NCBI RefSeq assembly: GCF_023238205.1
Contig: NZ_CP096660.1
Location: 124,001-188,000 of the forward strand
DNA length: 64,000 nucleotides
DNA from: Halorussus limi
GTDB taxonomy: Archaea > Halobacteriota > Halobacteria > Halobacteriales > Haladaptataceae
Direction of reading: 5' to 3'
Part shown: positions 1-64,000 of the stretch, piece by piece
How positions within the stretch are numbered: the stretch's first letter is position 1
How the letters are laid out: every line of letters begins with the position of its first letter
Notes under the pieces: model-generated
The model's database searches: none
What the model was told of the DNA's origin: nothing
The model's input: the letters and a program-made list of their open reading frames with translations, nothing else
Position numbers and translations under genes: made by a program

Positions 1-421
1 GCTGGCCCTCCTCCTCGGTGAACGAGACCACCTCGACCGGCCGGGCGGGGTCGAGGTCGGCGTCTTGCATCGCCCGGACCGCTTCGAGCGCGGCGTAGAC
101 GCCGAGCGGACCGTCGAAGATGCCGCCCTCCGGCACCGAGTCGAGGTGGCTCCCGGCCGCGACCGGCGCGGCCGCCGGGTCGGCGCTGTCCGGCGTCCAC
201 CGGCCCGCGACGTTGCCCACGGCGTCGATTCGCACGTCGAGTCCGGCGTCTTCCAGTCGCGCGACGAGGTACTCGCGGGCCTCGCGGTTGGCCTCGGTGC
301 CGGTCAGGACGGTCCGTCCGCGGCCCTCGTCGGCATCGATGTCGCCGAACGCGGCGGTCCGCTCGATGTCCTCGCGCAGTCGCTCCCGGTCTACGTTCGG
401 TCGGTCCCCGTCTGCGTCCAT
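1..421 (-). CDS. M20-family Zn amidase/carbamoylase, N-terminal part
   Basis: The gene runs off the left edge; about 140 residues of its N-terminus are visible, starting at the ATG complementary to 419-421. It reads as the N-terminal half of the M20 family of metal-dependent amidases (N-carbamoyl-L-amino-acid hydrolase, allantoate amidohydrolase), cytosolic enzymes that hydrolyse carbamoyl or amide groups. The diagnostic stretch is GSHLDSVPEGGIFDGPLGV, which holds the first metal-binding His and the bridging Asp, followed near the edge by FTEEEG with the catalytic Glu pair. There is no signal peptide. The exact substrate cannot be told from this fragment. Confidence 0.9.
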   Translation of the reverse strand, partial: MDADGDRPNVDRERLREDIERTAAFGDIDADEGRGRTVLTGTEANREAREYLVARLEDAGLDVRIDAVGNVAGRWTPDSADPAAAPVAAGSHLDSVPEGGIFDGPLGVYAALEAVRAMQDADLDPARPVEVVSFTEEEGQ

Positions 422-527
422 GCGAGAGGACTGGCACGCCGGGGTAATGAGTAGTGGGTTCGGGGCAGACGACGGACTCCGATTCGCGTCCAGATAGTCC
501 GATAATAGCGCGAGTCGCGACCTCGCG

Positions 528-833
528 TCAGTCGGCGGGCGTGACCTCGAACAGACCGCACGGGTGGACGTGTACGTCGTAACCGGCGAACGCGAACGAG
601 ATGCGACCGTCCACGTCGGGGAGACCGCCCTCTCCCACGAACTCGTCTATCGTCGCGGGGTCGACCGCGTCGTGGAGCGGTTCCAACTCCAGCGGGTCGA
701 CCTGGGCGACGTCGGCGACCCCGACCACGAGGACGTGACTCGGGGGCGCCGACGACGCCGGGTCGTAGGTAATCTGATGCGTCTCGGAACCGCGGTCAAC
801 AGCGTCGTTTCGCGTCTCGTCGCCGTCGATCAT
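528..833 (-). CDS. HalOD1 output-domain protein
   Basis: A protein of about 100 residues made almost entirely of a halobacterial output domain 1 (HalOD1), a small domain found alone or at the end of haloarchaeal signalling proteins. The pattern is typical: VLVVGVADVAQVDPLELEPL, then a DAVDPATIDEFV helix, then GRISFAFAGYDVHVHPCGLFEV. I chose the internal Met (MIDGDE, ATG at 831-833) because the longer reading from 869 adds an unlikely arginine/serine leader. Its partner is unknown; it stands alone, divergent from no obvious regulator. Confidence 0.75.
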   Translation of the reverse strand: MIDGDETRNDAVDRGSETHQITYDPASSAPPSHVLVVGVADVAQVDPLELEPLHDAVDPATIDEFVGEGGLPDVDGRISFAFAGYDVHVHPCGLFEVTPAD

Positions 834-1017
834 GCTCTCACTCCGACGACCCACCGAGGAGGTCCCCACCGTCCCGACTCGTCGGCCCCTTCGGTACGTC
901 TAACGACGAACGAGTAGGACACCGTTCGGCATATACTTACCGGCTTCGGGGCTCAAATTAGAACGGCCGTCTCCGCATCGAATCTCGCCCGTTCTCGTCC
1001 GAAATCCGTCGGGTCGC

Positions 1018-1428
1018 TCAGTCGTCTCGGACCGCCTCGTAGAGTTTCAGACACGCCGAAACCCGGTCTCCGCCCCAGTATCGGACCGTCTTCGAGCGCG
1101 GGTCGTAGTCGACGAAGGCGTCGTCCGATAGCTTCGGGAGGTGGTTGTGGTGGAGCGAGATGGCGACCCGACGGCAGTACTCCTCGTCGGCGGCGTCTGC
1201 GTCGACCGACGACGACGCGACCTCTCGCTCGGCGACGTACTCCACGAGGTCGTCGAGTTCGGCGGCGTCCACCGAGGCCGAATCGAAGTACGACAGCACC
1301 AACCGCGACCGCCGGTCGGCTATCGTCTCGAACAGCTGGTCGATAGACCGTCCGTCGCGGTCCGAGAGGACACGGGCGAACGACGGGGCGTCGCCATCGT
1401 CGCCGCTCGAAGCATCACCACTACACAT
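1018..1428 (-). CDS. DUF7344-type winged-helix protein
   Basis: A 136-residue acidic protein with one winged-helix-like domain: a helical segment with FETIADRRSRLVLSYF, then LVEYVAERE, then a recognition-helix-like RRVAISLHHNHLPKLSDDAFVDYD and a beta-wing TVRYWGG. This matches the haloarchaeal DUF7344 family, presumed transcription regulators. The start at the ATG complementary to 1426-1428 (MCSGDASS) is preferred over the upstream MTMILVI. It is divergent from the tryptophanase gene and shares the intergenic region holding the 24-bp palindrome, so it could regulate that gene; this is inference. Confidence 0.7.
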   Translation of the reverse strand: MCSGDASSGDDGDAPSFARVLSDRDGRSIDQLFETIADRRSRLVLSYFDSASVDAAELDDLVEYVAEREVASSSVDADAADEEYCRRVAISLHHNHLPKLSDDAFVDYDPRSKTVRYWGGDRVSACLKLYEAVRDD

Positions 1429-1514
1429 GATAACTAGTATCATAGTCATGCTACGCTTAATTCTGACGGGTAAACGCGCTCACACCGGTAAATTCAAATC
1501 GAGGCGTCCGGAGT

Positions 1515-1538
1515 GTTTACGTTTACGTAAACGGAAAC
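1515..1538. promoter_or_regulatory. 24-bp near-perfect palindrome upstream of tryptophanase
   Basis: GTTTACGTTTACGTAAACGGAAAC reads the same on both strands except for one mismatched pair; the core TTTACGTAAA is perfect. It lies between two divergent genes, 87 bp from the DUF7344 start and 142 bp from the tryptophanase start. A dimeric regulator site is the natural reading. The same 10-bp core recurs just upstream of the tctC gene at 12935-12944. Confidence 0.5.
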
Positions 1539-1679
1539 ATCAATCGGCGTTCACCGCAAGTCACCGGCGAACGGGTCCGTCGGTCGGTGCGCACGTTCGG
1601 CAGATATTCGCCGCAAGCGGCTATCTGCGGCCACAATTGTCCCGGAAGCAATACGTTGCGAGAGACCGACCGTCCGGAC

Positions 1680-3059
1680 ATGCGAGCCTACAAGTCGAAG
1701 GTCGTCTCCCCGATTCGTCTCCCCGACCGCGACGAGCGCGAATCTCAACTCGAACGGGCGGGTTACAACGTCTTCAATCTCGACTCCGACGCCGTGTTCG
1801 TGGACCTCCTCACCGACAGCGGCACCGGCACCATGAGCGAGTCACAGTGGGCCGCCATGATGTCGGGCGACGAGGCCTACGCCGGGAGCGCGAGTTTCGA
1901 GCGCTTGCGGGAGTCGGTCGCCGACGTGATGGGCTTCGAGCGCATCCTACCCGCCCATCAGGGCCGCGGAGCCGAGAACGTCCTCTACGGAGCGCTGGTG
2001 GAGGACGGCGACTACGTGCCCAACAACACCCACTTCGACACGACCCGCGCCCACATCGCCAACAACGGCGGCGAACCGGTCGACTGCCCGCACGACGACG
2101 CCCTCTCGGGCGACCGGGAGTTCGCGGGCGACATCGACGTGGAGCAGGTCCGAGCGCTGGCCGACGAGGTCGGAGCCGACAGGATTCCGGCGGTCCTGCT
2201 CACCCTGACCAACAACTCGCTGGCCGGCCAACCGGTCAGCGTCGAGAACGTCCACGAGGCCCGGAAAGTCGCCGACGAACTCGACGCCACGTTCGTCGTG
2301 GACGCCTGCCGGTTCGCCGAGAACGCCTACTTCGTCAGGGAGCGCGAGGCGGAGTTCGCCGACCGGTCGGTCGCCGAAGTCGCCCGCGAGCAACTCTCCT
2401 ACGCCGACGCGCTCGTCATGAGCGGGAAGAAGGACGGACTGGTCAACGTCGGCGGGTTCGTCGCCCTGCGCGACGACCCGGCACTCGACGACCTCCACGC
2501 GAAGGCCCGCGAGCGGGCCATCCTCTACGAGGGGTTCACGACCTACGGCGGGATGGCGGGCCGCGACCTCGAAGCGATGGCGGTCGGCCTCCGGGAGGCG
2601 GTCGAGGAGTCGTACATCGCCGACCGGGTCGGACAGGTCCAGCGTCTCGGCGACATGCTGGCCGAGCGCGACGTGCCGGTCCAGCGCCCGACCGGCGGCC
2701 ACGCGGTGTACGTGAACGCCGCCGAGTTCCTGCCCGAGATTCCCGCCGAGCGGTTCCCGGGACAGGCGCTGGTCTGCGAACTCTACCGCGAGGGCGCGGT
2801 CCGGGGCGTGGAGTTGGGTAGTTTCGCGTTCCCCGACACCGACCGGCCGGAACTGGTCCGACTGTCGCTGCCCCGCCGGACCTACGGCGCGGACCATCTC
2901 GAACACGTCGCCGAGACGTTCGAGAAGGTGGCCGAGCGCCGCGACGCGGGCGAAATCTCGGGCCTCGAAATCACCGACGAACCCGAGATGGCCGAGTTGC
3001 GACACTTCAGCGCAGAGTTGCGACCGGTCCGAGAACAGGAGACTACCACGGCCGACTGA
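1680..3059 (+). CDS. tnaA: tryptophanase (PLP beta-eliminating lyase)
   Basis: A 459-residue cytosolic PLP enzyme of the tryptophanase/tyrosine phenol-lyase family, which splits L-tryptophan into indole, pyruvate and ammonia. The family length is about 460-470. The PLP-lysine motif SGKKDGLVNVGG lies at about residues 248-259 (second Lys, about 251). Other fold markers are PAHQGRGAEN, TLTNNSLAGQPVS, DACRFAENAYF and EGFTTYGGMAGRDLEAMAVGL. The ATG at 1680 (MRAYKSKVVSP) fits the family N-terminus; the frame is open upstream but unlikely to be coding. It stands alone, with the palindrome at 1515-1538 as a candidate control site. Tyrosine phenol-lyase is the alternative; tryptophanase is more usual in haloarchaea. 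Confidence 0.93.
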   Translation: MRAYKSKVVSPIRLPDRDERESQLERAGYNVFNLDSDAVFVDLLTDSGTGTMSESQWAAMMSGDEAYAGSASFERLRESVADVMGFERILPAHQGRGAENVLYGALVEDGDYVPNNTHFDTTRAHIANNGGEPVDCPHDDALSGDREFAGDIDVEQVRALADEVGADRIPAVLLTLTNNSLAGQPVSVENVHEARKVADELDATFVVDACRFAENAYFVREREAEFADRSVAEVAREQLSYADALVMSGKKDGLVNVGGFVALRDDPALDDLHAKARERAILYEGFTTYGGMAGRDLEAMAVGLREAVEESYIADRVGQVQRLGDMLAERDVPVQRPTGGHAVYVNAAEFLPEIPAERFPGQALVCELYREGAVRGVELGSFAFPDTDRPELVRLSLPRRTYGADHLEHVAETFEKVAERRDAGEISGLEITDEPEMAELRHFSAELRPVREQETTTAD

Positions 3060-3158
3060 CCGCGGTTCGGCGTGCGCTAGCGCGCGGTCATCGCGCTCCG
3101 TCGAGACCGCGCACTGTCCTCCCGTCCATCTGCTAGGAAGACGAACCGCAGGGGTGGC

Positions 3159-3437
3159 TCAGACGCCGTCCACCGTCTCTCGGTAGGACCGAACGCTTTC
3201 GAGCGCCGACCCTACTGCCTCGGCGTGTTCACCGTCGAGGTCCGACCGCACGTCCTGAAGGTTGTGTTCGAGGCGCGCGAGTTGGCCGTGGTCCGGGCCT
3301 CGCTCGCCGTCGGCCATCCGCCGGAGTCTGTCGGCGAAGCCTTCGAGTCGGTCCTCGATTTCGGCGTCCGAAACCGCGTCGCCGAGTTCCGCGAGTTCGT
3401 CGGCGGCGCTCCGAAGTTCGTCCTTGTCGTCGGTCAT
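3159..3437 (-). CDS. small acidic helical haloarchaeal protein
   Basis: A 92-residue acidic, helix-rich protein (MTDDKDELRSAADELAEL) with heptad-like leucine spacing and the segment DGERGPDHGQLARLEHNLQD. It resembles the family of short haloarchaeal proteins of unknown function in the DUF7553 group. The internal ATG at 3437 is chosen over 3500 because the longer leader is not typical of the family. No function can be assigned. Confidence 0.65.
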   Translation of the reverse strand: MTDDKDELRSAADELAELGDAVSDAEIEDRLEGFADRLRRMADGERGPDHGQLARLEHNLQDVRSDLDGEHAEAVGSALESVRSYRETVDGV

Positions 3438-3568
3438 ACCGGGAGCTACGTCGAAGCGCAGGAAATGGTTTCTGTCGGTGCCGAATTCTGCCGGAAACAT
3501 CTTTATTTCCTGTACGGAAATCTATTAGTCAGACGGTTGCCATATATTGGTGAAGAGAAGATAGAGTC

Positions 3569-3787
3569 ATGAGAAATAGAATAAAAGCTGCCTTGTTGTT
3601 TACTATTGGTGGCATCCTCGGACTCACGTATCTGTTTGTGGTTATGGGTGACCCGTTTTCGATTTCCGGGCCGCAACGACGACCACCGATAGTTTACACT
3701 ATCGTTATGATACTCGGATTGGCTACCGGAATCGGTCTCTTCATCGATATCGACTTTCTCGTCGACGTATTCGTCGCCGACGACTGA
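3569..3787 (+). CDS. small two-helix membrane protein
   Basis: A 72-residue protein with two predicted transmembrane segments (about residues 7-26, ALLFTIGGILGLTYLFVVMG, and 41-60, IVYTIVMILGLATGIGLFI) joined by a short loop with QRRPP. It ends in an acidic tail. Upstream sequence is AT-rich, unlike the neighbouring genes. No family is recognised. Confidence 0.5.
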   Translation: MRNRIKAALLFTIGGILGLTYLFVVMGDPFSISGPQRRPPIVYTIVMILGLATGIGLFIDIDFLVDVFVADD

Positions 3788-3823
3788 ATCTGGCGGCCTT
3801 AGAGGGGGTTGGTAAACGAACTT

Positions 3824-3949
3824 TCACTCGGCGTACATCACCATCAGTAGCTCCAAGTAAACGAACTCGAAGGCGAAGCGGCAGAACGACACGACGTACG
3901 TGATGGCGAGTAGAGTCAGCGTCTTCGTGCGAACGGCGACCTTCGACAG
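3824..3949 (-). pseudogene. possible remnant of a small membrane protein
   Basis: An open frame of about 41 codons ending in a TGA reads SKVAVRTKTLTLLAITYVV followed by SFCRFAFEFVYLELLMVMYAE. It looks like a conserved short membrane protein with one hydrophobic segment, but there is no ATG or GTG in the proper place, only a CTG. It may be a 5'-truncated remnant or use a non-standard start. Confidence 0.25.
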
Positions 3950-3996
3950 GGATTTGGGAGGGCAGACCGGCGGACCGCCGGTTCGGCGTTACGGGC

Positions 3997-4689
3997 TTAA
4001 ATCCGCGGGGAAACTTTCCACTGCTTCTGGATTTCGTAGCCGTCGCCGGTGATCTGTTGGCTCACCTCGAAATCGACGCACTCCCAGTCGAAGTCGTGGC
4101 CGTTCTTCCCCCTGAGTTCGGCCCCGACGCGGTACCAGCCCTCTCGCTCGACGGCGCAGGTCTCGGTGTCGTTGGGATTCGACACCCGGCAGTCCCACGG
4201 GACGGGACCCGCGCCGGGCGCGTTGTCCTCCATCTCCGAGGAACTCCCGAGGGAGGCCACGCCGAACGCCGAGACGCCGACGCCGTACTTCGTGACCGCG
4301 TCCTGGTGGTTGTCGTACCAGTTGACGGCGTAGTTGCCGCCGTGCCACCACGCCCGGCCGTGGTGAGTCTTGGGTGCGCTGCTGTACCCGCCGGTGGCGC
4401 GGCCGGTGGCACCGCGGCCACCGCCGCCCTTGCCCATCGCACGGACGCTTCCGACCGGGTTCAACCCGCCGACTTCGTCGGGGTCGGGGAGGGCGTTCTG
4501 ACTCCCGCCGTCGTAGCGGGACTTGACCCACGTGTCGTCTTCGAGGGCGACCTGAATCTTCCCGTCTCGCGCTTCGATGGTCTCGAAGACGTTCGACTTG
4601 CGGGGTGGCGGGGACTTGCTTCCGGCACAACCGGCGAGGGCGGAGGCGGCGAAGATGCCGGTACCGGCGATGAATTCGCGGCGTCGCAT
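3997..4689 (-). CDS. Tat-exported lipoprotein, unknown function
   Basis: A 230-residue exported protein. The N-terminus MRRREFIAGTGIFAASALAGC combines a twin-arginine motif with a lipobox (LAGC, Cys at about 21), so it should be folded, exported by Tat and lipid-anchored outside the cell. The mature part has a Gly-rich stretch (MGKGGGGRGATGRATGG) and several aromatic motifs such as HHGRAWWHGGNYAVNWYDN, plus three or more further Cys that could pair. No enzymatic family is recognised. It is transcribed alone, divergent from no close gene. Confidence 0.8.
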   Translation of the reverse strand: MRRREFIAGTGIFAASALAGCAGSKSPPPRKSNVFETIEARDGKIQVALEDDTWVKSRYDGGSQNALPDPDEVGGLNPVGSVRAMGKGGGGRGATGRATGGYSSAPKTHHGRAWWHGGNYAVNWYDNHQDAVTKYGVGVSAFGVASLGSSSEMEDNAPGAGPVPWDCRVSNPNDTETCAVEREGWYRVGAELRGKNGHDFDWECVDFEVSQQITGDGYEIQKQWKVSPRI

Positions 4690-4867
4690 GCGGAGAGCTT
4701 TCGGATGAGGCGTATAAATTCTTGTTGAAAAAACATCTTTTTCATAAAGGAGACGCCCGCAGAGAGGAAACGAAGAATCTCAGCGCGAAATCGCGCCGGT
4801 CGGCGCCGGAGTGCTCCTAGGATTCCAGCCACGGTATCCAGAGACTCGGGCCACGGCGTCCGCAGAT

Positions 4868-6013
4868 TCAGACCATCGCGTCCGCCGACACGTCGGGGTG
4901 GTCGCGGTAGAACCGGACCAGTCGGTCCGCGTACTCCTCGAACGGCGGGCAGGAGACGCCGGTCCCGCGCAGGTCCCGGACCGCGTTCTGGCAGGTGTAA
5001 CTCGTCGGGTGGACGAAGTAGTCGAGGACCGCCGGTTGGACGCCGAGCGCCGACGCGAGGCCGGGCGTCGATTCGAGCGCGCGGCGGGCCAGCGTCGCGC
5101 CGCCGGGCATCGGCACCCGAAAGACGCGGACGCCGAGCGCATCGCCGAACGCCCGGACCATCCCCGCGACGGTGGGCGGGTTCGGGTCGCAGAGCTGGTA
5201 CACCTCGCCCGCCGAATCGTCGCGCCGACTCAGGCGGTCGATGGCGTCGACCACGAAGTCCCGCGGGACAACGTTGACCTCGTAGTCCCGCGGGTCGCCG
5301 AACACGGGCACGACGCCGACGCCCGCGCGGACGGTGGGTTGCCGGTCGAGGAGTCGCAGGACGTTGTACGGCCCGTCGTACTTCTGGGTCGCACCGGTCT
5401 CGCTGTCGCCGACCGCGATTGCCGGGCGGTAGACGGTGGCTGGCAACCCCTCGTCCATGCGGCGCTGGACCTCGACCTCCGCGAGGAACTTGGTCTCCTC
5501 GTAGTGGTTGTTGAACGACTGGCCCACGTCCAAGTCGCGGTGGGTGAACACGCCGTCGTGGCGCCCGCTGACGTAGCACGTCGAGACGTACTGGAACCGC
5601 CGGAGTTCGGGGGCGCGCTCGGCGAAGTCGAGGACGTTGCGAGTGCCCTCGACGTTGACCGCCATCCCCACGTCGCGGGCGACGCCGAGGTCGTACACTG
5701 CCGCGAGGTGGTAGACTTCGACCGCGTCGGCGGCGAGGGCGTCGTAGTCGCCGCCCAACCCGAGGTCCGATTCCGTGATGTCGCCCTCGCTGAGTTCGAT
5801 TCGGTCGGGCGAACCCTCCGTCAGTTCCGCGGCGCGCTCCTCGGCGAGGTCCCGGTACTTCGGCTGGACCAGACAGCGAATCGCCACGTCCGGGGGATAC
5901 CTGTCGAGCAGGCGCGCGACGAGTTCGGAGCCCAGAAATCCGGGGAACCCGGTGACGAACACCGACCGAGATGCGCCGTCGGCCGCCGCTCGGTCCCCGG
6001 AATCGTCCGCCAT
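4868..6013 (-). CDS. SDR-family reductase (acyl-CoA/thioester reductase-like)
   Basis: A 381-residue extended short-chain dehydrogenase of the NAD_binding_4 type (fatty acyl-CoA or thioester reductase-like). The NAD(P) fingerprint TGFPGFLG is at residues 21-28 and the catalytic YxxxK is at Y171/K175 (HYEETKFLAE), with STCYVSG before it at about 144-150. It begins immediately after the stop codon of the aldehyde dehydrogenase gene, with no gap, so the two are surely one transcript. A joint role in aldehyde/acyl interconversion is inferred from the pairing, not shown by the sequence. Confidence 0.85.
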   Translation of the reverse strand: MADDSGDRAAADGASRSVFVTGFPGFLGSELVARLLDRYPPDVAIRCLVQPKYRDLAEERAAELTEGSPDRIELSEGDITESDLGLGGDYDALAADAVEVYHLAAVYDLGVARDVGMAVNVEGTRNVLDFAERAPELRRFQYVSTCYVSGRHDGVFTHRDLDVGQSFNNHYEETKFLAEVEVQRRMDEGLPATVYRPAIAVGDSETGATQKYDGPYNVLRLLDRQPTVRAGVGVVPVFGDPRDYEVNVVPRDFVVDAIDRLSRRDDSAGEVYQLCDPNPPTVAGMVRAFGDALGVRVFRVPMPGGATLARRALESTPGLASALGVQPAVLDYFVHPTSYTCQNAVRDLRGTGVSCPPFEEYADRLVRFYRDHPDVSADAMV

Positions 6014-7582
6014 CTACCGCACCCCCGGAATCCGCTTCATCGCGTGTAGCGCCAGCGTCATCCCCTTCGCGTACCACCCGTCGGGCACTCCGCGCGGCGC
6101 GCCGACCGGCGGGCCGCGCTGCTCGGCGACGGTCTGGGCCTCGGTGTACTTCAGGAACCCCTCGTCGCCGTGGCGGCGGCCCATTCCGGAGTCCTTCATG
6201 CCGCCCATCGGCGCGTCCACCGAGGCCCACGCCGCGGCGTAGGCGTCGTTGACGTTGACGGTCCCGCACTCGATTCGGCGAGCGAGCGCCCGACCCCGCT
6301 CGCCGTCCTCGGTCCAGACGCTCGCGTTCAGGCCGTAGTCGGAGTCGTTGGCGAGTTCGACCGCCTCCGCGTCGGCGTCGAACGGACTGACCGCGACCAC
6401 CGGGCCGAACGTCTCCTCGCGTCCGGCGTTCATCTCGTCGGTCACGCCGGTCAGAATCGTCGGTTCGTAGAAGTACGGCCCGAGGTCGGGGCGGGCGCGA
6501 CCGCCCGTCAACACGTCCGCGCCCTTCGATACGGCGTCCTCGACGTGTTCTTCGACGGTTTCGAGTTGGTCCGGGCCGACGAGCGACCCCGCGTCCGGCC
6601 CGTAGTCGTAGGCCCCGCGGAGGTCGAGCGCGCGGGTCCGCCGGACGAACCGGTCCAGAAACTCGTCGTAGACTTCGCGCTGGACGTAGAGGCGCTCGAA
6701 CGAGATGCAGAGTTGGCCCGCGTTGGTGAAACAGCCACCTATCGCGCCCTCGACCGCGCGTTCGGGGTCGGCGTCCTCCAACACGACCATCGGGTTCTTG
6801 CCGCCGAGTTCGAGCGAGCAGTCGGTCAGGTTCGCGCCCGCCCGCTCGGCCACCGTCCGGCCGGTCTCCGTGCTTCCGGTGAAACAGACGTAGTCGGCCC
6901 GCTCGACGACCGCACCGCCCGCCTCGCTCCCGGTGCCGGTCACGACCTGAAACGCGTCGTCGGGGACCCCGGCCTCCCGGAGCAGGTCGCGGAGTAGCAG
7001 CGCCGAGAACGGCGTCTCGCTCGCGGGCTTGAGTACGACGGCGTTGCCCGCCAGTAGCGCCGGAAGTGCGTCCGAAATCGCGAGAGTGAGGGGGTAGTTC
7101 CACGGCGAGACGATGCCAACGACCCTGACCGGCTTCCGGTGGACGGTCGCCCGCGTGAGCAGCGGGAACGCACCCTTCCGGCGGTCGGCGTCTAGATAGC
7201 CCTCGGCCCGGTGGGCGTAGTGGCGCGCGGTCGTCGCCACGTCCAGCACCTCCTCGAAGCCGTCGATTCGGGCCTTCCCGCTCTCGAGTTGGACGACGTC
7301 GAGGAGTTCGGCCCGGCGGTCCAACACGAGGTCGTGAAATCGCAGGACGATTTCGGCGCGGTCCGGGACCGGTCGGTCGGCCCACGACCGCTGTGCCTCG
7401 CGGGCGCGCTCGACCGCGGCCCGCACGTCCGCATCCGTTCCCGCGGGAATCGTTCCGATAGTCTCGCCCGAGTACGGCGCTTCGACCCGAATCTCGGGAC
7501 GGTCCCCGTCGGTGGGGACCGAAGCCGCGAGTCGGGAGAATCGGGCCGAGTCGGCGCGCTTCGGAGTCGAGAAAGTAGTCAT
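6014..7582 (-). CDS. NAD(P)-dependent aldehyde dehydrogenase
   Basis: A 522-residue aldehyde dehydrogenase of the succinate-semialdehyde dehydrogenase-like group. The substrate-binding VSPWNYPLTL, nucleotide-binding FTGSTETGR, the general-base Glu in LELGGKN (E258) and the nucleophilic Cys in GQLCIS (C292) are all intact. It oxidises aldehydes to acids in the cytosol; substrate unknown. It is the upstream gene of a two-gene operon with the SDR reductase, separated by zero bases. The first 20-25 residues form a non-conserved leader. Confidence 0.92.
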   Translation of the reverse strand: MTTFSTPKRADSARFSRLAASVPTDGDRPEIRVEAPYSGETIGTIPAGTDADVRAAVERAREAQRSWADRPVPDRAEIVLRFHDLVLDRRAELLDVVQLESGKARIDGFEEVLDVATTARHYAHRAEGYLDADRRKGAFPLLTRATVHRKPVRVVGIVSPWNYPLTLAISDALPALLAGNAVVLKPASETPFSALLLRDLLREAGVPDDAFQVVTGTGSEAGGAVVERADYVCFTGSTETGRTVAERAGANLTDCSLELGGKNPMVVLEDADPERAVEGAIGGCFTNAGQLCISFERLYVQREVYDEFLDRFVRRTRALDLRGAYDYGPDAGSLVGPDQLETVEEHVEDAVSKGADVLTGGRARPDLGPYFYEPTILTGVTDEMNAGREETFGPVVAVSPFDADAEAVELANDSDYGLNASVWTEDGERGRALARRIECGTVNVNDAYAAAWASVDAPMGGMKDSGMGRRHGDEGFLKYTEAQTVAEQRGPPVGAPRGVPDGWYAKGMTLALHAMKRIPGVR

Positions 7583-7676
7583 AGCTACCTATTTCACCGT
7601 CAGATTCATTAGGATTCTGCCGCGCCCGAGTTCCGGGCCGTACGGGCTCGTACGAGGACGGTGGTCGCGAGTCGCG

Positions 7677-8181
7677 TCACCCGCCGAGGTACAACCGACC
7701 GACCTCCTCGTCTTCCAAGAGTTCGGTCCCGCTCGCCGCCCGAGAGCATCCCGGCCTTCTGGTCGCGGCGCTCGTCGAATCGGGCAAACTCGCCGTAGAG
7801 TTCCTCGGTCCACCGGGCCGCCCGGTTGTCGTCGGCGAAGACGTACCCGCCCATCAGCAGGTTCTCGTGGACCGTCATGTCCGGGAAGACGCTGGACGAC
7901 TGGAGGACGTAACTCACGCCAGACCGGAGGCTTTCCTGCGGACTACGGTGGGTCACGTCCTCGCCGTCGAACGAGATGCGGCCCTCGAACACGTCGGCGA
8001 AGCCGCAGATGGACTTCATCACCGTACTCTTGCCCGACCCGTTCGACCCGACTAGGCAGGCGATTTCGCCCTCGGGGACCGCGAGGTCCACGTCGTGGAC
8101 GACCGTCGTGTTACCGTACCCCGCAGTCACGTCCGAGAGTTCGAGGAGCACGGCGGTCGCCTCAGAGTGGGTCTCGGCCAT
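7677..8181 (-). pseudogene. livF: livF-like ABC ATPase with internal deletion
   Basis: The start is an ordinary LivF-type ATPase of a branched-chain amino acid ABC transporter: MAETHSEAT, ELSDVTAGYGN, Walker A VGSNGSGKST, SYVLQSSSVFPDMTVHENLLMGG (Q-loop region) and the signature LSGGER. Right after the signature, at about 7728, the frame breaks. In the next frame the normal LivF tail TELLEDEEVGRLYLGG and a stop follow directly. About 65 codons holding Walker B, the D-loop and the H-loop are missing, so the protein cannot hydrolyse ATP. The unshifted frame continues to 7609 with nonsense sequence. Confidence 0.85.
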
Positions 8182-8182
8182 C

Positions 8183-8318
8183 TTACTCCCTCCCCAGAAA
8201 GGCATCGATGATGTGGTAGTTCGACCGAATCTCGTTGGTCGTCCCCGCGGCTATTCCTTCGCAGTGTGCGAGGACGTACAACCGGTCGGACACATCCAGC
8301 ACCAGGTCCAAGTTCCGA
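8183..8318 (-). pseudogene. livG: 3' fragment of livG
   Basis: The last ~45 codons of a LivG-type ABC ATPase remain, reading LDLVLDVSDRLYVLAHCEG and ending DAFLGRE then TAA, 1 base before the livF ATG, the usual liv operon spacing. LivG-like sequence stops abruptly near 8318; upstream of it the DNA is lower in GC and unrelated. This marks a deletion or insertion end point and is the left boundary I use for the mobile element. Confidence 0.75.
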
Positions 8319-8786
8319 AGTGATTCACTGCTTGAATATATCAGAACCATCACGACCCAAGATCAGGAGAGAACCATATTATGACTATTATCTTTTATAC
8401 GGTGTTGAGTGGGGGTTGTGAAGGAAGGGGGGAGGCTAAACTAAACCAACTTCAGGAATATCAGCTTGGTCGATGGTTGCGGAAATCGATACCCGGAACT
8501 AGCGTCAAAACCACCAATGTAGTTGTGAATCTAACTAATGTGGTTCCGATACACTTCCTTCGGGGGATTTCGTACAGACTACTGCGCAGTTTTAGCTTGC
8601 CATCAGCATCGTCATCGCTTCTGGCATCCAGTATTTCGAGAGTCTTAACCAACAATCACCCCTACTTCAGCCCGTATATTGGTTAACTCCGCTACCCTCG
8701 ATACTTACTGAAGATGAGTTCTCTAGTTCCGGCCTCGTCAGTCGACCTGCGAATGTGACACTACTCGGCGAGCAGAAGCCCATCAG
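8319..8786. other. element left end; no confident gene
   Basis: It begins with the palindrome AGTGATTCACT (8319-8329) right at the livG break point, followed by low-GC sequence. A 64-codon reverse frame (8461-8655) and a 101-codon forward frame (8381-8686) overlap; neither has recognisable domains, and I call neither. The region contains one of the four TTAACCA/TGGTTAA inverted repeats. Confidence 0.4.
8645..8686. repeat. 42-bp inverted repeat TTAACCA-N28-TGGTTAA, copy 1
   Basis: Left arm TTAACCAACAATC (8645-8657), right arm ATATTGGTTAA ending at 8686. The same arms with the same overall size recur at 13148-13190, 23165-23206 and 25677-25719, all within the putative element. Confidence 0.6.
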
Positions 8787-9242
8787 TCAGAGTCGTCCGA
8801 CGTCCGCGGGGACGAGTGTGAATCCGAGTGTCCGAAAGTCACTATCGAACGCGAAGATGTGGTTGATGTCGCGGCTTCCGGCGAGGACACTACTGGTGTG
8901 GTCGACGAACGAAATCTGGTGGTCGTCGTACTGGGCAAACTCATCGCAGGCCGCATTGAATGCGGGTTTGTCCACGGGAAGGATGTTGAAGCTCTTGGAC
9001 GCTCGGATGGTCTCAAGCGTCTCTACGGCTTCAGCGTGCCCGACCTTCCGCAGTATCAACGTCGTGAGCTCTGAGAGAACTGACCGACTCGTGTAGAGCG
9101 GACGGTATGGGAGGTCGCCAGCGGCGATCGCATCGCATACGTCTCAACCGCGGTCGTGACGTTTGGCCTGCTCGTAGGCCCACGCGAAGAACGTGCCTGT
9201 ATCGATGAACAACGGGATTGTACCTGTACCATTACGATTCAA
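8787..9242 (-). pseudogene. PIN-domain (VapC-like) toxin, frameshifted
   Basis: Two frames together encode a haloarchaeal PIN-domain protein. The N-terminal part reads LFIDTGTFFAWAYEQAKRHD (first PIN Asp present) and hits a TGA near 9142; the continuation in another frame reads AIAAGDLPYRPLYTSRSVLS, then LRKVGHAEAVETLETIRASK and the C-terminal acidic motif FAFDSDFRTLGF. A small insertion or deletion at about 9140-9145 is enough to explain the break. The start is unclear: a TTG at 9242, overlapping the antitoxin end, fits the frame. Expected function when intact: an RNase toxin. It now appears inactive. Confidence 0.75.
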
Positions 9243-9600
9243 CCGCGCCGTAGAGAATATCATCGATGTCGTCCTCGCCGACGAGTTCGTCCTCATCACC
9301 GGCGTGCGCCTCGGCATCCCAGAACGGGTCGTCTGGATTAATCTCGGCTGTGGTGTCCTCGGTGTCGGTGAGCCACCAGACGACGGCGTTTGCGCCGACG
9401 GTGCGGCGTTCGACTCGGCCTTGTTCGTGGAGCGTGATCAGTTTCTGGCGGGCGGCTTCAGAACTACAGTCGAGAAGTTCACCGAGTTCTTTCGCGGTGG
9501 CGACGGGACTGTCAGTTTGGCGGATGGCTTCGAGGACATCCTCAAGGGAGATTGTCCCGATATATTGGCCGTGGTCGTTCCGTTCGCGGTCCTGGCTCAT
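9232..9600 (-). CDS. winged-helix antitoxin-like protein, partner of broken PIN toxin
   Basis: A 122-residue acidic protein with a winged-helix segment (SLEDVLEAIRQTDSPVATAK, ELLDCSSEAARQKLITLHEQG, then a wing RVERRTVGANAVVWWL) and a long acidic tail ending YGAVES. Proteins of this kind sit upstream of PIN-domain toxins in haloarchaea and act as the antitoxin and likely autorepressor. It ends at the start of the decayed PIN gene, overlapping it slightly. It is intact although its toxin is broken, so it may persist as a neutral relic or serve another toxin. Confidence 0.75.
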   Translation of the reverse strand: MSQDRERNDHGQYIGTISLEDVLEAIRQTDSPVATAKELGELLDCSSEAARQKLITLHEQGRVERRTVGANAVVWWLTDTEDTTAEINPDDPFWDAEAHAGDEDELVGEDDIDDILYGAVES

Positions 9601-9869
9601 GACTACTCGTTCGTTAGCTACCTACCTAAACCTATTGCCACGAGACAAGAGGCCTCATATAGACAATTTTCACGTTGGTAGAGTCTATACAGGTACAGTA
9701 TTTTCCATTACTTTGATAGCGCTAGAAACTAGGATGAGTAATCCTACTGCACGACCTCTTATCGTATAGTACCGGCAATCTCGGAAAAGGTGTCCATCGA
9801 GGCGATTCGACCTGACGATCATTTGTTACACGAAGTCAAGATCACTCATGACGAACTACTCGGCGGGAA
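9601..9869. other. intergenic, no gene seen
   Basis: AT-rich spacer between the end of tctA and the start of the antitoxin gene. It should hold the antitoxin promoter and the tct operon terminator; I see no clear hairpin and no coding frame. Confidence 0.4.
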
Positions 9870-11366
9870 TCACACGGCCTCGGATCGACGTTCGCGCCAT
9901 GTCTGAACGAGCGGGAGGAGCAACGACGCGATCGCTAACAGGAGAATGGCGAGTGTGAGCGGTTTCTCGTAAAAGATACCGAGTGATCCGCCGGACAACT
10001 TCAGCGACCGCCGGAGGTTCACCTCGGCAATTGGCCCGAGAATCAGCCCTAGCACCATGGGCGCTAATGGATAGTTCTCGGCCCGCATAACGTATCCAAG
10101 CACGCCCGCCCCAAACATGACCCAGACATCAAGCATATTTCCTCGTAGGGCGTAGGCTCCCACGAATGACAGCACGAGGATTGACGGCCAAAGGTACTTC
10201 GCCGGGAAGTCAATAATCTTCGCCCAGTAGCGTGCGCCAATCAACCCGATAGCGCCGACGACCAGATACACGACAAAGAAGCCCACAAAGATGGCATACA
10301 CTAGTTCTGGCTCGGTCTGGAACAGTTGAGGCCCAGGACGGATACCGTGAACCATCAACGCACCGATGAGGATGGCCGTGACGGAGTCGCCTGGTATACC
10401 CAACGTCAGGGTCGGGATGAGTGCGCCGCCCGTACTTGCGTTATTCCCCGATTCGGCCGCTGCGATGCCCCGGATGTCGCCGTCGCCGAACGAGGTTGCC
10501 GTGTCGTGCGCCCAACGCTTGGCTTCGTTATACGTGATGAACGAGGCAATATCACCACCGGCACCCGGGATGGAACCAATAAATGTACCGACAATACTTG
10601 AACCGAGCACGATGGTCTTAATCTCGTTGAGGTCGGACATCTCCGGCAGTAGACTCGCGATCTCCTGGGAGGACTCTTGATGGCCGAGACCGCTTCTATA
10701 GCGGTGCAATCCCTCAGCGATACCGAACAACCCAATCATCACTGCGATGAACTGGATACCTGACGTGAGCGGTTGGTATCCGAATGTGAACCGCGGGTAG
10801 GCCAGAATTGGGTCTAACCCTACGGTCGCCAGAAGCATCCCAAGCAGTCCCGAGATGAGCCCCTTAACGAGTGAGTCCCCACTTACACTGGCGATAATCG
10901 TCAATCCAAATACTGCCAGCGCAAAATACTCGGGCGACCCGAACTCAAGTGCGACGGCGGCGATCTGCGGTGAGAGGAGTGTAAGGAACACCACACTAAC
11001 AGCACCACCAACGAATGAGGCGACTGTGGCGATGGTAATCGCCCGGTCAGCTTCCCCGCGCTGGGCCAGCGGGAAGCCATCGAAGACGGTCGCCGCGGCG
11101 CTCGGCGTGCCGGGTGTTCGGATGAGGATCGCAGGAATTGAGCCTGCGTACAGCGCTCCACCGTAGATGCCAAGTAGCAACATCATCCCTTCAACAGCCT
11201 CCATGCCGAACGTGAATGAAACGAGCACGGCGACGGTCATCGTCGCAGTCATTCCCGGGAGCGAACCCATCGTGATGCCGATGAGCACGCCGAGGATGAT
11301 GAGCGACAGCGGGAACGGCTGGAAGACGATGCCGATAGCCTGGATGAGGTTTGTGAGGAGGCTCAC
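9870..11366 (-). CDS. tctA: TctA-type transporter large membrane subunit
   Basis: A 498-residue polytopic membrane protein, the large subunit of a tripartite tricarboxylate transporter, which imports citrate-like dicarboxylates or tricarboxylates using ion gradients. Family motifs are plain: GSLPGMTATM near the N-terminus, LLGIYGGALYAGSIPAILIR TPGTPS, GSIPGAGGDIASFITYNEAKR and a second TLGIPGDSVTAILIGAL. Length is typical (about 500). I start at the GTG at 11364-11366, which overlaps the tctB stop as GTGA; the frame upstream is tctB antisense to nothing and only non-homologous. Third gene of tctC-tctB-tctA. Confidence 0.92.
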   Translation of the reverse strand: MSLLTNLIQAIGIVFQPFPLSLIILGVLIGITMGSLPGMTATMTVAVLVSFTFGMEAVEGMMLLLGIYGGALYAGSIPAILIRTPGTPSAAATVFDGFPLAQRGEADRAITIATVASFVGGAVSVVFLTLLSPQIAAVALEFGSPEYFALAVFGLTIIASVSGDSLVKGLISGLLGMLLATVGLDPILAYPRFTFGYQPLTSGIQFIAVMIGLFGIAEGLHRYRSGLGHQESSQEIASLLPEMSDLNEIKTIVLGSSIVGTFIGSIPGAGGDIASFITYNEAKRWAHDTATSFGDGDIRGIAAAESGNNASTGGALIPTLTLGIPGDSVTAILIGALMVHGIRPGPQLFQTEPELVYAIFVGFFVVYLVVGAIGLIGARYWAKIIDFPAKYLWPSILVLSFVGAYALRGNMLDVWVMFGAGVLGYVMRAENYPLAPMVLGLILGPIAEVNLRRSLKLSGGSLGIFYEKPLTLAILLLAIASLLLPLVQTWRERRSEAV

Positions 11367-11872
11367 AGTAACACCCCGCTCACAATAGGTAATGGCGGTA
11401 ACCACCGAGCAACCGGAAGTATGCTGCCTGCAGGTAGTGGGACGTGAAGGAACTCCACGAACACGTATTGGAGAACTAGCGCGATACCTGCGGCGAGTGG
11501 CGCGACTGTTCGGGCCTCGGTCGCGCCAGAGTACCACATTGTCACGATCAGGAAGGCGAAGGTATCGAGTAGGAATCCCAGTACCGGCAGGAGGAGCGCA
11601 TATCCGACTAGGAGGGCTATCGGCACTACCACTCGTTTGGTCTCCTCGGTCGTGATTCGCTGAGTTCGATCGTCGCCTGTTGTGACGCTCCGTATAAACA
11701 GGAACGCCGCGACCCCTGCGATGCTGGCAGCAATGACTCGCGGGAAGAATGCGGGACCCGGAGTTCCCGTGATACCGCTTGGGAAATTACGGCTCGCAAC
11801 GAACACGCCTGCCGCAAGTAGTATCAACAGGAGGGACGCGACCTTGTCTATATGCCTAATTTGGAAGGCCAT
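11363..11872 (-). CDS. tctB: TctB-type transporter small membrane subunit
   Basis: A 169-residue protein with four hydrophobic segments, first at about residues 11-27 (VASLLLILLAAGVFVAS) and last near 130-148. The sequence FPSGITGTPGPAFFPRVIA is the conserved TctB N-terminal motif. It is the small membrane subunit that pairs with TctA. It lies 31 bp downstream of tctC and overlaps the tctA start by 4 bp, as translationally coupled subunits do. Confidence 0.88.
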   Translation of the reverse strand: MAFQIRHIDKVASLLLILLAAGVFVASRNFPSGITGTPGPAFFPRVIAASIAGVAAFLFIRSVTTGDDRTQRITTEETKRVVVPIALLVGYALLLPVLGFLLDTFAFLIVTMWYSGATEARTVAPLAAGIALVLQYVFVEFLHVPLPAGSILPVARWLPPLPIVSGVLL

Positions 11873-11903
11873 TGGTGTAGGAGTACAAAACAGTCAAATG
11901 AGA

Positions 11904-12911
11904 TTACTGCCCGATGCCGAGCGTTTTGATCAGGTCCCCGAATCGTTTGTACTCAGACTGCATGAACTGGTCGTACTCGTCGGAGCTACGATACACCATT
12001 CCGAACCCGTTGTTTTTCATGAACGTCTTGAATTCCTTAGAGTCGTAGACAGACTTGAACGCCTCGTTGAGAGCGTTGACCCGATTTTCGGGCGTTTTCA
12101 CGGGAACGCCGAGACCACGCCATGCCCCGCTCTTCACATTGAATCCCTGTTCCTGAAGCGTTTTTGTCTCCGGGAAGATGTTGACCCGGTTTTCGCCCAT
12201 GACGCCCAGTATCTTCAACGGTCCGTCCTTCACGAGCGGCGCAACCTCGGCCGCGCTGGTGGTCGTAGCGTCAACTTCACCGCTGGCAACCGCCTTGGCT
12301 GCTGGCGCGCCGCCGTCATAGCCGACGTGCTTGACCTTGTTGGAGATGCCAGCCTCTTGTGCGAACATTGCCGCCGAGAGGTGCCAGATGGCACCAATGC
12401 CAGAGTTGGAGAAGGCAAGCTGTCCAGACTGGTTCTTAACGTGTTTAACGAATCCCTCAACCGTGTCATACGGTGCGTCCTGGTGGACAGTCAGCGACGC
12501 CGGATCGAAGTTGTACTGCATTACTGGCGCAAAGTCGTCCGGGCGGATGTTCGAGATGTTGAGGTGCGAGATTGTGCAAACCTCAACTGTGAGAACGCCC
12601 ACGGTGGTCCCGTCGGGTTTGGCGTTCGCAGCCCGACGAAATCCGGCGCTCCCACTTCCACCCGTGATATTTGTTACAAAGTACGACGCGTCCGTCTGAT
12701 TCTCGGCAAGTGACGCGAGTTTCCGTGCCGTTCGGTCCGTCCCACCGCCAGCGGCCCATGGGACAATAAGCCTGATCTCCCCGCTCGGGAACTCGCTCTG
12801 TTGACCTGCGGCCCCGGTCACTCCGGTGGCCCCCACGGTAGCGCCCACGCCGAGTGCTTTAATAAACTGTCGCCGCTCAACCGTAGAGTCTGTTTTGGTA
12901 CTCCCCCACAT
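11904..12911 (-). CDS. tctC: TctC-type substrate-binding protein, Tat-exported
   Basis: A 335-residue Bug/TctC-family solute receptor. It has a Tat signal (ERRQFIKALGVGATVGATG), then SGEIRLIVPWAAGGGTDRTARKLA, the family's hallmark ligand-binding loop, then NITGGSGSAGFRRAANAKPDG. The ligand is a carboxylate in characterised members. I choose the ATG at 12909-12911 (MWGSTKTD) because the upstream ATG at 12932 lies inside the palindrome. First gene of the operon; the palindrome at 12931-12950 is the likely control region. Confidence 0.9.
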   Translation of the reverse strand: MWGSTKTDSTVERRQFIKALGVGATVGATGVTGAAGQQSEFPSGEIRLIVPWAAGGGTDRTARKLASLAENQTDASYFVTNITGGSGSAGFRRAANAKPDGTTVGVLTVEVCTISHLNISNIRPDDFAPVMQYNFDPASLTVHQDAPYDTVEGFVKHVKNQSGQLAFSNSGIGAIWHLSAAMFAQEAGISNKVKHVGYDGGAPAAKAVASGEVDATTTSAAEVAPLVKDGPLKILGVMGENRVNIFPETKTLQEQGFNVKSGAWRGLGVPVKTPENRVNALNEAFKSVYDSKEFKTFMKNNGFGMVYRSSDEYDQFMQSEYKRFGDLIKTLGIGQ

Positions 12912-12930
12912 ACTCCCGTCGTCCAGTACC

Positions 12931-12950
12931 ATATTTTACGTAAAAAATAT
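12931..12950. promoter_or_regulatory. TTTACGTAAA palindrome upstream of tctC
   Basis: ATATTTTACGTAAAAAATAT contains the perfect 10-bp palindrome TTTACGTAAA (12935-12944), identical to the core of the 24-bp palindrome before tryptophanase. It lies about 20-40 bp before the chosen tctC start. A shared regulator is possible, but the AT-rich core can arise by chance. Confidence 0.35.
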
Positions 12951-13147
12951 TGTGGCTAATGGCCCGAAGATGAAGACAATAGGTTCTACACCGTGTATAT
13001 GAGATTTAACACGCCTAATCGGGTACCCCGATTGGCCAAGTAGAAATGAGACGCATCTGGTGACGATATGTTCGCTGGCACTTACTGATGAATACAGCCC
13101 CTGTGTTCAGCATACCTACCAAGTTCAAAATCTCCAACAGTTCTAAG

Positions 13148-13190
13148 TTAACCAACATCCAAAGCTAAGATGGTCGGATGCGATGGTTAA
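13148..13190. repeat. 43-bp inverted repeat TTAACCA/TGGTTAA, copy 2
   Basis: Left arm TTAACCAACATC (13148-13159), right arm GATGCGATGGTTAA ending at 13190. It overlaps the first possible ATG (13183) of the downstream gene, which suggests operator-like repression of that gene or a start at the second ATG. Confidence 0.55.
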
Positions 13191-13197
13191 GGCAACG

Positions 13198-13506
13198 ATG
13201 GTCGAAGGTATCTCGCTACCGGAGGACCTCGAAGAGTTGCTTGAGAGTCTGACGCCCGAGGAGTTGGATGACGTAGAGCGGGCGGTTGCACGACTCGCCG
13301 AGGAGAAACGTCGGCAACAACGCATCGAGGAAAAAGAGGCAGAGCAAGAACGGATTGAGGCGGAGAATGAGACACCAGCGGGTGTGCCACCGAAGGCAAA
13401 CAGAGTCGTCAAAACAATCAACGAGAACGACGATTATTATTGGCAATGGCGGGAGGGCGATTCTGTCAAGTCAGAATACGATAAGCCAGTTAGCGATACA
13501 GAGTAA
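13198..13506 (+). CDS. small coiled-coil protein of the element
   Basis: A 102-residue highly charged protein: a short helical head (MVEGISLPEDLEELLESL, TPEELDDVERAVARLAEE) and a predicted coiled coil rich in Lys, Arg, Glu and Gln (about residues 35-58), then a tail with DDYYWQWREG. No family recognised. The ATG at 13198 is preferred because 13183 lies in the inverted repeat; the longer start adds five residues. It precedes the mobilization operon in the same direction by about 290 bp. Confidence 0.6.
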   Translation: MVEGISLPEDLEELLESLTPEELDDVERAVARLAEEKRRQQRIEEKEAEQERIEAENETPAGVPPKANRVVKTINENDDYYWQWREGDSVKSEYDKPVSDTE

Positions 13507-13798
13507 CAACCGCTCTTTCTTAGCTTCGACTACATTTTGGCTTTCAGGTCTATACAGCATGAAAACGCCGAGAGATATCGAGTACAGTTGACCTGACAAG
13601 GATTGCTCAGAGCAATTAAGACAGATGGCTTCAATACCAAACTTACGGTGCATATATTCCGAGAATCCCCGACTAAACCGATAAAACGAGTAGTAAATAT
13701 AGATATTCTAGAAGTAGTATTCCCATTATCGTATAGTTCTGTTCCTCACGGAGAGCAGACGCCGGTTAGCGGCGGAATATTCGGTTTGAGTCACTAAG
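13507..13798. other. candidate oriT-containing spacer before the mobilization operon
   Basis: No gene. It holds the hairpin ATTGCTC-A-GAGCAAT (13602-13616) and the 7-bp inverted pair TCAGGTC (13544-13550)/GACCTGA (13590-13596). Origins of transfer commonly lie next to the accessory and relaxase genes and carry such inverted repeats; assigning oriT here is inference. Confidence 0.3.
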
Positions 13799-14524
13799 AT
13801 GGGAGGCCGAGACACGCAGGTGACGGTGTACGTTACTGACGAACGAAAGACGGAACTCGAAGAACGTGCAGACGAGGCGGACACCTCACTCTCTGGCATC
13901 ATCAATAATATGCTCGACCAGCAGCTCCAGCAAGAGGCCCAAGACGCGATTGCGTCTGAAACACGCGCCGAGGAGCGCATCCAAGAGTTGCTGACTGTTG
14001 GAACAGAGGAAATGGTGGAGACCGCACGAGAGATTCGAGAGATGAACGCGAAGTTCGGGGCCTACGCCATTGCGAACTTCGAGTTGATGAAGCACGAGCA
14101 GTCTGACCACGTCCGCAAAGACGCTCTCAAAACCGGTGCGCGTCGCATCCGCCAAGATATCGACACAGGAATCGACGGTCTCGACGGCGAAACAGCATCG
14201 ACAGAGACAGACGCAGAGTCCACGACTCCGACCTCCAAAACCGTGACTGCAACCTCGGCCACATCCGACTCACACGTCGATACGAGCGAGCAGTCTGGTC
14301 ACAGTAACGAACTGGACTCACGCCAAACTGATACTGAGACACCCGTCTCGACCGAGAACGCCGACAGTCCTGAATCGGTTGGAAGTACTGCGAACGATAC
14401 CGAGAACGGTACTGAAACTGAACCGAGTGACGGGAGCGATGGCGCTGACGACTCCAGGGATGACGATAGCGATGGGAGTAACGGGAGTGATCTGTTCGAT
14501 AGGCTTCGGCGAGGACGGAGATGA
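13799..14524 (+). CDS. ribbon-helix-helix mobilization accessory protein (MobC-like)
   Basis: A 241-residue protein with an N-terminal ribbon-helix-helix-like segment: beta strand TQVTVYVTDERKTELEERAD followed by a helix EADTSLSGIINNMLDQQLQQ, then a coiled-coil region to about residue 120. The C-terminal half is a low-complexity acidic Ser/Thr/Asp/Gly tail ending in a basic RLRRGRR. Its stop overlaps the relaxase start (ATGA), so the two are translationally coupled. By position and fold it is likely the DNA-binding accessory protein that prepares oriT for the relaxase, as MobC does in bacteria. Sequence likeness to MobC itself is not claimed. Confidence 0.7.
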   Translation: MGGRDTQVTVYVTDERKTELEERADEADTSLSGIINNMLDQQLQQEAQDAIASETRAEERIQELLTVGTEEMVETAREIREMNAKFGAYAIANFELMKHEQSDHVRKDALKTGARRIRQDIDTGIDGLDGETASTETDAESTTPTSKTVTATSATSDSHVDTSEQSGHSNELDSRQTDTETPVSTENADSPESVGSTANDTENGTETEPSDGSDGADDSRDDDSDGSNGSDLFDRLRRGRR

Positions 14525-15165
14525 GGGTCTTTACGGATACTAACTACCGTGAGCATGGGGCCCGCGACCTCGTCGAGTACCTCGACAAAGAGCAGGGCCT
14601 CGAAAATCGCTTCGGTGAGCAGATGACCGAAGAGGAAGTTACGGCATTCATCGAGAAATCCGAGGAGTACGAGTTTGAGCGCGAAATTATCCTCTCACCC
14701 TCGAACGGGAGCGAGCTCTCGGACGAGCAGTTGAGCCTGCATACCCGACAAGTGATGAGCGAGTTCTGTGAGGGCCGGAACACGGCGACATACTGTTATG
14801 CAATTCATCGCGATACGGACCACCCACACACGCAGGTCGCGGTCACGGGCACGAAACGCGACCTCTGGATGGACGTCGAAGACTGCGAGGACCTCCGTGA
14901 ATGCGCGACCGAACACTTCCACGACCACCACCGCGAGCTCACGAACGAACTCGGCGAGCAATTTGAAACCGAACTTTTGCAGGAAGCCGACTTAGCAATG
15001 GACACCGAGCTACACCCAGACCAAGACCACGATCAAGATTGGAACCAGGACGCCGACCACGCAGATGAACAGCAACAAGGGCAGGCACAAGAACAAGGGC
15101 AAGACCGAGGTCAAGCGCAGAGTCCGGGTGTCGACCGCGAGCGGACGCGAGGGCCTGAGTCGTGA
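14521..15165 (+). CDS. small HUH-type relaxase-like protein
   Basis: A 214-residue protein whose middle reads like a conjugative relaxase: EREIILSPSNG (strand, about 52-63), SDEQLSLHTRQVMSEFCEG (helix) and YAIHRDTDHPHTQVAV, the metal-binding motif with H96, D98, H103 and Gln in the place of the last His (Q105), an HUQ variant. Candidate nucleophilic tyrosines are Y9 and Y20. Relaxases nick oriT and bind the 5' end. The last ~55 residues are Gln/Asp-rich low complexity. It is far shorter than most bacterial relaxases. It overlaps both neighbours by 4 bp, between the accessory protein and the coupling ATPase, which strongly supports the transfer role. Confidence 0.75.
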   Translation: MRVFTDTNYREHGARDLVEYLDKEQGLENRFGEQMTEEEVTAFIEKSEEYEFEREIILSPSNGSELSDEQLSLHTRQVMSEFCEGRNTATYCYAIHRDTDHPHTQVAVTGTKRDLWMDVEDCEDLRECATEHFHDHHRELTNELGEQFETELLQEADLAMDTELHPDQDHDQDWNQDADHADEQQQGQAQEQGQDRGQAQSPGVDRERTRGPES

Positions 15166-16940
15166 CGACACGAACAGGGTCACGCTCAGGGTCAAGCGCT
15201 GGTTCTGGGTCGTCGTCCGGGTCGTCCTCAGGGTCAGGGTCGGGGTCGGAGGCAACCTATGAGCATGATGAAGTTGAGATATTCTTCATCATCGCGCTGG
15301 TGTCAGCCACGGCACTCCTCATCCCATGGATTTACGCGATTTTGGAGCGCGCGAATCTCTCCGGACTAAAATTCGAAGGATTGCACCGGAGTCGTGCTCT
15401 CTGGGTCCTTCCCGTGTTCTATGGGTTCGGCGCCCTCGGGACCGTCCTCCTGTTTCCGGCGCACCTCCAGTTGTTCTGGGCATTCCACATCCTCTTGCTC
15501 GCACAACTCGCCGAACTCGCCATCCACGCAACCGGAAACTTGGTGGGAATGTCACTCCCGCTCGTCGAGCAGTTCACGCTCTGGCGTGTCGGCGGCTTCC
15601 TCCTCCTATTCGTAGGGACGGTGCGTGCTGGTCTGTGGTTTCGGACGTGGGATACTGCTCGGGAGTGCCGCCGCCACATCTCGGATGGAAAGTATGTGCT
15701 GCCGTTCCGCCAGCCCTCGGACTCAAGCGAACACATGAGCCTGAAGCGGTTCGTCCCACTCGAGAAAGACCGCTCACTCCTCGTGCTTGGCGAGACCGGT
15801 GCGGGTAAGACCGAGACGATGAAGCTGTTCGTCCATCAGATGCGCGCGAAACTAGACGAAGCGTTCGTCGTCTTCGACTACAAGGGTGAGTACCGCCAGA
15901 TATTCACAGAGGCACAGGGCGAAGAGAACGTGATTTGCTTGTCTTCACGGGGTGAGACGGTGTCGTGGAACCTGTTCTGTGAGATCAAGTACGAGCGAGA
16001 TATCGAGGAGATCGGGCGAGCGCTCTTCCCCGAGACAGATGAAGGTGAATTCTTCGAGAATGCGGCCCGCCAGTTGTTCGTCGCGGTCGTCACCTACCTC
16101 CATCGGGAGGGCCTAATGAGTAAGACGGTGCCGACGAACGCGGATTTAGTGGCGTTCGTCGAGCAGACTGACAAACAAGAGCTGTATGAACGATTGGCCG
16201 AGTATCCAGATTTGGTTGCCGCGGCGTCAGCAATCGATCCTGATGCCGACCGCCAGGCAGCGGGTGTCTACGCGAATTTCCAGCAGGTGATTGCAGACCT
16301 CTTCCGGGGTGACCTCGCAGATGATGGCGAGTTCTCGATCCGAGAGTACATGGAGGACCCACAAGGCCGGACGTTGGTGTTGGACTTCCCGATTACGGAG
16401 GGTGAGGCGGTACAGCCTGCATTCCGGTTTTTCATCGACTGGGCAGCACGATTCGCGCTCTCAGACGACCGGAACACGTACTTTGTTCTCGACGAATTCG
16501 CACGGCTACCAAAACTCCGGAAGATAGGGGATCTGATTAACGCTGGTCGAAGCCGGAATACACAGCTGTTGTTGGGAGTGCAGTCAGTTGCGCAACTCAA
16601 CGATACGTATGGTAGAGACCGCGCAAGCGCGCTGTTGAGTGGGTTGGTGCAGTCCGTAGTGCTACGGGTTGGCGACAAAGCGAGCGTCGACTACACGCGT
16701 TCCCAGATTGGTCGCGAACACCAGCATCGGTCGGTGCCAGTGCGTGGGCGCTCAGGGCGGTCGGTTGGTCGCCAAGAGCTCACGAGCGAGACGCATCCAA
16801 TTGCAGAAAACAGTTTGCAACGGCTTGGGGATGGGGAAGCTATCGTCATCACCTCGAAGGGCTGGATACGCGGCCAGATTGCGCGCTTCCAAAAGGTTCG
16901 GAGTGCACTCGACCGAGCGATTGACCGCGAGCCAGAATAG
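15162..16940 (+). CDS. VirD4/TraG-type conjugative coupling ATPase
   Basis: A 592-residue membrane-anchored ATPase. Start is a GTG in a GTGA overlap with the relaxase stop. Residues 1-30 are a Ser/Gly repeat; hydrophobic segments at about 39-60, 80-100, 105-125 and 143-160 form the membrane part. Then come Walker A GETGAGKTET (210-219), FDYKGEYRQIF, Walker B YFVLDEFARLPKL (D444, E445) and QLLLGVQSVAQLNDTYG, typical of type IV coupling proteins. It would recruit the relaxase-DNA complex and pump DNA to the transfer channel at the membrane. No VirB4 or channel gene is in the window, so the element may be mobilizable rather than self-transmissible. Confidence 0.88.
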   Translation: MTTRTGSRSGSSAGSGSSSGSSSGSGSGSEATYEHDEVEIFFIIALVSATALLIPWIYAILERANLSGLKFEGLHRSRALWVLPVFYGFGALGTVLLFPAHLQLFWAFHILLLAQLAELAIHATGNLVGMSLPLVEQFTLWRVGGFLLLFVGTVRAGLWFRTWDTARECRRHISDGKYVLPFRQPSDSSEHMSLKRFVPLEKDRSLLVLGETGAGKTETMKLFVHQMRAKLDEAFVVFDYKGEYRQIFTEAQGEENVICLSSRGETVSWNLFCEIKYERDIEEIGRALFPETDEGEFFENAARQLFVAVVTYLHREGLMSKTVPTNADLVAFVEQTDKQELYERLAEYPDLVAAASAIDPDADRQAAGVYANFQQVIADLFRGDLADDGEFSIREYMEDPQGRTLVLDFPITEGEAVQPAFRFFIDWAARFALSDDRNTYFVLDEFARLPKLRKIGDLINAGRSRNTQLLLGVQSVAQLNDTYGRDRASALLSGLVQSVVLRVGDKASVDYTRSQIGREHQHRSVPVRGRSGRSVGRQELTSETHPIAENSLQRLGDGEAIVITSKGWIRGQIARFQKVRSALDRAIDREPE

Positions 16941-17026
16941 TAGTCGACCGCTGAATTCAGGATTCAGCTGACCAAGCAAGTAACCATGGGAATGTTTCCA
17001 TAGTATTTTAGGGGTCCATTCTTCCG

Positions 17027-17356
17027 TCACCGAATATACGTCTCTACGGTCTCAACGACAGTATCGACGAATTCCTCCGTGACTCGGCCTTGCCACGTGA
17101 TCAGGTCCTCGGTACGAGGTGAGTGGATAGCCCACGGGGAAACGAACGACTCCTGTGGGACACCACCAGTCTCCCAAACGTCAGACTGTAACGAAATCGA
17201 ATCGGAGTACTTCTTCGTCGAAATAGCGACAGCCACATATTGCTCTTCACCGAATGGATGCGATTTATTGTTGACGATCAGCCACGGTCGTTGGCTGTCT
17301 TCGCCCAACTTGAACGGGTCCGAACTCCGGACGACATCCCCTCGTTCCGGTTGCAT
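17027..17356 (-). CDS. MazF/PemK-like toxin
   Basis: A 109-residue protein with the MazF/PemK beta-barrel pattern: RGDVVRSSDPFKLGEDSQRP near the N-terminus (the GDVV and WLIV strands), YVAVAISTKK, QSDVWETGGVPQESFVSPW and a final helix VDTVVETVETYI. Bacterial members are sequence-specific RNases that cut mRNA. It starts directly after the stop of the upstream winged-helix gene, with no gap, so the two form a toxin-antitoxin operon that could stabilise the element. Confidence 0.75.
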   Translation of the reverse strand: MQPERGDVVRSSDPFKLGEDSQRPWLIVNNKSHPFGEEQYVAVAISTKKYSDSISLQSDVWETGGVPQESFVSPWAIHSPRTEDLITWQGRVTEEFVDTVVETVETYIR

Positions 17357-17719
17357 CTATTCGTCTCGCTCGCTGGGATGGGTTTCGTCCGGAGTGGCTG
17401 TGTCCCACTCTTCGGGATCGATTCCTCCATCACCCTCATCAAGCCGTTCAGTAATCGAATGAAGGGTATAGGCGTCCGCTACCCGGTCGAGATCGTTCGT
17501 TATCGCCCAGTACTCTCCCTTATGCCTGACAAGATTGCGTTGTTTCAGCCGTGAGAGGGCTGTTCCGACTGTATTCGGATCTTCGTCGGTGCCAGTAGCG
17601 ATTTCCGAGCGAGTGAACGCCTTATCCCGGTTCGCGTACAGATACGTGAGTATCTGTTCTGGCACGCTCGGACCGCTTGGGAGTTCCCCGCTCTCAAACT
17701 CCTCGATGCGAACAGGCAT
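17357..17719 (-). CDS. winged-helix antitoxin, partner of MazF-like toxin
   Basis: About 120 residues. A winged-helix domain occupies the middle: PEQILTYLYANRDKAFTRSE, IATGTDEDPNTVGTALSRLK and wing LVRHKGEYWAITNDLDR; the acidic tail (IDPEEWDTATPDETHPSERDE) could wrap the toxin. The start at 17719 (MPVRIEEFES) is preferred over 17749. The use of a MarR/winged-helix rather than an AbrB-type antitoxin with a MazF toxin is a haloarchaeal arrangement. It likely represses its own promoter. Confidence 0.7.
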   Translation of the reverse strand: MPVRIEEFESGELPSGPSVPEQILTYLYANRDKAFTRSEIATGTDEDPNTVGTALSRLKQRNLVRHKGEYWAITNDLDRVADAYTLHSITERLDEGDGGIDPEEWDTATPDETHPSERDE

Positions 17720-17893
17720 ATGCTGTACTTGACGTGCCAACGTAATCAATGTACGGGTGTACTCTTAGTGACGCAAGTTGAGGAAGAAGATCCAGGGATA
17801 CGACGCCAAAGACGACGATAACGCATGGCGTACACCCATATCAGTATGGTTGCATCTGAATGGGCATGAAGAATCACGTATAGGAGATGAATC

Positions 17894-18025
17894 ATGAGCG
17901 CGAGGGACGCTCTTAATCCACCAACAGAGGTCCGAGTAGTCGACGATTTCGCGGCTAGGCTGACGCCGTCGTCAGCACCAGACTTACTCACCTCGTCTCC
18001 TCCACTCGCTACTACTCTCTATTAA
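17894..18025 (+). CDS. possible 43-residue ORF
   Basis: A short frame MSARDALNPPTEVRVVDD... preceded by GGAG 8-9 bases before the ATG. It is compositionally coding-like but has no recognised family, and the rest of the spacer 17720-18135 shows no other gene. Confidence 0.25.
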   Translation: MSARDALNPPTEVRVVDDFAARLTPSSAPDLLTSSPPLATTLY

Positions 18026-18135
18026 CGTGACGGGACTGCCTAGTCTCGCCAGTACAAATAGGTTGCTTGCACATGGGTTGTGTATAGTGCGTTAGATGTG
18101 GATGCTCTCTTGAGCGTGGGTGCTGACGGGCATCC

Positions 18136-19062
18136 CTATGTGTGGGCTGACGACGCTGTCACTCGCTGTGTCGAGGTGTGCTTCGAGAGGAATGCGTCGT
18201 GTTGTTTGAGCATACGTCCATGCCGGTCATGGTCAAAGAACGTCACCGTGCCTTGCGAGAGTTGTTCAAGCCGCCTGCAGGCTCGGTACACCTGCTTCCA
18301 CGCGAGGCGTTCATCACACGCCGTCGAGAGTAATGATTTGAGCGAGTCCGCAGTCTTCAACAGTTGACCTTTCGGGGTGGTGGTCGACCACTCCTCCCAA
18401 TGCTCGAAAAGCACGACTGCACGCCGATCACTCGCCGTTACGTGGTCGTCCAAAGCATCTTCACCGATTGTCGCGAGGCGTTCAATTGGCGTCCACTCAT
18501 CCGTCGGTTGCTGGTCACTCGTAGTGGACGAGGAGTCGCCTGTGTTAACGCTATCTTCGAGGTCCGCGATGTCGTCGTTCGCGCTCTCGATTCCCATGCC
18601 AAGCGCGTCCAAACGCTTCTCATGGCTGGTCTGGTGGGCCTCGAGGTCCTCGACGCGGTTTTCGAGAGTTGAAATCTGCTCGTCCTTCGCCGTGAGTGCT
18701 GATTCGAGTTCCTCGATGCGGTCAACGTACTGGGAATCCTCTTCAGGATGGTCAAATGACTGTGTAGTATCTTCTTGACTATGGGAATTGTAGGCGTCTG
18801 TGCGGCCGGCATTCGCATTAGATTCCTGTGTGATTTCTTCGATGGTAGAATCTTGCTCGGTCTGCTTGCGTGCTTGGCGCTCGCTCTGGAGGTCACTCCG
18901 GAGTTCCTCAATCACGGTTTTTTGGCGGTCTATGGTTGCTTGTTGGTCTTCGAGGTCGCCTTGGAGGCCTTGGACCTCGGTGTAGAGGTGGCGGATCTCC
19001 TCGGTGAGTTCCGCGATAGTCATTGTAGACACAGATGTCTCGGAGTCTATTTCAGACGGCAT
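18136..19062 (-). CDS. long coiled-coil protein of haloarchaeal plasmids
   Basis: A 308-residue protein: an N-terminal coiled coil (about 15-80, repeated heptads such as LTEEIRHLYTEVQGLQGDLE), a spacer, a second coiled coil (about 112-165, RIEELESALTAKDEQISTLE), then a globular helical C-terminus (about 190-300, ASDRRAVVLFEHWEEWSTTT ... ACRRLEQLSQGTVTFFDHD) that looks like a winged helix. Such proteins are common on haloarchaeal plasmids and proviruses; function unknown, perhaps segregation or regulation. An internal start at 19023 (MTIAELTEE) is possible. Confidence 0.7.
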   Translation of the reverse strand: MPSEIDSETSVSTMTIAELTEEIRHLYTEVQGLQGDLEDQQATIDRQKTVIEELRSDLQSERQARKQTEQDSTIEEITQESNANAGRTDAYNSHSQEDTTQSFDHPEEDSQYVDRIEELESALTAKDEQISTLENRVEDLEAHQTSHEKRLDALGMGIESANDDIADLEDSVNTGDSSSTTSDQQPTDEWTPIERLATIGEDALDDHVTASDRRAVVLFEHWEEWSTTTPKGQLLKTADSLKSLLSTACDERLAWKQVYRACRRLEQLSQGTVTFFDHDRHGRMLKQHDAFLSKHTSTQRVTASSAHT

Positions 19063-19393
19063 GCTGGCTCACCACCGATTCACTGACTGCATTGGGACCT
19101 GAGAGAGATTGGCGAGGCGATTCAGCTAGTCGTGCGGGGGATTCAAGTCCCCGCGTCGTGATTGCGTACATGGCTTCCGTACCAGACTTACGGAGGCTCA
19201 CGCGGATCCGATGGCCTAACATCGGGGTCCGCTTCTTAGAGGATCCATCAGCGAGCGACAGGTCCGTGTGTAGCTTCCGTAATACTCCATTTGCATGGGG
19301 GTGCGATAAATCTTGGTCATTTTTGGCTCACTTGGGCCAATTATAACCAATAAACTTTCATATTCTCATTCGCCGGCAGTATTCAACAAGAGA
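19063..19393. other. intergenic, tRNA-T-arm-like hairpin, no gene
   Basis: Spacer between the divergent coiled-coil and repressor genes. It contains GCGGGG-GATTCAAGT-CCCCGC (about 19124-19144), which looks like a tRNA T-arm but has one base too many in the loop and no cloverleaf around it. Both promoters should lie here. Confidence 0.4.
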
Positions 19394-19690
19394 GTGTCTG
19401 ACGTGCCAGGGAACGTAGATTGGGAAAATAGTGCTACACGACCAGTTTTGAATCTCCTTGATGAGTCTAATGTAGCCATCTCGCCGGGCGGAATAACCCT
19501 GAATCTGGAACAACAGATGCAGCGACCGCCTTCCCGTTCGACAGTTACGAGGGCGATTGAGCAATTACTGAAGAGAGAGCTAATCGAAAAACCTGACGAG
19601 AGCAAGACCTACTATCGGATCACAGAGAAAGGTCGGCAGTATCTCGCTGGAGATCTCGACATAGGAGAATTAGAAGGCGACGAAAAGTGA
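19394..19690 (+). CDS. phi-H1-repressor-like winged-helix regulator
   Basis: A 98-residue winged-helix protein with DWENSATRPVLNLLDESNVA, RSTVTRAIEQLLKRELIEKP and wing KTYYRITEKGRQYLAGDLDIGEL. It matches the haloarchaeal phi-H1-repressor-like family, small DNA-binding regulators first known from a halovirus. Start: GTG at 19394 (VSDVPGNVDW), with GTG 19403 as alternative; the frame upstream is not conserved-looking. It probably controls element genes and is a candidate binder of the TTAACCA/TGGTTAA repeats, which is inference. Confidence 0.75.
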   Translation: MSDVPGNVDWENSATRPVLNLLDESNVAISPGGITLNLEQQMQRPPSRSTVTRAIEQLLKRELIEKPDESKTYYRITEKGRQYLAGDLDIGELEGDEK

Positions 19691-19710
19691 AAGTCACACA
19701 GTAAGACAAC

Positions 19711-19929
19711 TTGACCCTCAACCAAGAGGAATCAAGGCGTCTTAAGCTTTCGGCGGATGCGTATGATCCTCTTGACGCTCCGGGCGTGTGGCACCGACAC
19801 GTTGCCTTCGGTGAAGTCGATACCACTGCGTTCGTCGTCGGAGACCAGGACCTGTCCGCCGTCGGCCGTAACACTGTCGAAAAACTAGTCGAGGGGTCCT
19901 TGACGAACGTGACGGTCCTACGACGTTAG
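19711..19929 (+). CDS. possible 72-residue hypothetical protein
   Basis: A frame from a TTG start, LSADAYDPLDAPGVWHRHVA then AFVVGDQDLSAVGRNTVEKL, with coding-like third-position GC. No family recognised. It may be a fragment of a larger protein; the flanks (to 20099) show no further coding. Confidence 0.3.
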   Translation: MTLNQEESRRLKLSADAYDPLDAPGVWHRHVAFGEVDTTAFVVGDQDLSAVGRNTVEKLVEGSLTNVTVLRR

Positions 19930-20099
19930 TCGTTGCCCAAAGCAATGCACTCAGGATGGCTCTCCCGGTAGTCATCGGTGACAGTCCGGCCGAGTAAACG
20001 AGGTTGTGGCTGCGCGCGCAGCGAAGCGAGCACGGAGCGGTGGGTGGGGAGGCGGGCGATGGGTGGATGGTATCGAAAAAGAAGGAACCGTCTGTTCCG

Positions 20100-21122
20100 C
20101 TACCCCAGTCTTACTCCGTCGCGCTCATGTTTGAGCACGACCGCGGGCGCTGCTCGGCCGTACCGGGCTTCGTAGGCATCATGCAATTCACGGGAGTACC
20201 GCGCAACCACACCCTTGGAGGTCGGACACACCCTGCTCGCCGCTTCTGCCACCTCCGCTTGAGTCACAGTCTTTCCATCGGTCAACCGATCTGCCGCGTA
20301 CACAGCCGCCCCAGCCACAGCCACTCGCGACGTGCCTGGTCCGACTGGCTCAACGTCCGCCAGCTCAAGCAGATGTCGTCCAACTCGTGCGAACTCCAAG
20401 ACCGTCTCCACGTCCAGTCCATCGAACTCGGCCAACACGTCGTCCAACGCCTCGCCCTGCACCGGCGCATACTCATTCACCACCTCACACTCGATCCGTA
20501 TCTTCCGCGCGGCCGCGCACGCTCGCTCATGCGTCGACTTCGCGTACTCCGCAACCACCTCCGTCTCCCGAGGGAACCCTGCCCGTCGCGCCGCCAACAA
20601 CACTGCGCCCGCCGCCAGCGACTCCCAGGCCATCCGCCCGCCCGGCAATCGCCGCTCAGCCGCCTGCTTAACTAGTATCCCAGCATCCGCACACACGTAC
20701 GTTGGGAGTCCGACGTTCTCACCGACGCTTTGGACGTCCCGAAGCGCCTCATTCAATCGCCGGTCGCGCGCCTCCATCCGCTTGTCCAACCGCCGAAGCC
20801 GCCCAAGCCGCCGCTTTTTCTCCGCCGAAAGTGGCCGACCACGTCCATCTGTCCCGAGATTGAACTGTGACCCGAGTCCCTGCCCAACCCGGAACACCGT
20901 CGTCGGCTCAACCGCCCATTCGACGGGACCGCCACGCCGCCGCGGCCCGTGCGCACTCGGCGACACACCCTGATCGATGTCGTCCGTCCGAACTACCAAT
21001 CCACAGTCGTCACACACCGTCTCGATACCGCCCGCAACGAGTTGGCCCTTACATTCCGGGCACTCACTCATGTCTACCGCACTATACGAACCTTCATTAC
21101 CGAAGCTGTCGCTAGTACTCAT
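20100..21122 (-). CDS. divergent transcription initiation factor IIB (TFB)
   Basis: A 340-residue TFB homologue. A zinc ribbon CPECKGQLVAGGIETVCDDCG (C21, C24, C37, C40) is followed by a B-finger-like region with RRRGGPVEWA, then two cyclin repeats (about 125-215 and 230-325) with LAAGAVLLAARRAGFPRE and VAVAGAAVYAADRLTDGKTV. TFB recruits RNA polymerase to TATA/BRE promoters. It is Arg-rich and clearly diverged from housekeeping TFBs, an element-borne orphan that could redirect transcription to element promoters. It is transcribed alone, opposite to its neighbours. Confidence 0.9.
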   Translation of the reverse strand: MSTSDSFGNEGSYSAVDMSECPECKGQLVAGGIETVCDDCGLVVRTDDIDQGVSPSAHGPRRRGGPVEWAVEPTTVFRVGQGLGSQFNLGTDGRGRPLSAEKKRRLGRLRRLDKRMEARDRRLNEALRDVQSVGENVGLPTYVCADAGILVKQAAERRLPGGRMAWESLAAGAVLLAARRAGFPRETEVVAEYAKSTHERACAAARKIRIECEVVNEYAPVQGEALDDVLAEFDGLDVETVLEFARVGRHLLELADVEPVGPGTSRVAVAGAAVYAADRLTDGKTVTQAEVAEAASRVCPTSKGVVARYSRELHDAYEARYGRAAPAVVLKHERDGVRLG

Positions 21123-21727
21123 TGCTGTTTAGTTCCGAAGGCGCTCCTCCTACGGCGTCTTCTCCGAGAGACTCACTCCTACCTGAGTCACAACTCTACA
21201 CCATCCTACGGCTCGTCTACTACGTTCTCGCTCGCGCCTTCAGTGCAGTCTGGGCGCGAGCGAGAACGACACGCGAGCCCACACAATCAAACACGCGCGC
21301 CGTCTCGCCCGGAGCGAGCGGCCAGGTTTAAGCCGTTTTCGCGTCCGTCGACCAGCGGGAGACGCAACCGAAAGCGCGCTTAATGCTGGCGTCGAAACCA
21401 CACGCCCGGACCGGTGACCGAGCGGTGCGTATCGGTCACCGCACGCCCGGACTGGTCGGTCGCGAGCGACGCGGAGGTCTCGTGAGCGAAGCGAACGAGA
21501 CATCGGTGAGCTTGCTCACCGGCAGGCGGCACGCGGCGCGCGGGTGGACGGGTTCGATCAACTGCATCAGCGCTCTCGCAATGGAGTATCGCCACTACCG
21601 TACTCACAGGTCGTTTACAGCGAGAATAGTTCTTAGATTCCCGGACGTATCGCTCTGTGGCGGCGTTGGCGTAGATTAAAGCAGATGGGCTAGATACGTA
21701 GTGTATGCTTGAGTCCGTCGTTGGTGA
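21123..21727. other. intergenic between TFB and CPBP genes; repeats, no gene
   Basis: GC-rich spacer with overlapping frames on both strands but no recognisable product. It carries the 9-bp hairpin at 21413-21440 and a near-direct repeat CACGCCCGGACCGGT (21401-21415)/CACGCCCGGACTGGT (21442-21456). Confidence 0.4.
21413..21440. repeat. 9-bp-arm hairpin GGTGACCGA/TCGGTCACC
   Basis: Perfect inverted repeat with a 10-base loop, embedded between two copies of CACGCCCGGAC(C/T)GGT. Could be a regulator site or a terminator for neither neighbour; role unknown. Confidence 0.4.
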
Positions 21728-22534
21728 GTGGCTGGCAGGTCTTCGTGCGGGCACCTGCGGTTTGTCGTCGGGACGTGGGCGGTCAGCCTAATGTTCTATT
21801 TCGTACTGCCACGGTATCTGTTTCGAGCCCAATGGCTGTTCGCGGACATAACCGGAATCGACCTGTTTGGAACACGGAGTACACAGACACCAGCAGTTCG
21901 CGCTCTAGACAGGGATTCACCGGAGCCGTATACGACCGCAGACTTGGTGAAGATGGAAGATCGTGAGACGACAACGGCACACGAGCACGCTCAAAGAATG
22001 CTCGAATCGTGTGTCGTCGCCCCGACGGTAGAGGAGGCCGTGTTTCGCGGGCTTCCGTTACTTATCGCTACGATGCTCACAGGACATGTTGTGGCGGTCC
22101 TCCTCGTTGCAAATGCAGTATGGGCGTACCTGCACGTCGTGTACGGGCGAGCAACTCACATGGTGCCACATTTTCTCGGCGGGCTTTTGTCGGTGTATCT
22201 CTGGTTGCACGGACTGGGCATCCTTGCGGTCATCGTCCACGCGATGCACAATCTTGCTGTGTTAGTATTCCTCCTTGGAACGGACATGAAACAGCGTCGC
22301 AATCAAAAGGTGTTCTCACCGGGCGAGGAATATGAGGTCACAGTCAGTAGAGGTCTCCCCGACGACCGGAAGCTGTCTGAAGCAGAGACGGCGGATGGGC
22401 GTACGCTCAGAGTCGCGGATGTCATCCCTGACGAAGAGTGTCGAGTCCGGGTTGCAGCAAAGCTCGGGTGGACTGGATATGCATATCCGCTTGCACGGTC
22501 GGACGAAGACAAGTGGCAGGAGAGAACTGACTAG
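21728..22534 (+). CDS. CPBP-family intramembrane metalloprotease
   Basis: A 268-residue membrane protein with the CAAX-protease/bacteriocin-processing (CPBP) signature: VEEAVFRGLPLL (Glu-Glu-x3-Arg), NAVWAYLHVVYGRATH with His in the next helix, and IVHAMHNLAVLVFLL. These Glu/His residues bind zinc in the membrane. The C-terminal ~60 residues are a soluble tail. The start is uncertain: the GTG at 21728 is the first in frame, but a more natural beginning MLESVVGEWLAGLRAG lies in another frame at 21704, as if one base were gained or lost near 21755. Substrate unknown; some relatives give bacteriocin immunity. Confidence 0.75.
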   Translation: MAGRSSCGHLRFVVGTWAVSLMFYFVLPRYLFRAQWLFADITGIDLFGTRSTQTPAVRALDRDSPEPYTTADLVKMEDRETTTAHEHAQRMLESCVVAPTVEEAVFRGLPLLIATMLTGHVVAVLLVANAVWAYLHVVYGRATHMVPHFLGGLLSVYLWLHGLGILAVIVHAMHNLAVLVFLLGTDMKQRRNQKVFSPGEEYEVTVSRGLPDDRKLSEAETADGRTLRVADVIPDEECRVRVAAKLGWTGYAYPLARSDEDKWQERTD

Positions 22535-22682
22535 CACTTTTGGAACGCTCGAAAAGTGCGGAATGGCGATAGATGAGTCCTTGCTTAATGCAATATCGCC
22601 ACGCTACGCCAGCGCATTTAGATTCACGAAACTATAGCACCGATACCCGGCCTTTTTGTTATCTGTCTTGGATGTCTGGCCT

Positions 22683-23098
22683 GTGAGCCACAATCATGCT
22701 GATCCAGATGCTACTGGACAACTCCATCACGTCGAACTCGATGCCTCCGACCTTGACGCATCGGTAGCTTTCTGGGGCTGGTTACTCGACGAACTCGGAT
22801 ACGAGGTGAACAACAACTGGGACAGCGGTCGTTCATGGATCAATGGACGACGTACGTTGTACTCGTACAGGCCGACAACGCAGACCACCCATTTGACCGA
22901 CAAACGGCTGGACTGAACCACCTCGCATTCCACGCTGGCTCTCGCGAGCAGGTCGACGAACTCACCGTGGGTATTCACGAGCGTACAGATGCAACCCTTC
23001 TCTACGGGGATCGCCATCCCTACACTGGCGGCTACTACGCGCTCTACTGAGAAGATCCAGAAGGAATGAAAGTCGAGGTCGTCGCCCCTGAAGAATAG
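22683..23098 (+). pseudogene. VOC/glyoxalase-superfamily protein, frameshift and stop
   Basis: From a GTG at 22683 one frame reads LHHVELDASDLDASVAFWGW, DELGYEVNNNWDSGRSW; near 22850 the match moves to the next frame: TYVVLVQADNADHPFDRQTA, GLNHLAFHAGSREQVDELT, YTGGYYALY. A TGA at 23048-23050 then interrupts EDPEGMKVEVVAPEE, which ends at 23098. Together this is one vicinal-oxygen-chelate domain of about 135 residues, killed by a frameshift and a nonsense change. Confidence 0.8.
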
Positions 23099-23164
23099 GA
23101 CATGCTATCTGGTACGCTCTGATACTTCGATCGCACCGAGCGCGTTTACTCATGGGGCTTCGTT

Positions 23165-23206
23165 TTAACCAACACTCACAAAGAAGTAGGCCAGATTGTT
23201 GGTTAA
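23165..23206. repeat. 42-bp inverted repeat TTAACCA/TGGTTAA, copy 3
   Basis: TTAACCAACACTC (23165-23177) and GATTGTTGGTTAA (23194-23206), the cleanest copy. It lies at the outer edge of the replication-origin region. Confidence 0.6.
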
Positions 23207-23414
23207 GTTCTTGTCCGAGTGTTTGCTCTTGTTGACGGAGTCAGTCCTCGCTTTATTGTGGTAGTTGAGCACTCCTTGGTGGCAGTATAGGTTTACTGGA
23301 AATGGTGGGGTTCGGCCGTAATGGCAGTTACGCTGGAACAGTATCGTTATCCGCGACGGGACTGAATTTCCAAATAAGATTCGAGTTGTATTCTCGTGAT
23401 GATATGGAGGACAC

Positions 23415-23769
23415 ACACCGTCTCGCAAGTGTCAGCCGGTAATAGGGCAGGTCACATTTTTTGCTCTTACTCGGTTGGTTGCCTCCCATTGTATTCTCTA
23501 TTTGTGCAGTATAGCGGTTATTCCGTGCAATAATAGCGGATATACACTTGCGAGACGGTGTGTTCAGGCTAGCTAGTAAATAGCAATTTTTATTTAGATA
23601 GTGAAGTAGTTACACTTGCGAGATGGTGTGTGGTCTTGTTCAAACAAGCAACCCCAAACGGTTCTGTAGTCTCACCTCTTCTGCGGTTACACTTGCGACG
23701 CGGTGTGTGTGTCTGAACTTCGGTTAATCTCTTCCAGTCAACCCTACCGTTACACTTGCGAGACGGTGT
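23415..23769. other. replication origin: iteron array beside orc1
   Basis: Five copies of the 18-mer ACACTTGCGAGACGGTGT: 23415-23432 (reverse), 23544-23561, 23612-23629 (one change), 23689-23706 (two changes) and 23752-23769. AT-rich stretches between the first three (about 23433-23543 and 23570-23611) could serve as the unwinding element. The array adjoins the 3' end of an Orc1/Cdc6 gene; three partial copies stand on its promoter side. Such clusters are origin recognition boxes for the neighbouring Orc1. The box is unlike the common chromosomal haloarchaeal ORB as I remember it, so it is likely specific to this replicon. Confidence 0.75.
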
Positions 23770-23812
23770 CTCTGTCCGACTTACCTACCAAAATCCATCT
23801 TCGGATACAGGA

Positions 23813-25069
23813 CTATCGCCAGTTGTCGAACCGACTATCAGATACGAGGACCTCTTTCACGATATCTGTCTCTTCGAGCAACCGATGTTCCTTGTACATT
23901 CCCTTTCCTCGACCACGACTCGTCCGCTCTGCTTGAATCACGTTCAAGAAGTCTTGTTCTTCGAGGAGCTCCCCAACACGGCGCTCTGAGAGACAGTCCA
24001 TATCGATTTGGCCCGTGATTTGCTCGTACGCGTTGTAGATGCTCCGAGTTGAGTGACCGTCCGAATCGGTTTTCTCCGTAAGTAGTGTGAGCGCAAGCAG
24101 AATCGCTTTCCCCTGTGGCGGCGTCCCACGTATCAACTCGTTAAACCGGTCCATCTCAGCCCGCTCTTTTCCTGCATAGACGTGTTCTTCCGTTACCTTC
24201 TCCTTGTCCTGCTCTCGGGCGACCTTCCCAGCATTCCGGAATGTGGACATGGCTTTGCGAGCGTCCCCATGTTCCTTTGCACAGAGGGCCGCACAAAGCG
24301 GAATCACGTCTTCGCTCAGAACCTCATCTTTGAATGCATCCTTTCGTTTTCGGAGTATTTCACGAAGCTGGTTCGCGTCGTAGGGTTTGAACACGATATC
24401 CTCGTACTGGAAGCTGCTCTTGACGCGCTCACTTAATGTGTCGGAATAGTCTATCTTGTTGCTGACCCCGATGACGCCGATGGAGGTGTTGGTGACGTTG
24501 TTGTCCTCACCAGCACGTGAGAGGTTCCGCAGAATTTCATCGGATTTCAGCTTGTCAATCTCGTCCAGAATGAAGAACACCACGTCACACTGTTGCTCTA
24601 CGACTTCCCAGAGTCGGTCATAGTAGTCACCAGTTCCAAGACCCTTTTCCGGCACCGAAACTCCCGTTATTTCTTCGTCGTTGAATTTCCGGGCGAGTGT
24701 CTTGACAGCCTCTGCTTCGGTACTCCGAGTTCCACAGTCGATTCGAATCGTCTCAACATCAATGTTCTCGCGGGCGGCCTCGGTTGAGAGTCGTTGCGTG
24801 ATGTGGCGAGCAATGAGTGACTTCCCGGTTCCGGTCTTGCCATAGATTATGAGGTGTGTCGGTGGGCTGTTGAAGAGGACCGGATTGATGGCGCTCGCCA
24901 TGCGGCTGATATGCTCGTCTCGACCGACGATTCGCTCGGTGCTTTCTGGGACGTGGTCCACGTCGAGGAGTTTCTCGCGTTGAAATATTTTGTCCTCGTA
25001 GATGAACACAGGATCCCGTTCGCTCTCGTCTGGTGGGGCCGATTGATTGGATGTCGTCTCGTCGTCCAT
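23813..25069 (-). CDS. Orc1/Cdc6 replication initiator
   Basis: A 418-residue AAA+ initiator. Walker A GKTGTGKSL at about residues 77-85, Walker B VVFFILDEIDKL, sensor-1 region IGVIGVSNKIDYSD, sensor-2 GDARKAMSTFRNAG and a C-terminal winged helix (STRSIYNAYEQITGQIDMDC onward, with SERRVGELLEEQDFL). It binds origin repeats and loads the helicase. Start at ATG 25067-25069 (MDDETTSN); the frame extends to 25108. Flanked on both sides by the ACACTTGCGA repeats, so it is an autonomous replicon's initiator now in a chromosomal context, or part of a composite replicon. Confidence 0.93.
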   Translation of the reverse strand: MDDETTSNQSAPPDESERDPVFIYEDKIFQREKLLDVDHVPESTERIVGRDEHISRMASAINPVLFNSPPTHLIIYGKTGTGKSLIARHITQRLSTEAARENIDVETIRIDCGTRSTEAEAVKTLARKFNDEEITGVSVPEKGLGTGDYYDRLWEVVEQQCDVVFFILDEIDKLKSDEILRNLSRAGEDNNVTNTSIGVIGVSNKIDYSDTLSERVKSSFQYEDIVFKPYDANQLREILRKRKDAFKDEVLSEDVIPLCAALCAKEHGDARKAMSTFRNAGKVAREQDKEKVTEEHVYAGKERAEMDRFNELIRGTPPQGKAILLALTLLTEKTDSDGHSTRSIYNAYEQITGQIDMDCLSERRVGELLEEQDFLNVIQAERTSRGRGKGMYKEHRLLEETDIVKEVLVSDSRFDNWR

Positions 25070-25113
25070 GCTTGTACACTCTAGTATGGCGCCAATAAAA
25101 CTAACCAACTACA

Positions 25114-25219
25114 TCGCAAGTGTATACGCCGGAAATGGCACTATCTGACGTCCCTAGAACATTTTTAGAATCCAAGACCCACCCGGTCGCAAGTGTAATC
25201 GGGCACCGTCTCGCAAGTG
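25114..25219. repeat. three origin repeats upstream of orc1
   Basis: TCGCAAGTGTA (25114-25124), TCGCAAGTGTAA (25187-25198) and CACCGTCTCGCAAGTG (25204-25219), all in reverse orientation relative to most copies at 23544-23769. Their place in the orc1 promoter suggests autoregulation as well as origin binding. Confidence 0.65.
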
Positions 25220-25418
25220 AAAACAAAAACACTAAATTACGACTGTCGCTTTGAAGCACATTCCTCGCGCAAGTCCGATAGGTATCTACTAAGCAAAACA
25301 ACTAGTTGGACAGAAGTATCGCCGCCCCCAATTTTCACAACCGTGACAGAAATGCTGGTGTTCTTGTTAGTTACGTTCATAGCACTAGCTAATGGATGAG
25401 CCGTAATCATCGCAACCG

Positions 25419-25760
25419 CGACCACAATATGTGGAGGAAGTCCTTGAAGTTCTGGAACCCGAGGCCACGTCAAGAATAGACGGGCTTTCACAGAAAACGG
25501 CAGAAGCATACTGATACGAAGAGGGCTTCGAGTCCTCCACGATTAGCGCAGCACTCAACACGTTGCAAAATCGCGGGTACATTTACGAAGTAAGCGGCCG
25601 AATACGGCTTACTGACATCGACTCATTGGCGTGTCTTGGTCAGAAAAGGTATATTAGTGCAAAGACGAACATGCTATTAACCAACATTATGCCGCTAAGG
25701 CTGACCGATTGTTGGTTAAGAATATTGGGCAGGAGCCAATTCGTTTCACGAGGGATATAG
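25419..25760 (+). pseudogene. remnant of a HTH protein
   Basis: The frame reads PQYVEEVLEVLEPEATSRID, GLSQKTAEAY, then a TGA, then YEEGFESSTISAALNTLQNR and GYIYEVSGRIRLTDIDSLA, the shape of a winged-helix domain. There is no start codon at the expected place and one internal stop. Its 3' part is overrun by inverted-repeat copy 4. Confidence 0.4.
25677..25719. repeat. 43-bp inverted repeat TTAACCA/TGGTTAA, copy 4
   Basis: TTAACCAACATTA (25677-25689) and GATTGTTGGTTAA (25707-25719); the right arm is identical to that of copy 3. Confidence 0.6.
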
Positions 25761-25840
25761 TCGACCAGAGAACCGATACTCGGTTCATGTTGATGTGTAA
25801 GTCGAACTCCCTCTACCCGTTATCGATGTGTAAATGGGTG

Positions 25841-25979
25841 GGCCTTGTTTAGACGCGGTGAAGATTATCCTCGACGACCGTTTCCAGAGAACGAAATCAG
25901 GTAGAACGACGCTGATGAGCTGATTCTGTTCCCCTAGCAGAGCCACTCACGAACATCTTCTGGAGCGTCTAAACACGGC
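25841..25979. mobile_element. 139-bp MITE-like element with 4-bp target duplication
   Basis: Terminal inverted repeats GGCCTTGTTTAGACGC (25841-25856) and GCGTCTAAACACGGCC (25964-25979) match at 15 of 16 positions. They are flanked by the direct repeat GGTG at 25837-25840 and 25980-25983. The inside is too short for a transposase. The parent insertion sequence is not in the window. Confidence 0.6.
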
Positions 25980-25983
25980 CGGT

Positions 25984-26369
25984 GGGTTGGTGAATTACTC
26001 CGCAAAACACGTGTGGACGCGAGAAAACAACCGGTAGTGACGGTGAGACAATCGAACGCGTGAAGAGCAGGAAACAACAAAAGACAGGAGGTATTTCTTG
26101 GAGAACTCGTTCGGTTGTTCAAGAAAACCCCCTTCACTATCATGATAGTTGTACTACGGATTCGGTTATCGTTGTAGCAGTAAAACCTTGCTTTAGGGAT
26201 AGTTCTCTGTATTAAGCAGATTTGTCCGCTCTAATGCATCTACCTGCGTTCTGTAGCGTTTCTAGGTTCTTCCTTGTGTTTTGTGTTCACCCCCACCATA
26301 TTATCTAACCTTGACACACCGATAACGGGTCCTATTTTTCGGTTGTTGATCCTATCGGTTATCACCGTC
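25984..26369. other. element right end, no gene
   Basis: Mixed-composition sequence between the MITE and the aldo/keto reductase stop. Frames exist but none is recognisable. The right boundary of the element lies somewhere here; I found no direct repeat matching the left boundary at 8318. Confidence 0.4.
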
Positions 26370-27344
26370 TTAGTCGTGGCCCGATACCGGTACGGGTTTG
26401 TAGGGTTCTTCGAGATACGCCACGTCGCTGGCCGAGAGGTCGATTTCCAGCGCCTCCACGGCGTCCTCCAGATGTTCGACGCTGGTGGTGCCGACGATGG
26501 GCGCGTCCACCCAGTCCTTGTGCAGAATCCACGCCAGCGAAATTTGGGCCATCGTGACGCCCTTGTCTGCGGCGAGTTCCTGCACGCGTTCGTTTATCTC
26601 CTTGCCGCCGCCCTCGCGGTAGGGGTGGTCGTACATGTGTTCCTCCGTCTCGCCGCGCGTCGTCGCGTCGATATCCTCGTGGGGCCGAGTCAGGTACCCC
26701 CGCGCGAGCGGACTCCACGGCATCACGCCGACGTTCTCCTTCTCGCAGAGCGGGAGCATCTCGCGTTCCTCTTCGCGGTAGACGAGGTTGTAGTGATTCT
26801 GCATCGTCTGAAACCGCTCCAGTCCGAGGCTGTCGCTGATGTGGAGCGCGTCGGCGAACTGGTGGGCCCACATCGAGGACGCCCCGACGTGGCGGATCTT
26901 CCCGCGGCGCACCGCGTCGTCCAGCGCGCGAAGCGTCTGCTCGATGGGCGTGTCGTCGTCCCACCGGTGAATCTGATAGAGGTCAATAGTGTCCATCCCG
27001 AGACGGTCAAGGCTGTTCTCCAACTCCTTCTCGATGGCCTTCCGGGAGAGTCCCCCGGAGTTGGGGTCGTCCTCGTCCATCTGGAAGTAGCACTTCGTCG
27101 CGACCACGCTCTCGTCGCGCCGCCCGTCGAGCGCATTGCCGAGGACGCGCTCGCTCTCGCCGTTCGAATACATGTTGGCGGTGTCGAAGAAGTTAATACC
27201 CAACTCCACGGCGCGCTCGATTATCTCCTCGCCCTCCTCGGGGTCCAGCACCCACGGCCGCCAGTCGCTGGACCCGAAGCCCATGCAACCGAGACAGATT
27301 CGGCTTACTTTGATCCCCGTATTTCCAAATGTTGTGTATTCCAT
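26370..27344 (-). CDS. aldo/keto reductase
   Basis: A 324-residue NADPH-dependent aldo/keto reductase of the YghZ/Kv-beta-like group. The catalytic tetrad is intact: D54 and Y59 in FFDTANMYSNG, K84 in VVATKCY and H126 in YQIHRWDD. C-terminal cofactor motifs IVGTTSVEHLEDAVEAL are present. Start at ATG 27342-27344 (MEYTTFGNTGIKVSR); the frame runs further upstream but without homology. GC content is high, like the flanks and unlike its surroundings, so it is either core or a separate acquisition. Confidence 0.92.
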   Translation of the reverse strand: MEYTTFGNTGIKVSRICLGCMGFGSSDWRPWVLDPEEGEEIIERAVELGINFFDTANMYSNGESERVLGNALDGRRDESVVATKCYFQMDEDDPNSGGLSRKAIEKELENSLDRLGMDTIDLYQIHRWDDDTPIEQTLRALDDAVRRGKIRHVGASSMWAHQFADALHISDSLGLERFQTMQNHYNLVYREEEREMLPLCEKENVGVMPWSPLARGYLTRPHEDIDATTRGETEEHMYDHPYREGGGKEINERVQELAADKGVTMAQISLAWILHKDWVDAPIVGTTSVEHLEDAVEALEIDLSASDVAYLEEPYKPVPVSGHD

Positions 27345-28207
27345 ACTGTCCGAAACGGAAGCGCACTTCAAAAAGATTGACGCGTGTTTCACGCACAATT
27401 GCTGACTCCTACGACCGGGGAGTGTACAAATATGTGAGAAGAAATAAACAGTACTCAAGTGTCGACTGAGAGGATTGAATATTGGCGAATGGGGGGTCAT
27501 TCTTGATAACGAAATTAGGTCGATATCTGTACGGTAAAATCCTGAGTCGATTGTGGTTTGGTTCGACCAGAGTGCGTTTGACGATGAATCTGGTGAAGAC
27601 AGAGCTTCCTGATATAGGAAAGCTGTTATGGGACAATAATCACTGAGAAATTTTATCCAGTACCGGGAAAGTGAGAAGTCCAGTGTATCGAATTCTATAC
27701 TCGTATAATTTATTTCATTTTAGTTATGAATTTTATTTAATATGTATGAGTACATGAGGGACTACAAGTACGGCGGTTTGCACTTTTGCATAAAAATATA
27801 CCTTCCGGCATATATTATGTCAATATATGTATGGTATTAACGGCCCCATACATTATCCAATATGCCATTGTCGGGACGGCCATCTCAAAATAGAACATGA
27901 CGACACAACAATTGGGACGTATCCAGCGAACACCAAGAGCCAGTTTAGAGTAGAGAACTGACTACATTGAGTATTTTTATAAGAGAGGACCATCTTGTTT
28001 TTCTCCTTCACAGGGGTGGTTCACCGAGCATTTCCTACATGCGCTCAACATCCAAGCGTAATTGAACCACGGCCGACAGGTGGATGCAACAAGATATCTG
28101 GCATACAAATATACGATTAATCATGGTTAACGGAGCTTAAACCGGGATTCTCGTTATATTAGAGAAAACATTAAGTGCTGTCATAAAGTCCACAGAGGGG
28201 GATACGA
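27345..28207. other. AT-rich intergenic region, no gene
   Basis: About 860 bp, strongly AT-rich in 27690-27860. It holds an 8-bp inverted pair GTGGTTCA (28018-28025)/TGAACCAC (28065-28072). A TATA-like TTATATTA about 50 bp before the methyltransferase ATG and an AGAGGGGG stretch just before it could serve expression of that gene. Confidence 0.45.
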
Positions 28208-28927
28208 ATGACCGAGAAACGAAGCACTGACGGTAGTAGCGGACGCGATGAGATTTTCACTACCGAAGACGCCATCAAACTTTACACTGAGCGAGTACAG
28301 GACTCGACTCTGTTCCCCGCAGAGCAGAAGGCGGTAGAGCGGTATTTCACCGACCCTAACGCGTCGGTGCTGGACGTTGGCTGTGGGGTCGGTCGCGTTT
28401 CCCATCTGCTCGACGAACGAGGGTTCGACGTTACCGGAATTGACATCAGCCAGCCGATGATAGAGAAAGCCCGATCACTTTTTCCCAACCTTGACTTCCA
28501 GGTAGCAGATATCCGAAACACCACCTTCAATTCCGGTGCGTTTGATTATGTTGTATTCTCCTACTACGGGCTAGATTACATTCTCCCAAAGGCCGAACGA
28601 GTGAAAGCGCTCCGCGAGATTTATCGGGTCCTGCGGCCCGCCGGAATCATCGTGTTCTCGTCGCACAACAGCTGGTACAAACCTCTTCGTCGGGTAGCGG
28701 GGGACTTCATAGAGCACTATTTCGAGGGGGAGAAGCGCGGAAAGGTCTTCTCGCGGTACAAAATTGACAGCGTGCCCTTAGGCGAGGTGGAGGTCTACCT
28801 CTCGAATCCGGTTCACCAATGGCTACAGCTCCGCAAATGCGGATTCACGCTCCTCAATGTCACGGGGGAGTCTGAAGGACGAGGACGGTTCTTCGAGCGA
28901 GACCCCCACTACGTTGCCAAGAAGTAA
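28208..28927 (+). CDS. SAM-dependent class I methyltransferase
   Basis: A 239-residue methyltransferase. SAM-binding motif I is VLDVGCGVGRVSHLL (54-68), motif II VTGIDIS (75-81), acidic loop VADIRNTTF, and motif IV/V FDYVVFSYYGLDYI. The C-terminus has RPAGIIVFSSHNSWY typical of UbiE/Methyltransf_11-type enzymes. Substrate unknown; it opens the glycan locus and may methylate a sugar, as glycan O-methyltransferases do. It is separated from its neighbours by non-coding DNA and probably monocistronic. Confidence 0.85.
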   Translation: MTEKRSTDGSSGRDEIFTTEDAIKLYTERVQDSTLFPAEQKAVERYFTDPNASVLDVGCGVGRVSHLLDERGFDVTGIDISQPMIEKARSLFPNLDFQVADIRNTTFNSGAFDYVVFSYYGLDYILPKAERVKALREIYRVLRPAGIIVFSSHNSWYKPLRRVAGDFIEHYFEGEKRGKVFSRYKIDSVPLGEVEVYLSNPVHQWLQLRKCGFTLLNVTGESEGRGRFFERDPHYVAKK

Positions 28928-29853
28928 CCTGGTTTTAAGCTCGATGATACTACGGAACTTGATTCCACTCCTTTAGAAGGCGAACGGCCTGAAATGGTAA
29001 GTAAGTCCGCTTGCTCTACACACCGGTTCTGGTGGGAGACTGATGGACGTGAGTATTCGAACAGCGACAGAGGCATTAGATACGAGAGAGGTAATCATGG
29101 ACTGTTCAAACACCACATGAGTTTTGACCGAGGAGGAACCGGCGGTCCTGCCATCGCCGAACGAGGACCACCGACGGTGAGGACGTTCTTGAACGTGTCA
29201 CTGACCATAGAGCGCGGCCTCATTAAGTCCGAGTGTTGTGAGCAGGTCGCCAATCTACTGGAGTGAGCCGGACTCGGCGACCGACAGAGCCACCACTCCG
29301 TGCTATCGCGCCGGTTCCCATCGCTACTTTCCACCTATTACTGATGGTCTACAGACCCGTGTCTCAGCGCTCATCAGGATTCTGGACCCGCCATACTTGG
29401 CGGCGATGGAGAACTGGACCGATGACCTGACAAAAGTGATTCGGTGACCACACCCCGAGTCCCGGTCTCGGTCGCGGCCAGTCAGTTGCGCCACAACCAC
29501 ACCCGAACAGTTACTAGCGGTGGTCGGCATTATGGTGACCGTCCTTTCATAATAAACAGTAGTGTTATTATCCCACGAGGAGCTACTGACTTGGCCCACA
29601 CTTAGGACTTCCATATGTAGTACTGAATGAGAATCAAAGCATCGAACCCCGAATAAAGGGTTTTGCTACTACCAATAAAAGGAGTAGGACGTCAAGGACT
29701 CCCCTTCAACCCTCATTCCGAACTACCACAACAGTGAATCTACCGCGTCAATTGTATTTTTATGGACGTTACTTCATAAAACGGAACGGTTAGCCCTATA
29801 TGGTCATGTGAAGGACCAGTAGCTTGAACAGTCTCAGTAGCGTGGAGGATAAC
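28928..29853. other. decayed DNA without a callable gene
   Basis: Short protein-like runs occur (for example GPPTVRTFLNVSLTIERGLI at about 29170-29230 and TDGLQTRVSALIRILDPPYL near 29340-29400) but each is soon interrupted. Likely gene remnants; I cannot name them. Confidence 0.4.
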
Positions 29854-30241
29854 ATGGAAGCGACGCGCCGTTACTAACAGAAACTGGAGATGGATTTCGA
29901 GTTTGTCGCCGTCGGAGCAGTAACCGTCTTCGGAATGTTTGTCTTTCCGACGTCCCGGACGATTTTGTTCGCTCCCTGGGGATTGGTCTCTTTGGTGGAA
30001 TACTGGCATACTATCTCCCATCTGATGGGTTCGTCGCTGCACAGACCGCCGAGCGGATGTACGTGCCAGCACAGACACATGACGAGTCTTTCGTCGGTAT
30101 TCGGATGTTCATCCCCAAGCACACCGATTACTCGGTGCTGGACTCCAAGCAGTTGGGTTCGCTTTTCGTCGTAGATAGCACCGAAACTGAGCGTTGCGTC
30201 TCGGTATCGACGACTGAGACGCCTCTTTACCGCAAGTTTTA
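29854..30241 (+). pseudogene. decayed copy of the DUF7982 gene
   Basis: Two frames match the intact protein encoded at 61163-62236. Frame one: VAVGAVTVFGMFVFPTSRTI LFA (intact: VGALAFPSARAVLFALGG). After about 29972 the match is in another frame: LGIGLFGGILAYYLPSDGFV, AAQTAERMYVPAQTHDESF, then IRMFIPKHTDYSVLDSKQLG SLFVVDSTETERCVSV, against RLFVPQRRDYAVPDPAELDS in the intact copy. A TAA interrupts the start and the C-terminal third is lost. Same strand order relative to the next pseudogene as in the intact cluster. Confidence 0.75.
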
Positions 30242-30289
30242 AACTGCCATGACCGCCGACTTTCTGATGGAATTGAGACGTACACCTCT

Positions 30290-31338
30290 CTATAGACGGC
30301 GGTCCAGTGCGGACGCTACGCGCTCAATTCGGTCAGTAACCCAGTCCGGATAGAACGGTTGTGACTACTTTGCGAGTATCGGACAGCCTATTTGGCGTCG
30401 GTTAGTCGGTGAATCTTCTCAGGTCCACTGTACGAGGGGTGGAACGAAACGACGAGAGTAGTTGGCCCAGACTGCGACTACGGTGAACGTTGACAGGACA
30501 ATTACGACCCGAAGGAGAAGAGATTCTCGAACATGGATGATAGAGAGCGGGAGCGACGGAATTGATTCTCTGTACGAGGCGTCGAACAGGAGACCGTTCT
30601 GACCCGACAAGAGCGGGCAGGCGAACGACCGGTTGCCGGGCCAAATCGAGCACCCCGTTGATCGAGACGCTCGAATCGCTCACTACGACAATGAGACCCC
30701 TCGTCGCGCTATTCCACGGTCACAACGGGTTAGGATGCAAGCGTCTCGTCAGGGTCAAGCCTGCGGTTGGTGTTCGAGTCGATGGGGGCGTACTGAAACG
30801 TAATGGCGAAGGGCGTCGTGCCGTTAGGCCGAATCATGGTGGCGTAATTCAGCATCACCCGTTCGGAGTCAAAAACGAAAGGGTGGTCGCTCGTTCGAGT
30901 TGCGTCGGCCTCGACGGCATCCGAAAGTTCGACTAATGGTCTCGAAGCGATCGGCCGTCCATCTGCGTCGACGCATTAGAACAGATTGTTGATGTGACAG
31001 CCAGCGTCCGTCGTGACAAGGAGAGTGGCGCCGTCGCGGACGAACTTCCGCACGTCGGCGTCTTCGGGCGGTGATACGATGGGATGGGTGGAGAGAACGA
31101 CGGTGAAACCACCGTTGGTAGGTATCGAACGGTAGGTCGGCGAGTTTCGAGAGACCTGTATCTCGATTATACTCGTGCCATCCTGTTCAGGGAATTCGCT
31201 AGTTTCCTCCCGATCAGGGTTATAAAGACTGAACGCCGCAGCCGAATTGCTCGTCGCCGAGACGAATGCTATCACTACGGCTATTGCCAAGACGCTTACG
31301 ACAACCCGAGAAACGGTGTCGTCTGACAGGCCTACCAC
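30290..31338 (-). pseudogene. decayed copy of the DUF4350 gene
   Basis: The N-terminal 120 codons are open (signal/TM at about 8-30, then VVLSTHPIVSPPEDADVRKF VRDGATLLVTTDAG, the DUF4350 pattern). Downstream, interrupted frames still match the intact protein at the right end of the window: ERVMLNYATMIRPNGTT (intact SVTLNYGTAVEPNGAT), RRLDPDETLAS then stop then PVVTVE then stop, VVVSDSSVSINGVLD (intact VVVSDSSVFIDAMVE), and the tail FYPDWVTDRIERVASALDRR (intact HPEWDRERVERVAAALHRR). Several stops and shifts make it non-functional; the open 5' part could still express a fragment. Confidence 0.75.
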
Positions 31339-31544
31339 CGTTTACCCCCTTCGAAGCAGAATTCCGAAATCGGAAAGACGAGGCGATGAGTAGGTCGAAC
31401 TAGGATAGCCATCTTCAGGACGGACACACTGGCCAATTTTTACTACGATGCGGATTTTCACGGAGGGATGTGGTTGTCGTCTCTCGTCAGCGTGGAAGAC
31501 AACACTCTAAATGGAGAATTGAGCGACAGCGACAGTCGTCCCGA

Positions 31545-32636
31545 CTATTCACCGAATTCCGAGAGGTAATTGGAAACCGTATCGCCGTACCGACGAAACG
31601 CCGACCGCCCGATACGGTAGGCGTTCCAACGGACAGGGTCATAACCGCGCTCCCATTGAAGAATTGGAATCGGGTCACCGCCGAACTGCTTCTTAAACGA
31701 AAAGATACCATCCCGAAAGTCACCACTGGTCGAACCGAAGTCGTACTCCTCAAATTCGCTATCGATTCCCCATTGTATCGCGTGCCCATGGAGAACGGCC
31801 GATGGCGAGTACTGGAGGTGTTCATCACAGATAGCGGTAAAGAGGTGATGCATGGTTGACCGCCCTTCATCGAGGACGTACAGGTGTTCGCCAACGATTT
31901 CGCCGTCCCGTTCCATTGAGAACACCTGTATAGAACTTTCGAGATCTTCGAATATCCTTGCGAAGAACTGTTTCGAGTATGGAACACCGCCGAGTCGAGC
32001 GAGTGTCTCCTGATACGTGTCGTAGAATCGGTCAAGCGTTCGGTCGTCGAGTTCTGCGATAGAGACCTTGATTCCCCCCTGAAATGCCTTCTGGATATCT
32101 TTCCTCCGGGAAGTGGAGAATCCGCCGAGGAGGGAATCCCAATCAGTAGTGAGGTCAAGCACGAAACGGCAACTGTTCAGCGATGGTCGATAACCCATTT
32201 TTGAGAGCAAATATGAGTATTGGACATACTCCAAATCCGCGACGATGACCCTGTGAGCAACCACCTCGTCGTTGGTTTCACATTTAAGTTCTGATAGGGT
32301 TTTTTGCAGAGCCATCTCCTTCTTTGAGGAGAATACAATACCTCCGAATCCGGGTTCGATCGAACTCAAAACCCGAAAAACGGGGTCAATTGGCAAGCGA
32401 TTAAGTGCATCCGGAACGTCGATTTCCGTAACAAAGTTCGGGCAGACAGCTAGGGGGTTACCGTCTTTGCTAACGACCGCGTGACGCGGGTCATCGCCGA
32501 TACCACATTCTACGGCGGACAACCACTCATAGCTATGAAACACCGATCCAGTGCCCGACTGGGTGATTAGATTGTTCCACTGATTTCGATCCACCTCTGA
32601 AATGCTATCGTAAACGCGAGCAGTAAGTCCCCCCAT
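31545..32636 (-). CDS. FemAB/GNAT-fold acyl- or aminoacyl-transferase
   Basis: A 363-residue protein of the GNAT/FemAB superfamily with two related halves. The second half has DWDSLLGGFSTSRRKDIQKA, YDTYQETLARLGGVPYSKQF, VFSMERDGEIVGEHLYVLD and the C-terminal GIDSEFEEYDFGSTSGDFRD GIFSFKKQFGGDPIPIL, the usual FemAB end. Relatives in polysaccharide loci transfer amino acids or acyl groups to amino sugars. Start at ATG 32636 (MGGLTARVYDS). It follows the sulfatase-like gene on the same strand by about 60 bp, so the pair may be one transcript. Confidence 0.8.
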   Translation of the reverse strand: MGGLTARVYDSISEVDRNQWNNLITQSGTGSVFHSYEWLSAVECGIGDDPRHAVVSKDGNPLAVCPNFVTEIDVPDALNRLPIDPVFRVLSSIEPGFGGIVFSSKKEMALQKTLSELKCETNDEVVAHRVIVADLEYVQYSYLLSKMGYRPSLNSCRFVLDLTTDWDSLLGGFSTSRRKDIQKAFQGGIKVSIAELDDRTLDRFYDTYQETLARLGGVPYSKQFFARIFEDLESSIQVFSMERDGEIVGEHLYVLDEGRSTMHHLFTAICDEHLQYSPSAVLHGHAIQWGIDSEFEEYDFGSTSGDFRDGIFSFKKQFGGDPIPILQWERGYDPVRWNAYRIGRSAFRRYGDTVSNYLSEFGE

Positions 32637-32699
32637 GTATCGAATTCAATGTCGTTATTCACTCATTCACCTGCCAAATACGTAAAGGTAGGTGGTGGC

Positions 32700-34076
32700 C
32701 TAAGTGTATCCCAGTTCTTCGAGTCGGTCCCTGACCGTCTTCGAAACTTGTGGGGTGGGCTTAATTGAATCCCAGGACGGCGGAAGCGCATCGAGTAATT
32801 CGGACTCGATGTCTTCAGGAATCTGCCTGAACTGCTCGCCGTCTTGAACTACCTGAGCGGTGAGCGTCACGTCGTCGGTCTCCGACCGGATGAGTTTTCT
32901 AGGTCCGCAGTACGCAGCCTTGCGTTCTGTTCCGAACCGCGACGCTTCACAAAAGACCGTTCTGTCCTCCGGTATGGGCTCCTGCCACCGCATACCCGGA
33001 AAAGGGTTCTGTTCCTCATCGGTGACCGACGCCAGTACAGTCCCCGGAAGGTCAATAAGGTTCGCCCACCCGCCGACAGGTAGGAACGCCGGTTCGTCTG
33101 GAGTCAATATTCCAAGAGGAACACGAGCTACGGAGTCGAACGGGGTTCCGCCGTGACCAACACCTGCGTTAGGCCTGGAGTCTGTGAACTGGTAGTCGAG
33201 TTCGTAGTGTTCGCCCACGGCCTCGCCGTGGTCACCGGTGACTACGATGAGTGTATCGTCGCGGACTTCTTCGATGAGCGGCCGCAATTGGTCTTCGACG
33301 TATTTGAGGGCGCACTTGTACAGTTCAAGCCGGCGTTTCCGGAATTCTCGGCAGTCGGGACAACCATCGTACACTTCACAACGATTAGAGTGTCGTAGTT
33401 CGTGTGTACCGTCGTCGGTTAGCACGTACTCCTCGCCTGGGAGGCCTCCTCGATAGCGTTTTGGGGGCGAAATCGGCGTATGGAGGTCGGAAAGGTGGAG
33501 ATACGCAAATGATCGGGTCTGGTTCCGGCGCCAGTTCCGGTATCCCTCCAGCACGACTTCGCTCCGGGCATTACGGTATACCCGATGAGTCTGATACCAC
33601 CCGCGAAGTGCAAGAAACGGAACCATGAACGCGCACCCGGCGTAGGTGTCGTAGCCCACAACTTCAAACTCAGCAGGGAGCGTCCGTATATCGGTAGGTT
33701 GGGCCGGAATCGCGTAGCTCTCATCGTCGGGATAGGTGTGGGCTATCGCCTCGTGTTCGTGGGGGTACAACCCCGAGTGAATGCTCGTCACTGAGGGAAA
33801 CGTCCAAGTTCCGGGAGTAATACACGTCGTGAATTCGAGGGGAAGATTCGGGGCGGAATCTGGGCGGAGTGCATCAATCACTATGACGAGGACGTGTTTC
33901 GGCGCATCTCGCCGTCGAGGCTTACGAACCCGTGGTGGGTCATGTTTCCAGTCGGCACGCTTTGATTGATAACGGAAGTAGGCCGGTGCGACTGCTCGCC
34001 GGATACCGCCGGAAATACATTCGTACAGGGTGGACGGGAGTTCCCCAGGAAGTGAGCGTCCTTGAAGGAATTTCAT
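32700..34076 (-). CDS. sulfatase-fold hydrolase/transferase, Thr nucleophile
   Basis: A 458-residue alkaline-phosphatase-superfamily protein. Metal-site motifs: VLVIVIDALRPDS (first Asp), TWTFPSVTSIHSGLYPHEH (nucleophile loop), SFAYLHLSDLHTP, VVTGDHGEAVGEH (Asp-His) and GHGGTPFDSVARVPL. The position that is Cys in formylglycine sulfatases (CxPSR) is Thr here (T-F-P-S-V), as in phosphoglycerol/phosphoethanolamine transferases, so sulfatase activity by the standard route is unlikely. No transmembrane segment. It probably adds or removes a phospho- or sulfo-group on a glycan. Confidence 0.85.
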   Translation of the reverse strand: MKFLQGRSLPGELPSTLYECISGGIRRAVAPAYFRYQSKRADWKHDPPRVRKPRRRDAPKHVLVIVIDALRPDSAPNLPLEFTTCITPGTWTFPSVTSIHSGLYPHEHEAIAHTYPDDESYAIPAQPTDIRTLPAEFEVVGYDTYAGCAFMVPFLALRGWYQTHRVYRNARSEVVLEGYRNWRRNQTRSFAYLHLSDLHTPISPPKRYRGGLPGEEYVLTDDGTHELRHSNRCEVYDGCPDCREFRKRRLELYKCALKYVEDQLRPLIEEVRDDTLIVVTGDHGEAVGEHYELDYQFTDSRPNAGVGHGGTPFDSVARVPLGILTPDEPAFLPVGGWANLIDLPGTVLASVTDEEQNPFPGMRWQEPIPEDRTVFCEASRFGTERKAAYCGPRKLIRSETDDVTLTAQVVQDGEQFRQIPEDIESELLDALPPSWDSIKPTPQVSKTVRDRLEELGYT

Positions 34077-35469
34077 CTAGAATACAGACAGCACGCCCAC
34101 AAATTAGCATTATCAAATATTATAGACATACACGAGTGAAGTTGTATCGGTATGCTCAATAATTAAAACGAGATCTCGCATCCAACAGAAGATACGCAAT
34201 AGTTTGCGAATTAGATGAAAGTCTAAGTGGCGTTAGGATGTTATGAGACTAAAACAGGTCTAGACATCGTTCGCACAACTGGCGAAGACAAGGAGTGTTG
34301 GGACGCCCAGATGGGGCCGAGCAGACGACCCCTTCTGCCCCTTCGAAGTATAGATCACAATTGCCGATGAGACCAATTCTGTGGTTTATCCGCTAATGGG
34401 TCTTAAAGACGGAGAATTCGTCAGATTCTTTTCTGTTTCGACCTCACAAAGTGGCCGTTCCGACTTGCCACTCCTCGGCGTAGAGTATCGATCTGCCAAC
34501 TCTCGGTCCGGCCCTTGTGAACCCCGAAAAATGAAAGCAACGAAAGGCCGAGCGAATCATCTACGCTTCATTGGGGGTTACACCCCTACTTCGAAACGGA
34601 AATTCGACTAGGTAACGTGTCCGTAGGGTGTGCTAACCGATATTAGGACGTGGGAGCGTAAGTCGGGGAGATGGAGCAATTCAATCGAGACGACCGGGGA
34701 AACATCCGCAAAACGCCGGAGGACCGATACGGATCGTTAAGACCGACTGGCTTCGACCAATATAAGAAATGGTTCGACGATGGGTCAAAGCGCAGGGTAC
34801 GACCGACGGCGTCCAGATGGAACTCGTTGAGACGCTCGGAAACGTACTCCGCGAGGACTTTCCATAGATACGCCTGCAACGTCGATGGCGAGTTCGACGG
34901 CGGTAACACCGTACTCAAAGAGGACGCCATCTATTGGTGGCAGGGCGATGGCAAGCCCACGTCCGACTTGTTAGTGACAGAGCTGTTAATTCGAGACATC
35001 ATCTGAGCAGAAATGGAACCGGAACGCAAGCGGTTTGAACTCGTTGGCGAATTGGAACCGTCGGTGTGCGAGTACAGGTTGAAATCCAACCCTTGTCTAG
35101 CGCGACTCTTCCACGCGCAGTGCATGCCTCTTCACATGAAGGAAATCGTTTCGGCGTACTGCAGCGTCAATCGCGACCTCTCCGTACTTACTCACGACCT
35201 CGGAAGAAAGACGTCGGACAGCCTTCAGACCACTTTCTATCCCCATACATATAATATAACAATAATATTATTGAATTTTACTTTATACATATTTATGTAT
35301 TAAAATTATATAATTATAGTTGTAAATATCTAAGAGGAACAACTCCCCGTTTGCTTTGGCATTTCTGGCGACGTTCAAAGCGACTTTGGCAGCCGTTCGT
35401 CTGTAAATTCCTGAACACCGCCGTTAAGAGGGTCAATAATAATAAGAGTTCAGGTTGTGGTGTAAGACT
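34077..35469. other. 1.4-kb gene-poor stretch with AT-rich tract
   Basis: Several frames of 60-110 codons are present but none shows a domain; the run WVKAQGTTDGVQMELVETLG followed by a stop (about 34780-34875) suggests a dead gene. 35232-35335 is almost pure A/T. The region upstream of asnB (35336-35469) should hold its promoter. Confidence 0.45.
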
Positions 35470-37364
<1,895 letters not shown>

Positions 37365-37368
<4 letters not shown>

Positions 37369-38519
37369 GACAACTCAAATCCACGACCCGACGAGAATCC
37401 GAGCCGGGTCGAAAACGACTCGCCTTCTTCCTCCCGAATCTGTACGGCGGAGGTGCCCAACAGGTCACGGTCACGCTGGCAAACGAACTCGCCAAGCGAG
37501 GCTATCAAGTTGACCTCCTCGTCGCTTACAACGAGGGTGAGCTATGGTCAGCGGTGGACGAGAACGTAGCCCGAATTGACCTCAACACGCCCCGTATACC
37601 AATTGTGGGGTCGGGTGCAGCAATGCCAAGGATACAGAGATATCTCTCGTCCAATCGCCCGACGGCATTGATTTCGGCCATGGCTTACGCCAACGTCTCC
37701 GCACTCATAGCGTCTGCTCTCACCCGTATGCCGAACCGGGTCGTCGTGACGGAACACACGACGGCAGGGATGCAGACGGGGAGAAAGGACCGGATCGTCA
37801 ACCGGGTCGCCACGCGATTATACCCTCTCGCGGACGCCGTGGTCGCAGTTTCCGAAGGTGTCGCTCGGGATCTCGCAGACAGTAGTCCGGTCAAACGCGA
37901 AGCCATCAAGTGCATTCCCAACCCCATTGTGAGCGAGAAGTTAATCAGACGGTCGTTCGAAGATCTCGACAATCGGTGGTTGAGCGCCGACGAAAAGACC
38001 GTCGTCCTCTCTGCTGGTCGCCTGGAACCCGAGAAAGACTACGAAACCCTCATCCGCGCATTCGAACGAATCAGCGACGAACACGACAACGCTCGACTCG
38101 TCGTTCTCGGCAATGGAAGCGAGAAGCGACAACTCGAATCCCTGACGCGCGAGCTCGGAGTGAATGACCGCGTAGCCTTCCCGGGATACGTCTCGAATCC
38201 CTATTCGTGGATGCGGAACGCTGACGCCTTCGCCCTCTCATCCCGGTTCGAGGGGCTTCCGACCGTACTCGTCGAGGCAATGGCCTGCGGTTGTCCGGTC
38301 GTCTCGACCGACTGCCCCCATGGACCGCGGGAGATACTTCGCGGTGGCGAGTACGGGCCGTTAGTCCCAGTCGGTGACGACGTTGCGCTGGCAGAAGCAC
38401 TGTGCTCCGTCCTCGAACGGCCGCAATATGACGACGTTCTTCGCGATCGGGCCAGTGACTTCTCTGTGGAGGCGGCCGTAGACGAGTACGCAAACCTCAT
38501 CGAGACCCTCGACGCGTAG
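37365..38519 (+). CDS. GT4 glycosyltransferase
   Basis: A 384-residue GT-B glycosyltransferase, family 4. N-terminal LAFFLPNLYGGGAQQVTVTL, acceptor side; the donor-binding C-terminal half has VVLSAGRLEPEKDYETLIRA, RNADAFALSSRFEGLPTVLV and EAMACGCPVVSTDCPHGPRE, the E-x7-E signature. It starts within the asnB stop (ATGA), so the two are coupled. It should add a sugar to a lipid-linked glycan on the cytosolic face. Confidence 0.9.
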
Positions 38520-38522
38520 ATT

Positions 38523-39692
38523 CTAGCTCTCCACCTCGTTCTCGGTGAGACATCGGTACAGATTCGAGATGGACTGGACCATTCGGTCGGTGGTGTACTT
38601 ATTCTGAGCGCGCCGTTGTGCGGCCGTTCCGAGCGACGAGGCCAGTTCTGGGTTATCTAGCAGTCGAATTCCGGCCCAAGCGATTTCTGATGGTTCCCCC
38701 GGCGAGACGTACACGCCGTGACGGTAGTTCTCTACGAGTTCCCGGTTTCCATCAACCGGAGTCGTGACGATGGGGAGTCCGCTTGCCATCGCTTCTATAA
38801 GTGCACCGGGAAGACCTTCGAAGTACGACGGGAAAACGAATACGTCGAACGTTGATAGTATTCTAGGGATGTCGTCACGAACACCCGCAAAGTGAACCGA
38901 GTCTTCGCAATTCAGTTCGCTCGCTCGGTGACGGAGCGCCTCACGCTCTGGGCCCTCACCGACTAGGACCAGTGCCGCCGCGGGATAGCGGTCGAGTATC
39001 GTGGGCATAGCGGCTACGAGGTCGTGATGGCCCTTCCGTTCGATAAGCCGACCGACCGTGCCGAATACCGGGGCGTCAGGGGCGATACCGAACTCCTCTC
39101 GGAAAAAGCCCTGGTCGGCCTCGCGGAACACGTCTATCTCGCGGCCGTTCTGAATCACCGTCACGTCCCCCGGGTTCGCACCGCGAGCGCGGGCAAGGCG
39201 GGCCCCAGCCTCCGAGTTCGAGATGATGGCATCAGAAAGACGAATAGTCGTCCGCTCGACAGTCTCGACAGACCATCGAGTTTCGTTCGGGACTGACCGA
39301 ACTCCGGTAATTACGACGGTTTCCGGTGAGACCAGTCCGGCGAATCTGGCCATTACGTTGTCGTAGAAGAGAAAAGACTGTACGAGATCTGGCTCCTCTC
39401 GCCGGACCGCTCGAAAAAATCGGACCGGCGCACGGACGTAGTCGAGCGAGTTTGAGGCCCCGGTAACGTAGTGGTTTCCCTCGTCGGGTGTGATGCCTTC
39501 GACGCCGAGCGTTCGCAGGGTCACTTCGTCGACAAGGTTGGCCGCTAGGGGGTTCTGGTCGAAAATCGTCCAGATAGTAACGTCGAATGTCTCGTGGTCA
39601 AGGTCGTTTGCGAGACGAACAAGCGTCTTCTCGGCACCCCCAACCGAGAGTGCGGTGATGAGGTACCAGAGCGTGTGTCTCGGCTTACTCAT
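38523..39692 (-). CDS. GT4 glycosyltransferase
   Basis: A 389-residue GT4 enzyme: LWYLITALSVGGAEKTLVRL, SNSEAGARLARARGANPGDV, FGTVGRLIERKGHHDLVAAM, FDVFVFPSYFEGLPGALIEA and MASGLPIVTTPVDGNRELVE. Start at ATG 39690-39692 (MSKPRHTL), overlapping the upstream gene's stop by 8 bp; the longer frame to 39776 lies within that gene. Third gene of the minus-strand run 42122 to 38523, and convergent with the plus-strand GT4 ending at 38519. Confidence 0.9.
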   Translation of the reverse strand: MSKPRHTLWYLITALSVGGAEKTLVRLANDLDHETFDVTIWTIFDQNPLAANLVDEVTLRTLGVEGITPDEGNHYVTGASNSLDYVRAPVRFFRAVRREEPDLVQSFLFYDNVMARFAGLVSPETVVITGVRSVPNETRWSVETVERTTIRLSDAIISNSEAGARLARARGANPGDVTVIQNGREIDVFREADQGFFREEFGIAPDAPVFGTVGRLIERKGHHDLVAAMPTILDRYPAAALVLVGEGPEREALRHRASELNCEDSVHFAGVRDDIPRILSTFDVFVFPSYFEGLPGALIEAMASGLPIVTTPVDGNRELVENYRHGVYVSPGEPSEIAWAGIRLLDNPELASSLGTAAQRRAQNKYTTDRMVQSISNLYRCLTENEVES

Positions 39693-40818
39693 GAACCTCC
39701 TCCAGCACATTATAGTACTCTTCAGTTGTCCTCGCAACGGTCTGCTCCCACGAGTATTTGGCCCGAACGAGTTCACGGCCGCGGGTAGCCATCGAACGCC
39801 GCGTTTTGTCGTCGGCCAACAGCCGAACTATCTCATTAGCGAGTGTCTCAATATTGTCCGGGGATACTGTCCTGCCGACACCGTCGAGTGCCGCTTTGAG
39901 TTGCGGCAGGTCAGAAGTAATCGGCGGCGTCTCACACGCCATCGCCTCCAGCACGGTCCTAGGGAATCCTTCGGTCTCGCTCGGAAGTACGAAAACAGCG
40001 CTCTCGTCGTACATCTCGGGGAGTTGCCGATTCTTCACACGCCCGGCGAACTTGACTGTCTCCGAGATTCCGAGGTCCACTATTTGTTCTTTTAATTCGG
40101 GTGCGAACGGACCATCTCCGACGATTTTGAGACGAGCCTCGGGATACTCTCGGTGTACTCGGGCGAACGCATCTACTAATTTATCCACACCTTTGGTCCG
40201 GTTCAAGCGGCCCACGTACAGAACTTGCGGTCGTTCCTCGACGTTGGAGTCCGGCTGGAAGTGTGAGCAGTCCACGCCATTCGGAATGACGCTAATTGAA
40301 CTGCTGATGCCCCGCCCATTTAGTCGGTCGCGGTCGGTTTCGCTGTAGCAAAGGACGCGCTCCGCGGAGTTGAACGTAAACCGGGCAACGGTCGACAGGA
40401 ACAACTCCTGAATCCAGTGGGGTGCCGACTGGGAGTAGAGTCCGTGGTTCGTCACCATCAGCGGTGTGTCTATTTCACGTGTCAGTGCTGCAGTGAGGTT
40501 TGTGCTGAAGTAGAGATGCGAATGAGCGTGAATAATGTCGTAGTCGTCTGCAACCCGGCGGAGCGACTTGAAGAGGCCCGGCGTTATCGTATTTCCGAAT
40601 GGGCGACAAACCTCCTTGAAGCGACGAAGGTCGTATCCGTCGCGGTGGTCATGGCGTGGTGCGTCGTCGTCACCGTAGTCGGATGTGAACAGGGTTACGT
40701 CGTGGCCCATCTCTGCCTGTCGCTTCGAAAGAAGGTGGACGTGGATGGCTCCACCGCCCACACGTTCAGGGTACACGTCACCTGCGACGCGGAGGATTCG
40801 GAGAGTATTTCGATTCAT
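39685..40818 (-). CDS. GT4 glycosyltransferase
   Basis: A 377-residue GT4 enzyme with PERVGGGAIHVHLLSKRQAE, IIHAHSHLYFSTNLTAAL, VIPNGVDCSHFQPDSN, VLYVGRLNRTKGVDKLVDAF and FVLPSETEGFPRTVLEAMAC. It resembles capsular/N-glycan transferases adding hexoses or uronic acids. It overlaps the GT2 gene upstream by 4 bp and the GT4 gene downstream by 8 bp. Confidence 0.9.
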   Translation of the reverse strand: MNRNTLRILRVAGDVYPERVGGGAIHVHLLSKRQAEMGHDVTLFTSDYGDDDAPRHDHRDGYDLRRFKEVCRPFGNTITPGLFKSLRRVADDYDIIHAHSHLYFSTNLTAALTREIDTPLMVTNHGLYSQSAPHWIQELFLSTVARFTFNSAERVLCYSETDRDRLNGRGISSSISVIPNGVDCSHFQPDSNVEERPQVLYVGRLNRTKGVDKLVDAFARVHREYPEARLKIVGDGPFAPELKEQIVDLGISETVKFAGRVKNRQLPEMYDESAVFVLPSETEGFPRTVLEAMACETPPITSDLPQLKAALDGVGRTVSPDNIETLANEIVRLLADDKTRRSMATRGRELVRAKYSWEQTVARTTEEYYNVLEEVHE

Positions 40819-42122
40819 GACTGCGTGTGAATGGCATGGAGTATGATGCTAGTGATGGAGCTGAGGATGCCCAAAAGGAGGCACAGCGTCGAAATAATCG
40901 AGACTCCTAGCGGAAATCTCCCGGATTTGATAAAGTTGATGACCGTCAGATAGCCAAATCCGAGACCGAACAACGTCAGTATTAGGCCCGGCACTCCGAA
41001 AAGTAGGATTGGGTGTTCCTGTTCTACGGTCCGGAGGATGTTGCTCACGAGGATTAATCCGTGAGAAACCGGATTCTGACTACTTGTATTATCGACACTG
41101 TATCGTATCGTTGTCCCGATTTCTTGGATGTCGTACCCTAAATTGTTGGCGTGGTAAAGGATGTCTGTACTTGCGTTCATACCGTCCCCGATGTCGGTGG
41201 ATTCTGCCAGTGTTTGGAGAACTGAAGAGTTGTAAGCGCGGAATCCACTTTGGGTGTCTCGAATCCAAGCCTTTTGATTGAATCCGAGACTGAGGTTCGT
41301 GAGAAAATTCACAATCCATAGTCCGAATATCCGATAGCGAGGAATACCCCTCGCATTTCCGGTCTGATACCGACTTCCGATAACGATATCGGCCTTGTCG
41401 TTCTCAATTACTTCAAGCATTTTTGAAATATCTTTAGCGTCGTGTTGCCCGTCCCCATCAAGGGTAATGAGCACCTTCGGGTCAAACCGGCGGGCGACGC
41501 GGAAAGCCGTCTGAATCGCCGCACCATAACCTCGGTTCTCGTCATGCGAAATTGTATTGGCGCCTGCCTTTTCGGCCATTTGTACGGTATTGTCGTCGCT
41601 TCCATCGTCAATCACGATGACGTTGTCCGTGTATTGGTTAGCCTGATGTACCACCTCTCGGATGGACTCCTCTTCATTGTATGCAGGAATAGCCACAAGA
41701 CAGTGACACGAGTATGGCTGTATTGCCGTAGGCAGCGAAATTGATTCTGATCCGTATCTTTCATTCAGTTTAAAATTCTCCTCGGTCTGTTCGTAATCTA
41801 TATATTCAGTTATACATTTATGGAATATAATACCCGGATGGCCCTGTTCGCGAGCGACCTTCGCAAGGATTTCCCGCGTACTATGGTCAGTAGCATCATG
41901 AGTGGATGGTGACACAAGTTCAACATTTCCTAGTGAGCGGAAACCTTCTAAAGATAGAGTATCCTTCTGGCCGGTCCAAATGAACACTTTAACTCCACGG
42001 TCATATGCTCGGAGTACGACCCGGGCCAATGCGTCCACGTTTTTCGTAATTGGGATACCGATAGCCAGTCGTCGCCGATATTTCGCTTGAGATTCCCATT
42101 TACTGTTCTCAGTAGTGGTCAT
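40815..42122 (-). CDS. GT2 glycosyltransferase with extra N-terminal domain and two TM segments
   Basis: A 435-residue protein. Residues 140-300 are a GT2 domain of the dolichyl-phosphate sugar synthase kind: CLVAIPAYNEEESIREVVHQ, VIVIDDGSDDNTVQMAEKAG, ISHDENRGYGAAIQTAF, LITLDGDGQHDAKDISKML (DxD-like) and WIRDTQSGFRAYNSSVL. The C-terminus has two hydrophobic helices (about 362-385, 395-420). The first ~125 residues form an additional domain (AIGIPITKNVDALARVVLRA, VFIWTGQKDTLSLEGF, then GHPGIIFHKC) not usual for the family; it looks like a Rossmann-type sensor or nucleotidyl fold. First gene of a three-gene operon. Confidence 0.85.
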   Translation of the reverse strand: MTTTENSKWESQAKYRRRLAIGIPITKNVDALARVVLRAYDRGVKVFIWTGQKDTLSLEGFRSLGNVELVSPSTHDATDHSTREILAKVAREQGHPGIIFHKCITEYIDYEQTEENFKLNERYGSESISLPTAIQPYSCHCLVAIPAYNEEESIREVVHQANQYTDNVIVIDDGSDDNTVQMAEKAGANTISHDENRGYGAAIQTAFRVARRFDPKVLITLDGDGQHDAKDISKMLEVIENDKADIVIGSRYQTGNARGIPRYRIFGLWIVNFLTNLSLGFNQKAWIRDTQSGFRAYNSSVLQTLAESTDIGDGMNASTDILYHANNLGYDIQEIGTTIRYSVDNTSSQNPVSHGLILVSNILRTVEQEHPILLFGVPGLILTLFGLGFGYLTVINFIKSGRFPLGVSIISTLCLLLGILSSITSIILHAIHTQS

Positions 42123-42641
42123 TTCATCCCCACCTCCATATTGCTATGGCTTTCTCAACAATACAAAATATATATCCGTACGTTTGTTTAGCCCCACAAA
42201 CGGTACTTATCCTCAGGAAACGTGGGATTTCCTGAGTCGAAATCCAATGTCGGAAGAGGGCGATTTCTCTCCAAGTGTAAATATAATAATTTTTCTATAA
42301 TAAATTAATAGTGGAGAAGGAAATGTGAAGTTTCGCGTGATCGATCACGTTGGTAGTCGTACTTCAGCTTACTCGGTCAATAAGCGCCCGTTATCCACTT
42401 TCCCCAATGTAGTCTTTTGAGTTTGAAACTATTGACAAGGGAAGTACCTCCGGCTGTTCAAACGTGCGTGCTTATCGTAAAGCGGGTGACCGATGCGGAA
42501 AGATACTTAGCGGATTAGATATCCTTATAAGAAAGGTTAGAAACATTGAAGTGGAGTGATGGAGAATCCTGGATTGGCTGTAGAATATATGGAGATCAAA
42601 ATCCATCCCTATGACCCAATAATAGATACGGAGTAAGAACA
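42123..42641. other. intergenic, divergent promoters
   Basis: AT-rich 520-bp spacer between divergent genes. A TATA-like TTATAAGAAAGG lies about 110 bp before the beta-helix gene start. No gene seen. Confidence 0.4.
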
Positions 42642-43637
42642 ATGACGAATAACCACAACTACAACACCCCCTCCAAGGGGACTACCAACTGGCACACCCC
42701 ACTGAACGAGAACTTCGAGCGTATCGACACCGACATCGAAATTCGGGATGCGGAGTCAAACCTCGATAGCTACAAACCCAAACAGGGCGCCAAGTTTCTG
42801 GCCACCGACACAGAGAACGAGTTCATCGGCGACGGAACCTCGTGGTATCAACTGGGTTCGTCCGGGCAGAATCCAACGTTTCAGAGCGTGAGCGCGGCAA
42901 ACGCTGAAATCGGTTCGGCCGCTGGAGAGACTGGCTGGGAGAGCCGACCCTTCATCACCAACGGTCCGAAGAGTATCAATGTCCCCGACGACTACGAAAC
43001 GATTCAAGGAGCACTCAACAGTGTCCCGCTATTTCTACGGCATAAATACAATATCAATATCAACGCCAACAAGGGGCCGTACGATGAGAACATACAGGTT
43101 CCGTCCGTATTCTCCATTGACCACGTCGGAGACCGAGGACTGCAGGCTGGATTGATGATTAACGGGATTAATGGCAAGCCAGAGGTTAACAGTATCTTCG
43201 TCACGAATATTGTCGGTTCTGCAGTCGCATTGTCGAACCTCCGACCGACGAGCACGACCGGCGTCGTCGACCCGACTAACACTGCCGCAGTACAAGTCCA
43301 CTCCACGAGCGGTGTTGTGTACATGAGCGAGATTGACTTCACTGCCTTCTCAGACCTCTATCAGGCGATACTTCTCTACAAGTCCGCACAGATGGAACTT
43401 GTAGATTGTGACTTCGGCTCTGGTAACGTGGCGAACGGAGTCCGTCTGAAGCAAGGCCACACCAGCCTTTATGTCCGTGGTGGTAACACTGGTGATTTAA
43501 GAGGTCACAAGTACAAGGTTAACGGTGGCAGAGTCTTCGAGAACAAAGCGCAGACTTCGTCGTGGTCGGCGTCTGAAGGCGTTGCCGACATCGAAAGTGG
43601 ATTAGTCATAGACGACCAAGGTGAGATCTACACATAA
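42642..43637 (+). CDS. beta-helix (pectin-lyase-like) protein with tail-fibre-like N-terminus
   Basis: A 331-residue protein. The N-terminus NTPSKGTTNWHTPLNENFER followed by GTSWYQLGSS resembles modules in phage tail and haloarchaeal surface proteins. Then INVPDDYETIQGALNSVPLF, the start of a right-handed beta-helix (as in pectate-lyase-like proteins), with repeated strands through about residue 310 (VALSNLRPTSTTG, VYMSEIDFTAFSD, MELVDCDFGSGN). There is no signal peptide or Tat motif. It may be a glycan-binding or glycan-degrading spike; no catalytic residues can be named. Confidence 0.65.
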   Translation: MTNNHNYNTPSKGTTNWHTPLNENFERIDTDIEIRDAESNLDSYKPKQGAKFLATDTENEFIGDGTSWYQLGSSGQNPTFQSVSAANAEIGSAAGETGWESRPFITNGPKSINVPDDYETIQGALNSVPLFLRHKYNININANKGPYDENIQVPSVFSIDHVGDRGLQAGLMINGINGKPEVNSIFVTNIVGSAVALSNLRPTSTTGVVDPTNTAAVQVHSTSGVVYMSEIDFTAFSDLYQAILLYKSAQMELVDCDFGSGNVANGVRLKQGHTSLYVRGGNTGDLRGHKYKVNGGRVFENKAQTSSWSASEGVADIESGLVIDDQGEIYT

Positions 43638-43901
43638 GCTTATTTGTGATTTACGGGTAATAGACGAAACGAAATACTCGTTTCTTTTTATGGATATTTA
43701 ACCGTGATTAAAGCGGGAGTATTATTGTGAGGCGTAGAGTATGAGTGACGGGCGCACGGATATTAGATGGTCGCGGATTCGTTTCCCACATCACCCGAAA
43801 GCCGGCACCAGTAGCTCTCAGCCAATGTTCAGTAGCGATGGCTTCAACATCCCTAATCGCTAATTCATATCCTGCACAAAACTTGGTCACTACTCAAAAC
43901 G

Positions 43902-45344
43902 ATGGCTGACGTAGACTCCCTCTCTATCGGTCGGCAGGCCTTCGGCGCTACGATAGCGAAGGCGACACTCCATATCGGAAGCCTCATCGGGAGTATCATT
44001 TTCGCACGTATCCTCGGAGCGAAAACCTTCGGCGGTATGGCACTGCTGTTCGTTCTCCTTCAGTTTGCGAATCAGCCGATGAAAGGTGGTGCAGTGGCTG
44101 GGAAGAAGCGCCTCTCCGAGGAAACAGAACGAACTGGCGAATTGATAGCGATACAACTCCTTTTCAACCTGATTTGGATTCTCGGTCTTAGTGTCGTTCT
44201 TTTCGCCTTTGAGGACGTAATCAAACAATACACCGGTCTCCAACACACCGTCGCGTTCATCCTGCTCTTGTTGATAACGGAGGCGAACTTTGAGACGCTA
44301 CTCCCTCTGATTCAAGCACGAGGGGGAATAAATGTGTCTCACTGGCTCGAAACCCTGCGGTCGTACATCCGTCTGCCCATCCAGATTGGTTTAATCGTGA
44401 TGGGGTTTGGGGTAGCGGGAATAGTGTACGGTATTGTTATCGCGTCCGCCTTGATGATTCCTATCGGCCTGTACATTCTCTACAGGTTACCGAAAGCGCC
44501 GACCACCGACCTTATTAAGCGGTATTGGAAGTACGCTCGTTACAGCATCCCCCAGCGGTGGATTGGCTCGCTGGCGGGGCGAACCGACATCTTCCTCCTC
44601 GGAGTTCTATTGACGCCAACTGTGGTTGGGTACTACGAGGTGGCTTGGAAGATTACCCTTCCCGGAATGTACCTTGCTCGGACCATCGGCGAAGGACTTA
44701 TGACCAAGATTTCTGCGCGCTCGGCCAAAGGCCTGAACATCTCGGAGGATATCACGAATTCGGTATCGTACGTTGGCATCCTATCAATTCCGATTCTGTT
44801 CGGCGTGCTGGCGCTGGATACCGAACTCGTAATTACGGTTTTCGGTCCAGAGTATATCGGAGCGACACCACTCCTCGTCGGCCTCGCCGCCCATCGCGTC
44901 CTACGGTCCTTGACCAGTCCGCTGATTCAAATCATACAAGGACTGGACCGTCCAGACCAAACGATGAAAATAATAGTTGCCGTTCTCATCGTGAACACTA
45001 TTACCGGGATTTGGCTCATTTCGTGGCTTGGAGCCATTGGAGCCGTTCTGTCCACGATTGTGGCCGAACTCGTCCGGTACGCATGGTCGGTCCGGTTTCT
45101 GCAGCAAAAAGTAAGTCAGTTCCGGATCGTCTCAAGACCGTTTGCTGAACAGACGGTTGCCGCAGTGCTGATGTACATCATGATTTCTGTCCTGAAGTGG
45201 GTTCTTAAGCCGGAGTCATGGGAAGTAGTGGGAGGACTCGTCGCGATCGGGGTAATTACTTACACTGTTGTATTAGTCTTGTTCGGTCGAAACCATCGAG
45301 TCATCGTTCAGAATCTCCTCAAAAATTACAGAATCTCCTGGTGA
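43902..45344 (+). CDS. Wzx-type polysaccharide/lipid-glycan flippase
   Basis: A 480-residue polytopic MATE/MOP-superfamily protein with about 12-14 hydrophobic segments, beginning ATIAKATLHIGSLIGSIIFA RILGAKTFG, the conserved start of RfbX/Wzx proteins. It would turn lipid-linked glycan from the cytosolic to the outer face of the membrane. Internal polar conserved motifs RYSIPQRWIGSLAGRTDIFL and VGYYEVAWKITLPGMYL fit. ATG at 43902. It is likely the export step of this locus. Confidence 0.9.
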   Translation: MADVDSLSIGRQAFGATIAKATLHIGSLIGSIIFARILGAKTFGGMALLFVLLQFANQPMKGGAVAGKKRLSEETERTGELIAIQLLFNLIWILGLSVVLFAFEDVIKQYTGLQHTVAFILLLLITEANFETLLPLIQARGGINVSHWLETLRSYIRLPIQIGLIVMGFGVAGIVYGIVIASALMIPIGLYILYRLPKAPTTDLIKRYWKYARYSIPQRWIGSLAGRTDIFLLGVLLTPTVVGYYEVAWKITLPGMYLARTIGEGLMTKISARSAKGLNISEDITNSVSYVGILSIPILFGVLALDTELVITVFGPEYIGATPLLVGLAAHRVLRSLTSPLIQIIQGLDRPDQTMKIIVAVLIVNTITGIWLISWLGAIGAVLSTIVAELVRYAWSVRFLQQKVSQFRIVSRPFAEQTVAAVLMYIMISVLKWVLKPESWEVVGGLVAIGVITYTVVLVLFGRNHRVIVQNLLKNYRISW

Positions 45345-45385
45345 GCCGATTTCATATATTTCTACACCTTGACCACGGTGGCAAT

Positions 45386-46576
45386 TTACATATAGCCCAT
45401 GTCACGGAGTCGAGAGACTGTTCCCTCATCCAACTTCCTTGTGTCGAAATCGGTGTCCTCCGCGAGAATCCGATCGATTTTCGAGCGCGCTGTTTCAGCA
45501 GAAAAGTTCGGCGAGTCGTAGATTCGATGTCCAGGCATAAATCGGGAGAGTAAATCCAACCTATCATCGTGGCGGAGTATTTGACGCCCCTCGGGTGTCA
45601 TTGACAGCAGTCCCAAAAACAGGACTCCTACTCTAGGGTGTGAACCTTCAACGAAAACATGTCCGCCGTCCTTATCCCAAAGACTCAGACTTTTACGGCC
45701 TGTGAAGAATCCGGCGGCCCGTTTGACTACATCAGGGAGATAGCGGTACGTAACGTGTTCAAAATAATTAAACCCCATTGTCCGTCCTTTGCCAAACGGA
45801 GTGCCGTGAGTTCGGCCGATATCGAACTCGTCGTCAGTTACAGTCTGAATGCTTGGAAGAACGTCTACGTGGTGGAGAAGTTCAGTTCCCCGCGAAACGG
45901 GAAGGTCGGGATGTATGAACGTCGTCGGAACGTATACTACTTCAGGGGTGGCCAGATGTGTATGTCCGAAGTATCCGTATTCTCCGAGTAACTCTCCGTG
46001 GTCGCTTGTGAATATTATCAACGTGTCGTCCAGCAGGTTTCGTTCTTCAAGGATGTCGATGTTCCGTTGGAATTCAGCAAGTGACTGCTGGACGGCGTTC
46101 TGATAATCCTCGCGTCCCTTTTTAGGATCGTCTGTAATGTTATAGAGGTACTCCTGAGCAGTTTCGGTCTTGTACTCGTATACGTTCATATCGAACCCAT
46201 CGTAGGGGGCGTGACCACCCGGTCTTCGAACAACGTGAATAAAGGGAGGTTCTACCTCGTTGATGGTCGAACGTGGAACGCCTCCAAAAATGGATCCAAT
46301 AGTGTCGTTCATGCCACCAACAGCTGCGAGAGAGACATGGAAGTTTCGGGCGTCGAATATTGACTCTATCCCATGAGGTGAAGAGTGATTGAAACTGATA
46401 ATGCCGTTCGACGGCGGATACAATCCTGTAAGGAGACTTCCAAACGATGTCGGTGTGTGCGTCGAAGCTGAAATAGTTTTGTACGTTGGGCCGAGCGTAG
46501 CGAGTTCCTCACTCACAGCGTCGTATCGCACTGCATCAGCCACATATATCAGTACATTTCGCACACGGATATCCAT
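45386..46576 (-). CDS. sulfatase-fold hydrolase/transferase, Thr nucleophile
   Basis: A 396-residue alkaline-phosphatase-superfamily protein: NVLIYVADAVRYDAVSEELA, nucleophile loop STHTPTSFGSLLTGLYPPSNG, and IIFTSDHGELLGEYGYFGHT. As in the other sulfatase-like gene here, the formylglycine Cys is replaced by Thr (T-P-T-S). It ends with ARSKIDRILAEDTDFDTRKL and RLRDMGYM, echoing the C-terminus RLEELGYT of the first one; this C-terminal motif is shared by haloarchaeal members. Convergent with the flippase gene. Confidence 0.85.
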   Translation of the reverse strand: MDIRVRNVLIYVADAVRYDAVSEELATLGPTYKTISASTHTPTSFGSLLTGLYPPSNGIISFNHSSPHGIESIFDARNFHVSLAAVGGMNDTIGSIFGGVPRSTINEVEPPFIHVVRRPGGHAPYDGFDMNVYEYKTETAQEYLYNITDDPKKGREDYQNAVQQSLAEFQRNIDILEERNLLDDTLIIFTSDHGELLGEYGYFGHTHLATPEVVYVPTTFIHPDLPVSRGTELLHHVDVLPSIQTVTDDEFDIGRTHGTPFGKGRTMGFNYFEHVTYRYLPDVVKRAAGFFTGRKSLSLWDKDGGHVFVEGSHPRVGVLFLGLLSMTPEGRQILRHDDRLDLLSRFMPGHRIYDSPNFSAETARSKIDRILAEDTDFDTRKLDEGTVSRLRDMGYM

Positions 46577-46837
46577 ACCTACCACATCTATCTACTTTTG
46601 CATCAATATTTGGGCTAAGATGGCTTGTAGAAGGCAACGAAGACTGGTCATGGAGGAATCATACACCCGTTATTTCATATATTTTATAATATTGAAATTA
46701 TCCCCGGTAAAGTGTAAATATAGAGTAACTATAAGTGTGACTGTGAAGTCTTTCGGATATGTTAGCCGGAAGTTGGTACTCCGACGGCGACTCGGTGTAC
46801 GAGAAGGAATCCCAACAATGCCCGTGAATTACAGAAG

Positions 46838-47875
46838 ATGAGTGAAGAAAAAGTAGGTCCATTGCTCTGTCAGTCGTGTTCGACGGCTTTGACTCATACA
46901 GACGCAGAATGGGTTTGTAAGACCTGTGCCGACACGGTTCCTATCGACCATGATGGAGTCGTCCGATATTCCGCTGTTGAGACGGGCAATATAAACGCGG
47001 TAATGCCTGAACTCCGTCAACTTTCCCAAGATCAGTTTTTCGATCAATTCGCTCGACTCTGCGAGGAAAACGACGAGGCAAAATACGAATGGCTCGACCC
47101 CGTTCAAGCGGATTGGACTCTCCTCGGGGAATTCGACGAAGCGACTGTACTCGAAATCGGTAGAGGATACGGTGGAATATCACAACACTCGCTCTCCAAA
47201 GCAGCCAAGTTTTATCTCGTTGATTCGTCATTCGGGCGACTTAAGGCAGCCGCTATTGCGGCTAATACGTTGGAGTTAGACTCACTCACGTCGGTAGCAG
47301 CTACGCCACTTTGGCCGCCGTTCAAGAACAGGAGTTTTGACCGCATAATCGATAACGGATTCCTTCATTGTATTAGCGACCGGACCCAAGAAGTACCAGG
47401 ACATAGCCAACGGGCGTACCTCAAACGAATTAACAGTCTCCTCAGGACACATGGGGAGCTCTACATCCGAGCAAGAAACTGGTTCAGCCCGTATACTCTC
47501 CTCGATAACACATCGAATCTCAGTGAAAGAGCGTTGGAGATAGCGCGAACGATTCTTCGGAGACTGACAAGCGGAAAAAGGCTTAGAACTCGTCGATACA
47601 CGAAGCGCGGTTACGAACGGTTGTTACACCGGGCGGGATTTTGCGAAGTCGAAGTTGCGTTCGGTGTCCCTGACCACCGCAGCCCTGTTTCAATCTTTTC
47701 CGGAATCGACACCCTTACTGCCCATCTCCGAGAGCAGCTGACGTTAGTGCTGCGCAATCGATGGAATTCACTCCCGACAAGTATTATCGAGAACATTGTG
47801 GATCTAGCGATGTCGGACAGACTGTCTGAACTGATCACCCCGGCGTTGTTCCTGAGAGCGAAAAAGAGAACATGA
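46838..47875 (+). CDS. methyltransferase with N-terminal zinc ribbon
   Basis: A 345-residue protein. Residues 10-40 form a Trm112-like zinc ribbon (LLCQSCSTALTHTDAEWVCKTCADT: CxxC...CxxC). Residues 95-215 are a class I SAM-binding domain: ATVLEIGRGYGGISQHSL, FYLVDSSFGRLKAAAIAAN, RSFDRIIDNGFLHCI. The usual GxGxG is GRGYG. The zinc ribbon fused to a methyltransferase is a form common in archaeal glycan loci. Its stop overlaps the kinase gene by 4 bp, so the products likely act on one substrate. Confidence 0.8.
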   Translation: MSEEKVGPLLCQSCSTALTHTDAEWVCKTCADTVPIDHDGVVRYSAVETGNINAVMPELRQLSQDQFFDQFARLCEENDEAKYEWLDPVQADWTLLGEFDEATVLEIGRGYGGISQHSLSKAAKFYLVDSSFGRLKAAAIAANTLELDSLTSVAATPLWPPFKNRSFDRIIDNGFLHCISDRTQEVPGHSQRAYLKRINSLLRTHGELYIRARNWFSPYTLLDNTSNLSERALEIARTILRRLTSGKRLRTRRYTKRGYERLLHRAGFCEVEVAFGVPDHRSPVSIFSGIDTLTAHLREQLTLVLRNRWNSLPTSIIENIVDLAMSDRLSELITPALFLRAKKRT

Positions 47876-48795
47876 TTGGGAGTATCGTCGAGTACATCGC
47901 CGAAAATCACTCAATCGACCGAGACAAGGTTTCGTACTCCGTATACAGCGGTAGCGGTACATATAGGTATCTAACAATTCGGATCTATTGCGATGGCGAA
48001 CCAATGGTTGTCTGCCGCGTTCCGCGATGGAGTACGTCGGCCATCGAAACCCAGTACGAGACGTTACAGACCGTCAACAATATAGTGGAGGGGAGCGGAC
48101 CACTCGAAACGAGTATCGAGAAACCACTGGCGCTAAAAACTATCGACGGTGTTCCAGTCATCTTCAAGGAATTTGTCTCCGGGACAGTAGCAAAGGGAAT
48201 CGTCAGAAAGAACGTCTCTGAAGCAGTCGGCTTCCTCCGCAAAGCAGTCAATTGGCTTATAGATTTTCTTCTCGGGACTCAACCATACTGGGTATATGAG
48301 GCAGAAGTAAAACGGGAACGGCTCAACGAGTTGGGCGTTCCCCCTGAGACGGATCGAACCGAGACCTTCATCAATTCCCACCTACTCTTTTTAGCCCCAT
48401 GTCACGGCGACTTCGTTCCGTCGAACATCCTCATCTCCGACACGGACGATATTAACGGTGTAATAGATTGGGAGCTGTTTTCAGTTCGAGGTGTGCCCAT
48501 GTTCGACTTCATGCATCTCGTCGTAGCGACAGGAACCCATCAGTTCGGCGCAACGTCGGAGATGATTCAAAAGACGTTCTTCGAACATAATAGGTTCTCA
48601 GCTACCGTACGGGCTTGTGCAACCGATTACTGTAGCGCACTCGGTTTTGCAGTGAAGGACTTCAGACGTACACTTCCAATTTATTCGGATATTCGTCTCT
48701 CCCGTGGTCACAATCTGGACAACCTAGATTTCCTTCGGAAGCTCCGGGAACAGTTAGTCAATTTCAACTCAGATATCGTGCCTCTCTGTGATTAA
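47872..48795 (+). CDS. APH/choline-kinase-fold phosphotransferase
   Basis: A 307-residue protein of the aminoglycoside phosphotransferase/protein-kinase-like fold. The catalytic loop is CHGDFVPSNILI (H178, D180, N185) and the metal motif is INGVIDWE (D199). N-terminal lobe: CRVPRWSTSAIETQYETLQT and FKEFVSG. In a glycan locus it more likely phosphorylates a sugar or glycolipid than an antibiotic; that is inference. It overlaps the methyltransferase gene (4 bp) and the convergent propeller gene (27 bp). Confidence 0.75.
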   Translation: MIGSIVEYIAENHSIDRDKVSYSVYSGSGTYRYLTIRIYCDGEPMVVCRVPRWSTSAIETQYETLQTVNNIVEGSGPLETSIEKPLALKTIDGVPVIFKEFVSGTVAKGIVRKNVSEAVGFLRKAVNWLIDFLLGTQPYWVYEAEVKRERLNELGVPPETDRTETFINSHLLFLAPCHGDFVPSNILISDTDDINGVIDWELFSVRGVPMFDFMHLVVATGTHQFGATSEMIQKTFFEHNRFSATVRACATDYCSALGFAVKDFRRTLPIYSDIRLSRGHNLDNLDFLRKLREQLVNFNSDIVPLCD

Positions 48796-49920
48796 TGAGG
48801 GATCATATGAATTCGGAGATGTAGGTACGCGCTGATCGTAAATCCCAATACTCCAGTGGTTATCTCCGACGACAGAACGACCGAACCCGACGTTTCCATC
48901 AACTACACACCGCCAGCCGTCTTCAAGCGGCCAGGTATCAATGTGGTGCATCTTCCCTGAATTCCAGCCGACTGGACAGGGGTCTGCCTCAAGAACAGGA
49001 GAATATTGCAGTTCCACATCTTGGTACGACTGGCGAGTCAGCGTGTTTATCCGATACGCACGGACATTGCGGCCATATCTCCCGTTACAATCTTGAAGGT
49101 AGACAACTATCCCATCATCCTGGATGTGGGGTCGGCCCGCGGGACGTGATGCTTCGGGCCGACCGCTGGCGACTGGGTTCTCGGGGTGCTGATCCCAACT
49201 ATTAGTAACCAAATTAGGGGAGTGATAACAATAGAGGTCTTGACCATTACCGGTAAGCGCCCACCACCTGTCCCGCCATTGGAAGACGATACAGTCGTGA
49301 ATCGGCGTAGTCGGTCGTACCAAAGTGGCACACTTGCTCCACCCGTCAGGAAGGTTCCGCGTACGATAAAGAGAAATAGGAGCGGGAACCTCGCTTTTCG
49401 ACCAAGCGTCCGGAAGCATATAGTACCAGTTATCATGACGAAACACAAATGGAAACGAAAGATGGTCGTCAGTCTTCAAGACTACCCCGTTGTAGGACCA
49501 CGTAACCCCAGCGTCGTGACTCAGCGCGTGACCGATGACTGCGGAAGGAACAGCTTCGTGATTATGAACCTCAAAGAACATGTGCCATCTATCGTCTGTG
49601 ACGAGCAGAAACGGATCGGCCACTGAGTCTACCCGGCCATAGTCAGTGACCGCATCAGCAGTCAGTACCGGATTTTCAACGACAGGAGACGGCGTGGGGA
49701 AGATGGGGCCCAGTGTGCGCTTGAACCGGGACTCGAAGTATTTCGATCTATGCTGTTCAAACTGCGGTCGGTTATGGTCTTGACACAGAAGACGTTGAAT
49801 CCACTCGGTTCGGTGGATTTGTTCGCCGACCTGCCAGACCATCTGTCTGATTGTACTGCGGTGAGGCTCAAATATGGAATTAACGCCTCGTTTCCAATTC
49901 AGCAAGCCGTCTCCAATCAT
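48769..49920 (-). CDS. five-bladed beta-propeller protein (GH43/GIPC-transferase-like)
   Basis: A 383-residue protein. After a ~75-residue helical head it shows the propeller pattern VADPFLLVTDDRWHMFFEVH (the 'VADPF' motif), IGHALSHDAGVTWSYNGVVL, SFPFVFRHDNWYYMLPDAW, IVFQWRDRWWALTGNGQDLY and SGRPEASRPAGRP. The same fold occurs in glucosamine inositolphosphorylceramide-transferase-like domains and GH43-type enzymes. It may modify a glycan; catalytic residues not established. It overlaps the membrane-protein gene start by 4 bp and thus is coupled to it. Confidence 0.7.
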   Translation of the reverse strand: MIGDGLLNWKRGVNSIFEPHRSTIRQMVWQVGEQIHRTEWIQRLLCQDHNRPQFEQHRSKYFESRFKRTLGPIFPTPSPVVENPVLTADAVTDYGRVDSVADPFLLVTDDRWHMFFEVHNHEAVPSAVIGHALSHDAGVTWSYNGVVLKTDDHLSFPFVFRHDNWYYMLPDAWSKSEVPAPISLYRTRNLPDGWSKCATLVRPTTPIHDCIVFQWRDRWWALTGNGQDLYCYHSPNLVTNSWDQHPENPVASGRPEASRPAGRPHIQDDGIVVYLQDCNGRYGRNVRAYRINTLTRQSYQDVELQYSPVLEADPCPVGWNSGKMHHIDTWPLEDGWRCVVDGNVGFGRSVVGDNHWSIGIYDQRVPTSPNSYDPSLITERHDI

Positions 49921-51698
49921 GATTTGGTCTTATTAGTCACGTACCAAGCTTCGAAACCACCATTTTCGTATATTTTCATAACTGTCGGCTCAGTCGAGAG
50001 ACGCCGAATGTGAGTTTTGTTATGATGGAAGAATGCTCTTTGCTGTCGCTCCGTAAAGTATTTTGCTTTATGGAACTTGCGGTCAAACTGTTTGGTCACA
50101 AGATATCCGGGACCAAGTGAACGCGCTGTGGACTCATTGGGTTTCCTACCGTATCCAAGATGGCGGGGAAGACTGTACCGTTTGTCCTTAACGCTGAACG
50201 ATTTTCGATTTGCATTGGGGTGGTCCGTTCCGAAGACGAATTCCTCCATCTTATACGAGATGGAGAACGAACGAATTGGGACTGTCTCATTGTGGTGACG
50301 CAACACGAATTCGGCCCCTTGGTACTCCTTATGAGTGAGATGCTTGTTCGGCCCGTAGACTGTCCCAGCACCGAGGAGAGTAGCTATAATGATGATGGAT
50401 ACGATAGCCGGAACGAGTTGCGCGTTCGTGTCGGTGCAACGGTAAAGGAGTAATGCGACGAGAACGACTGCGAGAACTATCATGTATCGTGAGACCCGTA
50501 TTGGGGAGAACGCAATGAGATAAACGTTCAGGAATACACCAGCGAGGCCGAAACCCACGAAGAATTGCAAGGAGAGATATGTATATAGGTATGACTGCTT
50601 AGCGGTCACAACCCGGTAAATTAGGTAGAGTGCGAACGCTCCTCCAATAGAGAGATAGACGAATACGGCTCCGTAAATTTGGACGAATCGAATCACGAGT
50701 TGGGGCACTGTTAATGAGGCCTCAACGGCTTGTGAAAATTCGGCCTCTCCAGGCGAAACGTGTCCCTTTAAGAGGCCATAGGCGACGGATCGTACGGCCC
50801 ACTCGAACGTAGTAAATGTCATGTACCACGATAGTAATGATAGGAGTCCAACAATTCCAAGATTGAGCGAAATTTTAGAGACTGGGCGAGCGGTCCACCA
50901 CTCGAAGAGAAAACCGAATACCGATGATGTGACGAAAAGGATGACGAGGAACAACGCGGTCACGGGGTGGAAAAAGACAGTCGCAACCAGAAAAACAATC
51001 AATACGGCCAGATACCGTCCAGACTTCGTGCGCCGGTACAATTCCAGCACGACCACAACCATTGGGAACCAGAAGAACGACAGAACTGACGGACTGAGAG
51101 AAATATGATATGTTCCAAACAGAAGCGGAGTCCCCGCACAGAGCCCGGCGGTCAACGCTCGTCTATCACCGAAGAAACGCCGGGCGGCGATCCCGATCGA
51201 ACAGATGTACAGTACCGTGAATACCCATCCAACGAACACAGCAGCGATTCGCATCGAAAGTCCGAGTTGGACCAGTTCAGCCACCAGTACGTGTTCGAAA
51301 GGATACCACAGCGTGTCAGGTACTGACCCCGTCTGGAGAATGGCCTTGATATCTCCAAAGTGAGCGAGTATATCCGAAGTTCCGCGACCGTAGAGTCGGT
51401 AACCCCGAAAGAACGGTAGGGAAAACAGAATGGCGTAAGCGCTCATTGCGAAAACGAGTCCCCACCTCCATCCCGCCGAATGGGTCATTGTAGAGACCGC
51501 GTAGATACTCACTGCCACCGTGACGAGTAGTCCGAAGCAGAGCCAAAAGGCGAATGGATACGCCGTGTAGACCGAGGTCTCGAATTCTGTCGCCCCTTGC
51601 ACGGTAGCGAGGAAATATCCCTCGGATGCGATGCATAGCAATCCTATGATGGCTAGGACCTTAACGAGTATCGATAGGTCAAAGTCGTCGAATAGCAT
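49917..51698 (-). CDS. polytopic membrane protein (GT-C or polymerase-like)
   Basis: A 593-residue protein with about 12 hydrophobic segments over residues 10-455 and a soluble, His/Lys/Arg-rich C-terminal tail (about 460-593). An early loop contains RGTSDILAHFGDIKAILQTG, and YPFEHVLVAELVQLGLSM. The arrangement (many TM helices, acidic residue in the first extracellular loop) resembles GT-C glycosyltransferases or glycan polymerases, but no family motif is certain. First of a two-gene operon with the propeller protein. Confidence 0.65.
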   Translation of the reverse strand: MLFDDFDLSILVKVLAIIGLLCIASEGYFLATVQGATEFETSVYTAYPFAFWLCFGLLVTVAVSIYAVSTMTHSAGWRWGLVFAMSAYAILFSLPFFRGYRLYGRGTSDILAHFGDIKAILQTGSVPDTLWYPFEHVLVAELVQLGLSMRIAAVFVGWVFTVLYICSIGIAARRFFGDRRALTAGLCAGTPLLFGTYHISLSPSVLSFFWFPMVVVVLELYRRTKSGRYLAVLIVFLVATVFFHPVTALFLVILFVTSSVFGFLFEWWTARPVSKISLNLGIVGLLSLLSWYMTFTTFEWAVRSVAYGLLKGHVSPGEAEFSQAVEASLTVPQLVIRFVQIYGAVFVYLSIGGAFALYLIYRVVTAKQSYLYTYLSLQFFVGFGLAGVFLNVYLIAFSPIRVSRYMIVLAVVLVALLLYRCTDTNAQLVPAIVSIIIIATLLGAGTVYGPNKHLTHKEYQGAEFVLRHHNETVPIRSFSISYKMEEFVFGTDHPNANRKSFSVKDKRYSLPRHLGYGRKPNESTARSLGPGYLVTKQFDRKFHKAKYFTERQQRAFFHHNKTHIRRLSTEPTVMKIYENGGFEAWYVTNKTKS

Positions 51699-51852
51699 CT
51701 CTACGTATTCCTGGTAGTGTTTTCCGTCTCCCCATCCGATGCCAGAATACGTACGGCGCCGACTTTCTTAGTATTACCGGGGCGTTCGTCGTGTATTGAG
51801 GAGTCCCGGAATCACCGATATCTTCTCCTGTAAGCAGGTAGAAAAGGAAACG

Positions 51853-52128
51853 ATGAGGCTTCCACGGAGCCAGCAGTTTGTTTACGGCCAGATCGTTGCG
51901 ATGCTCGTCATAGTCGTCAGCCTTTCACTTTTGCGGTTGCTCTCGCTCGAACTTTTTTTTATCACTTCGTTCATCAGTCTATTACTCCTCGTCGAACTCA
52001 CGTCGCCCTTTAACGTCGCGCCGTGGTGGCGCAGGAGACTAAAATGGTTCGTCATCCTTGGGGTCCTAGGGTCCATCTACGTCATCGGAAAACGGATATT
52101 GGAAATTCTGCCACCTGAGTTTCTATAA
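51853..52128 (+). CDS. small membrane protein
   Basis: A 91-residue protein with two or three hydrophobic segments (YGQIVAMLVIVVSLSLLRLL, LFFITSFISLLLLVELTS and FVILGVLGSIYVIGKRI) and a PWWRRRLKW turn. Start at ATG 51853 (MRLPRSQQ); the frame reaches 51796. Unknown family; found ahead of a DUF1616 gene on the same strand, perhaps its partner. Confidence 0.6.
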   Translation: MRLPRSQQFVYGQIVAMLVIVVSLSLLRLLSLELFFITSFISLLLLVELTSPFNVAPWWRRRLKWFVILGVLGSIYVIGKRILEILPPEFL

Positions 52129-52246
52129 AAGCTTCGAGACACGCCCTCAGGAATCTCTTCGAAATACAGTTTTATTATTCCAATCGTCTGCAACCACCAG
52201 ACAATTGGCCTATCGTTATGTAATGCTAGACTGTTAATAGGTAATA

Positions 52247-53260
52247 GTGAACACCAAGCTCCTACGTTCGAGGATCCTTCTTGCCGTCCGTCGATTTCCC
52301 ACCGACCTTGCTATCGTATTGGGAGTCGTCGGCGTAGCATCTCTGTCGCTTCTCATTCCAGTCCTCCGAAAGTCTCCACTCGGACTCCTATTCGGTCTCC
52401 CGCTCGTCCTCTTTCTGCCAGGATACGCCACAATCTCCGCCCTCTTCCCCGAAAAAGGAGAACCGAACATCGAAGTCGGCATCGTCGTGGAATCACTTCC
52501 CGGGAGCGACAGAATAGACGAGTTCGAACGCCTCATCTTCTCCGTTTGGCTTAGCGTCGTTATCGTCCCCATGACTGGGTTGGTACTTGACCAAGCGAGA
52601 GGCGGATTCAGGGTCGAGACGGTCGTGTTGGCGGTCGGGGTCTACACCGGGGTAATGACCGTACTCGCAGCCGTCCGGCGTCGGAACGTACCATCCAACG
52701 AGTGCTTCCGTGTACCGTTCGCGCAGTGGCGGCGTTCGATCCAGGTCTACTTCTGGGACCCCGGTAATCGGACCGAGAAAGTCATAAACGTTACACTGGC
52801 TCTCGCTTTACTCGTTGCAGTTAGTAGTCTCACCTACGCGGTGGCAGTCCCGAAGCAAGACGAAACGTTCACAGAATTCTACCTGTTGAACGAAGATTCA
52901 GCCGGGGAACTCCAAGCCGAGAACTATCCGACAACACTCGTTCAGGGAGAAACCACCAAACTGGTTGTCGGAATCACCAATTACGAACACGAGCGGACTG
53001 CATACACGGTTGTCGTCAGAATTCAACGTGGTGAAGTGACGGAGAATTCGCTGAACGTGCACGAAGAGACGGAGTTGTACCAATTTCATGTCCTCCTAAA
53101 CCACAACGAGTCGTGGACACGAACACATGCTATTAAACCTACGATGGTCGGTGATAACCTTCGGGTGCAGTACCTTCTCTTCCGGAACGAGGAACCGTCA
53201 GAGCCACGTACAGCGTATAGGAAGTTACACTTCTGGATAAACGTCACTGAATCCGCGTAG
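52247..53260 (+). CDS. DUF1616 membrane protein
   Basis: A 337-residue haloarchaeal DUF1616 protein. Four or five TM segments in the first ~200 residues (AIVLGVVGVASLSLLIPVL, LGLLFGLPLVLFLPGYATIS ALFP, the family hallmark), then a domain outside the membrane with NEDSAGELQAENYPTTLVQG and GITNYEHERTAYTVVVRI, the conserved DUF1616 beta domain. Starts at a GTG (52247). These genes cluster with surface-glycan synthesis in haloarchaea; role unknown. Confidence 0.85.
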   Translation: MNTKLLRSRILLAVRRFPTDLAIVLGVVGVASLSLLIPVLRKSPLGLLFGLPLVLFLPGYATISALFPEKGEPNIEVGIVVESLPGSDRIDEFERLIFSVWLSVVIVPMTGLVLDQARGGFRVETVVLAVGVYTGVMTVLAAVRRRNVPSNECFRVPFAQWRRSIQVYFWDPGNRTEKVINVTLALALLVAVSSLTYAVAVPKQDETFTEFYLLNEDSAGELQAENYPTTLVQGETTKLVVGITNYEHERTAYTVVVRIQRGEVTENSLNVHEETELYQFHVLLNHNESWTRTHAIKPTMVGDNLRVQYLLFRNEEPSEPRTAYRKLHFWINVTESA

Positions 53261-53354
53261 CAGAGACGCCATTAATTATAAGGTTATAATGAATTTATTA
53301 CAATTATAGTTGCTATTTAGGTGTTCTCATAGAGTGAAATATCTTAATAACGGG

Positions 53355-54040
53355 GGAATTCGACTGCGGCTATTGACCGAAGAGAGACCGAAGGGGATAA
53401 TCGAGATTGTCGGGAAGTCAATCCCTACACGCTGTTTCGAGGAGTTATCTGTACACGACGCCAACGAGTTCGTGGTAATGGACTAATGCAAGTAGAACAT
53501 CCAACTACCCTTATAACAACGAATTCGACCCCATCCCAATCACCGACCCGTACCAGTGCGAAAGCAAGAATTGGTGCACGACCTATTCAGTTAAGGATTA
53601 CAACGAGAAAGTCTTCATGTAGATGCGGGAGGACAGAATCTTCGACGTGAGTCTCGGTGACGTGGTGAAACGCCAGCAGGAAGAGCAGGGCGACGCTGAC
53701 ATCCCACCGATTCGGTCCCATAGGACGAGGCGGGCCGCTACGGGGTCTGTGACACCAAAGACTACGGCGAGACAACCGACAAGATTGAAAAGGCAGACGA
53801 CCTGACTGGCACCCTCGTAATGACCGGCTTCTATACATTCCCCCGCCATCTTCCATGCCTGTCACATCCTCCGGACCTCCAACCGTGGAGAGTACGAAAT
53901 CAGCCAGGCCATTGCCTTCCTGGCGCGGAACGGTCGCACCCTCAACGTCATCTGGATGGACGTCTGATGCGTCGACAGGAGGTATCCCAAGGACCGTTAG
54001 AAGGCCGAAAGCCTGCTCCGGGGCGAAACCCAGAAGGCAA
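53355..54040 (+). pseudogene. sugar-1-phosphate nucleotidyltransferase, decayed
   Basis: The shifted frames spell a glucose-1-phosphate thymidylyl/uridylyltransferase: GIRLRLLTEERPKGIIEIVG, KSIPTRCFEELSVHDANEFV, stops, and later VMTGFYTFP, then (in another frame) FHACHILRTSNRGEYEISQA IAFLARNGRTLNVIWMD and a stop before DRRYPKDR. At least four stops or shifts. Intact members activate sugars for glycan synthesis. Confidence 0.7.
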
Positions 54041-54078
54041 CGCGACCAGAGTGTCCGCAGACGAGGGGTCGTAATGGG

Positions 54079-54850
54079 ATGGTGAAGAATCTGCTCGTCA
54101 CTGGCAGCACAGAGTTCATCGGTAGTCATCTCGCCGACAGGTCGCCCGCGACGGCCACCGCGTAATCGCACTCGACAACTTCGAACCGTACTACAACCTT
54201 ATCATTAAGGAGCACAATGGCAAGAAGATCCGGAGGGTAGCCGGGGAGACCCACGGGAACTACGAACTGGCCCAAGTAGACATCTGCGACGAGGCGGCCG
54301 TGCGGAAATCCGTCGAAGACGCGGAGGTTGTCTTCCCTCAGTTGGCGAAGGCCGGCGTCCCAACCAGCGTCGAGCACCCCAGAACGTCAACGACATCAAG
54401 GGCACGAAACGGTCAACGTGCTGGAGGCGGCCAACAATTCAGAGGCCGTCCGGGTGGTTGGGAGTCCTTCGTCGGTGTACAGCAAACCCGAGTACCTGCC
54501 CTACGAAGAGGACCATCCGACAACTCCGGTGAGTCTCTACGGCGCGTTGAAATTGGCACAGGAGCAGTACGTCTGGGTCTACTAGAAGGTATACGGCCTA
54601 CCGACCACCTCGCTTCGGTACTTGACGGTGTATGTCTCGCGAATGCGGCCGAACATGGCCATCTCGAGCTTCGTCTCGCGATGTCTGAACGGCGAACCAC
54701 CAGTCGTCTACGGCGACGGCGACCAGACACGGGGCTTAACCTACATCAAAAAGTGGTGCAGGCCAACAGGACCCTGCTGGAAGCGGACGCTACGGACGGC
54801 GAGTTATGAATGTCGGGAACACCGACAGCATCGAGATTTGAACATTGGTC
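54079..54850 (+). pseudogene. NDP-sugar epimerase/dehydratase (SDR), decayed
   Basis: Begins MVKNLLVTGSTEFIGSHLAD (Rossmann GxxGxxG with E for a Gly), then RVIALDNFEPYYNL, later VNVLEAANNSEAVRVVGSPS SVYSKPEYLPYEEDHPTTP and SLYGALKLAQEQYVWVY (YxxxK kept) with a TAG, then KVYGLPTTSLRYLTVY and SSFVSRCLNGEPPVVYGDGD. Frame changes occur near 54145, 54390 and a stop at 54585. Extended SDR epimerase of the GalE/Gmd kind. Confidence 0.75.
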
Positions 54851-55568
54851 CGGGAGATACAGACCGACTTACGCTCAAACTCGAACTCGAATACACTGAG
54901 TGCCACAGCGGCGATGCTAAATGGAGTCAATCTTACATTTATCATATTAGCGAACTCCTCGGATGCGAGCCCACGACCACGATTCAGGAAGGTCTCGAGT
55001 GATTCACAGAATAATATCTCGCAAACCGCAAATGGTACGGGTCACTGGTGTGGGGCTAGTGGCAAGCATCCCGTCGGACGCTATTCAGAGTGTGACCCGG
55101 ACGTTTCGACGCCGCCGTACCCGTGCATTCCGAATTCCTGTCTTGGGCGCGACAGTTCTGGTTCGGATTCAGCTCGGGAGGGACCGGATTTCGACGAACG
55201 GTGGTTCGTCACGGTGGTCCCTCCGTAGCCGTAGTTACAAGTAGTAGCGCATCTTTCTCGGAGTCTCGTACCGAGTGCGACCGCAGTTATCGCTACGAGA
55301 AATGACCGGCGGTTCATGGTTTTAAAGGTCAGTTCGTGGGTGCATTCTCCACAGGAAACTCTAGTGGATTGCTTCTACAAACAGTCACCGGACGTGTGCA
55401 GAGGCGGAGAACACTTCAAAATATGTTCCGACGGGGTTACACTGAGATTTTCACCGCACTAATCGCGGTACTACAATAATAATTCTGGTACTGGGAGCGC
55501 CGTCGTAAAAGTAAAATGAGGACGCGAAAATTCCAATAGAAGTTTAAACGCTATCCGCGAACTGAGTG
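54851..55568. other. decayed region, no callable gene
   Basis: Short frames on both strands without recognised domains. The reverse frame 55081-55317 starts MNRRSFLVAITAVALGTRL, Tat-signal-like, but soon degenerates. Confidence 0.35.
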
Positions 55569-55990
55569 TCAAGCCGTGGAGGAAGCGGCGAAGGTCGGTT
55601 CGGTCGAGTACTCTATCGCGGGGACGACCGGCCACGTGAGAAATCCGAGGATGTAGTAGTCGGCTGTGAGCATTGAGGCCTATCGGTCACTGAAGAACTG
55701 AGAGACGTAGGCGATGGCGAACGCGATCGCCAGTTCACGAGGTTCCGTCGTCCAAGGAGAGTTTAGTGTGCGACAATGACGAAGACGGCCGCGAGCGGCA
55801 AGTGAGCCAACGAACGGCCGTTCATAATGACGCCGAAGGTCCACGCCAGCGGTTTGTCGACGAAGTCCGGGAACAACGTACCGGGGACAAGCGCGAGGTC
55901 ACACGCCCGGTCGGCGAGCGTCGGTGGAACAGGTAGACTAGCAGGTACAGCAGGTGTCCGGCAGCGGGTCTCTCCACGGCCGTATGGACC
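55569..55990 (-). pseudogene. DUF457-type membrane hydrolase-like gene, decayed
   Basis: Reverse frames read PGTLFPDFVDKPLAWTFGVI, NGRSLAHLPLAAVFVIV then a stop, then (other frame) LAIAFAIAYVSQFFSDR stop, then LTADYYILGFLTWPVVPAIE YSTEP. PDxxDKPLAW, GRSxAH and GFLxWPVVPAIEY are marks of the membrane-bound DUF457/YbcI family. Two or more breaks. Confidence 0.65.
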
Positions 55991-56068
55991 TTTTTAGACA
56001 TCGAATTGGATTAGCCCCTTCGGTCGCTCTGGTCGGCACGGCCAGTCAGAGTCCAGACTACGACCATA

Positions 56069-56270
56069 TCAATTCCTTGTAGAAAAGATCCTGTCGGAGC
56101 TCGACGATATGGCAACCGACAACGACGAGAGGAGTAGCCATCGCGGCGAATTTAGGTCAAGCGCGGCGAACTCGTCTCAGTCGATAACAAGTAGTGCGGC
56201 GTGGGCGTCGGCGAGTGGTTCGTCGGCCGAGGAGGCGTACTCGATTTCAGGAAGCGCTCGCGCATGTTCT
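56069..56270 (-). pseudogene. 3' remnant of UDP-sugar 6-dehydrogenase
   Basis: The reverse frame EIEYASSADEPLADAHAALL VID is followed by a stop and DEFAALD, where intact enzymes have TDWDEFAALD; a shift then gives MATPLVVVGCHIVELRQDLF, echoing the family C-terminus. Only the last ~65 codons are traceable. Confidence 0.6.
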
Positions 56271-56367
56271 CAATTATCCAAATACGAGCAGCCATTCGAG
56301 ACACTGCTTGCGGTAATCGATTTGTTAGGGTTCGTCGAGAGTTTCTGCAGAAGGTTTGGGGACAACT

Positions 56368-56390
56368 AAGATCCCCTCTAGAGGGATCTT
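56368..56390. repeat. hairpin AAGATCCC/GGGATCTT
   Basis: 8-bp arms around CTCTAGA (AAGATCCC, C, TCTAGA, GGGATCTT). It lies at the outer edge of the pseudogene graveyard. Role unknown. Confidence 0.5.
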
Positions 56391-56399
56391 GCCACGTCA

Positions 56400-56837
56400 A
56401 CGTTCTGTATTGCCTGCTACCTCACATGTAACCTAGGTACTTATGCCTCAGTTCTATCCAACCGCCAAACAGCACCGATTTCAGAACACCGAAATGTTTG
56501 CCGGCACTATACGTCTAACCGCAAGTTAACAATATATTCTTCCAACCCTTTATAGTAATTTATTGCAATTATTATATAATATTTTATAATTATTACTATA
56601 ATATAGTAATTTATTTTTCTTTATATATTATTATAAATATTTCATTATAATAATAGAATCGCCTCTATCGCTCATGGCGGAGTTAATTGAGTATCTGTAT
56701 AAAATCCAGCAGCACCGTCTTTAAAATCTGTCGCAACAAAAGAGAATTAACAGTAATGACTTTTAGCGATTTAGGGTCGTCAATAGTCAGTAGGACTCTC
56801 CAAATCGTTGCCGAAAACTCGGGTGACTACAGACCGT
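56400..56837. other. AT-rich spacer, no gene
   Basis: 56514-56662 is nearly all A and T, with runs such as TATAATATTTTATAATTATT. No coding frame. GC content rises sharply at 57100. Confidence 0.6.
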
Positions 56838-59027
56838 TCAACCCCACTCATCTGATCGGATGACATGCGCGACTTCCACCGCCTTGACGACGGTAGTCTC
56901 TGAGACTGATTTCGGTGCGAATGCTGCGATCTCATAGGCTTTGGTCAAAAGCTTCAGGTTATCCAAATGCTCCTCGCCAAGACCCGCCTCACGACATTGC
57001 TCGTAGAACTCCCAATGTGTCTCGACCGAAGTACTGCCGACCAACTCTTCTAGACGCACCCGAGCGACAGCGTACGCTAACAAAACGGCGTCATCGTTGT
57101 CTCCAGCTTCAAGATAGTCTTTAGCCACGTCAAGGAGCGCGTCGGCGGACTGTTCGGTGTCGGCCGGAATCGTCTCCGAGAGGTCGGCCGCGGCCGTCTC
57201 GGGCGTCGCGTCGTCGCCGATGCCCCAGTCGTCACCGCCGAGTCGCCACGCGAGGACGACGCCGATGACAGCGAGACCGAGCAGTCCCGCGACGCGGAGC
57301 GCCAGCGGGTAGTCGAGCGGACCGCCGTCGGCCGTCTCGAAGGTCACGGTCGCGTTCGCCCGCGACGGTTCGAGGTTTCCGCCGATCGGCGAGTACGACG
57401 CGCTGACGTTGGCGTTCGAACTCCCGGCGACCGACGACGGCACGGGCACGACCTGCGCGTAGCCGCCGGTCGCGTTCGTCGTGACCGTTCCCACCGCGGT
57501 CCCACCGACTGACAGTTGGAGCGTGCGATTCGGAAGCGGGGTCCCGCCCTCGGTCGCCAACCGGCCCGAGACCAGCAGGCTTCCGTTCATCCGCCTGACC
57601 TCGGTCATCGAGAGGGCGGTCACGGTCGGTTCGACGGTCACCGGGACGGTGGCGTTGGCCGCGCGGAACTGCGGGTCCGCGATTCGGACCCGAACTCGTC
57701 GCTCGCCGGTCGAGAGGTTCGCCGGCACCGTCGTCGCGAAGTCGAACGACCCGTTCGGCGCCGTAGTCGTCCGCCCGACCGGGAACCCCGCGAGCGTGAC
57801 CGCGACCGGCACCCCGCCCGTGGAGACGTTCTCGGCGGTGACGGTGCCGTCGACGACCAGCGAGTCGCCGAACCCGACCGTCCGCGTTCGGTTCGTGACC
57901 GCTATCTCGGGTCGGACGCGCTCGACGCCGAACCTGACCGTGGCGTTGTCGTGGAGGTACCGCGACGCGTTCGCGGGTCGGAACCTGACCGAGCGGACCC
58001 GGTCGCCGACCGACGCCAGCGTCGGTCGGTAGGCGACCGCGAAGTGACCGGTCTCGTTCGTCCGGGTCTCGACGGTCCGGTTCTCGATTCGGAGCGTGAC
58101 GTTGCGCGAGGCTATCGCGCTGTCGTTCGCGGCGGTCACAAGTCGCCCGCGGAGTCGCACGCGGTCGGTGAACGACCCGTTCTGCGTGACCGCCCGGACC
58201 GACAGTCGAGTCCGGACGAGCGTCTGGTTCCGGACGGTCTGCTGGGCGGCCACCACGTCGGCGCGCACGGCCCCGATTTGCCGGGTCACGTTCGCGGTGT
58301 CGTCGCCCGACCCGGTCGAGACGTTGGCGTAACTCCGCCGGAGCGCGGCCGCCGACCGGTTGACCTCGGCGAGACGGCGTTCGAGTTCGTGGGCGAGTCG
58401 GCGCTCGCGTCGTATCGTGTCGTTCTCGCGGGCGTTCCGGTAACGCTGGAGCGTCGTCCGGTACGCCTGCACGTCGGCGAGGAACGCGCTCTGGATGGCT
58501 CCGACGCCGTCGAGGTCCGAGAGGTTCCGGTCGTCGCTCGCCGCATCGCTCTTCAGTTCGGCGTACTTGTCGGCGAACTCCTCGAACTTCGAGTCGTTGC
58601 CGACGAGGCGGCGGGCGCGCTCGGAGTTGCGCTCGCTGACGTTGATGCTCCGGACGAGGCGCTCTACCATCCGGTCCTGAAGCCACGCCTCGACGTCGCT
58701 GGCGTTGGACCCCTCGCCGACCCGGCCTGGATTCCGGTGGTGGACCGTGGTGTTGTTCCCGCCGGGCGGACGCGTGGTCGTCCCCTGTGCGGCGACGACG
58801 GCACCGTCCGCGCGTGATGCCGGTTGGTCCGTCCACGACGAAGCGCCACTCGTCGCTGACGAAGATTCGTCAGCGGTAGGCACGTCTCTAGTCACGGAAG
58901 ACGAAGGTTCACCTGTCTCTGGCGCGGACGCGCCCGCGGCGACCGCACCGCTCGCGGCGGCGAACAGCAGCGTCACCGCGACGGCGACGCTTCCCAGTCG
59001 CTCCCCATCGACCCCCCTCACAGACAA
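56838..59027 (-). CDS. secreted Ig-like/DUF4129-type membrane-anchored protein
   Basis: A 729-residue protein. Signal peptide-like start (VAVAVTLLFAAASGAVAAGA); Ser/Thr-rich linker with PGGNNTTV; a helical domain of about 130-260; three or four beta-sandwich domains of the carboxypeptidase-regulatory/Ig-like kind (about 270-560, e.g. GDSLVVDGTVTAENVSTGGV, LLVSGRLATEGGTPLPNRTL); one TM helix (LALRVAGLLGLAVIGVVLAW, about 580-600); and a cytosolic helical end with ADALLDVAKDYLEAGDNDDA typical of DUF4129. Many NxS/T sequons suggest glycosylation. It is divergent from the DUF58 gene and belongs to its cluster. Confidence 0.85.
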   Translation of the reverse strand: MSVRGVDGERLGSVAVAVTLLFAAASGAVAAGASAPETGEPSSSVTRDVPTADESSSATSGASSWTDQPASRADGAVVAAQGTTTRPPGGNNTTVHHRNPGRVGEGSNASDVEAWLQDRMVERLVRSINVSERNSERARRLVGNDSKFEEFADKYAELKSDAASDDRNLSDLDGVGAIQSAFLADVQAYRTTLQRYRNARENDTIRRERRLAHELERRLAEVNRSAAALRRSYANVSTGSGDDTANVTRQIGAVRADVVAAQQTVRNQTLVRTRLSVRAVTQNGSFTDRVRLRGRLVTAANDSAIASRNVTLRIENRTVETRTNETGHFAVAYRPTLASVGDRVRSVRFRPANASRYLHDNATVRFGVERVRPEIAVTNRTRTVGFGDSLVVDGTVTAENVSTGGVPVAVTLAGFPVGRTTTAPNGSFDFATTVPANLSTGERRVRVRIADPQFRAANATVPVTVEPTVTALSMTEVRRMNGSLLVSGRLATEGGTPLPNRTLQLSVGGTAVGTVTTNATGGYAQVVPVPSSVAGSSNANVSASYSPIGGNLEPSRANATVTFETADGGPLDYPLALRVAGLLGLAVIGVVLAWRLGGDDWGIGDDATPETAAADLSETIPADTEQSADALLDVAKDYLEAGDNDDAVLLAYAVARVRLEELVGSTSVETHWEFYEQCREAGLGEEHLDNLKLLTKAYEIAAFAPKSVSETTVVKAVEVAHVIRSDEWG

Positions 59028-59192
59028 CTGATACTGCGGCGAGCGTAATACCTCTATTGGGGACCAATCGGCAATATTATGCTACTCGGTGGCACGCCAA
59101 TCAGAGCGCGCCGACGGTAATGACAACCTGTTGGACTCTCGCCGCCCGGACGACCAACAGCTTGAACTACAGATACGTCGTGCGTTGGTCTG

Positions 59193-60686
59193 ATGGGGGT
59201 TACTCGCGGGTATTGGGGAGAGTTCGGACTGGTCGTCGCGCTCACCGGAGCGGCCGCGCTGTTGGCGGAACCGCTCGTGCTGGTCGGCGCGGCGGGCGTC
59301 GGCGGGTGGCTGGTCGCGCGCCACTACGCGTTCGTCAGAGCGGTCTCGGACGCCGCCGCCTCGCTCGCCGTGACCCAGTCGCCCGAGCGAGAGCGACTCA
59401 GCGAGGACGACTCGGTGACGGTCGCGCTGGAAGCGACGCTCCCCGACCCCGCGCCGCTGGACCTCGACGTGCGCGCCGACGCGCCGGTCGGGGTCGAAGT
59501 GGACGACAGCGGAACCGGCGACTCCGACGACGACGGAACCGACAGCATCGCCGACGACGGACCGAGCGTGACCCTCCCGGCGGGCGAGCGCGAGGCGACC
59601 GCGGCGTTCGAGGCCCGCTGTCCGCTGGCGGGCGAGTTCCGGTTCGACCGGCCGACCGTGACGACGGCCGACGAGTCGGGGCGGTTCACCGCGCGCTTCG
59701 CGACGGGGGAACCGGCGACCGTGACGGTCGACGCACGCGGTCCCCGGGACCTCCACGTCGGCACCGGCGGCGACGCCATCGACACGCCCTACGGCGACCT
59801 CGACACCGGCGAACGCGGCGTCGGCCTCGACTTCGCGGAACTCCGGTCGTACGTCCCCGGCGACGCTGTCCGGAACATCGACTGGAAGGCGACCGCGCGC
59901 TTCGACGAGGCGTACGTCCGGACCTACGAGACCACCGCCGAGCGCCGCATCGCCCTGCTGGTCGACTGCCGGAGCGCGATGGCGACCGGGCCGGCGGGCG
60001 CGACCAAGTTCGACTACCTCCGGCGGTTCGCGCTCGGCATGGTGGAGTACGCCCGCCAGCGGAGCGAACCGCTCGGTCTCTACGCGGTCGGCGACGAGGG
60101 ACTGATCGCCAACCGCGCGCCCGCCGCCGACGTGGAGTCCTACGCCGCGGCCGAGAGGCGACTCCGCGAACTCGCGCCGGGCGACGCCGCCGAGAGCGAC
60201 CGGCGCGCTCCGAAGGACACTTCGCCCGCCATCGCACGCCAGCGCGCCCGCCGCCTGCAAGCCGACGACTCGGCGTACGCCGAGCGGCTGGAACCGTTCT
60301 TCGCCGCGGCCGACCCGTACGTCGAGCGCATCGAGGGCGACCCGCTCTACGGCGCGGTCCGATCCTCGCTCTCGCGGGTCTCGGGCGCCCTGACGACCGT
60401 CGTGCTGACCGACGACTCGAACCGGGCCCGGACCCGGGCGGCGGTCAGGGCGGCGGCGCGGGGTGACGGCACCGTCCTCGCGTTCCTGACGCCGACCATC
60501 CTCTTCGAGCGCGACGGCGGCGACCCGGAGGCGACCTACGAGCGCTACGCCGACTTCGAGCGGTTCCGCCGCGAACTGGCGAACGAGCGGGGCGTCGCGG
60601 CCTTCGAGGTCGCGCCCGGCGACGAACTGTCGAGGCTGCTGGCCGGCCACCGCGCGCGCCGCCGGGCGGCGGAGGCGGGTGACTGA
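59193..60686 (+). CDS. DUF58 domain membrane protein
   Basis: A 497-residue protein: two hydrophobic segments in the first 45 residues (FGLVVALTGAAALLAEPLVL, VGAAGVGGWLVA), a beta-rich region, then the DUF58 core YGDLDTGERGVGLDFAELRS YVPGDAVRNIDWKATARFDE, followed by a vWA-like domain with ALLVDCRSAM and TTVVLTDDSNRARTRAAV. DUF58 proteins work with MoxR ATPases, which this cluster also encodes. Stop lies 1 bp before the next ATG. Confidence 0.92.
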   Translation: MGVTRGYWGEFGLVVALTGAAALLAEPLVLVGAAGVGGWLVARHYAFVRAVSDAAASLAVTQSPERERLSEDDSVTVALEATLPDPAPLDLDVRADAPVGVEVDDSGTGDSDDDGTDSIADDGPSVTLPAGEREATAAFEARCPLAGEFRFDRPTVTTADESGRFTARFATGEPATVTVDARGPRDLHVGTGGDAIDTPYGDLDTGERGVGLDFAELRSYVPGDAVRNIDWKATARFDEAYVRTYETTAERRIALLVDCRSAMATGPAGATKFDYLRRFALGMVEYARQRSEPLGLYAVGDEGLIANRAPAADVESYAAAERRLRELAPGDAAESDRRAPKDTSPAIARQRARRLQADDSAYAERLEPFFAAADPYVERIEGDPLYGAVRSSLSRVSGALTTVVLTDDSNRARTRAAVRAAARGDGTVLAFLTPTILFERDGGDPEATYERYADFERFRRELANERGVAAFEVAPGDELSRLLAGHRARRRAAEAGD

Positions 60687-60687
60687 G

Positions 60688-61176
60688 ATGGCCGCCCGCA
60701 CCGACTCGACCGCCGACCGGACTCGCCGCGCGGACCGAAGCCGTCTCGGCGGGGCCAGCGTCCTCGTCGTCGCGGGCGCGTTCGTCCTGTCGGCCGGCGC
60801 GCCGGGCATCGCGGCGGCCGCGGCGGTGCTGGCGGTCTGGTTCGCGCTCCCGGCGACCTACGCCTTCGCGCTCGGCAACGTCGCGCTCGCGGCGCTGGTC
60901 GGGAGCGGGGACGTCGTCCAACTCGCGGTCGCGGAGGCGGGTCTCCTCGGCGTCCTGCTCGCTCCGGCGGGCGCGCTCGACAGGCCGGGCCGCCCGGTCG
61001 CCATCGCGGTCGGCGGCGCGGCCGCCGGTGCGGCGCTCGCGTGGGCGGCCAGTCGGGGCGCGGTCGGCCTCTGGGTCGCCGGACTCGCAATCGTCGCGGC
61101 GACCGGACTCGGCGGCTACGGTCTGCATCGGTACCAACTCGTGGAACTCGACTCCGTAGGTGATGCCAGTGAGTAA
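60688..61176 (+). CDS. small membrane protein (DUF7519-type)
   Basis: A 162-residue Ala/Gly/Val-rich membrane protein with about five hydrophobic segments (ASVLVVAGAFVLSAGAPGIA, AAAAVLAVWFALPATYAFAL, and others). It resembles the haloarchaeal DUF7519 family that sits next to DUF58. Start at ATG 60688 rather than the GTG at 60679. Overlaps the following gene by 14 bp. Confidence 0.75.
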   Translation: MAARTDSTADRTRRADRSRLGGASVLVVAGAFVLSAGAPGIAAAAAVLAVWFALPATYAFALGNVALAALVGSGDVVQLAVAEAGLLGVLLAPAGALDRPGRPVAIAVGGAAAGAALAWAASRGAVGLWVAGLAIVAATGLGGYGLHRYQLVELDSVGDASE

Positions 61177-62236
61177 CGACGGGAGATTCGACCGAACCGA
61201 CGACGCGCGCGAGGAATCGACCGACGGACGACCCGGCGACCTGCTCGGCCGGGCGAGAGACGACGCGGACGATGCCAACGGGAGCACCGCCGAGACCGAC
61301 CTCGAAGAGCGCGCCGAAGACCTCGCGGCGCAGGTCGAACTCCTGTCCGAGGAGAACCAGCGCCTCCGCGAAGAATACGTCCGGGCCCGGCGGAGCGACT
61401 ACCGCCGGACCGCCGCGGGACTGCTCGCGGTCGGACTGGTGGCGGTCGTCGGCGCGCTCGCGTTTCCGAGCGCCCGCGCCGTCCTGTTCGCGCTCGGGGG
61501 AACCGGCGTGTTCGGCGCGCTCCTGACCTACTACCTGACGCCCGAGCGGTTCATCGCGGCCGAGACCGGCGAGCGCGTCTACCGGGCCGTCGCGGCGACC
61601 GGCGCGGCGCTGGTCGGCGAACTCGGCCTGCGGGACGACCGGGTCTACGCGCCCGCGAGAGCGACCGGCGACGAGTTCTCGAACGTCAGACTCTTCGTGC
61701 CACAGCGCCGCGACTACGCGGTTCCGGACCCCGCGGAGTTGGACTCGCTGTTCGTCGTCACCGACGACGAGCGTGAACGCGGCGTCTCCGTGCCGCCGAC
61801 CGGCGGGTCGCTCCACCGCGAGTTCGAGTCGGCCATGGCCGACGAACTCGCCGCAAGTCCGGTCGGGGTCGCCTCGCAACTGACCGACGCGCTGGTCGAG
61901 GGTCTGGAACTGGTCGAGCGTGCGGCCCCCGAGACCGACCCCGAGGAGGGCCGCCTCACCGTCGAGGTCTCCGAGAGCGCCTACGGCCCGCTCGACCGGT
62001 TCGACAACCCGGTGGTCTCGTTCCTCGCGGTCGGACTGGCCGACGCGCTCGACGCCCCGGTGGCGGTCGACGTGACCGAGACCGACGGTCGCGCCGACTA
62101 CTTCGTGACCTGCGAGTGGGACCCCGAGGAGGCGCGAGTCGGCGAGTCCGAAGGCGCAGAAGACGCCCGAGAGTCGGCCGAGGAGACAGCGAGGACAGAG
62201 AATATCGAGAACGGCCGAGAGGGGACCGAGGAGTAA
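61163..62236 (+). CDS. DUF7982-type membrane protein, intact paralogue of 29854-30241
   Basis: A 357-residue protein: an acidic N-terminus, a coiled coil (TDLEERAEDLAAQVELLSEE, about 45-75), two TM helices (AAGLLAVGLVAVVGALAFP and AVLFALGGTGVFGALLTYYL), then a soluble domain with RLFVPQRRDYAVPDPAELDS LFVVTDDERERGVSVPP and a C-terminal acidic tail. Family DUF7982. A GTG at 61160 and another at 61169 are alternatives. Operon: DUF58, DUF7519-type, this gene. Confidence 0.85.
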   Translation: MPVSNDGRFDRTDDAREESTDGRPGDLLGRARDDADDANGSTAETDLEERAEDLAAQVELLSEENQRLREEYVRARRSDYRRTAAGLLAVGLVAVVGALAFPSARAVLFALGGTGVFGALLTYYLTPERFIAAETGERVYRAVAATGAALVGELGLRDDRVYAPARATGDEFSNVRLFVPQRRDYAVPDPAELDSLFVVTDDERERGVSVPPTGGSLHREFESAMADELAASPVGVASQLTDALVEGLELVERAAPETDPEEGRLTVEVSESAYGPLDRFDNPVVSFLAVGLADALDAPVAVDVTETDGRADYFVTCEWDPEEARVGESEGAEDARESAEETARTENIENGREGTEE

Positions 62237-62245
62237 CGCCGCCGG

Positions 62246-63250
62246 TTACGACCCGCCGGCGGTCGCGTCCGATTCGCCGGTCGCGTCTGCTTCGGGCGTC
62301 TCGTCGGCACTGCCCGGCGGTTCGACGCTCGCGAGCACGTCGTCGATTACGTCTTCGACCGTCACGTCGCTGAGTTCCGCCTCGGCGCTCAGGGTCAGGC
62401 GGTGTGCCAGCACGGGCCGGGCCAGCGCCTTCGCGTCGTCGGGTATCACGTAGTCGCGGCCGTGAATCGCGGTGCGGGCCTTGGTCGCGTGGAGGAACGA
62501 GAGCGCGGTCCGGGGCGACGCGCCGTATTCGAGGTCCGGCGTCTCGCGGGTCGCGCCCACCAAATCGAGCAGGTACTCCTTGACGGCGCGCTCGACGTGA
62601 ACGTCCTCGACGGTCTCGCGGGCGTCCAGAATGTCCTCGGTGGAGACGACCGGCGACACGTCGTCGGGCCCGAGGTTGGGCGATTCGTCGAACCGGTCGA
62701 GCAGCGCCATCTCCTCGTCGGCGTCGGGCATCCCGACGGTGAACTTGAACTGGAAGCGGTCGCGCTGTGCGATGGGGAGTTCGTAGGTCCCCTCCATCTC
62801 GACGGGGTTCTGGGTGGCGACGACGAGGAAGGGTTCGGGCAGCGAGAGCGTCTCGCCCTCGATGGTGACCGCGCTCTCCTGCATCGCTTCGAGCAGGGCC
62901 GACTGGGTCTTGGGCGTCGCGCGGTTTATCTCGTCGGCCACGACGAGGTTGGTGAACACCGGGCCGCGCTGGAGGTCGAACTCGCCGGTCGCCTCCCGGT
63001 ACACGTTCGTCCCGGTGATGTCGGCCGGCAGGATGTCGGGCGTCATCTGGATGCGGTTCGAGTCCATCCCCGTCGCCTCGGCGAACAGGAGCGCGATGGT
63101 CGTCTTGGCCACCCCCGGCACGCCCTCCAGCAGGACGTGGCCCCGCGTCAGCAGCGAGATGGTGAGTCCCTCCACGATGGTCTCGTTGCCGACCAGCACG
63201 GTTCCGATGCGGTCTCGCAGGTCCTCGTAGATAGCCGCCGGTTGGGTCAT
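62246..63250 (-). CDS. MoxR-type AAA+ ATPase
   Basis: A 334-residue MoxR ATPase. Walker A LEGVPGVAKTT (G43-T51), Walker B LVVADEINRATPKTQSALLE AMQE, sensor VVATQNPVEMEGTYELPIAQ RDRF, and the arginine-finger/sensor-2 region YGASPRTALSFLHATKARTA. MoxR proteins act as chaperones or remodelers with vWA/DUF58 partners, here encoded 1.6 kb away on the other strand. It converges on DUF7982 with 9 bp between stops. Confidence 0.94.
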   Translation of the reverse strand: MTQPAAIYEDLRDRIGTVLVGNETIVEGLTISLLTRGHVLLEGVPGVAKTTIALLFAEATGMDSNRIQMTPDILPADITGTNVYREATGEFDLQRGPVFTNLVVADEINRATPKTQSALLEAMQESAVTIEGETLSLPEPFLVVATQNPVEMEGTYELPIAQRDRFQFKFTVGMPDADEEMALLDRFDESPNLGPDDVSPVVSTEDILDARETVEDVHVERAVKEYLLDLVGATRETPDLEYGASPRTALSFLHATKARTAIHGRDYVIPDDAKALARPVLAHRLTLSAEAELSDVTVEDVIDDVLASVEPPGSADETPEADATGESDATAGGS

Positions 63251-63376
63251 CGTCCACCCACACCACGCGGAGCCGGATAACTCGCGCGGTTAATTTCGGA
63301 TTACCGAGCGCCTCACGTCCGCCCTCCGACTGGAGTAATCGCGGTTCCGGGTCGACTGCGGTTCCGGCGGTCCCGC

Positions 63377-64000
63377 TCACCCGTCTCGGCGGCGGTGGAG
63401 CGCGGCCGCGACTCGCTCGACGCGTTCGCGGTCCCACTCGGGATGCCGACGTTCGAGGTGGGCGGCCACCTCGCCCCGCGTCGGCCGGACGCCGACCCCC
63501 GAGTCGGGCGCGCCGTCGAGGTCCGAGTCGTGACGCCACGGCCGGGGGAACGCCACCTTCGCCGACGCGAGCAGGTCGGGGCGGCGCGACCAGACCCCGA
63601 GAACCCCCACCGCCGCCGCGCCCGCGGCGAGCGTTAGCCACGCCGAGTCGCGGACGACGAGGAGTGCGACCACCAGCGGCGGCAGGCCCGCGGTGTGAGA
63701 GTAGTCGAGCAGCACTCGGTCGTGGCCCGACAGCAGCGACGCGACGAACGCCCGGTTTCGCCCCTCCTCTACCATCGCGTCGATGAAGACCGACGAGTCA
63801 GAGACCACGACGACTCGGCCCGCGCCGAGGCGCTCGGCGGTCACGACCGGCGCGGACGTGAGGTTCTCGGTTGACCCGAGTTTCCCGTTCCGGTCGGTGT
63901 CGAGGTAGGCGTACCCCGAGGTGTTGTAGACGACCGTCGCGCCGTTCGGTTCGACCGCGGTGCCGTAGTTCAGCGTCACCGAGTCCGCGCCGGTCGTCCC
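63377..64000 (-). CDS. DUF4350 protein, C-terminal part
   Basis: Runs off the right edge; 207 codons visible. Reads DSVTLNYGTAVEPNGATVVY, TERLGAGRVVVVSDSSVFID, FVASLLSGHDRVLLDYSHTA, then a TM segment (PLVVALLVVRDSAWLTLAAG AAAVGVLGVW) and a helical tail HLERRHPEWDRERVERVAAA LHRR. These are the marks of DUF4350. It stands upstream of the MoxR gene on the same strand. Confidence 0.85.
   Translation of the reverse strand, partial: GTTGADSVTLNYGTAVEPNGATVVYNTSGYAYLDTDRNGKLGSTENLTSAPVVTAERLGAGRVVVVSDSSVFIDAMVEEGRNRAFVASLLSGHDRVLLDYSHTAGLPPLVVALLVVRDSAWLTLAAGAAAVGVLGVWSRRPDLLASAKVAFPRPWRHDSDLDGAPDSGVGVRPTRGEVAAHLERRHPEWDRERVERVAAALHRRRDG

Follow-up and report, generated by a model that had tools for sequence, protein, structure and literature searches.

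Positions 13799-16940 of the window, the 64,000-nucleotide stretch of the Halorussus limi genome analysed here, probably represent a mobilisation module, comprising the DNA-processing and coupling genes of a mobilisable plasmid-like element in a haloarchaeal genome. The basis of this reading is homology, predicted fold, motif equivalence, gene order, purifying selection, the lack of a linked channel, and two channel operons that the genome carries on other contigs. Against it we counted searches for an origin of transfer (oriT) that came back empty, and a glutamine at the position of one expected metal-ligand histidine. The three genes all lie on the forward strand and, as the preliminary description had reported, are joined by 4-bp overlaps at both junctions. 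The overlaps read ATGA and GTGA, a tight geometry that suits co-transcription.

13799..14524, forward strand: RHH-type protein, 241 aa, putative relaxosome accessory factor (sub-threshold PF21983 match, position and model)
14521..15165, forward strand: MOBP-like relaxase, 214 aa, with a core at about residues 1-130 and a disordered tail rich in D, E and Q (PF03432, fold and hhalign)
14578..14580, forward strand: codon of Y20, the presumed nicking tyrosine (invariant; aligned with Y22 of RP4 TraI)
14806..14835, forward strand: motif III, H96-R-D98-TDHP-H103-T-Q105, with HUQ in place of HUH (aligned with H109, D111, H116 and H118 of RP4 TraI)
15162..16940, forward strand: VirD4/TrwB-type coupling ATPase, 592 aa (Pfam domains, TrwB sequence match and motifs)

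Products of the three-gene operon

The middle protein had been proposed to be a relaxase, and three lines of evidence bear this out. In a profile search it matched PF03432 (Relaxase) at 27.9 bits, above the cut-off of 24.6, and 18 of 19 family members matched the same profile at an E value of 0.01 or better. A sequence search of solved structures gave no relevant match. The AF2 model, with block means of pLDDT between 86 and 96 across residues 11-130 (except 75 at residues 61-70), found only relaxases or HUH proteins as its best structural matches. The top PDB entries were 2ns6 (MobA of R1162; Z 11.4, rmsd 3.1 over 135 residues), 9f10 (Z 9.4), 1omh (9.3) and 5n2q (9.2); matches by protein included F TraI (9.4), TrwC (9.3), pCU1 TraI (9.3) and MobM (9.2), and unrelated folds reached 7.9 at most. 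Finally, hhalign of the family profile against the RP4 TraI group (RP4 TraI from pRK2013, NikB and relatives) gave an E value of 5.5e-9 and equated Y20 with Y22, S59 with S74, H96 with H109, D98 with D111, H103 with H116, and Q105 with H118.

Among the columns of the 19-sequence alignment that show no variation are L17, Y20, P60, R76, Y93, H96 and H103. In a second alignment, which contains two Halalkalicoccus sequences, Y20, S59 and H96 are invariant and H103 varies; motif II position 59 is Ser in 32 of 33 sequences. The anticipated conservation of H96, H103 and an N-terminal tyrosine stood for H96 and Y20, while H103 is absent from the two Halalkalicoccus proteins. We rejected Y9 as the nucleophile, since position 9 varies between Y, F and H and Y20 is invariant in both alignments. 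By alignment, Y20 corresponds to the single catalytic tyrosine expected in motif I of MOBP. The three histidines expected in motif III are present in most family members, whereas the third is Gln in the window protein. Among NCBIfam relaxase models, MobP1 was the one most often matched (17 of 19 members, best E 2.7e-7); the window relaxase scored 14.8 bits, far under the cut-off of 200. Because the third His of motif III is missing and the MobP1 score is so low, we call the protein MOBP-like rather than MOBP. Its small size, previously thought unusual, turned out to be the family norm: members have about 170-260 aa, of which the core takes up about 130.

The third gene was correctly assigned as a VirD4/TraG-type coupling ATPase. 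Its 592-aa product scored 156 bits against PF10412 (TrwB_AAD_bind; cut-off 20.5), 66 against PF02534 (T4SS-DNA_transf; cut-off 20.1) and 59.5 against PF12696 (TraG-D_C), and it matched TrwB structures in a sequence search (E 6e-19). It has the features of a coupling protein: an ATPase domain with Walker A at residue 210 (GETGAGKT) and Walker B at 441 (FVLDE), and N-terminal membrane segments at about residues 36-62 and 79-114 by hydropathy. The first gene had been described as encoding an RHH protein. The 241-aa product consists of an RHH-like N-terminal segment, a long helix and an acidic disordered tail; its predicted structure begins with an extended N-terminus, followed by helices at 14-26 and 31-97, with pLDDT about 90 for residues 11-80. 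Although this model and the position of the gene fit an RHH protein, the score for the NikA-like PF21983 was 18.8 bits, under the cut-off of 27, so we limit the label to RHH-type.

Relatives and the HUQ subclade

The family search covered 391 Halobacteria genomes in 86 genera. Relatives of the relaxase were found in 33-34 genomes from 11-12 genera, or about one haloarchaeal genome in 12. There were none outside Halobacteria in a phylum-wide sample, and none among viral contigs and phage records at the search sensitivities used. (Degenerate scans used a narrower alignment; alignment A1 was too diverse.) The three-gene order is kept. Of 25 loci with flanking sequence, all have an RHH homologue immediately before the relaxase gene and 24 have a coupling protein immediately after it, although several of these loci belong to the same plasmid or genus and so are not independent cases. 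The sole exception, L040, has no downstream coupling protein. At another locus (L005), relaxase and coupling protein are naturally fused in a single 646-aa ORF.

The family appears both with and without a linked channel. At the Haloarcula loci (L035 on pNG500, and L046-L053) the RHH-relaxase-T4CP trio ends a complete T4SS operon, preceded by genes for a pilin, a pair of proteins (about 690 and 277 aa), a roughly 553-aa protein that resembles the VirB6-size protein of H. limi contig C5, and a 1088-aa VirB4. In the window's clade a linked VirB4 was seen only at the divergent locus L055; there is none on the closed 16.7-kb plasmid NZ_CP100460 or the 54-kb CP050019.

The motif H96-x-D98...H103-x-Q105 is genuine, and it is a subclade trait within a family that is otherwise HUH. 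Of 33 sequences compared, 27 carry His at position 105; the six with Gln are the window protein, L031, L037-L039 and the distant L005. The last is the relaxase-T4CP fusion, and the other Gln cases are confined to the window's subclade, where the hosts of L031 and L037-L039 are Haloarcula, Halobellus, Haloferax and Haloarchaeobius and identity to the window relaxase is about 71-73%. L040, which falls between Gln sequences in the tree, has His; Gln therefore arose once and was followed by a reversal, or arose twice. Within the close HUQ group, core dN/dS is mostly 0.01-0.05, and between the window and the rest of the group core dN is 0.11-0.12, with synonymous sites near saturation. This strong purifying selection disfavours simple decay and marks HUQ as a retained variant. 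Q105 may itself be a metal ligand; the MOBP-HEN relaxases already offer an example of a motif III with changed ligands (PMC12857230). The subclade offers a natural test of how far relaxase metal ligands can be altered.

Genomic setting and candidate channels

The window copy is on a 414-kb contig, and the relaxase and its adjoining coupling protein are each single-copy in the 4.62-Mb genome. The operon sits in an island at about 8-57 kb of the window, mostly at 48-60% GC between flanks of 65-75%, in which three further genes recall the plasmid CP050019.

20100..21122, reverse strand: plasmid-type TFB gene (PF00382; 45% identity to the TFB beside the CP050019 relaxase operon)
21728..22534, forward strand: CPBP membrane protease gene (PF02517; 40% identity to the CP050019 gene, in matching order)
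23813..25108, reverse strand: Orc1/Cdc6 replication initiator (Cdc6_lid and Cdc6_C; 32% identity to the CP050019 AAA gene)

Because the order of these genes matches that on CP050019, we read the region at about 13-26 kb as a probable integrated or captured plasmid backbone. No word of at least 14 nt was common to 7000-13800 and 17000-60000, no direct repeat of at least 25 nt occurred within 7-34 kb, and no integrase was seen among the island genes examined. Neither att repeats nor a recognised integrase thus mark the ends of the island, and any present mobility is putative. The segment 13507-13798, put forward earlier as a place to look for nicking, showed no conservation against relatives. 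When 12933-13798 was compared with the upstream regions of six relatives on both strands, scores lay within those of shuffles, and a repeat search of 13400-13850 for an oriT gave weak repeats only.

The window's contig has no VirB4 match, in agreement with the preliminary description, so the element has its own relaxase and no mating channel of its own, as a mobilisable element does. VirB4 matches in H. limi occur only on contigs C4 and C5, each within a T4SS operon. The C5 operon encodes a T4SS pilin (PF18895), proteins of 585, 298 and 400 aa, a 1092-aa VirB4 with 45% identity to that of pNG500, and a 1063-aa TraG-like protein; the C4 operon encodes TrbL/VirB6 (PF19590, 455 bits), a VirB4 across two frames and a long TraG-like ORF. 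A PF03432 relaxase is found in neither operon. The suggestion that the element borrows another apparatus thus has two possible helpers in the same genome, although both operons have TraG-like proteins of their own and VirB4 on C4 is not in a single frame. Other genomes are arranged in a similar way. In strain JP-L23, CP050019 is without VirB4, and CP050016 and CP050017 have both VirB4 and relaxase; in Halomarina BND7 and Haladaptatus halobius, VirB4 is on plasmids other than the small relaxase plasmids. Overall, VirB4 is present in 32 of 33 relaxase genomes and in 216 of 358 others (Fisher 5e-6), a comparison of non-independent genomes, since 17 of the 33 belong to one genus.

Proposed mechanism and known systems

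We propose that the RHH protein and the relaxase would assemble on the oriT of the element, where Y20, with the help of a metal coordinated by H96, H103 and Q105, would nick one strand and stay covalently bound. The coupling ATPase would then dock the relaxase-DNA complex onto the VirB4/VirB6/pilin channel of a co-resident conjugative plasmid, so that the module would supply its own coupling protein and borrow the channel in trans. We infer nicking, metal binding, transfer and the use of the C4 or C5 channels from sequence.

The module may instead be a relict of a mobile plasmid stranded in the island, with Q105 as early active-site decay; a single-copy module in a low-GC island that lacks an integrase, att repeats and a linked VirB4 would suit this. 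We consider it unlikely, however, because all three ORFs are intact with their 4-bp overlaps, Q105 also occurs in four other lineages, carried by plasmids or by contigs that resemble them, among which the core is under strong purifying selection, and core dN between the window and its relatives is only about 0.11 with synonymous sites near saturation. The window copy alone could have stalled recently. We are similarly doubtful that the HUQ protein is a non-catalytic DNA-binding adaptor to the coupling ATPase, with double-stranded DNA transferred or another nuclease involved, as in the crenarchaeal HerA-NurA model. Here a metal-triad His has changed, and the other motif III His (not position 105) is missing in the two Halalkalicoccus relatives, and archaeal systems without a relaxase are known (PMC9905601, PMC12857230); yet the HUQ clade retains Y20, S59, H96 and H103, and the MOBP-HEN relaxases also have altered motif III ligands.

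Two further readings concern what the operon does. Rep proteins also have the HUH fold, a geminivirus Rep came up in the structural comparison (Z 8.6) and one of the 19 members weakly matches a Rep family, but it is most improbable that the gene product initiates rolling-circle replication or acts as a transposase: relaxases outrank Reps structurally, the motifs match RP4 TraI, a coupling ATPase adjoins the gene and is fused to it in L005, relatives are embedded in T4SS operons, and an Orc1-type initiator lies nearby. A route free of VirB4, in which DNA would pass through haloarchaeal cell bridges or membrane fusion with the coupling ATPase as the sole pump, would explain why the window's clade has no linked VirB4 save in L055 and why the genome with the relaxase-T4CP fusion (G073) has no VirB4 match. 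Cell bridges do exchange DNA in haloarchaea, and fusexin-bearing elements carry VirB4 and TraG genes (PMC9259645). Against this route, VirB4 is over-represented among relaxase genomes (with the dependence on one genus noted above), and VirB4 and relaxase are directly joined in the Haloarcula operons. We give this route little credence. We lean instead towards a two-tier system of haloarchaeal conjugation as in bacteria, with conjugative plasmids that carry relaxase and T4SS and RHH-relaxase-T4CP hitch-hikers, some with a Gln metal ligand. If this is true, archaea have relaxase-driven transfer of single-stranded DNA.

An early survey, which listed a single conjugative plasmid and a single ICE from archaea, suspected that archaea have relaxases of unknown type (PMC3158045). 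Later work reported that neither archaeal genomes nor conjugative plasmids encode apparent relaxase homologues (PMC9905601); a review from 2025 described the studied archaeal conjugative plasmids as without an identified relaxase (PMC12857230). Our literature search returned archaeal relaxases as isolated survey hits only, with preprints and most subscription papers outside its range, so an earlier description is possible; no paper was found on the TTAACCAAC dyad. The components are already known, RefSeq already labels some homologues 'relaxase', and a 2011 survey already classed pNG500 as conjugative. What is new is the extent and anatomy of the family in haloarchaea, the HUQ subclade, and the split between channel-bearing and mobilisation-only forms. 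With relaxases of this family present in 33 of 391 haloarchaeal genomes, linked to a T4CP and often to a full T4SS, the question of archaeal relaxases becomes directly testable. MOB-suite called 20 of 23 records of family plasmids non-mobilizable, and haloarchaeal gene flow may therefore be underestimated.

The window relaxase shares with the MOBP relaxases RP4/RK2 TraI and R64-type NikB the motif I LVxY, the motif II Ser and the motif III spacing H-x-D-T-D-x-x-H-x-H/Q, and the overlap of the RHH gene with the relaxase gene recalls IncQ2-type cassettes. Unlike the window protein, however, TraI and NikB are bacterial, HUH, and 733-900 aa long with C-terminal regions. ColE1 MbeA and the other MOBP-HEN relaxases are likewise MOBP with an altered motif III, but the change is to HEN rather than to H-H-Q (PMC12857230). 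The archaeal pNOB8 group and Thermococcus pT33-3 also have a VirD4-like ATPase, used there together with a VirB4-like ATPase, and no relaxase has been recognised on them (PMC12857230). Bacterial integrative and mobilizable elements use their own relaxase and a helper's mating channel (PMC5704250); the window element differs in being archaeal, in bringing its own T4CP, and in that integration and excision genes were not identified. Closer to home, the transfer operon of Haloarcula marismortui pNG500 (RR_RS01150-RR_RS01190) has an RHH-size protein, relaxase and T4CP in identical order, with 37% identity in the relaxase core; the 2011 survey named no other archaeal plasmid as conjugative (PMC3158045). 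The pNG500 relaxase is HUH and the trio stands at the end of a full T4SS operon that includes VirB4, whereas the window copy is HUQ and has no channel linked to it. The closest relative is on CP050019.1 (unnamed5) of Haloarcula sp. JP-L23, which has an HUQ relaxase with 72.8% identity over 173 residues, the RHH-relaxase-T4CP operon, the TFB-CPBP-AAA order and no VirB4. In contrast to the window copy in its island, CP050019.1 is a free circular plasmid of 54 kb, and an integrase-like gene lies close to its operon.

A dyad repeat in the island and across Halobacteria

The window carries four copies, one of them imperfect, of a 41-43 bp dyad, TTAACCAACA-N20..23-TGTTGGTTAA, for which the chance expectation in the window is none:

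8645-8686, dyad
23165-23206, dyad
25677-25719, dyad
13148-13190, fourth copy, one mismatch

There are 19 copies in the window's genome, with none on contig C1. Across Halobacteria the dyad was found in 271 of 391 genomes, at 1 to 33 copies per genome, and the control pattern, read backwards, occurred in at most one genome among those listed. The relaxase operon is flanked by the dyad in three close relatives that share its HUQ motif (L031, L037, and L038). On haloarchaeal plasmids the dyad may serve as a centromere, as a replication site or as an operator; our literature search for it found no paper.

Genes adjoining the operon

Genes on both sides of the relaxase operon were identified:

9870-12932, minus strand, complete tripartite tricarboxylate transporter (TctA, TctB, TctC)
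17027-17749, minus strand, MazF/PemK-like gene (sub-threshold match)

The transporter genes lie directly left of the operon, within the low-GC island. The MazF/PemK-like gene adjoins a winged-helix gene, and a corresponding pair, each member 45% identical to that of the window, is found near the relaxase operon of L037 too. This recurrence suggests that the two genes may form a plasmid stability pair of a new type.

Unusual relaxases and secretion operons

Relatives of the relaxase and the type IV secretion (T4SS) operons of the window's own genome include:

L005:1495-3435, relaxase naturally fused to a VirD4-type coupling protein (one ORF, 646 aa)
L054:3096-3617, Halalkalicoccus relaxase homologue
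L055:9947-10465, Halalkalicoccus relaxase homologue
L064:3720-17146, T4SS operon on contig C5
L065:4199-17613, T4SS operon on contig C4

The fusion has Gln at the HUQ position, and a search of its genome for VirB4 gave no match. In both Halalkalicoccus homologues H103 is missing (GKDVHIAM), with Y20, H96 and the final His of the motif retained; in L055 a divergent VirB4 precedes the relaxase homologue. Neither T4SS operon contains a PF03432 relaxase, and each is followed by a TraG-like ORF longer than 1000 aa, together with an NrS-1-type primase-polymerase HBD protein. On C4, VirB4 is split across two overlapping frames.

Plasmid records and mobility typing

The relaxase-coupling protein operon is present on a circular 16.7-kb plasmid, NZ_CP100460, whose annotations include a terminase large subunit and a phage minor head protein; it is possibly a phage-plasmid that is also mobilisable. 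The 21.5-kb plasmid record NZ_CP085343 of Haladaptatus halobius carries the operon twice in an apparent tandem duplication of ~10.7 kb, which we interpret as an assembly artefact or a dimer. MOB-suite typed as non-mobilizable 20 of the 23 relaxase-bearing PLSDB records and nearly all of those bearing VirB4 (177/178).
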